This document shows, one piece after another, positions 1 through 33,339 of a stretch of 33,339 nt of DNA. Positions within the stretch are counted from its first letter, which is position 1. Each line of letters opens with the position of its first letter. Both the position numbers and the translations under genes were made by a program. This DNA is from Cytophagaceae bacterium (lineage in GTDB: Bacteria; Bacteroidota; Bacteroidia; Cytophagales; Flexibacteraceae). The notes beneath the pieces are model-generated. The model searched no databases and was not told the DNA's origin. It was given only the letters and a program-made list of their open reading frames with translations. The DNA is taken from assembly GCA_027487695.1 (NCBI GenBank), contig JAIYDB010000118.1, positions 1-33,339 of the forward strand, in the 5' to 3' direction.

Positions 1-2
1 CT

Positions 3-74
3 TGTGCCATTGGGTGCAAAATAACTCAGGAAATGTTGAAATTTACAGCACAATTTAATACTCCTTGTTTGTGA
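3..74 (+). CDS. Possible C-terminal end of an upstream gene (partial, frame uncertain)
   Basis: All three forward frames close within the first 74 bases, so whichever gene precedes the lipoprotein ends here or before the window. The frame starting at base 3 stays open longest, ending in a TGA at 72-74 that would overlap a GTG start at 71 in the GTGA manner typical of coupled genes. Its tail alternates polar and hydrophobic residues (KFTAQFNTPCL), which could be a last beta-strand. The other two frames stop at 22-24 and 56-58, so this is only a guess. Confidence 0.25.
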   Translation, partial: CAIGCKITQEMLKFTAQFNTPCL

Positions 75-1135
75 AGAAATTATTGATAGGATTTATAGCT
101 GTAATTGCCTTAGGCTTAGCGGCTTGTAGTACTGAAGTAGAAACCAATGCACCTTACCAAGAGGTGCCAGTGGTTTATGCGGTCTTAAACCCTGATAGTG
201 CGTTCCAGTACCTAAGAATTACCAAGGGCTTCTTAAATGCCAATGGCGAAGATGCTAGGACAATTGCCAAGACCGATACCAACGCTTTTTATTACAAAAA
301 TGGTGAGTTAGATGTGCGCTTAATTGCCACCCTACCCAACAAAACTGTAGATACGCTTGCCACTTTTACTGAGGTTAGAAACTTCTCTAAGGCTGCTGAT
401 GGCGATTTCGCTTACCCTGAGCAGAAATTATATAGAAGTGTAAACCAAGTAAGTTTGGCACAACCACAAGGTACTACCTACCAAATTGTGGTTAGAAACA
501 GAATTACGGGTAAGGAAGTACAATCTACCACTAATATAGTTGGTGCTTACACTATCAATAGCCCTAGTGAAATTAACCCTAGTTCTGCCATTAACGATTT
601 TGACTTTAGAGTTGGTGAAAGAGGGAACAGTAATTTCATTGCCATTTCCAGACCACCACTAAATGGCGCCATTTTTAAGGCAAACATTAGAATTAATGTG
701 AGGAACTTTTATACCGATGGCACCACTAAAGATACAACTATCTTATGGACCAACGTAGCCTCACCACTAGAAGTAAGTAATGCGGGCAATATAAACCGTG
801 ATATTGACGGTGAAGGTTTCTTTGAATTGCTATTAAGCAGCTTTAAATCAAATGCTGGCATTGAATACCGTCAGTTTTTACCTAGTGAGTTCTTGTTCTA
901 TGCGGGCAATTCAGACTTCCTAAAGTATCTGAACTTGTTGAATAATTACAGCCCAATCGCGCAAACCAGACCAATCTATAACAATATTAATGGTGGTTTA
1001 GGTCTTTGGACATCGGCCAGAAACAAGAGCATCCCAATCAGGATAAGCAATACTACTGTTAACGAACTCAACTTCGTAGAAAGCGGTTCTGCCCGCAGAC
1101 CAGATTTATTTGCCCTTAAATTCAGAACTAATTAA
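71..1135 (+). CDS. Uncharacterised outer-envelope lipoprotein
   Basis: About 354 residues. The N-terminus is a lipoprotein signal: two lysines, a hydrophobic stretch, then a LAAC lipobox whose cysteine (residue 19 from the GTG at 71) would be acylated, so the mature protein should sit in the periplasm or outer membrane. The rest is beta-rich and without TM segments; I recognise no named catalytic motif. The opening after the cysteine (YQEVPVVYAVLNPDSAFQYL) resembles secreted Bacteroidota proteins encoded beside TonB-dependent receptors (DUF4249-like), but I do not assign it to a family. I prefer GTG 71, giving a VKK start, over the in-frame TTG at 65, which only adds two residues. It is followed by a 74-base gap with a promoter for the next gene. 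Confidence 0.75.
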   Translation: MKKLLIGFIAVIALGLAACSTEVETNAPYQEVPVVYAVLNPDSAFQYLRITKGFLNANGEDARTIAKTDTNAFYYKNGELDVRLIATLPNKTVDTLATFTEVRNFSKAADGDFAYPEQKLYRSVNQVSLAQPQGTTYQIVVRNRITGKEVQSTTNIVGAYTINSPSEINPSSAINDFDFRVGERGNSNFIAISRPPLNGAIFKANIRINVRNFYTDGTTKDTTILWTNVASPLEVSNAGNINRDIDGEGFFELLLSSFKSNAGIEYRQFLPSEFLFYAGNSDFLKYLNLLNNYSPIAQTRPIYNNINGGLGLWTSARNKSIPIRISNTTVNELNFVESGSARRPDLFALKFRTN

Positions 1136-1166
1136 AGGTAATACCCTAAAGCTGCTTACAGTTTTT

Positions 1167-1174
1167 TACCTTTG
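1167..1174 (+). promoter_or_regulatory. -7 box TACCTTTG for the YcxB-like gene
   Basis: A perfect match to the Bacteroidota -7 consensus TAnnTTTG lies 35 bases before the ATG at 1210. No clear TTTG -33 element is seen upstream, so activity is inferred. Confidence 0.5.
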
Positions 1175-1209
1175 CCCCTCCTAATTAAATACCTCAGACT
1201 ACCATACTT

Positions 1210-1689
1210 ATGCTTTCGGGTAAAACTAAAAAATACAAAGTAGATATTAAAACCTATATCCGTCACGGCTTAGAGCACGTATTCAAGAAGTGGTGGTGGG
1301 CATTCCTAGTTCCAATTGGCATTATATTACCTGGCGTATACTTTACTGGTGCATTGGTGTGGCTTATTTTGGCGGCGGTATTAATCACAGGTTTGTATAT
1401 CCTTTTCTGGTATATCCAATTTTATGGCCTACAGCAACTACCACAAGGCAAAATGATTTTCGAAAAGTATAGTTACGAATTCGACAATAATGGCCTCATG
1501 GTTAAGCTTAATGCAAAAGAAGGGATGCCTATCAAATACGAGCAAATACAGCTAGTTAAAAAGAAATCTGATGCGCTACTCTTATTCATAAGTCCCATTC
1601 AGTTTTTCTATTTACCATACAGCATCTTCAATTCAGATGCGGATATCAAGATCACTGAAAGCATACTAAAGCGTAAGAACTTGCTTTAA
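1210..1689 (+). CDS. YcxB-like small membrane protein
   Basis: 159 residues. A basic N-terminal stretch leads into two adjacent hydrophobic segments (about residues 31-47 and 48-70, with a WWW run at the membrane edge), followed by a soluble C-terminal domain of about 85 residues. That domain has the look of the YcxB-like family: a YEFDNNGL strand, a YEQI segment, and LLFIS followed by a phenylalanine/tyrosine-rich strand before a final ESILKRK helix. The function of this family is unknown; it is bacterial PH-like and membrane anchored. The stop codon overlaps the stop of the convergent gene on the minus strand by four bases. The ATG start is clear, with its own promoter box upstream. Confidence 0.75.
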   Translation: MLSGKTKKYKVDIKTYIRHGLEHVFKKWWWAFLVPIGIILPGVYFTGALVWLILAAVLITGLYILFWYIQFYGLQQLPQGKMIFEKYSYEFDNNGLMVKLNAKEGMPIKYEQIQLVKKKSDALLLFISPIQFFYLPYSIFNSDADIKITESILKRKNLL

Positions 1690-2597
1690 TTAAGATTCAA
1701 GCTATAAAAATAAAGACAGTTTCTAGTTAGTACTGCTAACACGTTATTGCTAAAAGCAAGCCCAATTATAGGTTCTTTCAAATTTAAGCTCATGGGAATG
1801 GGCTTTTTTTGTGGGCTTCTAGGTAATGGTTCAAATTCAATTTTGTTCAGGTTTAACCTGATTAAGTATTCATTTGCAAAGGCAATAGGCGCAAAAGAAC
1901 TGCCTAATTTCTGAAGGAAAACACCCGAATTATCAAAAAGATAGACATTTAATGACAGGTCGGTTAGGTATAGATAATTCTGATATTCTGTAAAACCAAT
2001 TGGTTCACGTAATTCTTCCCTTAGTTTTAAGTCCAGTGGATTTGAAAAGAGTAATCGTCCAGTATTTAGCTGAAACTTGTTTAATGAAAAATTGCTCACA
2101 TCTAAAACCCACAGATTATTATCATTGCTAATCGTAGCCATAGCTGCAAAACTACTTTTTGAGTTGGGTATTGGCGTGGACTTCTCTGCACTTAAAAAGC
2201 GGTCTAATAATGTAAATTCCTGAAAGTCTCGGCTAAAAACCATTATACTAAGCCCGTTCCATGCATCTAATACAGTAGGCCTTATCTGCTGTGCTGGAGA
2301 ATATAAAAGTCCTTTTTCAGCATTTGGTTTGAATTGTTGAATGTTACCGTTGATATCGGCTACATAAAAAAAGCCCTTTCTATCGGCACTTACTAATATG
2401 CCATTGGGCTTATTCGCAACCGCAATAAGACTCCATTTTGTTGATACTGTATCGCTTTTCGAGGCTTGACTTTGTGCCTGAATCGGAAAAAGATTAAAGG
2501 CAAAAATTACAAATGCCCAACTACAGCATCTGATCCAAGTTGCTCTATATGCAGCTTGCCATTTTCGAATACCCCGTATGAAAAGTAATGAATCCAC
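1686..2597 (-). CDS. Secreted beta-propeller-like protein
   Basis: 303 residues. An unusually long basic N-terminal region (about 25 residues) precedes a hydrophobic core and an AQ|S type cleavage site near residue 42, so the protein should be exported. The body is made of repeated short beta-blocks with phrases such as GILVSADRKGFFYVADINGN, LWVLDVSNFSLNKF and LYLTDLSLNVYLFD, which suggests an NHL/SGL-like propeller. No catalytic residues are recognised. The only ATG, GTG or TTG before the hydrophobic core is the ATG at 2595-2597, which forces a 91-base overlap with the end of lpxH. It is the last gene of a five-gene run and its TAA interlocks with the stop of the convergent YcxB-like gene. 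The function is unknown; a link to LPS maturation is only positional. Confidence 0.7.
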   Translation of the reverse strand: MDSLLFIRGIRKWQAAYRATWIRCCSWAFVIFAFNLFPIQAQSQASKSDTVSTKWSLIAVANKPNGILVSADRKGFFYVADINGNIQQFKPNAEKGLLYSPAQQIRPTVLDAWNGLSIMVFSRDFQEFTLLDRFLSAEKSTPIPNSKSSFAAMATISNDNNLWVLDVSNFSLNKFQLNTGRLLFSNPLDLKLREELREPIGFTEYQNYLYLTDLSLNVYLFDNSGVFLQKLGSSFAPIAFANEYLIRLNLNKIEFEPLPRSPQKKPIPMSLNLKEPIIGLAFSNNVLAVLTRNCLYFYSLNLN

Positions 2598-3340
2598 TCG
2601 CCTAAGTTAACGTAAAAACGGTTGTTATTTACTTCTTGCCATTCTGGTCTATGTACGTGCCCAAATATATAGTATTGTGCCTGCAATGCCTTATGGCTAT
2701 CAATGGCTTGGCAAAACTCGAACAAGTGGTTGTTTATTGATTTGGCTTCAAGCAATTTAAAGCTATCGGTTACTCCCCTTGTTTCAGCAAATTTTAAGGC
2801 AAGGAACAAACCTATTTTTGGTGGCAATAAATCAAAGAAGAATTTTAGAGTATCGCTTTCTATGATGTTCTTAAACACTCTGTAAAACTTTTCTTTAGGA
2901 CCTAAGCCGTGTCCGTGCGCCAAATACAACTTGGTTTTGCCTATTTGCCAAGTTGCCTCCCCACGAATTACCCTAATGCCAAATGCTTTAGTGAGGTAAT
3001 TGCGCATGAAAATCTCATGGTTACCTGTAAAGAAATAAGTTGGGATACCAGCCTGCTTTAAGTCTGAAAACAACTGAATAATATGAGGAAAATCCTCCTG
3101 CATCATAGATGGAATTTCCATCCAACAATCAAATAAATCGCCTAGGAAAACTACTGCCTCTGTTCTATACATTTTCGAACGCACAAAGTCGCAAAACTTT
3201 ATTTCTCGTTCTGTGCTCTTAGTAGCATTGGGAGTACCAAGGTGCAAATCGCTAAGAAAGAGAATGCGCTTTCCTGATGGTAGTTCAGGAATAGCAGGGA
3301 TAACCTCTGTTTTCAGATAAGGGATTGCTTGGTGAGGCAT
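2507..3340 (-). CDS. lpxH: UDP-2,3-diacylglucosamine diphosphatase (LpxH-type)
   Basis: 277 residues, calcineurin-like metallophosphoesterase. The family hydrolyses UDP-2,3-diacylglucosamine to lipid X and UMP, the fourth step of lipid A synthesis, as a peripheral protein on the cytoplasmic face of the inner membrane. The metal and catalytic motifs are all visible: SDLHLG (D31, H33), FLGDLFDCW (D68), TGNHE (N107, H108), AHGHG (H142) and FGHVHRP (H228, H230). The DCW and the helical insert between the last two motifs fit LpxH rather than a generic phosphodiesterase. The start lies six bases after the stop of the LutC-like gene, and the 3' end overlaps the next gene by 91 bases, so the set is probably one transcript. 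Bacteroidota can carry more than one LpxH-like protein, so a paralogue with another role is possible. Confidence 0.85.
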   Translation of the reverse strand: MPHQAIPYLKTEVIPAIPELPSGKRILFLSDLHLGTPNATKSTEREIKFCDFVRSKMYRTEAVVFLGDLFDCWMEIPSMMQEDFPHIIQLFSDLKQAGIPTYFFTGNHEIFMRNYLTKAFGIRVIRGEATWQIGKTKLYLAHGHGLGPKEKFYRVFKNIIESDTLKFFFDLLPPKIGLFLALKFAETRGVTDSFKLLEAKSINNHLFEFCQAIDSHKALQAQYYIFGHVHRPEWQEVNNNRFYVNLGEWIHYFSYGVFENGKLHIEQLGSDAVVGHL

Positions 3341-3346
3341 TGTGGC

Positions 3347-3985
3347 TTACTGCAAATCGTCTAAAAGAAATAGCGTTAGCCTTTTAGGACCGTGTGCGCC
3401 CAATACCAAGGTCTTTTCAATATCGGCTGTTCTGGAAGGACCCGTTATCATACTCACCATACTCGGAAGGTGCTCGGGATACAATCTTTTCAAAGCCTTG
3501 AAAGCATCGTCAATATCAGCAACAATTTGAGAGGCAGCTGCAATAACCACATGGTGAGGTGGATAAATAGTTAACCTTCTACCCGATGCTTTTGCACTAC
3601 TCACTAATATAGAACCCGTGCGGGCAACCATCATTTCACAAATAGTAAAGCCAACTTCAACCTGCTCAAAGTTCTTATCGTTAGTAATGAGTTTACAGTT
3701 TTTGTCAGTCAGAAATTCTGCGGCAATGGGGTCCCACACGTGTACTTCTTTGTAACCATAGTTCTGTAAGAAACTACTAATCCCCTCAGCCAGATCTTCT
3801 TCAGATGAGGCATAAAACAGCTCACCTCCTTTTTCTTTGAAAATTTGAGCAAACGCTACGACCAAATCTTCATCAGGTAACGGTGCATAAATAGGACTGG
3901 TTAAATCAGGAGCAACAGGTGCATCGTTTCCTACTGAAAGTGCTTTTCTTATTTTATCTAAAATTTCTTCCTTTGCTGAAGGCAT
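3347..3985 (-). CDS. LUD-domain protein, LutC/YkgG-like
   Basis: 212 residues, the usual length for LutC. The LUD (DUF162) fold is recognisable from the C-terminal part, with ARTGSILVSS, the YPPHHVVIA strand and the SMITGPSRTADIEKTLVLG block that is nearly invariant in this family. In Bacillus, LutC is part of LutABC, an iron-sulfur complex oxidising L-lactate. No lutA or lutB partner is visible here, so lactate use cannot be inferred from context; single LUD proteins are common in Bacteroidota and of uncertain role. The gene sits 41 bases after the Ppx/GppA gene and six bases before lpxH, inside the run that begins with the GT9 gene. No signal peptide or membrane segment is present. Confidence 0.8.
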   Translation of the reverse strand: MPSAKEEILDKIRKALSVGNDAPVAPDLTSPIYAPLPDEDLVVAFAQIFKEKGGELFYASSEEDLAEGISSFLQNYGYKEVHVWDPIAAEFLTDKNCKLITNDKNFEQVEVGFTICEMMVARTGSILVSSAKASGRRLTIYPPHHVVIAAASQIVADIDDAFKALKRLYPEHLPSMVSMITGPSRTADIEKTLVLGAHGPKRLTLFLLDDLQ

Positions 3986-4026
3986 TATGATATATAGTTA
4001 GCTGAAAATCAGCTTTAAATACTTGG

Positions 4027-4986
4027 TTATTGAATTGATTTTCCAGCCATAGTAGCCAAAAGTACACCTTCTTTAAGGGCGTAAGTACTAACGATTAACT
4101 GAGAGGTAGCTACCCGCCTAATCACAAAATTAATCAAGCAAATGGCAACCACTATCATATCGGCACGCAAAGGTATCATTCCTGGCATTGCCAAGCGTTG
4201 TCCTTTATTCATTGCTACCAATTGGGCTGCAATTTCAGCATAACCTGTAAGCGGCAAATCGAACTGAGTAAGCTGTTCTAGCCTATAATCTAACTTCTTG
4301 GTTTGCCAATAAATTTCACATAGGGTATCGAAAGTACCGCTACTACCCACCAAAACTCTAGGACTATTTTTATTGGTAGCTGCTAACAAGGGAGCAAGCT
4401 TTTCTTCTAGATAGTCTTCAATTTTATCAATTGCCGCCTCTGAAATTGGATCGGTATCCATAAACAGCTCCATCAATCGCTGACCACCTATTTCAAAACT
4501 TTCCTTGTATAACAGTTCATTGCCTTTGGCAATAATAAACTCCACACTACCTCCGCCAATATCCATAATTAATGAGGCTGCAGATTGCTTTCCTAAAGCT
4601 GCTGTAACACCTTCAAAAATAAGCTGCGCTTCTTTAGAACCATCTATCACCTGAACCTTTATTTCAGTTTTGGCAAGTACTTGCTCAACAAAAAACTGTC
4701 CGTTATTAGCACTTCGTACTGCGCTTGTTGCGGTAGCGACTATATCTTTAGCTGCAATTCCAAACGAAACAGCGGTATTGGCAAAACTTTGAAGACAATC
4801 AAGTCCACGTTCTATGGCATCGTCTGAAAGGAAACCTTGGTTAATAGAACCCTTCCCTAGCTTTACCCCTACCTTTTCCTTATGCAATACCTTAAAGCCC
4901 TCTGGGGCAGGTTCTGCAATAAGCAAATGGAAAGTATTGGTTCCCATATCAATAACCGCATACCTAGGAATTTCTGGCGTATTCAT
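4027..4986 (-). CDS. Ppx/GppA family phosphatase (exopolyphosphatase-like)
   Basis: 319 residues, close to the short single-module form of the family (ASKHA fold). It shows the N-terminal phosphate-binding loop (VIDMGTNTFHLLI, about residues 11-23), the ATATSAVRSANNG block, the second nucleotide loop IMDIGGGSVEFI, and the third glycine motif VGSSGTFDTL. Members remove the terminal phosphate from polyphosphate or hydrolyse pppGpp; the sequence alone does not separate these. The C-terminal HD extension of long Ppx proteins is missing, as is usual for the short class. It starts 16 bases after the end of the GT9 gene, so co-transcription is likely. Cytoplasmic, with no TM segment. Confidence 0.85.
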   Translation of the reverse strand: MNTPEIPRYAVIDMGTNTFHLLIAEPAPEGFKVLHKEKVGVKLGKGSINQGFLSDDAIERGLDCLQSFANTAVSFGIAAKDIVATATSAVRSANNGQFFVEQVLAKTEIKVQVIDGSKEAQLIFEGVTAALGKQSAASLIMDIGGGSVEFIIAKGNELLYKESFEIGGQRLMELFMDTDPISEAAIDKIEDYLEEKLAPLLAATNKNSPRVLVGSSGTFDTLCEIYWQTKKLDYRLEQLTQFDLPLTGYAEIAAQLVAMNKGQRLAMPGMIPLRADMIVVAICLINFVIRRVATSQLIVSTYALKEGVLLATMAGKSIQ

Positions 4987-5002
4987 GGAGTAATTATTCT
5001 TA

Positions 5003-6040
5003 TTAGGCTAAAGGAATTGGAAACTGACTAGTTTTAATACCTATAGCACAATTAAAATGTTGTAATGGGCATTCCTTTTTACCTGTGATACCACAAGGTC
5101 TGCAAGGTAATACCTCTTCTGTTTCTACGAAAACGCCGTTATCGCTTAAAGGCCCAAACCCTAGAAAAGGCGTTGTGCTGCAATACACTAGCACCTGAGG
5201 GGCATTTACCGCCGATGCTAAATGCACAGGTCCACTATCGTTCATATAGTTCATGGCTGCACTTTCCATTAGCACTGCAGAACCTTGAAACGATAATTTA
5301 CCTGCCATTATTTCAATGGTTAGTGATAAGCCAGCCTGCTTAGCTTCTTCCACTAATTGGGTACAACCTTCAACATCGGCAGGACCACCAAGCAAATACA
5401 CTTTATAATTAGCAGGTATTTCTTTGAGTAAATCAACCCACTTAGAAATTGGGTAGGTTTTGGTTGGCCATACACTCATCGGCGAAATAGTGATATAAGC
5501 ACATCTTGTGTATTGCTCTAAATCTGTGCGAACCGATTCAGTAGGATACAACCTTGGCTTAGCTGGAGGGCAATCAGAAAAGGCTGTATCAAGTAACATA
5601 TGGTTTCGCGCAACCTCGTGCAAGCCGTTTTCAAAAGTATGTGGCACCACAAAATCAAAGTAACCACTCAGCGGATTTTTATCGAACCCCACCTTAATTG
5701 CAGCACCTGAAAACAGGGTAATAAGCCCAGTAGCAGCAAACCTTTGGGCATTAATTACAGCACAAAAACGCTCCGCTCTGATTAATTTAATAAGTCGGTA
5801 TAGATTTTTGTACTTATTTTTTTTGTCCCAAGTCCATAGCTTTGTTAAGTATGGATGCCCAGTAAACAAAGCCTTATGTTGCTCATTAATAAGGAAATGT
5901 AATTCTAAATCAGGATTTGCAGCGTGCAAACTTTCCAGTAGAGCAGTAGCCAAAATACAATCGCCCATGAAGGCAGTTTGTATAACCAATACTTTTTTAA
6001 GCAATTTTACAGAGCTATTGCTATTAGGGCTTGCTAACAT
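5003..6040 (-). CDS. Glycosyltransferase family 9 (heptosyltransferase-like)
   Basis: 345 residues. The N-terminal Rossmann half starts with VLVIQTAFMGDCILATALLESL, the GT9/ADP-heptose:LPS heptosyltransferase opening. The C-terminal half carries the LLGGPADVEGC block and the donor-binding MNDSGPVHLASAVNAP motif (family form D/N-S/D-G-x-x-H). A late cysteine-rich segment (PCRPCG...ECPLQHFNC) is also typical of GT9 proteins. It likely adds a sugar to the LPS core or another envelope glycan on the cytoplasmic side of the inner membrane; the donor sugar is not certain in Bacteroidota, many of which lack heptose. It is the first gene of the run that includes lpxH, and a perfect TACCTTTG box sits just upstream. 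Confidence 0.85.
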   Translation of the reverse strand: MLASPNSNSSVKLLKKVLVIQTAFMGDCILATALLESLHAANPDLELHFLINEQHKALFTGHPYLTKLWTWDKKNKYKNLYRLIKLIRAERFCAVINAQRFAATGLITLFSGAAIKVGFDKNPLSGYFDFVVPHTFENGLHEVARNHMLLDTAFSDCPPAKPRLYPTESVRTDLEQYTRCAYITISPMSVWPTKTYPISKWVDLLKEIPANYKVYLLGGPADVEGCTQLVEEAKQAGLSLTIEIMAGKLSFQGSAVLMESAAMNYMNDSGPVHLASAVNAPQVLVYCSTTPFLGFGPLSDNGVFVETEEVLPCRPCGITGKKECPLQHFNCAIGIKTSQFPIPLA

Positions 6041-6061
6041 ACGAAGAACTATTCCTTAACA

Positions 6062-6069
6062 CAAAGGTA
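6062..6069 (-). promoter_or_regulatory. -7 box (TACCTTTG on minus strand) of the GT9-ppx-LUD-lpxH operon
   Basis: The plus-strand CAAAGGTA reads TACCTTTG toward the GT9 gene, 21 bases from its ATG, predicting a short leader. The -33 region is weak. It lies in the 107-base divergent gap shared with the DUF4286 gene. Confidence 0.5.
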
Positions 6070-6147
6070 GCCTACAAGGCAACAATAGCCCAGTTTATTA
6101 TCACGAAATTTGTAAGACAAAACAATAATTACCTCTCTAGTACCAGA

Positions 6148-6459
6148 ATGATTTTATACAGCGTAACTGTGAATGTTGATGCCGATATCAACGAAGAATG
6201 GCTATCGTGGATGCAACGCGTTCATATCCCTAAAGTAATTGCAACTGGCTTTTTTGTAGAACATAAAATATTAAAGCTCCTTACAGAAGTAGAAAACAAT
6301 GGTGTAACGTACTCCGTGCAATACTACTTAGATAATATGGATGCCTATAACACCTACGCCAATGACCACGCCCCTACCCTACAAAAGGAACATAGCCTGC
6401 GTTATGAGGGAAAATTTGTAGCATTCCGCACTTTATTAGAAGTTATACCAAATGCGTAA
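6148..6459 (+). CDS. DUF4286 family protein
   Basis: 103 residues from the ATG at 6148. The sequence begins ILYSVTVNVDADINEEWLSWM, continues with HIPKVIATGFF and YSVQYYLDNMDAY, and ends EGKFVAFRTLLEVI: the ferredoxin-like alpha/beta pattern of DUF4286, a small cytoplasmic family largely restricted to Bacteroidota whose role is unknown. The open frame extends upstream to 6031, but that part would run through the divergent promoter and overlap the GT9 gene, and family members begin at this MILY-type start, so the shorter form is chosen. The gene stands alone, divergent from the GT9 operon and 150 bases before the tRNA pair. Confidence 0.85.
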   Translation: MILYSVTVNVDADINEEWLSWMQRVHIPKVIATGFFVEHKILKLLTEVENNGVTYSVQYYLDNMDAYNTYANDHAPTLQKEHSLRYEGKFVAFRTLLEVIPNA

Positions 6460-6535
6460 AAGCCAAACAACTAAATAGTTACCTAAACAAAGGCAAAGCA
6501 AAGACTTAAAAAGTTAAATTATTTAGGGCAAAAAG

Positions 6536-6566
6536 TTTGTTACTTAAACCTAAAACCCTACTTTTG
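6536..6566 (+). promoter_or_regulatory. Promoter of the tRNA-Val pair
   Basis: TTTG at 6536-6539 and TACTTTTG at 6559-6566, separated by 19 bases, match both elements of the Bacteroidota primary sigma promoter (TTTG / TAnnTTTG). A transcription start near 6573 would leave about 37 bases of 5' leader before the first tRNA. One of the two best promoters in the window. Confidence 0.75.
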
Positions 6567-6609
6567 CAATCCCTAACAGAAACAACGCAAGCAATTGCAA
6601 GTTTCAAAG

Positions 6610-6684
6610 GGGCGAATAGCTCAGTTGGTTCAGAGCATCTGCCTTACAAGCAGAGGGTCGGGGGTTCGAATCCCTCTTCGCCCA
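6610..6684 (+). tRNA. tRNA-Val (anticodon TAC), copy 1
   Basis: A 75-base cloverleaf: acceptor GGGCGAA pairs with TTCGCCC, D-stem GCTC/GAGC, anticodon stem TCTGC/GCAGA with loop CTTACAA (anticodon TAC, reading GUA and other Val codons), five-base variable loop, and a T-arm with the TTCGAAT loop. The discriminator base is A and the 3' CCA is not encoded. Confidence 0.95.
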
Positions 6685-6707
6685 CAGTACTGTAATACTT
6701 CCCGTGA

Positions 6708-6782
6708 GGGCGAATAGCTCAGTTGGTTCAGAGCATCTGCCTTACAAGCAGAGGGTCGGGGGTTCGAATCCCTCTTCGCCCA
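6708..6782 (+). tRNA. tRNA-Val (anticodon TAC), copy 2
   Basis: Identical in all 75 bases to the first copy and separated from it by a 23-base spacer. The two are transcribed from the same promoter and end at the hairpin immediately downstream. Confidence 0.95.
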
Positions 6783-6783
6783 C

Positions 6784-6812
6784 AAAAACACCGCTAATGG
6801 CGGTGTTTTTTT
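6784..6812 (+). terminator. Rho-independent terminator after the tRNA pair
   Basis: An A5-CACCGC stem pairs with GCGGTG-T5 around a five-base TAATG loop, running into a T-tract. It begins two bases after the second tRNA. Confidence 0.85.
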
Positions 6813-6872
6813 GTGGGTAAGGTTTTCGCTTTTACAAGTAATTTTAATTTAAAAATTGTCCTAGCTTGACAT

Positions 6873-6908
6873 AAAAAAAACGGCATCAATACTTAAATTG
6901 ATACCGTT
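6873..6908 (-). terminator. Rho-independent terminator after mrp
   Basis: Read on the minus strand, a 12-bp stem with one mismatch (6897-6908 with 6879-6890) and a six-base loop is followed by a run of T. It lies 20 bases beyond the mrp stop and closes the dehydrogenase-mrp unit. Confidence 0.8.
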
Positions 6909-6927
6909 CTGAATTTATTAAAATGCT

Positions 6928-8028
6928 TTACTCCACCACCTCAACTACATTGGTCTTTGCCTCTGCATTGCGGATAGCTACTTGCCTGGCTAGGCTTTCG
7001 GCTAGGTCTTGGAATACTTTACCTGCGATGTTATTTGGGTGCAATACGATTGGCGCACCGTTATCGCCACTTTCTCTGATGCTTTGTACAATAGGTACTT
7101 CGCCTAAGAAGTGAACTTTATGCTGTTTAGCTAAATTCTTACCGCCATCCTGACCAAAGATATAGTACTTATTCTCTGGTAGTTCTGCTGGAGTGAAATA
7201 GGCCATATTCTCAACAATCCCTAAAACTGGGACGTTAATACTGGCTTGCTTAAACATCTGCAAGCCTTTCTCAGCATCTGCCAAGGCTACTTTTTGTGGG
7301 GTAGTAATAATTACTGCACCTGTTACTGGAACCGTTTGCACCATGGTAAGGTGAATATCGCTCGTACCTGGAGGCAAATCAATCAGCAGGTAATCTAAAT
7401 CGCCCCAAAGGGTATCGGTGATAAACTGCTTTAATGCCGAACTAAGCATTGGTCCACGCCAAATAATAGCACTTTCTCCTGGCGTTAAGAAGCCTATTGA
7501 AAGTAGCTTAACGCCATGACGCTCTACGGGAACTATCCAGTTTTTACCGTCTATGTTTTCAACTAATGGACGGTCTTCCTCAGCGCCAAACATAGTTGGA
7601 ATGGAAGGACCCGTAATATCAGCATCAATCAAACCTACTTTTGAACCTGCTTGCGCAAGTGCAATAGCAAGGTTAGCCGCCAAAGTGCTCTTCCCTACCC
7701 CACCTTTACCAGAAGCAATAGCAATGATGTTCTTAACACCTGGTAAAATAGGTCCAGCATTACGCATACTGGTAACATTGCTCACCATATCAATAAGCAC
7801 CTCATAATCAGGCGATATATCTCTATGGATAGCTTCTACACAAGCTTTGCGAATCTGCTCTTTTAACGGACAAGCAGGAGTGGTAAGTACTACTGTAAAG
7901 CGAATTTGGTTCAAACTCAACTTTACATCTTTAATCATATTTAGGGTAACCAAGTCCTTTTTTAAATCGGGTTCTGGTACCGTACTTAGGGCAGCTAATA
8001 CTGCTTCTTCGTTCACTAATTCTGCCAT
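6928..8028 (-). CDS. mrp: Mrp/ApbC-type iron-sulfur carrier ATPase
   Basis: 366 residues from the ATG at 8026-8028 (MAELVNEEAV); the frame opens ten codons earlier, but family members start here. An N-terminal MIP18/DUF59 domain (about residues 5-80, with the conserved TTPACP cysteine at 52) is followed by a ParA/MinD-like NTPase with the deviant P-loop ASGKGGVGKST (107-115), the switch region LIDADITGPS, and DLPPGTSDIHLT (218-228). Such proteins bind and transfer Fe-S clusters in the cytoplasm. The CxxC that bridges the cluster at the dimer interface in many Mrp proteins is absent: the segment after VENMAYF reads TPAELPENKYY (about 279-289). It is 36 bases downstream of the UDP-sugar dehydrogenase and followed by a terminator. 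Confidence 0.9.
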   Translation of the reverse strand: MAELVNEEAVLAALSTVPEPDLKKDLVTLNMIKDVKLSLNQIRFTVVLTTPACPLKEQIRKACVEAIHRDISPDYEVLIDMVSNVTSMRNAGPILPGVKNIIAIASGKGGVGKSTLAANLAIALAQAGSKVGLIDADITGPSIPTMFGAEEDRPLVENIDGKNWIVPVERHGVKLLSIGFLTPGESAIIWRGPMLSSALKQFITDTLWGDLDYLLIDLPPGTSDIHLTMVQTVPVTGAVIITTPQKVALADAEKGLQMFKQASINVPVLGIVENMAYFTPAELPENKYYIFGQDGGKNLAKQHKVHFLGEVPIVQSIRESGDNGAPIVLHPNNIAGKVFQDLAESLARQVAIRNAEAKTNVVEVVE

Positions 8029-8064
8029 AACAAGGTGGCTTTCGCCGTAATAGTGCACTAATCG

Positions 8065-9357
8065 CTAGAGCGACCAGTACACGAGCTCTTTTGGTTTCCT
8101 ATTTCTGTATATACCCTTAACATCAATTAGCACGGCAGGGTTTGTGGTCCAGTCGGCAAAAAATGATTCTGGTAAATTTATGTATTCATTATGAGGCACT
8201 GCAACAACAATAGCATCGTATTTTCCAGTAGGTTCAGCCACTAATGGATGTCCATATTCGTGTAAAACTTGCTCAGCCGATGCATGTGGGTCTATCCAAT
8301 CTACCTGAACGGCATAATCTTTCAGGTTCCACACTAAATCGTAAACCTTAGAATTACGGATATCGCTCACGTTTTCTTTGAAAGTAGCCCCCATCACTAA
8401 AACTCGACTGTTTGCAACGTTCTTGCCAGCTTTAATCAAACGTTTTACGGTTTTAGAAGCGATATGGGCTGCCATATTATCGTTAATGGCACGTCCGCTA
8501 AGTATAACCTTTGGATCGTGTCCTACCGATTTACTCTTGTAAGTCAGATAGTAAGGATCAACACCAATACAATGCCCTCCTACTAAACCAGGCTGGAACC
8601 TCAAGAAGTTCCATTTGGTTCCTGCTGCCTCTAATACATCAAAAGTATTTATTTTGAGCTTATCGAATATTACAGATAGCTCATTCATGAGCGCAATGTT
8701 TAAATCGCGCTGTGTATTTTCAATTACTTTGGCAGCCTCGGCTACTTTGATAGACTTAGCTTTAAAAATACCTGCCTCAATAATACTACCATAAACCGCA
8801 GCAATCACGTCCAAACTTTCAGCATCGCAACCTGCAACTACCTTGGTAATGCGTGTAAGGGTATGTTCTTTATCACCTGGGTTAATACGCTCAGGACTAT
8901 AACCTACTTTAAAATCGGTAACGAATTTTAATCCGCTTTCTTTTTCAAGAATAGGAATGCAATCATCTTCGGTACAACCTGGATAAACTGTTGACTCATA
9001 CACCACATAATCGCCAGCCTTTAATACTTTACCTACCGTAAGGGTAGCAGCAAGTAATGGCTTTAGATCTGGTTGAGTATGTTGATCTATAGGAGTAGGA
9101 ACTGCAACTACAAAGAAATTTGCATCCCTTAAATCGTCAATGTTATGGGTAAATAAGATGTCGCAACCTTCAAAACTTTCAGGACCTAGTTCTTCACTTG
9201 GGTCTTGGTTGTTCTGAAGCATGGCAACACGGCTTGGGTTAATATCGAACCCAATAACCCTGTATTTGCGGGCAAATTCTAAGGCAATGGGCAAGCCCAC
9301 ATATCCTAAACCAATAACTGCCAGTGTTTTTGCTTTGCTGGCAAAGGCCTCTATCAT
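8065..9357 (-). CDS. Nucleotide-sugar dehydrogenase, TviB/WbpA-like (UDP-HexNAc 6-dehydrogenase)
   Basis: 430 residues, the normal length. The NAD-binding loop is GLGYVGLP (17-24) and the catalytic cysteine is C263 in GGHCIGVDPYYLT. The blocks YSPERINPGDKEHTL and GATFKENVSDIRNSKV are those of the TviB/VipA/WbpA/WbpO branch, which oxidises UDP-N-acetylglucosamine or -galactosamine to the uronic acid, rather than UDP-glucose dehydrogenase. Three domains are present: NAD-binding, central helical, and C-terminal UDP-binding. Cytoplasmic. The usual partner epimerase (TviC/WbpP) and glycan cluster are not adjacent; the nearest related gene is the flippase at 11589. It heads a two-gene unit with mrp, preceded by a TACCTTTG box. 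Confidence 0.9.
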   Translation of the reverse strand: MIEAFASKAKTLAVIGLGYVGLPIALEFARKYRVIGFDINPSRVAMLQNNQDPSEELGPESFEGCDILFTHNIDDLRDANFFVVAVPTPIDQHTQPDLKPLLAATLTVGKVLKAGDYVVYESTVYPGCTEDDCIPILEKESGLKFVTDFKVGYSPERINPGDKEHTLTRITKVVAGCDAESLDVIAAVYGSIIEAGIFKAKSIKVAEAAKVIENTQRDLNIALMNELSVIFDKLKINTFDVLEAAGTKWNFLRFQPGLVGGHCIGVDPYYLTYKSKSVGHDPKVILSGRAINDNMAAHIASKTVKRLIKAGKNVANSRVLVMGATFKENVSDIRNSKVYDLVWNLKDYAVQVDWIDPHASAEQVLHEYGHPLVAEPTGKYDAIVVAVPHNEYINLPESFFADWTTNPAVLIDVKGIYRNRKPKELVYWSL

Positions 9358-9383
9358 ATTGCTGAAGCTGATAAATAAGGCTG

Positions 9384-9391
9384 CAAAGGTA
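9384..9391 (-). promoter_or_regulatory. -7 box (TACCTTTG on minus strand) of the dehydrogenase-mrp unit
   Basis: A perfect TAnnTTTG match reads toward the dehydrogenase, 26 bases from its ATG. No convincing TTTG element is seen 19-21 bases further upstream. Confidence 0.5.
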
Positions 9392-9469
9392 GCTGATTTT
9401 AAGCTATTTCAGTGAGTGTTTTATCTGAATACTTACTATTAAATCATAAAGATTACCTTAGTTTCACCT

Positions 9470-9955
9470 CTACTTTTTAGAGATTACGTTAGCTAATTTA
9501 CCCTTTTTGGCTGTATTATCTTTATGAACTACTCTAGTCCAAACAGAACTACGCCCGAACACGGTTAAGCCAACATAGCCTTGTACTTTTAACTTATTAT
9601 GACTTACTAATTCAAGGTTACTGCTGTAGGTTTTGCCTGTATTAGGATCGTAAATTTGACCATTGGTGTATTCATTATCGCCCTTATGCTCAAAATTCGT
9701 TAAGATGAGGGAGTTAAGTAGATACTTATTGCGCTTAGATTCATCAGGATTCTTATGATCTTTTCGGTTTTTAGCCTTTCCCCAAACAATTTTACCAATG
9801 TACTTATTGCCATGCTTTACAATTTCTACTATTACTGATTTATCGGCAGTCATCCATCTGCCAATGATGGCATCAGGCTTGACTTGGGCAAAAGCAATAG
9901 TATTGCCTAAAAGTAATAGGATTGCTAAGATTAGCTTCTTCATTTGATGTTTCAT
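9470..9955 (-). CDS. DUF2147 family secreted protein
   Basis: 161 residues, of which about the first 23 are a signal peptide (KKLILAILLLLGNTIAFAQ), so the product is periplasmic or outer-membrane associated. The domain shows the DUF2147 landmarks: IIGRWMTADKSVIVEI at the start, YIGKIVWG, LLNSLILTNF, a GQIYDPNTGKTYSS turn, and the closing LKVQGYVGLTVFGRSSVWTR. The fold is lipocalin-like and the function unknown. The start may be the first ATG (9955) or the one four codons later (MKK). It is about 110 bases from the dehydrogenase start and 100 bases downstream of the Bax-inhibitor gene, from which it is separated by a terminator, so it is probably its own unit. Confidence 0.85.
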   Translation of the reverse strand: MKHQMKKLILAILLLLGNTIAFAQVKPDAIIGRWMTADKSVIVEIVKHGNKYIGKIVWGKAKNRKDHKNPDESKRNKYLLNSLILTNFEHKGDNEYTNGQIYDPNTGKTYSSNLELVSHNKLKVQGYVGLTVFGRSSVWTRVVHKDNTAKKGKLANVISKK

Positions 9956-10002
9956 GTAGTTGCAATGAAGGTAAGCGAAATATTCTAATAACCAACACTT
10001 TA

Positions 10003-10034
10003 CAAAAAAAGCCTTGGCTATTTGCCAAGGCTTT
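10003..10034 (-). terminator. Rho-independent terminator after the Bax-inhibitor gene
   Basis: An 11-bp perfect stem (AAAGCCTTGGC with GCCAAGGCTTT) and a five-base loop; on the minus strand it ends in a T-run. It sits 21 bases past the stop at 10056. Confidence 0.85.
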
Positions 10035-10055
10035 GAGGTATATTTTGTTAGCGGA

Positions 10056-10796
10056 TTAGTCTCTACGGCTACCGAATAGGCGTAGTAACATAATGAACAA
10101 GTTAATGAAGTCTAGGTAAAGCTCTAAAGCTCCCATTAGTCCAATTCTTTGCTCATCGTCTTCGGTTTGGGCCATTGAACTCATAATCAATATCTTTTGG
10201 GTATCGTAAGCAGCTAATCCTGCAAAAACAACTACGCCAATCCAGCTCATGATATAGGTTATCATATCGCTCTGTAAGAAGTAGTTTACAACTGACGCAA
10301 TAATAATCCCAATAAGTGCTGGCATTAACCATCCAATCCAACCTTGGATATTCTTCTTTGTGAAATAGCCATAAGCGGTACAACCCCCAAATAGTAATGC
10401 TGTGCTAAAAAACACATTTACCATACTTTCTGATGTAAAAATAAGGGTATAGAAACTTAAGGTAATACCTACGGTAGCTGCATACAAGGCCATCAGACCT
10501 CTTAACACATTTATATCAGCACTATGTATTGCTCTTGAAATCCATATTACAAGTCCAATTTGAGCACCAATTAATACCCAATTGATAAAAGGAATTGAAA
10601 AGAAGGCTTCAATCAGATTCAACTCTGCAAACACATAAGATACCAAAGCCGAAATCATTAAGGCTATGGTCATCCAACGATAGCTAATGCCTATTACCCT
10701 ATTGGCTACTTGGGTATCAATCTCAATGGGATTACCCTCATTGTCTTTAGCCCAAATGGTTGGCGCCGATGGGTTGTACTGGTTATTTTCTGACAT
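10056..10796 (-). CDS. Bax inhibitor-1/YccA family membrane protein
   Basis: 246 residues. After a soluble N-terminus of about 35 residues come seven hydrophobic segments covering most of the protein, then a short charged tail (LLRLFGSRRD). The order and length, the NRVIG-SYRWMTIAL entry, and the late LAAYDTQKIL motif followed by LYLDFINLFIMLLRLFG are diagnostic of BI-1/YccA proteins. They are inner-membrane proteins; the Bacillus member YetJ is a pH-dependent calcium leak channel, and others interact with the FtsH protease. Which role applies here is not visible. It is a single-gene unit with its own terminator. Confidence 0.9.
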   Translation of the reverse strand: MSENNQYNPSAPTIWAKDNEGNPIEIDTQVANRVIGISYRWMTIALMISALVSYVFAELNLIEAFFSIPFINWVLIGAQIGLVIWISRAIHSADINVLRGLMALYAATVGITLSFYTLIFTSESMVNVFFSTALLFGGCTAYGYFTKKNIQGWIGWLMPALIGIIIASVVNYFLQSDMITYIMSWIGVVVFAGLAAYDTQKILIMSSMAQTEDDEQRIGLMGALELYLDFINLFIMLLRLFGSRRD

Positions 10797-11015
10797 ACTG
10801 TTTTTTTTACTTTAAATTAGTTTAATGAAAATTAGGATAGCAAAATAGATTGAGAAAATAAATTCTCCAAAAAATTCAATAACTAACCGCTCCAGTTCAA
10901 GCATAACCACCAGCTAAAGGTAATTAGCTTTCCTAACAATTTATTAACTTGAAAATTTAGCTTTAGTGCAATTTTAAGGATTCTGAGCCTATTTAATAGA
11001 ATCAGATTAAAAACC

Positions 11016-11309
11016 TTACATCATTTCACGTATGTTTTTCATAGTTCTATTATAGTTCCTGAACGAGAACAATAGCAAAATGCCATTCCCAAGTAAAATC
11101 AGTAGTTGCCATCTATGACTATCAAAAACTCCAGATATACCTTCAGTGGCACTAGCTAATAGCCAATCTTGAAAAATGCTATTTAAAAATAACAGGGTGG
11201 TTATCAGGAGCAAACCCACAAAACAAAGCCAAATAGAGGCATTAAACCTCAGTTTAGCAATTAGAAGTAGGTCGATTTCTTTCAGAGCAGATTTATGGAT
11301 TTTATTCAT
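11016..11309 (-). CDS. Small two-TM membrane protein of unknown function
   Basis: 97 residues with a basic N-terminus, a hydrophobic segment at about 28-46, a 25-residue loop containing SHRWQ, a second segment at about 70-83, and a basic tail with NYNRTMKNIR. Both ends are therefore probably cytoplasmic. I do not recognise a family. The amino-acid pattern is that of a real membrane protein, and the opposite-strand frame over its start has none of this. It lies 219 bases upstream of the Bax-inhibitor gene, and that gap shows no clear promoter. Confidence 0.55.
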   Translation of the reverse strand: MNKIHKSALKEIDLLLIAKLRFNASIWLCFVGLLLITTLLFLNSIFQDWLLASATEGISGVFDSHRWQLLILLGNGILLLFSFRNYNRTMKNIREMM

Positions 11310-11588
11310 CAGGATATTTTGGTGTGGATTACATAGGCAGTGTTTACATAAACTTTACCTATTCAAAAATAAGCTAGCAAAACCACTTTCACCAATCAAT
11401 AAACGCCAAAATAACACTTTAGGTATCATTAAATATTGGTAACAATGCCTATGAGCTTGTTAATAGTTTGGTAAAACACCAACAATACAAAATTTTACTC
11501 GTGCCATTTATTGCACCATTAGGATCGATATACTTGCTTCTTTGCTTCGTGTTAAAATCCTTTCTTAATTGCAGCCCAATTCCCAAGT

Positions 11589-13103
11589 ATGACACCTAGC
11601 TCTGGTAAAAAATCTTACTCTTTAAATGCAATAAGCAGCTTGCTCCAATACGGGGCGCTTACTGTATTTATGTTGGTAAGCATTTCCTTGTTTATCAAAA
11701 TGAGGGGGGAGGAAGATTACGGGGTTTTTGTACTTATTTCAATCATTGGCAACCTTGCCTTATATGCCAACCTAGGCCTAAACCAATCGCTCATTAGATA
11801 CTTAGCCCTGCAAGGCAAAGGCAAAACAAGTCAAACCGATATTGGGGTAAACCTCACAGTAATCTTCCTTTTTTCTATCCTTTTTGCGGCACTTACCTTG
11901 TTACCTGGTAGGTATGTTGTATTTGAATTGATGGACATTCCTTTTGTGTACGCACACGAGGTAATGCCACTTTATCAAGCCCTTTGCCTGGCTAATATTC
12001 TATTGCTTACTGGTCAGGTTTTTAATGCGATGTTAGACGCTGCCCATAAAATTTATGTAGCCAGCATTATTCAATTTGTGTACAGCCTTTTCTACTATGG
12101 AGGTATTGTTTTTTGCCTCGTTCTTGGCTGGGGAATGGGCGAAATGGGTGCCTTTATGCTGATTGCTGCTGGTATTTGGTTTGCACTTATGGCAACTACA
12201 GCTTTAAGTTATTGGGGCAAGCCTATTTTTCCAGATGCTAAAGAATGGAAAAGTTATTTAAAGAAGCACTTAAGCTATGGAGGCAAAATATACCTTAGCA
12301 GTCTGTTAAACTTTGGTTACGAACCACTTACTAAAATTTTAATTGGTAATTTGTTTAGCAAGGAAATGGTTACCGTATATGATATTGCCTTAAAAATTCG
12401 GGGACAGTTATGGGGTATCATTTACAAGGTATTGTATCCATTATTCCCTTTATTTAGTGAAGAAAAGCGAGCTGAAACCACAGCAAAATACCTCGCACTA
12501 TCGCAAAGGATGGTGTATTTAATATTGATACCTATTGCAGTTGGGGTAATTATGGGTACCCATTTAGTAATAACAGATTTCCTTCACATTAAAAATCCTG
12601 TGGCCGATAGTTCTGTAATCATTATTACCCTTGGCTATTTGTTTTTCAGTGCTACGGTAATACCTACCGCCCTATTTATGAACGCACAAAACCATCCACA
12701 AGTAATGGTTTATACCCAGTTGGTAAATGTGTTAGTTAACTTAGGACTATTATTTTTACTGAAACCTTTAGTAGGCTTTTATGCGATAGCCTTAGCAAGT
12801 GCAGGTTCCATTATAGGTTCGTGGATATTGTTGGCTATTTTCCAAAACAAGTACAGCCAATTCAGACCTTTTTCAAACTATTCTGAATGGACTATTTATA
12901 TCATAACCACGCTCACCTTATGCCTTGGTGGCTATTTAACAGCCCAACTCCCTTATAGCATCTGGATTACAGCACCTTTATATACAGCTATAGGCTGTGC
13001 ATTCTGGTTGATTTGGCTAAAGTATTCTAAGCTATTGGTCCCTATTATTCAGCAACCGAATCTGCCAAGCCTAGTAACCAAGATTACCAACTACTTTAAA
13101 TAG
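11589..13103 (+). CDS. Oligosaccharide flippase family protein (Wzx/MATE-like)
   Basis: 504 residues with about 12-14 hydrophobic segments spread through the protein. The start resembles polysaccharide exporters of the MOP superfamily: SLLQYGALTVFMLVSISLFI, then MRGEEDYGVFVLISIIGNL and a NLGLNQSLIRYLA block, which match the conserved first helices of RfbX/Wzx. Such proteins flip lipid-linked glycan units across the inner membrane. No glycosyltransferase or polymerase is adjacent, so the substrate is unknown, though a UDP-HexNAc dehydrogenase lies 2.2 kb away. It ends six bases before the convergent lytic transglycosylase gene ends. The 279-base region before it shows no strong promoter. Confidence 0.85.
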   Translation: MTPSSGKKSYSLNAISSLLQYGALTVFMLVSISLFIKMRGEEDYGVFVLISIIGNLALYANLGLNQSLIRYLALQGKGKTSQTDIGVNLTVIFLFSILFAALTLLPGRYVVFELMDIPFVYAHEVMPLYQALCLANILLLTGQVFNAMLDAAHKIYVASIIQFVYSLFYYGGIVFCLVLGWGMGEMGAFMLIAAGIWFALMATTALSYWGKPIFPDAKEWKSYLKKHLSYGGKIYLSSLLNFGYEPLTKILIGNLFSKEMVTVYDIALKIRGQLWGIIYKVLYPLFPLFSEEKRAETTAKYLALSQRMVYLILIPIAVGVIMGTHLVITDFLHIKNPVADSSVIIITLGYLFFSATVIPTALFMNAQNHPQVMVYTQLVNVLVNLGLLFLLKPLVGFYAIALASAGSIIGSWILLAIFQNKYSQFRPFSNYSEWTIYIITTLTLCLGGYLTAQLPYSIWITAPLYTAIGCAFWLIWLKYSKLLVPIIQQPNLPSLVTKITNYFK

Positions 13104-13108
13104 CCTAA

Positions 13109-15199
13109 CTATTTAACCCTTAACTTTTCTCCTACTTTAATTGTAGGTTCAGTTTTTCCGTTGAGTTTCAGCAATTCTGGCACAGATATACCGTATTGCT
13201 TACTTATCTTATACATCGATTCCTTTTCCTCAACAATATGGTAGGTTGCCTCTGAACTTGTTTCCTCCTTCTTGGTAGGAGCAGGTGCTACTATTGGGGT
13301 AGTTTTATTTTGCTTTACGGAATCTGGACTTGCTAACGGCTTAATCGCTTTTTTAGTGGGCTCAGTTACTTTAATGGTTGCTTTAACACTATCTGCTGGC
13401 TTTTTTATTTCAACCGCTTTAACAGGTTTAGGGAAGGCGCTATCTTTAGAAATCGGTTTAGCATTCAGTTTAGTTACAGGTTCATTGACAGGCGCTTGAA
13501 CAACCTTTTCTTTGTAATAGATAGGTGCATTAAACTTGATTTGACCTGCATTCCAAGCATAGATGCTATCAAGTGGCACGCCCAGTTCTTTGATCAAGCC
13601 AAACAAGGTTTGTCCTTCTTTCAAATAGGTAACTTTATAACCTGCATTTGCTCGTTCTTTAATGGCCACTTTCGTTTCCTGTGCCATAAAAATTTGAACG
13701 TTATCAATGATGGTATCGTCTTCTACTTCAATTTGTTTAGCTAAAACAGAATCAGGCTTATTAACCTGTTCAGCAATATTCTTTCTGATTTTAGCCACTG
13801 AGCTATCTTCCCTTTTTAGCGGTAAAGAAGGTGCCACATAAACCGACTTATATTCAATTGCCACATTTGATGGTCTGGTTTGGCGCATCCATAAAACCCT
13901 ACCTGGCTTTAAAGCTTCAGGCTTATCCATTCGGTTACGCTTTAAAAGCCATTTCATAGCAATACCGTATTCCTGACTTATCTCCCAAAGGGTTTGCCCT
14001 TGTTGCACGGTATGGAATGGCACTTTCGCTTTCTTCTTTTTAGACTTCACATAATACACCTGACCTGCTACAATCAAATCGAAAATGCGCATATCGTTAT
14101 ACTCCAGGAAGTCCGATTTATCAATATCAGCCTGTAAGGCAAGCTTGGCAATATTATCGCCTTTGCGTGCCATAATAGCCTTTATCCCATTCCACGAAAA
14201 GAATAACGGCACATTACTGGTATATTCATATTTAACCGAACCATCAGGCTGGGTAACAGGCACCTGCGTTGGTGGAGGCGTTTCAGACTTTACTTTAATT
14301 AAACCAAAGAAGCGAGTTTCTTCATACGGTTTCAATGCCCCTGTTTCAGTTGGCGTAGGTACATTCCCTAAAGTTAGCAAGCCTGGCTGTGCCTGAATTA
14401 CAGGGATAATTACCGTATAATCCCTATCGGCTGGTACAGCACCCGTTCTTGCCCATTTATTGTACCATTTCAAATCATCAATAGATACATTGTTTTCTAA
14501 GGCAATGGCTTCCAAGGTTTTATTTTCACATTCCGTATATTCTATTACTCGGATTGGTGGCTGCGGATTGCGGTGAATGGCATTTTCATAAGCCAATTTA
14601 TGGGCAATAAACTCAGTTAAATACCAGTGCGTATTGGTGTCTAAAACCATAGTTTCTGCACCTATTTGGGTTGGGTCAATTAACTTCTTAGCTCCACCCA
14701 AACCTGCATAGTATGAAAGCACACTATACATCCAGTTATTCATATAGTTGTTATGCCTTTTTAGGTACTTTGCTGCTGCTTTAGAACTCGCTACAATGTG
14801 CATGCGCTCATCTACCTCGTCATCTACCCGCAAGCCCATTTCAACAGCAGTTTCTTTTTTAAACTGCCAGTAACCTACTGCATTACTGCTACTTACAACA
14901 TCTGAAATTAGCTTGCTTTCTTGCAAAGAAAGATACTTTAAATCGTCAGGGGCTTGTTCTTGCTGTAATACCCGCTCCACAATTTCAAAATAAGCATCGG
15001 CTCTTTCAACAGTAATTCTAAAGTATTTATTGTTGCGTAATAAGTTATCAGCAGAATGCTTTATCTTTTTCCGATAAGCTTCTGTTAAGGTCAGTTTTTG
15101 ATTAGCCACTCTTATTTCTGATGGCACCTCAAAATCTGATTGAGCCCAAGTTTTATCTAAACAACAAAGAAATAAGACGAATATTAAGGCTATACGCAT
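13109..15199 (-). CDS. MltD-like lytic transglycosylase with LysM domains
   Basis: 696 residues. A signal peptide (about 1-19, ending TWAQ) is followed by an SLT domain (about 80-185) with the catalytic glutamate E94 in LQESKL, the SNAVGYWQFKKETA block and the SYYAGLGGAKK signature. It cuts peptidoglycan to 1,6-anhydro products in the periplasm. Downstream, LysM-like units are visible: one divergent near 225-265, one at HTVQQGQTLWEISQEYGI, one at YLKEGQTLFGLIKELGV, and a good C-terminal one (about 652-696, YHIVEEKESMYKISKQYGI). A long Lys/Pro/Thr/Ala-rich linker precedes the last LysM. Divergent from the sensor-kinase gene, with a TATTTTTG box 26 bases before the start. Confidence 0.9.
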   Translation of the reverse strand: MRIALIFVLFLCCLDKTWAQSDFEVPSEIRVANQKLTLTEAYRKKIKHSADNLLRNNKYFRITVERADAYFEIVERVLQQEQAPDDLKYLSLQESKLISDVVSSSNAVGYWQFKKETAVEMGLRVDDEVDERMHIVASSKAAAKYLKRHNNYMNNWMYSVLSYYAGLGGAKKLIDPTQIGAETMVLDTNTHWYLTEFIAHKLAYENAIHRNPQPPIRVIEYTECENKTLEAIALENNVSIDDLKWYNKWARTGAVPADRDYTVIIPVIQAQPGLLTLGNVPTPTETGALKPYEETRFFGLIKVKSETPPPTQVPVTQPDGSVKYEYTSNVPLFFSWNGIKAIMARKGDNIAKLALQADIDKSDFLEYNDMRIFDLIVAGQVYYVKSKKKKAKVPFHTVQQGQTLWEISQEYGIAMKWLLKRNRMDKPEALKPGRVLWMRQTRPSNVAIEYKSVYVAPSLPLKREDSSVAKIRKNIAEQVNKPDSVLAKQIEVEDDTIIDNVQIFMAQETKVAIKERANAGYKVTYLKEGQTLFGLIKELGVPLDSIYAWNAGQIKFNAPIYYKEKVVQAPVNEPVTKLNAKPISKDSAFPKPVKAVEIKKPADSVKATIKVTEPTKKAIKPLASPDSVKQNKTTPIVAPAPTKKEETSSEATYHIVEEKESMYKISKQYGISVPELLKLNGKTEPTIKVGEKLRVK

Positions 15200-15224
15200 T
15201 GGTGCAAGTAATTAGTATTCAGCG

Positions 15225-15232
15225 CAAAAATA
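15225..15232 (-). promoter_or_regulatory. -7 box (TATTTTTG on minus strand) of the lytic transglycosylase gene
   Basis: A perfect TAnnTTTG match 26 bases from the ATG, in the 150-base gap shared with the divergent kinase gene. The -33 is weak. Confidence 0.45.
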
Positions 15233-15279
15233 GGTATTATTTCTATCATTACGTGAAGTAAATACACCTAAATACATAG

Positions 15280-15309
15280 TATTGTTATCCGATATTGCCT
15301 GTAAGTTTG
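15280..15309 (+). promoter_or_regulatory. Promoter of the NtrY-like kinase gene
   Basis: TATTG at 15280-15284 and TAAGTTTG at 15302-15309, 17 bases apart, resemble the Bacteroidota -33 and -7 elements. About 40 bases separate the -7 box from the TTG start. Confidence 0.5.
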
Positions 15310-15349
15310 TATTCACTTACCTTTACCTATCTAAAATACCTAAAAAGGC

Positions 15350-18300
15350 TTGTTTCAAAATCTAAAAAAACCTTCTTGGTGGCTTTTAATCGTATCGGCA
15401 ATAGCCTGGCTATTGGTATGGGCACTTACGCTGCAAATTGAGCTTGAAAAGGCTCCTGCGCATACCGCCATTCAAATGGCTTTGCAGCAACGCGTTTTGA
15501 TAGAATTAGATAATGCGCAATCCGATTTAGAAAGAGCAAAAACCGAACTTCGGAAACAACCTAAACTCAGGTTTACTGCCTTAAACGACTCTAAACAACC
15601 CTTTACCTACGTTTTTGACGATACCACTGCCTTTTATTGGGGCAATAACGCCTTCTTTTTGTCTTGGAAAGAGGCTAGCATTTTACCGCAAACTGCCTAC
15701 TTAGTTAATAACGGCTGGGCTTGTTTGGTGGTATCTGATACTTGCAAGGCTGATCGTATTTATAAGCTTTACAGGATTATACCTTTGCTCAGAAAATACG
15801 GAATTGAAAGCAATAACCTCGCTCCTGAAATTTACTGGCCTGAATTGAATGGATTGGTTTTGAGTGGTCAAAATGCAACTGCCACCACTTACCAAATTTA
15901 TAATACAAAAAATGAACCGCTTTTTAGCATAAACCCAAAAAGCGCTGCAACTGATAAGGAACCTGAACAGCTTTCAATCATCAAAAATGCTCTTGCTGCC
16001 TTGGCATTGGCGTTTACCCTAGCTTGGGGATTGCATTTTATAAGTCAGCAACTCACCAAAAAAGGTAATTATCGAAAGGGTTTCTTGGCAGTGGTTGTGC
16101 TGCTATGTTGCTTTAAATTACTTTTGGTAGCCATTTACTTCCCAAGCAATTTCCTTACCTCGCAGGCATTAAGTAAGCCCTTACAAGCTGTAAAGTTTAT
16201 TGGTCCTACCCTTGGCGATTTATTGATTAATTTGATTTTAGCAAGTTTACTAGCCCTTTACCTATTCCGCTATTTCTTAGGTAGTAAGCTTTACGCTAAG
16301 GCAGTTACCCTTCATCAAAATATAGGCTATTTATTGGCAATATGCTGTATTTTAGCTAATTACTTTTTGCTTTATGGCTTTTACCTTATAGCCAGAGGTT
16401 TACTAGCAGGGGTAGGAAATGAATTAGATATAGCAAGCAGTCTTCAATTTGGAGCTGAAAGAAATCTTGGCTACCTCACTTTACTTATTGCTGCAGTAAT
16501 AACTTATATGTTAAGCCATACCATCATTCGGTTTGCGCTTAACCTGTTGCACCAAAGGGTATTACCTTCAATCTTAGTAGCCTTTATAGCTACAGCCATA
16601 GCATTTGCTATTGCCCAGATTTTTGGTTTACGGTACGTTATTTTACTTCCGTTAAACTTAGGTTTCTGTCTATTTATCTTAGTATTTAGAATACCTAAGC
16701 TTTTGGCCGACCAAAAAGAACCGAGCTACTTATATTACCTTATATACGCCTTTTTGCTTTCTAGCATAGGAACTTATGCCTTAAGAAACCATATCCAACA
16801 CGGATTATGGGAAAACAAACACCGCTTCGTTTCTGAAATTACCGATACTTCTAGCCAAGGACCAGAGAACCTATTTGGCAAATGGTTAAAAGATATCAAG
16901 GATACCACCAAAACCGCTTCCCTGCCTGATTCGCTTGCTACCCTGCCTAATATGGTGCAACAGATAAAGTCCGCCTTGCCTGTAGCCATAGACCGTGACT
17001 TTAATATTGATATTCAGATTACCAATTCAAATGGCAAAAACCTAGATAGCCTATCGCCAACCCTAGATTTTGCCTTTTTAGAAAAGACTTGGTTTAGAAA
17101 TGCCCAACGCCTACGTACCAGCAATATCTACGGAATTACTGAACCCCAAACCGATATCGTTAGTAGCTACGCAAGTCGGTTTATGTTCGATTCTGCCCGA
17201 TTGCCGTTTATCGTTCACATTAAACTGAACCCTAAAATACCTTTTACCGGTAATATGATGCCAGCTTTAATGGCTGCCAAAACCACAGGATTACCTTTCC
17301 TTTCTTCTGCCTTCTCTTATTCGGTTTGGGAAAACAACGAACGTACCTTTAACAGCGGTAACTTTAACTATAACCGTTCCTTTGCGGCTAATTATCTCAA
17401 CAAATCTGAACTCTATAAAAGCGGGCTCACCACCGATGGCTACCACCATTTAGGCATTGTTATTGACAATGAAACCTACGTTGTAAGTAGTGTAAGCTAC
17501 CCTGTAAAATCGCTTTTTGTGAATTTATGCTTTCAGTTTTTGCTGATGAGCGCCCTATCTATTTTGGTGCTATCCATACAAATAGTTTTAAGGCAGCAAT
17601 ACCAAAATCTAACTCTAGGCACAAAAATTCAGCTTTACTTGAATGGTGCCTTTTTCTTGCCGCTTGTGGTGGTATGCGCACTCACATTAAGCGTAATGAG
17701 TAGTACCTATCGTAACGATTTGAATAAGGCTTTCTTAGCAAATGCAGAAAAAATAGCCCAGCAACTGCTCCCTACACTTGAACGGAAAGAAAACCAAAAC
17801 ACGCTCAATACCCAACTTCAGCAAATTGCAAGTATTGCTGCCTTAGATATCAACTTGTACAGCAATCTTGGTAAGCTGAACCAAAGCTCACAAAATACGC
17901 TCTTTGCCAAACAACTGATAAGTCCATACATTTCTCCTGAGGCAATTGCATCCTTGTTTGAAGCAAGGCAAAATGCAATTTTACTTCCCGAACAAATTGG
18001 TGATATCAATTTCAAGGTAGCTTATGTGGCATTACGATCTAAAAATGAAGGACGTTTGCTTGGTTTATTAGCAGTCCCTTTTATTGAAAGTAATGCAGAA
18101 CTAGACCACCAAGTAAGCGATGTGGTGGGTACTATGATTATCCTGTTTACCTGTATTTTAGTATTGTTTATTGGGCTTAGTTATTCAGTATCACGTCAGT
18201 TAGTAGTGCCTTTACGCTTATTAACTCGCCGTTTAAAGCGTACCAACCTAGCGAAATACAGTCCTTTGGAATGGAACAGTACCGATGAAATTGGGCTATT

Positions 18301-19057
18301 GGTAAAGGAATACAACAATATGCTCAAGAAGCTTCAAGTGAGTACTGAAGCTCTTTCTAAAAGTGAAAAAGAAAGTGCTTGGCGTGAAATGGCCAAACAA
18401 GTTGCCCACGAAATCAAAAATCCACTAACTCCAATGAAGCTCACCTTGCAATACCTAGAGCAAGCCCGAGCCCAAAACAACCCTAACCAAGAACGAATTA
18501 CTGAAAAGGCCATCCAAACTCTTTTAGCGCAAATTGAAAACCTAAGCGATATCGCTACCAGTTTTGCCGCCTTTGCTCAAATGCCTTTGCCTAAGCAAGA
18601 GCCTTTTAATCTGGTACTTACAGTAAAAAACACCGTTAATTTATACAGAAGTAACAACGAAATTAATCTTACTACGCATTACGCCTTACCTGAACTTTGG
18701 GTAACTGGCGATGAAAAACTGATTAGTAGAATTATTACCAATCTTATCTTAAACGCTATACAATCGGTTCCGGAAAGTAGGGTTCCTGAAATTACGATTC
18801 AACTGAAATCTGATGCTAAAAACGCCCACTTCGCTATTTCTGATAATGGCTCAGGCATTGAAAGCAGCATTGCAGAAAAAATATTCGTCCCTAATTTCAG
18901 TACCAAAAATGGTGGAACGGGTATTGGCCTAGCTGTAGCCAAGCGGGGTATTGAACAACTTAAAGGCAAAATTTGGTTTGATACCAAAGCTGATATTGGC
19001 ACTACCTTTTACTTTGAACTTCCATTACTAGAGGTAATACCAGAGGTTACTTCTTAA
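15350..19057 (+). CDS. Large multi-TM sensor histidine kinase, NtrY-like, orphan
   Basis: 1235 residues. One TM helix (about 12-30) and an exported region to about 205 are followed by a block of roughly eight TM helices (about 205-475). A second exported region (about 480-720) leads to two further helices (about 725-785), a third exported region (about 790-920), a last TM (926-948) and a HAMP domain to about 994. The kinase core has H-box AWREMAKQVAHEIKNPLTPM with phosphoacceptor H1020, N-box NLILNAIQ (near 1131), DNGSG (near 1165) and GGTGIGLAVAKRG (near 1188). The H-box is the NtrY type. No response regulator is next to it. The start is TTG: the next in-frame ATG (codon 43) would remove the first helix. 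An SRPBCC gene follows after 30 bases. Confidence 0.85.
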   Translation: MFQNLKKPSWWLLIVSAIAWLLVWALTLQIELEKAPAHTAIQMALQQRVLIELDNAQSDLERAKTELRKQPKLRFTALNDSKQPFTYVFDDTTAFYWGNNAFFLSWKEASILPQTAYLVNNGWACLVVSDTCKADRIYKLYRIIPLLRKYGIESNNLAPEIYWPELNGLVLSGQNATATTYQIYNTKNEPLFSINPKSAATDKEPEQLSIIKNALAALALAFTLAWGLHFISQQLTKKGNYRKGFLAVVVLLCCFKLLLVAIYFPSNFLTSQALSKPLQAVKFIGPTLGDLLINLILASLLALYLFRYFLGSKLYAKAVTLHQNIGYLLAICCILANYFLLYGFYLIARGLLAGVGNELDIASSLQFGAERNLGYLTLLIAAVITYMLSHTIIRFALNLLHQRVLPSILVAFIATAIAFAIAQIFGLRYVILLPLNLGFCLFILVFRIPKLLADQKEPSYLYYLIYAFLLSSIGTYALRNHIQHGLWENKHRFVSEITDTSSQGPENLFGKWLKDIKDTTKTASLPDSLATLPNMVQQIKSALPVAIDRDFNIDIQITNSNGKNLDSLSPTLDFAFLEKTWFRNAQRLRTSNIYGITEPQTDIVSSYASRFMFDSARLPFIVHIKLNPKIPFTGNMMPALMAAKTTGLPFLSSAFSYSVWENNERTFNSGNFNYNRSFAANYLNKSELYKSGLTTDGYHHLGIVIDNETYVVSSVSYPVKSLFVNLCFQFLLMSALSILVLSIQIVLRQQYQNLTLGTKIQLYLNGAFFLPLVVVCALTLSVMSSTYRNDLNKAFLANAEKIAQQLLPTLERKENQNTLNTQLQQIASIAALDINLYSNLGKLNQSSQNTLFAKQLISPYISPEAIASLFEARQNAILLPEQIGDINFKVAYVALRSKNEGRLLGLLAVPFIESNAELDHQVSDVVGTMIILFTCILVLFIGLSYSVSRQLVVPLRLLTRRLKRTNLAKYSPLEWNSTDEIGLLVKEYNNMLKKLQVSTEALSKSEKESAWREMAKQVAHEIKNPLTPMKLTLQYLEQARAQNNPNQERITEKAIQTLLAQIENLSDIATSFAAFAQMPLPKQEPFNLVLTVKNTVNLYRSNNEINLTTHYALPELWVTGDEKLISRIITNLILNAIQSVPESRVPEITIQLKSDAKNAHFAISDNGSGIESSIAEKIFVPNFSTKNGGTGIGLAVAKRGIEQLKGKIWFDTKADIGTTFYFELPLLEVIPEVTS

Positions 19058-19087
19058 ACTAATGAGACGGTTATCGGTTCCTTAGGT

Positions 19088-19531
19088 ATGCACTTACTTA
19101 TTACAATACCAGTTGCCGCCAACCTACAAACTGTTAAAGCTGGTTTTACAGAAAGTCTGTTCAAGGCATTAGCACCTCCCTTTCCTAAGGTTGATTTGGT
19201 GCATTTTGGTGGTTCCAAAGCAGGCGATAAAGTGCATGTTCGTCTGCATTTTCCATTTTTACCTGCCCAAAATTGGATAAGTGATATTACAGAAGATGCT
19301 GAAACTGAAAACCAATGGTACTTTATAGACCGTGGTGTTGAACTACCTTTTTTCCTTGGCTTTTGGGAACATAAACATATAGTAACCCAACATACTTCAC
19401 ACACTACTATTACTGAAGATATAACCTTTAAAGGACCTTGGTGGCTTCCTGATTTTCTGCTTTATCCAACCTTGTATCTGCAGTTTAGCGCACGCAAAAA
19501 AGTCTATCAGCGGCTATTCGGAAAAGCTTAG
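19088..19531 (+). CDS. SRPBCC (START-like) family protein
   Basis: 147 residues, cytoplasmic. The pattern starts with a beta-strand (HLLITIPVAA), two short helices (VKAGFTESLFKALAPPFP), then antiparallel strands including VHVRLHFPF, NQWYFIDRGVELPFFLGFWEHKHIV and ITEDITFKGPWWLP, and a long C-terminal helix (LYPTLYLQFSARKKVYQRLFG). This is the helix-grip layout of SRPBCC ligand-binding proteins; the DITFKGPWW-type segment followed by an R-K-rich helix is common in such stand-alone proteins. The ligand is unknown. It follows the kinase by 30 bases, so co-transcription is likely. Its TAG interlocks by four bases with the stop of the convergent DivIC-like gene. A 116-codon frame on the opposite strand is a shadow. 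Confidence 0.7.
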   Translation: MHLLITIPVAANLQTVKAGFTESLFKALAPPFPKVDLVHFGGSKAGDKVHVRLHFPFLPAQNWISDITEDAETENQWYFIDRGVELPFFLGFWEHKHIVTQHTSHTTITEDITFKGPWWLPDFLLYPTLYLQFSARKKVYQRLFGKA

Positions 19532-19881
19532 TCTTTGTACTGCTCTTCTTCTATTAAGTAAATATCTTCACTAGGCTTTTTCATCAAATACTTTTCACGA
19601 GCGTATTTCTCTAGTAAATATTTATTGCCTAAAAGTTCTGCCTTGTTCTGTTTTACTTCTTCAATCTTTTGAAGGTAATATTCCTTTTGGCGTTCTGCAT
19701 CATGCACTTTGCCCGCAGTTTTGGCAAGCGTAATTAAATCATTACCATCAAAAAAGAGCAACCACATAAATAGCAATACACTGCTACTCACGTAAAAATT
19801 CCGCAGAATTTTAGGTATCCGAATTTGTTTGATTACATCTAACACAACCCAAATATACAGGCTTATAGGCAAAGGCCACAA
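19528..19881 (-). CDS. Septum formation initiator family protein (DivIC/FtsB-like)
   Basis: 117 residues. One TM helix (about 32-45, SSVLLFMWLLFFDGND) is followed by a coiled coil of about 45 residues rich in K, E and Q (AERQKEYYLQKIEEVKQNKAELL) and a YAREKYLMKKPSEDIYLIE tail, which matches the conserved C-terminus of DivIC/FtsB. In the divisome these bitopic proteins bind FtsL/FtsQ through the periplasmic coiled coil. The FFDGNDL phrase just after the helix is typical for Bacteroidota members. The ATG at 19881 gives a longer cytoplasmic part than usual; an in-frame GTG at 19845 is an alternative. Divergent from the DPP III gene. Confidence 0.85.
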   Translation of the reverse strand: MWPLPISLYIWVVLDVIKQIRIPKILRNFYVSSSVLLFMWLLFFDGNDLITLAKTAGKVHDAERQKEYYLQKIEEVKQNKAELLGNKYLLEKYAREKYLMKKPSEDIYLIEEEQYKD

Positions 19882-19977
19882 TAGTATTATCTGTCTTTTG
19901 ATTTTACTCTTTTTTCACTTCAAAACAATTAACTAACTTACCACTCAAACTAAGTGGTTTTATACACCATCTATAAA

Positions 19978-22032
19978 ATGAAGAAACTGATACTTACGCT
20001 TTTAACTGCTTCCATATTAGTTGGGGCAGCGCAAGCACAAACCGCAGGCAATAAACCCGCCACCGAAAAACAAGAAAACTTTGAACACTTGGCCGATAGG
20101 TTTGCTGACCTTCAAGTGCTCAGATATAAAATAGATGGCTTTGAAACGCTAAACCCAAAGCAAAAGGAACTTTGCTATTACCTATATCAGGCTGCATTAA
20201 GTGGCAGAGATATGATTTGGGACCAGAACTACAAACACAATTTACGTGTTCGTAAAACTTTGGAAGCTATCATTTCAAGCTACAAAGGCGATAAAAAGTC
20301 CGATCAATACCAGCTTTTCCTTACCTATGCTAAGCGTGTTTTCTTTAGCAACGGTATTCACCACCATTACAGCTCAAAGAAAATTATCCCTAACTTCAAT
20401 GAGCAATTCTTAAGCACGCTTATTTATGGCTCCAATGCTAAATTATTGCCTTTGCAACCAGGCGAAAATGTAAAAGACTTTGTTGGCTTTATTACTCCAG
20501 TCATCTGCGATCCGAATAAAGATGCCAAGAAAATAAACCTAGCAGCTAATGAAGATTTACTTCAAACTTCGGCAATGAACTTCTATGAAGGACTTTCGCA
20601 AGCCGAGGTTGAAGCATACTACGAAAAGAAAATTGACAAGAAAGACCCTACCCCAATTTCATACGGCCTTAATAGCAAGCTAGTTAAGGAAAATGGCGAA
20701 ATAAAGGAGAAGGTTTGGAAAGTGGGAGGTATGTACAATAACTCCATTGTTAAAATAGTATCGTGGTTAGAGAAGGCAGTAACCGTAGCTGAAAACGAGA
20801 ACCAGAAAGATGCCCTTAAGAAACTCATTACTTTTTATAAAACTGGCAGTCTGAAAGATTTTGACACCTACAACATCGCTTGGGTAAAAGATATTGATAG
20901 TCGCGTAGATGTAGTTAATGGCTTTATTGAAGTATATGGCGACCCTCTTGGTTATCGTGCTTCATATGAAAGCGTAGTTTCTATTAAAGATATGGAAGCT
21001 AGTCAGCGTATTGAAGCGATAGGCAATGAAGCCCAATATTTTGAAGATAACTCACCTATTTTACCTGAACACAAGAAAAAGGAAGTTACAGGCATAAGTG
21101 CCAAGGTAATTACTGCAGTTGTAGAAGCCGGCGATGCAGCGCCAAGCACTCCAATTGGTATTAACTTACCAAATGCTAACTGGATCAGAAAAAATCATGG
21201 TTCTAAATCTGTTCAATTAAGTAATATCGTATCGGCTTATGATGCTGTTGGTGGTAGTAGTTTGACCAAAGAATTCTGCTTTACAGATGACGAAATACAA
21301 AGAGCCTATTTACATAGCAGCTTAGCAGGAAAACTACATACCGATATGCACGAGGTAATAGGACACGCTAGTGGTCAAATTTTACCAGGTGTAGGAACTC
21401 CAAAAGAAACGCTTAAGAATTATGCAAGTGCTTTAGAAGAAGCCCGTGCCGATTTAGTAGCTCTCTATTACATGATGGACCCTAAACTCTTGGAAATTGG
21501 TGTAATGCCAGATTTAGAGGTTGGCATGGCAGAATACGATGCCTATATTAGAAATGGTATGCTTGTTCAACTAAGTCGTTTAGAATTAGGCGAACAACTT
21601 GAAGAAGCACACATGCGTAACCGTGCCATGATTGCACGTTGGGCATTTGAGCGCAGTAAAGGTCAGGCAATTGTTAGAGAAACAAAATACGGAAAAACTT
21701 ATTTCCATATAACTGACTACAAACTACTTAGAGAAATTTTCGGCGAACTATTACGCGAAGTACAACGTGTGATTAGCACTGGCGATTACAAAGCTGGCCA
21801 GATGCTTATTGAGGAATATGGCGTAAAAGTTGATCTTGAATTACACAAAGAGGTGATTCAACGTTACCGTCAGTTTAACTTAGCACCATACAAAGGTTTT
21901 ATACAACCAAAATTGATACCTGTGCTTAAAAACAACAAATTAGTAGATGTACAGGTTACCTACCCTAGCGATTTCCTAGAGCAAATGCTTGAATACGGAA
22001 AAGATTATGGTTATTTACCTAATTACAACTAA
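19978..22032 (+). CDS. Dipeptidyl peptidase III (peptidase family M49), exported
   Basis: 684 residues from the ATG at 19978; the frame extends eight codons further, but this start gives a clean signal peptide (KKLILTLLTASILVGAAQAQ), so the enzyme is likely periplasmic. Family M49 releases dipeptides from the N-terminus of short peptides using one zinc ion. The HExxxH zinc motif is HEVIGH (H458, E459, H463), followed by ASGQ, and the second motif is EEARAD starting at E487, where E488 should be the third zinc ligand by comparison with human DPP III. The length suits bacterial members such as the one from Bacteroides. It stands alone, with a strong terminator 30 bases downstream and the DivIC-like gene divergent upstream. 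Confidence 0.9.
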   Translation: MKKLILTLLTASILVGAAQAQTAGNKPATEKQENFEHLADRFADLQVLRYKIDGFETLNPKQKELCYYLYQAALSGRDMIWDQNYKHNLRVRKTLEAIISSYKGDKKSDQYQLFLTYAKRVFFSNGIHHHYSSKKIIPNFNEQFLSTLIYGSNAKLLPLQPGENVKDFVGFITPVICDPNKDAKKINLAANEDLLQTSAMNFYEGLSQAEVEAYYEKKIDKKDPTPISYGLNSKLVKENGEIKEKVWKVGGMYNNSIVKIVSWLEKAVTVAENENQKDALKKLITFYKTGSLKDFDTYNIAWVKDIDSRVDVVNGFIEVYGDPLGYRASYESVVSIKDMEASQRIEAIGNEAQYFEDNSPILPEHKKKEVTGISAKVITAVVEAGDAAPSTPIGINLPNANWIRKNHGSKSVQLSNIVSAYDAVGGSSLTKEFCFTDDEIQRAYLHSSLAGKLHTDMHEVIGHASGQILPGVGTPKETLKNYASALEEARADLVALYYMMDPKLLEIGVMPDLEVGMAEYDAYIRNGMLVQLSRLELGEQLEEAHMRNRAMIARWAFERSKGQAIVRETKYGKTYFHITDYKLLREIFGELLREVQRVISTGDYKAGQMLIEEYGVKVDLELHKEVIQRYRQFNLAPYKGFIQPKLIPVLKNNKLVDVQVTYPSDFLEQMLEYGKDYGYLPNYN

Positions 22033-22061
22033 ATCGTAATAGGTGATTTTAGAATCATTTC

Positions 22062-22090
22062 AAGGGAGGGAGACCTCCCTTTTATTTTTT
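22062..22090 (+). terminator. Rho-independent terminator after the DPP III gene
   Basis: An 8-bp stem AAGGGAGG/CCTCCCTT closed by a GAGA (GNRA-type) tetraloop, followed by TTATTTTTT. Confidence 0.85.
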
Positions 22091-22126
22091 TCAATAAAAA
22101 CTTCATTTTTTTACAAAGGCTTAACC

Positions 22127-22134
22127 TAACTTTG
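22127..22134 (+). promoter_or_regulatory. -7 box TAACTTTG for ppa
   Basis: A perfect TAnnTTTG match 60 bases before the ppa ATG. A T-rich stretch ending at 22112, with no exact TTTG, occupies the -33 region. Confidence 0.55.
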
Positions 22135-22194
22135 CAAAAGATTAAGGATTTTTGCACTGCGTTTAGGTAAGAACAAACCCCAAACAAATTATAT

Positions 22195-22752
22195 ATGAGT
22201 TTTAATGCTTGGCACCACGTTTCGCACGGCGAAAAAGCACCTCTGGAAGTAAATAGCATCATTGAAATACCAAAAGGCTCAAGAGCTAAGTATGAGCTAG
22301 ATAAAGATACTGGTCTGCTAAAATTAGACCGTGTATTGTACAGTGCAATGTACTACCCAGCTAACTACGGCTTTATCCCTCGCACCTATTGCGACGATAA
22401 TGACCCTCTAGATATCTTAGTGCTTTCTCAAATTAACTTTGAACCGCTTTGCCTTGTAGAAGCCAAGCCTATTGGGGTAATGCGCATGCTAGATAATGGC
22501 GAAGCTGATGATAAAATCATTGCCGTTGCATCGTACGATGTATCGGTAAGCCATATCAACGATATTACTGAACTACCAAGGCACTTCATCACTGAAATGC
22601 AAAACTTCTTTGAAGACTACAAGAAGCTAGAAAAGAAGAAAACGGTAGTTGTAGAAGAATTCCAAAATGTAGATGTAGCTCGCAAAATTATTGAGCAAGC
22701 CTTCTTAGATTACGAAGCCAAATACGGTCACTTAGCCAATGCTGCTTACTAA
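22195..22752 (+). CDS. ppa: Inorganic pyrophosphatase, family I
   Basis: 185 residues, soluble. It hydrolyses pyrophosphate to phosphate with Mg2+, pulling biosynthetic reactions forward. The metal-binding aspartates are all present: DDNDPLD (D68, D70, D73) and DNGEADDK (D100, D105), corresponding to D65, D67, D70, D97 and D102 of the E. coli enzyme. The N-terminal [18 protein letters not shown] and [12 protein letters not shown] blocks are the family signatures. The gene is a single unit: its own -7 box upstream, a terminator of the previous gene before that, and a hairpin after the stop. Confidence 0.95.
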
Positions 22753-22788
22753 TAGATAGCCATTACTAAAACCTAAACCATAAAAAGC

Positions 22789-22826
22789 GGGGATAATGCA
22801 AATTGCGTTATCCCTGTTTTCCTTTT
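22789..22826 (+). terminator. Terminator after ppa, between convergent genes
   Basis: GGGATAAtGCA pairs with the complementary TTGCgTTATCCC arm (stem about 22790-22814), followed by TGTTTTCCTTTTT. The TraB/GumN gene ends at 22838 from the other side. Confidence 0.7.
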
Positions 22827-22837
22827 TAGGCACCCCT

Positions 22838-23704
22838 TTATTGCAAGGCAATAGGCGTAACCGTATATCCTTTAGCCTTTAACAATTCCAGAACCCCATT
22901 TTTACCAGGCAAGTGACCTGCGCCTACTGCAAAGAATACTGAATTAGCCTTCATGATTGCTGGCATTTCTTTTGCCCAGTTCTTGTTTCTGGCATCTATT
23001 AATTCTGCTTGGTTAAGCATTTCAGATGATTCTGATTCTGACATTAACTTATAAAGTAAATCCAGATTTCCAGCCACGTAAGCATCCATCATTTTTTTAA
23101 GTTCAGCCTTACCTTTATTCCAATCCTTTACCGTTTCCACTAAAATTTTGGCCTGCGTTTTAATTGGGGCACTCATTAGTAGTTCCATTTGATAGGCTAT
23201 GGTTTCCAAACCTTTATTGTTTTTCTTAGGGAAGTTTTTAATCAAGGTTTCATCAACAGAAGAAAAGGGAGAACAAGGAGCCATTTTTTGAAGACCAATG
23301 GTAGCAATGGCATTTGGCTTTAAAGCCTTTAACTGATCAATAGGCATACCTAAAGTATCGTTTAAAAATGCCCCTACTTTTTTGTACTCATCGGCCGAAA
23401 GTAATTTATCTAAGCTACTATCTTGTGCCGCCATCATAAACTTCATAGCCGCCATAGCCTCTGTTTGCATGGTAGCAATTTCAACTTCAGTATAAATTAC
23501 ATCTGAACCAACTATTGCCTTTTTTACCGGATCAGGCAGTTTATAAGTTTCAGTACAAACCATGTGTAGGGTACCAAATACATAACTTGGCTTGGTTAGC
23601 CCATTGCCTGTTATTTTAAACAAGAGCGTTTTCTGAGCTAATGCCCCTGTTAAACTTGAAAGCAATAGTGCAAATACACCAATTGCACGGAATAGATTTT
23701 TCAT
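22838..23704 (-). CDS. TraB/GumN family protein (putative metalloprotease)
   Basis: 288 residues with a signal peptide (about 1-23, ending ALAQ), so periplasmic. The two halves of the TraB/GumN/Tiki signature are seen: SYVFGTLHMVC near the N-terminus (GTLH 44-47) with YTEVEI some 25 residues later, and FFAVGAGHLPGKNGVLELLKAKGY near the C-terminus (GxxH). Tiki, the animal member, is a metal-dependent protease; bacterial GumN-type proteins are thought to be related proteases, but substrates are unknown. It starts 45 bases after the end of rdgB and may share its transcript. Confidence 0.85.
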   Translation of the reverse strand: MKNLFRAIGVFALLLSSLTGALAQKTLLFKITGNGLTKPSYVFGTLHMVCTETYKLPDPVKKAIVGSDVIYTEVEIATMQTEAMAAMKFMMAAQDSSLDKLLSADEYKKVGAFLNDTLGMPIDQLKALKPNAIATIGLQKMAPCSPFSSVDETLIKNFPKKNNKGLETIAYQMELLMSAPIKTQAKILVETVKDWNKGKAELKKMMDAYVAGNLDLLYKLMSESESSEMLNQAELIDARNKNWAKEMPAIMKANSVFFAVGAGHLPGKNGVLELLKAKGYTVTPIALQ

Positions 23705-23749
23705 TTATGTGTTGTTGGAGCAATAAACCTACCTAATTATCTTAAATAA

Positions 23750-24334
23750 CTAGTCATTTATTGTATTAATAAACGCTACCACCTTTTCAATGGCTTTACT
23801 TCTATGGCTATGGGCAAGCTTTACTTCCTCGGATAACTGCGCAAAGGTTTGGTCATAGCCTTCCGGGATAAAAATAGGGTCGTACCCAAAACCGTTAGTA
23901 CCTGCCTTTTCTATAGCAATAATTCCTTTAACTATACCTTCAAAACTAAATGTACTGCCATCAATAATTAAGGTAGCCACAGTTCTGAATTGGGCATTCC
24001 TATTTGTCTTGCCTTCTAAGGCTTTTAAAAGCGCATCCATATTGGCGTTGGCATCTCGGCTGCCGCTAAAATGGGCGGTATGTACGCCTGGTTTGCCATC
24101 TAGTGCCTCAACTTCCAAACCGGTATCGTCTGAAAAACAGCTCAATCCGTAATGATGCCATATATGAAAAGCCTTACTAAAGCTATTCTCTTCTAAGGTT
24201 TCAAAAGGCTCTGGTAAATCTTCTGAAATACCCGCTTGTAAAAGGCTTTGCCATTGAAAACCAGCTGGCATTACTGCCGCTATTTCTGAAATTTTATGAG
24301 CGTTATTGCTGGCAATGGTAATGAGTTGCGACAT
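23750..24334 (-). CDS. rdgB: Non-canonical purine NTP pyrophosphatase (RdgB/HAM1)
   Basis: 194 residues, normal length. It removes dITP, ITP and XTP from the nucleotide pool, releasing pyrophosphate. Seen: ITIASNNAHKISEI (phosphate-binding entry, family form T-x-N-x-x-K), ETLEENSFSKA, the catalytic CFSDDTGLEV with tandem aspartates, GKPGVHTAHFSG, GFGYDPIF and the base-recognition tail AHSHRSKA. Cytoplasmic. It precedes the TraB/GumN gene on the same strand and is divergent from the TonB receptor gene. Confidence 0.92.
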   Translation of the reverse strand: MSQLITIASNNAHKISEIAAVMPAGFQWQSLLQAGISEDLPEPFETLEENSFSKAFHIWHHYGLSCFSDDTGLEVEALDGKPGVHTAHFSGSRDANANMDALLKALEGKTNRNAQFRTVATLIIDGSTFSFEGIVKGIIAIEKAGTNGFGYDPIFIPEGYDQTFAQLSEEVKLAHSHRSKAIEKVVAFINTIND

Positions 24335-24462
24335 TCTAAATTATGGTTTGTTAAGTAAGTGTTACCTTATTAATATCAAATTGTAATGAATTTTAGTAAT
24401 TCGGTATATAAATAGTAAAGAACTATTAACGTCAATTTCAGCTACATGCAGCCTGAAAATCC

Positions 24463-24470
24463 GAATTTTG
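24463..24470 (+). promoter_or_regulatory. Possible -7 box GAATTTTG for the TonB receptor gene
   Basis: Seven of eight informative spacing/base positions agree with TAnnTTTG (first base G instead of T), 22 bases before the ATG; TTTCA at 24436-24440 could serve as -33. Weak evidence. Confidence 0.3.
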
Positions 24471-24492
24471 TAGCTTCAAATATCTTATTAAA

Positions 24493-27312
24493 ATGAAGCA
24501 TATTTCTATTCTGGCTTTAATGATTCTGTTTGCATTTGGCTTGCAAGCACAAACTACTAAAAAAGGCCGAATTGCAGGTGTAATTAAAGATGCTGCCAAC
24601 TCTGAACCATTGATTGGAGCAACAGCAACAGTAGTCGGTGGCAGCGGTGCCGCAGCCGATTTAGATGGTAAGTACCTTATCAGTTTAGAACCAGGTACCT
24701 ATACCGTAAACTTCAAATTCATAGGGTATGTAAGCAGAACCATTGAAAATGTGGTAGTCACTAGCGGCCAAACCACCTTATTAAATATTAACTTAAAAGA
24801 ATCGGTCAGAGAAACAGAAGTAGTTGTAGTTACCACCACCATTAAAAAAGGTTCAATGGAAACTATGATTAAGGATATCCAAAATGCAGCCACCGTAACC
24901 AGTGGGGTATCGGCCGAGCAAATGCGCAGAACACCAGATAAAACCACTGCCGATGTTTTAAAGCGTGTTTCTGGTGCTTCAATCCAAGATAATAAGTTTG
25001 CAGTTGTTCGTGGTTTGAGCGATAGATATAACCTAGGTTTCCTAAATGGCGTTCAATTACCAAGTACAGAAAGCGATAGAAAGGCTTTTACCTTAGATAT
25101 TATCCCATCGTTTGTAGTTGATAAAATGGTGATTGCCAAAACCGCTTCGCCAGATAAGCCAGGCGATTTCGCAGGTGGACTTATTGACATTACTACCCGC
25201 GATATTCCTTTCGAAAACAGTGCCTTTATTACTATTGGTGGAGGTACTCATAGCCTTACTACTAACAAAAACTTTACCGCCCAATACAAAACTGGGTCAG
25301 ATGTTTTTGGCTTGGCCACTGATAGAATTTTACCAACGAATATTATTAGCACAGCTGAAAACAAGCCTTTGCAGGCAGGAAACGCATTATTAACCGCCGA
25401 GGGGCAAAAATTTAACCACGATTTTAGCAGAAGAAGTTTCAACGCTAACCCGAACCTTACTTTCCAAGCAGGTATTAATGGTAGAACCAAAATCTTCGGG
25501 AACGATTTTGGCTACCTAGGTGCTGCTACCTTCAGCAATAGCTATAGAAATATAAACTCGTTTCAAACTATACCGCTTTTAGGTAACGAAACAGCATTGA
25601 AAAATCCTGTAAATGGCGATACTATTAACCAGAATATCTCTCGTTACAATACTACGAGCGCCTTAATGGGTAATTTCAGCTATAAGATTGGCGATTTTAC
25701 CAAGATCTCATTTAAGAACTTATATACAGTAATCAGTGAAAATAGCTACGGCGAACGTTTCCTTGGACGTCTTCCTGCCGATGAGGCTGAAAACCAAAAG
25801 CAAAGAAGTTATATCTACTTCTTTAGCAGCAACCAAATGGTGAGCAACCAGCTAAATGTTGATCATTATTTCAATAAGGCAAAATTGCGTGTAAATGCTA
25901 CAGGAGGTTATTTCTATGCTGATAGACAAGTACCTGATTACCGCCGATTGAATTACCAATCATTATTTGATACAGAAAATAGAACCTATGGAAGGTATCA
26001 ATTATTTAGCGTGCCCGATGTAAGAGATTTCAATCCTGATCTTCCTCAACGTTATTATAGCAATTTGTATGAAACGGCTAAAAATGCCAATATAGATGTG
26101 ACTAAGTCGGTTAACTTCTTAGAATCTACAGATATTAAGGCTGGTTTTGCCTATATGGAACGTGAGCGTACTTTCAGAGTGCGTAACTTCTTGTATGGCT
26201 ATAACACAAATAGTCTTAGCCAAGCACCTACCTTCTTTGGTCCAGATACTATTTTCAATAATAGGATTAACAACAACCAATTCTACTTGAAAGAAAGTAC
26301 CCTAGCATCGGATTTTTACAACGGAAAAAGCAAATTGGTAGCTGCATATATCATGAGCGATATGCGCATTAAACCTTGGTTAAGAGCAATTTACGGTGTA
26401 CGACTAGAGCAGTTCAACCAAGAAGTAAATGCCTTTACAGATGAAGGTGATACTGTAAAACCAGTGCTTGATAATACCGATTTCTTACCAAGTGTTAACT
26501 TTATCATTAACCCTAGAGCCAACCATAACCTACGTTTAGGATATAGCCGCACACTTAGCCGTCCTGAATTCCGTGAATTTGCACCAGTTGCTTTCTACGA
26601 TTTCAATACCAATGCTATTGTAGTTGGTGCGCCAAACCTTGTGCGTACCTCCATTGATAATATCGATTTACGCTACGAAATTTACTCAGATGAAGGCGAA
26701 TCATTCAGCATAAATCCATTCTATAAGCGATTTACAAATCCTGTAGAAAGCCAAGTTGGTGGTTCAGGTACTCGTACTTTTACTTATTTCAATGCTAAAG
26801 AGGCTAACAACTATGGTGTTGAATTTGATGCTCGTATTACTTTCAAACGGTTCGGAAGCTCACCAATATTAGAGCGAATTAGTTTATATGGTAATTATAG
26901 CTTGATTTCATCTACTGTGAAGATTGATACCGTTGCTGGCAGCATTAAAGACCGTCCATTGCAAGGACAAAGTCCTTATGTATTTAACGCAGGTTTGGTT
27001 TACCAAGATGCCGACAAAGGTTGGGATGCCGCATTCACCATTAACCGTGTAGGTAGAAGAATTGCCTATATCGGAAATGAAGAAAAGCAGATTATCTGGG
27101 AAAACCCAAGAACCATTATTGACCTAAGCATAAGCAAGGTAGTTGCTAAGAAACTGACTATCCGCTTTGTAGCTGGCGATATTCTAGCTCAAGACTTAGT
27201 GTTCTATCAAGACCTTAACACCAACAAAAAATACGATAAAGGTGGCGATGTAACCGCCTTCCGTTTCCAAAACGGCTTCACTACTACCCTATCAATCAAT
27301 TATAAATTTTAA
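24493..27312 (+). CDS. TonB-dependent receptor with carboxypeptidase-regulatory-like N-terminal domain
   Basis: 939 residues. Signal peptide about 1-20 (FGLQAQ). A CarboxypepD_reg-like beta-sandwich follows (about 26-108; IAGVIKDAANSEPLIGATATVVG ... GKYLISLEPGTYTVNFKFIGY), then a plug domain (about 130-240: TADVLKRVSGASI, FAVVRGLSDRYN, DKPGDFAGGLIDITTRDIP) and a beta-barrel up to a terminal phenylalanine. It imports a large or scarce solute through the outer membrane using TonB energy. No SusD-type lipoprotein is beside it, so polysaccharide use is not suggested; the substrate is unknown. The barrel contains YSRTLSRPEFRE and NYSLISSTV strands typical of the class. It ends before a perfect bidirectional terminator. 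Confidence 0.92.
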   Translation: MKHISILALMILFAFGLQAQTTKKGRIAGVIKDAANSEPLIGATATVVGGSGAAADLDGKYLISLEPGTYTVNFKFIGYVSRTIENVVVTSGQTTLLNINLKESVRETEVVVVTTTIKKGSMETMIKDIQNAATVTSGVSAEQMRRTPDKTTADVLKRVSGASIQDNKFAVVRGLSDRYNLGFLNGVQLPSTESDRKAFTLDIIPSFVVDKMVIAKTASPDKPGDFAGGLIDITTRDIPFENSAFITIGGGTHSLTTNKNFTAQYKTGSDVFGLATDRILPTNIISTAENKPLQAGNALLTAEGQKFNHDFSRRSFNANPNLTFQAGINGRTKIFGNDFGYLGAATFSNSYRNINSFQTIPLLGNETALKNPVNGDTINQNISRYNTTSALMGNFSYKIGDFTKISFKNLYTVISENSYGERFLGRLPADEAENQKQRSYIYFFSSNQMVSNQLNVDHYFNKAKLRVNATGGYFYADRQVPDYRRLNYQSLFDTENRTYGRYQLFSVPDVRDFNPDLPQRYYSNLYETAKNANIDVTKSVNFLESTDIKAGFAYMERERTFRVRNFLYGYNTNSLSQAPTFFGPDTIFNNRINNNQFYLKESTLASDFYNGKSKLVAAYIMSDMRIKPWLRAIYGVRLEQFNQEVNAFTDEGDTVKPVLDNTDFLPSVNFIINPRANHNLRLGYSRTLSRPEFREFAPVAFYDFNTNAIVVGAPNLVRTSIDNIDLRYEIYSDEGESFSINPFYKRFTNPVESQVGGSGTRTFTYFNAKEANNYGVEFDARITFKRFGSSPILERISLYGNYSLISSTVKIDTVAGSIKDRPLQGQSPYVFNAGLVYQDADKGWDAAFTINRVGRRIAYIGNEEKQIIWENPRTIIDLSISKVVAKKLTIRFVAGDILAQDLVFYQDLNTNKKYDKGGDVTAFRFQNGFTTTLSINYKF

Positions 27313-27327
27313 TTGGAAAAAGATATT

Positions 27328-27370
27328 CCATCAAAGAAAAAGCCCGCTACGCGGGCTTTTTCTTTGATGG
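27328..27370. terminator. Bidirectional terminator, perfect 20-bp inverted repeat
   Basis: Arms 27328-27347 and 27351-27370 are perfectly complementary around a TAC loop, with a GC core (GCCCGC/GCGGGC) flanked by A5/T5 tracts, so it works in both directions. It lies between the convergent TonB receptor and DUF2167-like genes. Confidence 0.9.
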
Positions 27371-27381
27371 GAGTTATCGTT

Positions 27382-28404
27382 TTAGTCCCATGGTATATCT
27401 TTCTTTTTGCGTTTACCGGCCTTATTGTTGAACAAGAAAATGAACAGTATCGTAATTATTGGCACTCCTATTATCACACCTAACTGGTACCAGCTTAGTT
27501 GCCCTAATAACATAAACAAGGCAGGCAAACCAAATACTGGGGTAGTTTCAGATTCACTGCTAGTTTCTTCTGATTTAGACCTTGTAGCAACTATTCTACT
27601 ATTAGAAAGTGAATCTAATCTTTCCAAATCTGGAGGGGTGGAAGAAGGGCCTAGGTCTTCTCTACAAACCAACGATTCTATGGTTAAGTCGTCAGAAAAG
27701 GTGATATCTGGCATTGTATTATTGTAATCAAACCCAGGAAACACTATCACCAAACTATTTAACTCAGTTCTTGGCGGTTGATACAAGAATATCTTTTGTT
27801 CTGGACAAACCCATACGTAATGATAGATGCCCTTGTTGCCAAACTGCCAATATGCAATTTGACGTTGAGGTACTTTTGATTCATCATTAAAACTGTAATA
27901 GGCATTCATTTTAAATAGCTTTCGCTTCTTATCAAAAATTACATCTTCAGGAACCCAATCGTCAAACCTCCATCTTATATCCTTTCTATTGTTCTTTTCA
28001 AAGGATAAGGCGTTAAAAACATCTTCTTTATCTATGTTATCCAGTATGCCCTTTTCAGGAACAAGTCCCTCATAATAAAGGACAACTATATAAGGATTAT
28101 GAGGTGAAAGAGCACTATCCTTTGGCACCATAATGGTTACAATCTGGGTATTAGCCGATCTTTTTAAGCCAAATAAATAAGCCATTGCTTCAGCTTCTTG
28201 CTCATCAATTGCTTTGTATGCTTCAGGAATATTAACAATTGCATTTTCCTGATGGTTAAAATGACTGCCTTCATGGTATTTAAAGGAGTCCTCTATTATT
28301 GTCTCTACTACTTTTGAATTATCAGGTTCAGTTATTTGCCCAAAAGAATAGCCCATCCCAAAAAGGAATAGACACACCACCAATACAAACTTTTTAAAGT
28401 GCAT
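27382..28404 (-). CDS. Diverged DUF2167-like membrane-anchored protein, paralogue A
   Basis: 340 residues. A signal peptide (about 1-22) and an exported domain of about 250 residues are followed by a Ser/Thr/Glu-rich linker (about 257-290), one TM helix (near 308-328, LGVIIGVPIITILFIFLF) and a basic tail AGKRKKKD. The domain matches the outline of DUF2167: VNIPEAYKAIDEQEA, IVTIMVPKDS, PYIVVLYYEGLVPEKGILDNID, VPEDVIFDKKRKLFKMNAYYSF, then a Y-x-x-FG-x-x-G turn and ESLV near the domain end. The family is unknown in function and is typically membrane anchored and exported. It lies 180 bases downstream of a second, clearly related gene on the same strand. Homology to DUF2167 is my reading of patterns and should be tested by profile search. 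Confidence 0.65.
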   Translation of the reverse strand: MHFKKFVLVVCLFLFGMGYSFGQITEPDNSKVVETIIEDSFKYHEGSHFNHQENAIVNIPEAYKAIDEQEAEAMAYLFGLKRSANTQIVTIMVPKDSALSPHNPYIVVLYYEGLVPEKGILDNIDKEDVFNALSFEKNNRKDIRWRFDDWVPEDVIFDKKRKLFKMNAYYSFNDESKVPQRQIAYWQFGNKGIYHYVWVCPEQKIFLYQPPRTELNSLVIVFPGFDYNNTMPDITFSDDLTIESLVCREDLGPSSTPPDLERLDSLSNSRIVATRSKSEETSSESETTPVFGLPALFMLLGQLSWYQLGVIIGVPIITILFIFLFNNKAGKRKKKDIPWD

Positions 28405-28584
28405 AATTCAACCTACTATTAAGTTAGCGGGAGCAAAACTGCCCTGCGCCACTTATCAGGATAAAAGTAAAAGAAATATCGCAAATGTTAGTTGTTGCCA
28501 GTCCAAAAATATGAATCGTCAATCCCACATTTAGAGACGTAAGCTAGTGGCTAACTTAAGCAGTATAAAAGTCTGTAATTAATA

Positions 28585-29433
28585 TTAAGACCTCCTTCTA
28601 CCTTTAAGCAATAACCAGCCCATAAGCATTGCCACTATAATAATGCTTATCAAAAGCCAGTGCTCTTGCAGAAACTGCAAGTCTTTATTTTCAGAAATTG
28701 AAGAAGGACTAAAGCTCAAACTTCCAATGGTAAAGTCTGCTAATTTATCCGATAGCTGGTTATAATCGTTATGAGTATAACCCTCATCGAAAGTAATAGC
28801 GGTTTTACAATAATCTTGTATTTCTCTTAACGATTTAATTTCTGAAGTATCGGCAATAATTAATGATTCAATATAGCCTTCTCTGCCTAATACCCAGTTA
28901 CATACATTTACAAAATAGGTAGTATCGTCAGTTGAACAAAACATCATTGGCAAGTGTAGCAATTTCTGATGTGAATTGTAGTAAGGGTTAAAAACCCATT
29001 TTACAAATCTATGTTTTGAATAGTTGCTAAACCTATAATTGTAACCAAGCCTGTCAAAATCAAGCTCAGTTTCATCTATGTCTGAAATAAAACCATCTCT
29101 TTTAATATATAATTCAATAAAATACTGGTTGGTTAAAATACCTTCATTTTCTGGAATAATAATGCCAAGTAATTCAGATGTATCTAAATCTGGTCTATCA
29201 AAAAACTCTTCTAAGGCAATAACTGCATGTTCCTTAATCATGAGCTTATGCGCTTTAGGAACTGTAATTGTAGCATTACATGGCAACTTTTGTGTACCAG
29301 TTACATAGATTAAACTCGCCTCAAAACGTGCGCTATCATCAATTACCTCCCTACTAATGGTATAGTTGGTTTGCGCTTTAATAGGCAATACTAAAATTAA
29401 GGCAAGAAATAAAGTAAGGATTAAAGCTTTCAT
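28585..29433 (-). CDS. DUF2167-like membrane-anchored protein, paralogue B
   Basis: 282 residues. Signal peptide about 1-20 (LILVLPIKAQ), exported domain, then one TM helix (about 257-277, LLISIIIVAMLMGWLLL) and an RRRS tail. The domain fits DUF2167 more closely than its neighbour: ITVPKAHKLMIKEHAVIALEEF, LLGIIIPENEG, YFIELYIKRDGFISDID, VFNPYYNSHQKLLHLPM, VLGREGYIESLIIA, and the late DEGYTHNDYNQLSDKLADFTIG, which parallels the G-x-R-Y-x-D-F-x-x-x-x-D-K block of the family. Both proteins share signal peptide, domain order and C-terminal TM, so they look like an old tandem duplication. A TATATTTG box inside an inverted repeat lies immediately before the start. Confidence 0.7.
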   Translation of the reverse strand: MKALILTLFLALILVLPIKAQTNYTISREVIDDSARFEASLIYVTGTQKLPCNATITVPKAHKLMIKEHAVIALEEFFDRPDLDTSELLGIIIPENEGILTNQYFIELYIKRDGFISDIDETELDFDRLGYNYRFSNYSKHRFVKWVFNPYYNSHQKLLHLPMMFCSTDDTTYFVNVCNWVLGREGYIESLIIADTSEIKSLREIQDYCKTAITFDEGYTHNDYNQLSDKLADFTIGSLSFSPSSISENKDLQFLQEHWLLISIIIVAMLMGWLLLKGRRRS

Positions 29434-29435
29434 CT

Positions 29436-29459
29436 AAATCAAATATATAAGTTTGATTT
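29436..29459 (-). promoter_or_regulatory. -7 box TATATTTG within an 8-bp inverted repeat
   Basis: AAATCAAA (29436-29443) and TTTGATTT (29452-29459) form an inverted repeat with an eight-base centre. The minus-strand TATATTTG at 29440-29447 matches TAnnTTTG and would place transcription start almost at the ATG of paralogue B. No -33 TTTG is obvious. Confidence 0.4.
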
Positions 29460-29479
29460 TTTCTAATCTATCTAAAGCC

Positions 29480-29510
29480 CAAAAAAAGTCCTGAAATTGC
29501 TTTCAGGACT
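29480..29510 (-). terminator. Rho-independent terminator of the porin-transporter operon
   Basis: A perfect 10-bp stem (AGTCCTGAAA with TTTCAGGACT, loop TTGC) followed, on the minus strand, by T7. It lies 20 bases past the DUF6814-like stop. Confidence 0.88.
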
Positions 29511-29530
29511 AAATTTAGAATATTTACTTT

Positions 29531-29758
29531 TTAAGCTTCGGCTTCGTCGTATTCGCCTTGCAAAGCATACCAACCAAATATCATTAGCCCAAAGGCTATG
29601 GGAACAAATATCCCAATAATGATACCCCATTGAAGCGTATCGTTAACGGTGGATGTTGGCATGCTTAACTTCTTGGCAGCCTGCATGGCCAAAAACAAGA
29701 TAGATCCTGGTCCTAACAATAACCAAACTATGCCTAGGTATTTTCTTAATGCTTTCAT
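29531..29758 (-). CDS. Small two-TM protein, DUF6814-like, transporter-associated
   Basis: 75 residues: a short basic N-terminus (KALRKYLG), a first TM helix (about 8-26, GIVWLLLGPGSILFLAMQA), a loop, a second TM helix (about 43-66, LQWGIIIGIFVPIAFGLMIFGWYAL) and an acidic tail GEYDEAEA. The GPGS kink in helix one and the LQWGIII...GLMIFGWYA..GEYD helix two are the pattern I associate with DUF6814, a small Bacteroidota family met next to MFS transporters. It begins 39 bases after the transporter stop and precedes the operon terminator. A structural or assembly partner of the transporter is plausible, but no function has been shown to my knowledge. Confidence 0.7.
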   Translation of the reverse strand: MKALRKYLGIVWLLLGPGSILFLAMQAAKKLSMPTSTVNDTLQWGIIIGIFVPIAFGLMIFGWYALQGEYDEAEA

Positions 29759-29797
29759 TCTTGTTCTTTTTTAGGGTGAAACACCTTTGTTTTAGGC

Positions 29798-31402
29798 TTA
29801 TTTGTTGTGGTGCAGATAGGCATTTTCATTGTCCATTACTTCTGCATCGGCTTTGTTATTGAGGTATATTAACCCAATAATTAAACTAACAATTGCAATA
29901 CCCATAGGATAGTACAAACCTGCTAACGGGTTTCCAGAAGGATTTTCTGGTGTTTTGGTGTACTCAATAATGAGTGTTGAAATAAACGGTACCAAGCCTC
30001 CGAACACCCCATTACCAATATGATAAGGTAATGACATTGAGGTATATCTGATCTTGATTGGGAACATTTCCACCAAGAATGCTGCAATAGGTCCATAAAC
30101 CATCGTTACGTAAATAATCTGGATGAACACTAAGAAAATAAGCATATTATTATCTGAGTTGCCCATCACCTTTTCAACCTTGGTAACTGGCTTTATGGCT
30201 CTTGCACCTGAACTATAAAGGGTATCGGTTTTAACTTCTTTCATTACCATACCATCTTCAAAAGTTTTGATGGTGGTAGTCTTTTCAATTTGATTAGCAG
30301 AACCCTCAATAGCTTTCAAATCTGTTGCAACTGAACGCTTGCCTTCTACTTCTACCTTATTGGCTGGGTTAGTAATGGCCAACACTTCTGTATAGATAGG
30401 ACGTACTGTTAAAATACTTAAAGCCATACCGCCTAGCATAATCCACTTTCTACCAATCTGGTCACTCAACCAACCGAATATCACAAAGAATGGTGTAGCG
30501 AAGGCAATTGCCCATAACATAATAGTACGCGACTGTCCGAAATCGATCTTGGCAACAGTTTCCATAAAGTTTTGTGCATAGAACTGACCTGTGTACCATA
30601 CTACGCCTTGTCCCATTACCGCGCCAAACAAGGCTAGTAATACCATTTTCAAGTTTTCACGTTTACCAAAGCTTTCTTTCAATGGGTTGGTAGATGTTTT
30701 ACCTTCCTTCTTAAGCTTTGAGAATAAAGGCGATTCTTCCATTTTCAAACGAATATATACCGATACAATTACAAGTGCCATTGAAACAATGAACGGTATT
30801 CTCCATCCCCATTCTGTGAACTTTTCCACACCCATAATGCTACGGGTTCCAAGAATTACACCTAGTGAAAGGAATAAGCCTAAAGTTGCTGTGGTCTGTA
30901 TCCAAGAGGTATAAAATCCACGCTTCCCTACTGGCGAGTGTTCCGCTACATATGTTGCTGCACCACCATATTCACCACCTAATGCCAAACCTTGGATAAG
31001 GCGAAGGATAAGTACCAATATTGGTGCCGCTACCCCAATGGTTTTATAGCCTGGTATTAAACCAATACAGAATGTACTACCACCCATCAATAACAGGGTT
31101 AGTAAGAAGGTATATTTCCTGCCAACGATATCGCCTAACCTACCGAATACTAGCGCTCCGAATGGTCTAACAATAAAGCCTGCCGCAAATATGGCTAGGG
31201 TACTTAAAAGGGCTGCCGATGACTTATCTTCTGGGAAGAATTGGGTAGAAATAATGGTAGCCAAGCTTCCGAAAATATAGAAGTCGTACCATTCAATTAG
31301 CGTTCCTACCGATGAGGCTGTAATCACAGAACGGATTACCTTGTTGAACGAAGGCGACTGAACATCGGCTAGGTTCGGTTGTGGTTGTGTTAAATTTGCC
31401 AT
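29798..31402 (-). CDS. MFS transporter, metabolite:H+ symporter (MHS) family
   Basis: 534 residues, inner membrane, 12 TM helices. The MHS branch (KgtP, ProP, ShiA and relatives) is clear from SSVGTLIEWYDFYIFG, FGRLGDIVGRKYTFL (the MFS loop 2-3 motif), RLIQGLALGGEYGGAATYVAEHSP with helix 5 following, and WGWRIPFIVS before the central loop. Substrates in this family are organic acids or zwitterions; which applies here is unknown. About 75 charged, low-hydrophobicity residues (about 342-417) are inserted between helices 9 and 10, expected on the periplasmic side; most MHS proteins are 430-450 long. The ATG shares one base with the stop of the upstream porin-like gene (TAATG), so translation is probably coupled. 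DUF6814-like gene follows. Confidence 0.9.
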   Translation of the reverse strand: MANLTQPQPNLADVQSPSFNKVIRSVITASSVGTLIEWYDFYIFGSLATIISTQFFPEDKSSAALLSTLAIFAAGFIVRPFGALVFGRLGDIVGRKYTFLLTLLLMGGSTFCIGLIPGYKTIGVAAPILVLILRLIQGLALGGEYGGAATYVAEHSPVGKRGFYTSWIQTTATLGLFLSLGVILGTRSIMGVEKFTEWGWRIPFIVSMALVIVSVYIRLKMEESPLFSKLKKEGKTSTNPLKESFGKRENLKMVLLALFGAVMGQGVVWYTGQFYAQNFMETVAKIDFGQSRTIMLWAIAFATPFFVIFGWLSDQIGRKWIMLGGMALSILTVRPIYTEVLAITNPANKVEVEGKRSVATDLKAIEGSANQIEKTTTIKTFEDGMVMKEVKTDTLYSSGARAIKPVTKVEKVMGNSDNNMLIFLVFIQIIYVTMVYGPIAAFLVEMFPIKIRYTSMSLPYHIGNGVFGGLVPFISTLIIEYTKTPENPSGNPLAGLYYPMGIAIVSLIIGLIYLNNKADAEVMDNENAYLHHNK

Positions 31403-32439
31403 TATAAAAATACTTGGAATTGTACGGTGAATTCATTTTTGGTGCCCTTTATCACGATATCGATTTGCACTGGCGCAGCAACTCTATCAAAATAAGGGCG
31501 TTGACGGTAGTTTAGGGTAATTTTTGCATTATGACCACTTACGAAATAGTTCACTCCTAAATCAGGAATCACTACAGCATCGGCCAATCGTTCATAGTTA
31601 GCGTGAGAAACAGCTGCATACGGTTGGAATTTACCAATTTTTGTACTTGGCAATACATATCCTGCTTGTGCATATAATATGGTACCAGTACCAATAGTTG
31701 GGGTAGCATCGCCTGCGCCTGTCCAAGTTCTGCCTGGTCCTACGCCGTTACTTGGGTTAGAAATCCCGATGTTACGAACGTAGTTTTTACCCATATCATA
31801 AAACTGTGCAGCTCCGTAAAAAGTAAGGGCAGTACCTTTTTCCTTGTTTAGTGGTAAATCTAAAAATACATCGGCCGCTAACATGGTCTGGGCTACTCGT
31901 TGAGTATCTACCCTGCCGGTGGTGGCATTTTTCTGGGCGGTCCACATCATATCTGGAGTATGTGCCCAGCCTGCCCCTATGTTAAATACCTTTTTAGTTC
32001 CTATATAAGTGCCTTGTGTGAAGGGTAATACATTGCTTTCAATATCCCAAAACTGATATTGGAAATAACCAGTAGTCATTAACTTCTGCGGGCCAAGACC
32101 TCTGTATGCGCTAGATTCTTTGCCATTAAAAGCTTGCACGGTATCTAAAGCGGTTAAGGCATTGGTGCGCTGCATAGCAAATGGAGTATTTACTGCCACA
32201 CGGTAATCTAAACGCTTGTTATTTAGTAATTTACCTTTTGCATAAATACCAAAGTAACGGGCGAACTGGTCGGTAGCTTCAATATTATACCAGTTGTGAA
32301 TAGGAGCATCAATAGTCATAAAAGTTAAAGTACTTGCATTAGTCATTCGGGTAGGACCGTTCCAATAATGCAATCCCGCGCCTATATCTAGGTAATGCTT
32401 ATATGCTTTGTATTCAGCCCAAGCATCGTGCAGGAACAA
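31402..32439 (-). CDS. C-terminal barrel portion of the interrupted porin
   Basis: 345 codons open from a TTG at 32437-32439 to the TAA that overlaps the transporter start. As a separate protein it would lack a signal peptide and could not reach the outer membrane, which argues that it belongs to the same gene as the upstream 116-codon piece. Strands are rich in alternating aromatic and small residues and the last residues are FQVFL. Confidence 0.5.
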   Translation of the reverse strand: MFLHDAWAEYKAYKHYLDIGAGLHYWNGPTRMTNASTLTFMTIDAPIHNWYNIEATDQFARYFGIYAKGKLLNNKRLDYRVAVNTPFAMQRTNALTALDTVQAFNGKESSAYRGLGPQKLMTTGYFQYQFWDIESNVLPFTQGTYIGTKKVFNIGAGWAHTPDMMWTAQKNATTGRVDTQRVAQTMLAADVFLDLPLNKEKGTALTFYGAAQFYDMGKNYVRNIGISNPSNGVGPGRTWTGAGDATPTIGTGTILYAQAGYVLPSTKIGKFQPYAAVSHANYERLADAVVIPDLGVNYFVSGHNAKITLNYRQRPYFDRVAAPVQIDIVIKGTKNEFTVQFQVFL

Positions 32440-32472
32440 CTGAGGCTTTTTACCATCAGTACCACTAGCACC

Positions 32473-32475
32473 TTA
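32473..32475 (-). other. In-frame TAA at codon 117 of the porin-like gene
   Basis: Codons around it read GGT AAT GGT TAA GGT GCT AGT GGT. A one-base change from AAA, CAA, GAA or TCA would give it. There is no net frameshift. Confidence 0.85.
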
Positions 32476-32823
32476 ACCATTACCGCCGCCACTTACAAGG
32501 GTTTGGTTATTGATACCGAAGTGAGAAAGAATGAGGAACCTCGGACTTAACTGCACTAAGAACAACATACGTGACCTACGCATAGCCATATCATATTGGC
32601 TATTAGTCATTTCGCCATTCACCATACTGCCTGGATTGTTTTCAGCGTATCTGGCCCATACTTGGTGCCAAGTAATAATACGCAGATACTTTTTTCCGCT
32701 GGTATCTAGGTTTACCCTAATACCTTGCCCATAGCTTGGCTCAATTTGCTGAGCTTGTAGGTTTATTGTACTGCCTAAGTGCAGCAGTAAAACAACCAAA
32801 AAAGTAAGTAGCTTTTTATTCAT
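32473..32823 (-). CDS. N-terminal portion of the interrupted porin (signal peptide plus first strands)
   Basis: 116 codons beginning KKLLTFLVVLLLHLGSTINLQAQ, a clear signal peptide, followed by YLRIITWHQVWARY and MAMRRSRMLFLVQLSPRFLILSHFGINNQ, the first strands of a barrel. It ends at a TAA in a glycine-rich run and continues in the same frame beyond it. Promoter elements and a palindrome lie 55-86 bases upstream. Confidence 0.55.
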   Translation of the reverse strand: MNKKLLTFLVVLLLHLGSTINLQAQQIEPSYGQGIRVNLDTSGKKYLRIITWHQVWARYAENNPGSMVNGEMTNSQYDMAMRRSRMLFLVQLSPRFLILSHFGINNQTLVSGGGNG

Positions 32824-32833
32824 CTATCTTTGG

Positions 32834-32839
32834 AAGGTT
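32834..32839. promoter_or_regulatory. Extra AAGGTT half-site in the porin leader
   Basis: Same hexamer as one arm of the palindrome at 32880-32892, 46 bases away, just before the porin ATG. A hexamer can recur by chance. Confidence 0.25.
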
Positions 32840-32877
32840 TATTTGGTGTGTGTACCCGTCCTGTTCAGAACTTGATT

Positions 32878-32909
32878 CAAAGGTTCAACCTTCCTAAGCA
32901 GATGCCAAA
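32878..32909 (-). promoter_or_regulatory. Promoter of the porin-MHS-DUF6814 operon
   Basis: On the minus strand TTTG (32906-32909) and AACCTTTG (32878-32885) are 20 bases apart, matching TTTG/TAnnTTTG with one mismatch. Transcription should begin near 32871, giving a leader of nearly 50 bases. Confidence 0.6.
32880..32892. promoter_or_regulatory. 13-bp palindrome AAGGTT-C-AACCTT overlapping the promoter -7 box
   Basis: Perfect six-base arms around a single central base, lying over the -7 element of the porin operon, a position suited to a repressor operator. The neighbouring zinc-ribbon/HTH protein gene is the obvious candidate for the binding protein, which is inference only. Confidence 0.45.
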
Positions 32910-32962
32910 AAATGAATACATACCTGTAAAATAGATATAGTTTATAGTAAAATTTATCCTAT

Positions 32963-33339
32963 CTACTGCTTAAATCGCTCCCATTTAATAAGCATAAACT
33001 TATCGCCAAGTTCAGTGATTACACTACCCGAACCCTTCAAATTTTCTTTATTAGACATATAATTGACTAATTCCGTATGGTTCAAGATTTTATAGGTTGG
33101 GTGATAATCTCGCTTTTCAGGTCGCTTTAAACCATACTGCTTTACCCAGTTCATTACCGATACGTGGCTAATTCCGAGTAGCCTTTCTATCTCTCTGGAA
33201 CTTAAGCCCTCTATATATAACTGTAAAGCCTTGGTTACATAGTAGCTATCTATCTGCTTACCAATCTTATCGACAGTGAAATAATAGGTACAACTTTTAC
33301 ATTTAAAACGCTGCCTATCAGATACTATACCGCTCTTTA
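32963..33339 (-). CDS. Transposase-derived zinc-ribbon/HTH protein without DDE domain (5' partial)
   Basis: The frame stays open from the window edge to a TAG at 32963-32965, giving 124 C-terminal residues; the start lies beyond 33339. It begins inside a zinc ribbon, with the second cysteine pair visible (SDRQRFKCKSCTYYF), as in the IS1 InsA/IS1595 N-terminal region. A helix-turn-helix follows (LYIEGLSSREIERLLGISHVSVMNWVKQYGLKRP). Instead of a DDE nuclease it ends with a short domain (YKILNHTELVNYMSNKENLK ... SVITELGDKFMLIKWERFKQ) and no more. I recall similar full-length small proteins in other Bacteroidota, which suggests a domesticated DNA-binding regulator rather than a broken IS. It is co-oriented with, and 139 bases upstream of, the porin gene. 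Confidence 0.75.
   Translation of the reverse strand, partial: KSGIVSDRQRFKCKSCTYYFTVDKIGKQIDSYYVTKALQLYIEGLSSREIERLLGISHVSVMNWVKQYGLKRPEKRDYHPTYKILNHTELVNYMSNKENLKGSGSVITELGDKFMLIKWERFKQ

Follow-up and report, generated by a model that had tools for sequence, protein, structure and literature searches.

A single in-frame TAA in a predicted porin gene of a Cytophagaceae draft genome, probably a recent nonsense mutation

A predicted outer-membrane porin gene is split by a single in-frame TAA in the window (the whole stretch of DNA analysed, which is the complete contig C25 of 33,339 bases), which is part of a draft assembly of 2.887 Mb and 129 contigs that is 96.4% complete with 1.7% contamination. 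The TAA probably reflects a recent nonsense mutation, in which a single base change turned a glutamine codon into a stop and abolished the porin. Comparison with relatives suggests that the stop stands in place of a sense codon one base change away and that constraint on the sequence after it has not yet relaxed. An earlier note on this DNA had named three options, a very recent nonsense mutation, a consensus error and stop read-through. The first is favoured here, given glutamine in all seven nearest homologues and the absence of downstream decay; consensus error is likewise compatible with the data, and read-through found no positive support.

The divided porin frame

Translation of the minus strand yields one frame (32823..31402) of 116 residues, TAA, 356 residues and a terminal stop, which confirms the earlier description of two segments in the same frame separated by one stop. 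The internal TAA lies at 32475..32473 (minus strand; feature 32473..32475), within the translated context SGGGNG*GASGTDG, and is followed by G; its aligned position is glutamine in the seven nearest homologues found. The 5' part of the gene (116 codons; 32476..32823, minus strand) has an N-terminus that, judged by eye, resembles a signal peptide and aligns with the first three of 16 barrel strands. The remainder (356 codons and the terminal TAA; 31402..32472, minus strand) is undecayed and aligns with the other 13. Besides the internal TAA, the frame at 31402-32823 holds no further stop before its terminal TAA, and it aligns unbroken across the stop with the intact homologues L032 and L033 (tblastn; query residues 1-473, 61% identity), so that the 116- and 356-codon halves can be taken as one gene, free of other lesions as had been claimed. 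On this alignment, the sharing of a single frame by two halves of one homologous protein is far beyond chance. The source genome contains one porin match.

Both halves are uninterrupted, and they could in principle be translated separately to form a functional two-piece porin. However, the second half has no ATG in its first 42 codons, its first candidate re-initiation codon being a TTG at 32439, 11 codons past the stop, and by eye no signal peptide is present at its start. For these reasons, it is not expected to arrive at the outer membrane; even with re-initiation, the 356 codons would not give an exported barrel because they lack a signal peptide of their own. In addition, the porin is unsplit in all 49 homologous loci. 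A two-piece porin is thus highly improbable.

Predicted fold and position of the stop

Pfam gave no match for either porin half or for two intact homologues, and a PDB sequence search with the porin returned nothing at E values up to 1. The NCBIfam profile for porin ExtI (NF040900) matched weakly, at 52.7 bits for the downstream part of the window's porin, 44.9 bits for L032 and 43.4 bits for L034; these scores are far under the cut-off of 150, and membership of this family was rejected. The fold was predicted from homologue L032, rather than from the window's own split protein. The AlphaFold2 model of L032 (pLDDT 78.3, pTM 0.79) is predicted to adopt the 16-stranded porin fold, with 16 barrel strands when residues 372-388 are counted by us as one strand and 33-36 and 347-350 are left out. 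By VIA-align, it superimposes on OmpK35 (5o77; Z 24.0, 304 residues, 3.0 A), OprP (2o4v; Z 23.0, 306 residues, 2.9 A) and OprO (Z 23.0), values that are to be read as tied, at about 10% sequence identity to these 16-stranded porins.

The stop corresponds to residue 115 of L032, as mapped by us from the alignment. It falls within a low-confidence segment of the model (residues 109-123), between strands 94-106 and 127-139. Since the preceding turn is short, this loop is probably the second extracellular loop. The length of the stop-bearing segment differs greatly among homologues in the alignment of the fetched loci, in keeping, together with the low model confidence, with the earlier placement of the stop in a variable loop.

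Comparison with related loci

Homologous porins were compared across 49 fetched non-self loci (L003-L051), comprising 20 loci on named contigs and 29 among the best matches of a genome search in which 68 of 118 genomes matched. None of them carries an in-frame stop in the porin frame. At the stop column, the 49 loci show T (15), gap (11), Q (7), G (6), A (5), S (2), E (2) and V (1), in an alignment that is loose at this column for distant members. In each of the seven nearest (L032-L038), the column holds a glutamine codon that a single transition would turn into TAA; aligning orthologues at the stop, as the earlier note had proposed, gave glutamine in every close relative and a stop in none of the 49 loci.

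A wider search with the L032 porin, covering 390 genomes of the same order, found matches in 249. Among the 150 matches listed, some of which start only around residue 112-117 and so barely include the stop site, two contain an internal stop: the window itself and a porin from genome G306, both read directly and both internal. The G306 porin, a more distant homologue (34-36% identical to L032), has a single in-frame TAA at L109 1309-1311 (contig C29, about 42,308). This stop lies 25 residues further along L032 than that of the window, in a different alignment column, and internal porin stops therefore seem to be sporadic and independent, with no conserved site suggested by these sequences. At the genus level, the sole genome searched was the window's own, and the TAA is seen in one draft genome. 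When the transporter was used to gauge the background frequency of stops, many rows were flagged where the alignment runs near or past the gene end, terminal stops seemingly being counted, and this comparison was set aside; in a separate search, flagged row G059 proved on direct reading to have no internal stop in the matched stretch.

Constraint before and after the stop

Constraint was assessed at invariant columns, defined as those constant among the seven nearest homologues. Of these, the window retains 44 of 51 on the 5' side of the stop and 128 of 138 on the 3' side. In four leave-one-out controls, the counts were 44/50, 44/45, 44/45 and 44/46 before the stop and 129/147, 128/133, 128/139 and 128/147 after it. 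By this measure, nothing sets the window apart after the stop, and if it has changed slightly more than its relatives anywhere, it is on the 5' side. The lower retention before the stop than in three of the four controls (44/45, 44/45 and 44/46) is a feature that a nonsense mutation leaves unexplained. Of the neighbouring genes' products, the transporter retains 283/311 invariant columns and the upstream protein 71/73. Trees of 13 taxa computed with iqtree placed the window on a branch of 0.241 for the downstream part (L032/L033 stem 0.398), 0.328 for the upstream part (stem 0.219) and 0.270 for the transporter (stem 0.124). Neither the invariant columns nor the tree branches give any sign of relaxed constraint after the stop. 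The NG86 synonymous distance for the porin comparisons is 1.8-3.8 or undefined, and dN/dS is not usable.

The lack of decay is consistent with a change so recent that the downstream part would show no visible drift, in line with the very recent nonsense mutation that the earlier note had put forward. A consensus error would leave the downstream part equally undecayed. The TAA may be absent from the dominant genome, having entered the draft assembly as a consensus error or as a base from a minority strain, and such an error accounts for the data nearly as well as a nonsense mutation; we consider it possible, well short of probable. The source is a draft of 129 contigs with the completeness and contamination given above, the absence of downstream decay is exactly as an error predicts, and the neighbouring genes are uninterrupted. 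A coarse scan of 291,327 further bases, about a tenth of the genome, with seven candidate pairs outside the window examined, confirmed no second split gene, which speaks mildly against a generally poor consensus. If instead the TAA arose by nonsense mutation, it could be a strain variant inside the sampled population.

Genetic code, tRNAs and read-through

The use of TAA as a terminator was surveyed in a sample of 324,666 bases, made up of the window and 19 other stretches. This gave 123 stop-to-stop frames spanning at least 300 codons; 91 end in TAA, 29 in TAG and 3 in TGA. Same-frame neighbours were drawn from the 25 best-scoring pairs, seven of which, all outside the window, were examined. 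In five, the two sides are separated by TAA and match different Pfam families (in one of these, L095, the left match is under its cut-off), and the other two lie opposite long frames on the complementary strand, of 2339 and 1812 codons. At least 35 Rfam tRNA matches were found in the genome (150 of 235 first-look candidates scored), 34 of which were typed by ARAGORN. No UAA-reading anticodon (UUA) occurs among the 34 typed tRNAs of this genome, which is 96% complete, so that a tRNA could be missing from it. A tRNA-Gln with anticodon UUG is present.

Reassignment of TAA to glutamine in the source organism would agree with glutamine being the aligned residue in the nearest relatives. It is opposed by the standing of TAA as the commonest terminator (91/123), by the five TAA-separated pairs with different families on each side, and by the failure to find a tRNA with anticodon UUA, and is vanishingly unlikely: TAA still ends genes, as the earlier note had argued in stating that the code is not reassigned, and a cognate tRNA was not found among the 34 typed. 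A suppressor tRNA was also rejected, with no UUA in the typed tRNAs or in the likely anticodon loop of the 35th. This 35th match, at C96:1057-1168 (L087, minus strand), is tRNA-like and has an extended variable region. It scores 31.2 bits with the Rfam tRNA model in one search, is not called by ARAGORN or cmscan, has by eye no UUA in its likely anticodon loop, and is possibly a degenerate tRNA.

Programmed or leaky read-through would have UAA decoded, perhaps by near-cognate tRNA-Gln, yielding full-length porin in small amounts. The loop that holds the stop is variable and of low model confidence, and many residues should be tolerated in it. Misreading of UAA by tRNA-Gln, which PMC5289835 cites for E. 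coli, would insert the ancestral residue, and the tRNA-Gln (UUG) is at hand. However, a stop conserved among homologues, as expected for programmed read-through, was not found: no stop occurs at this site in the 49 loci, and the sole other internal stop among the 150 matches listed, that of G306, is at a different column. UAA is described in the same paper as the least leaky stop, in agreement with the earlier note, and U after the stop is described there as the strongest context. The G found here is not special, as G also follows TAA at 20 of the 91 long-frame ends in the sample, and none of the 34 typed tRNAs has a UAA-reading anticodon. Recoding is therefore very unlikely, and trace-level read-through is possible without positive support. 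A related scenario is that a real but leaky TAA, misread by tRNA-Gln in a tolerant loop, keeps trace porin while largely closing an entry route, for example against phage; it is likewise very improbable. If true, it would mean a dimmer set by point mutation instead of an on/off switch.

Neighbouring genes and phase variation

Directly downstream of the porin lies an uninterrupted gene for a major facilitator transporter (29798..31402, minus strand), whose product comes closest to the metabolite/H+ symporter subfamily, at 364 bits where the cut-off is 443. Its ATG overlaps the terminal TAA of the porin, forming TAATG at window positions 31400-31404. In 11 of 12 related loci, selected for holding all three genes, the first in-frame ATG of the transporter is 20-38 nt past the porin stop; the twelfth (L040) has an apparent overlap, possibly from a mis-chosen start. 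The TAATG coupling that the earlier note considered preserved is thus present in the window and was unseen in 11 of these 12 relatives, and in this comparison the overlap seems not to be of long standing.

Upstream, a gene for a zinc-ribbon/helix-turn-helix protein (32963..33337, minus strand) is cut by the contig end. Its product resembles the N-terminal part of IS1 transposase, scoring 63 bits with the IS1 profile against a cut-off of 100, and has one match in the source genome. It belongs with the module, as 30 of 49 porin loci, among them the seven nearest, carry a homologue upstream in the same orientation, at a gap of 89-155 bp to the porin (12 loci measured). Insertion of an upstream IS element was rejected on the same distribution, and the protein looks, by its sequence and distribution, like a domesticated, possibly regulatory, factor rather than a mobile element. 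The transporter was found in 23 of the 49 loci, many of which hold little flanking DNA, and all three genes occur together in the seven nearest.

The earlier note had linked a nonsense mutation to a phase-off state of the uptake module. No tandem repeats occur in 31300-33339 (the contig ends at 33339), which contains two short direct-repeat families, and the gene was not classed as phase-variable, no repeat tract or switching element being present in this region. A 14-nt inverted pair (31319-31332 and 33010-33023; 93% complementary) brackets the porin with arms 1677 nt apart. It is probably a chance occurrence, and its flipping would neither create nor remove the TAA. The suggestion of a phase-off state was accordingly not borne out.

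Consequences and comparison with known systems

In the favoured reading, a recent nonsense mutation, a glutamine codon in a porin loop would have become TAA by a single base change. Translation would end after three of 16 strands, short of the C-terminal strand required for barrel assembly, and therefore no porin would be made. The transporter, with its start overlapping the porin end, may also be translated less through polarity. If the change is real and recent, an environmental bacterium has lost one outer-membrane entry route. Loss of such routes is known under selection by phage or toxic compounds. The case also has calibration value: from sequence alone, one in-frame stop flanked by conserved coding sequence mimics recoding, whereas the relatives indicate an ordinary nonsense change in one step, or an error.

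Nonsense loss-of-function alleles of porin genes are a known kind. The present case resembles them in that a single stop interrupts a porin frame with no other lesion, and differs in coming from one draft genome alone. The predicted fold of L032 is like that of the 16-stranded general and specific porins (OmpK35/OmpF/OmpC and OprP/OprO); their low identity to it sets them apart, and the common fold carries no information on substrate. The ExtI porin of selenite and tellurite reduction operons is matched weakly by the downstream part and by two intact homologues, yet all three scores stay below the family cut-off. The closest counterparts are the intact porins of Bacteroidota metagenome-assembled genomes (L032-L038), which share full-length homology and, in all seven, the upstream zinc-ribbon/helix-turn-helix gene and the downstream transporter. 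They differ in the porin-transporter gap of 20-38 nt, where the window has an overlap, and in encoding glutamine where the window has TAA.
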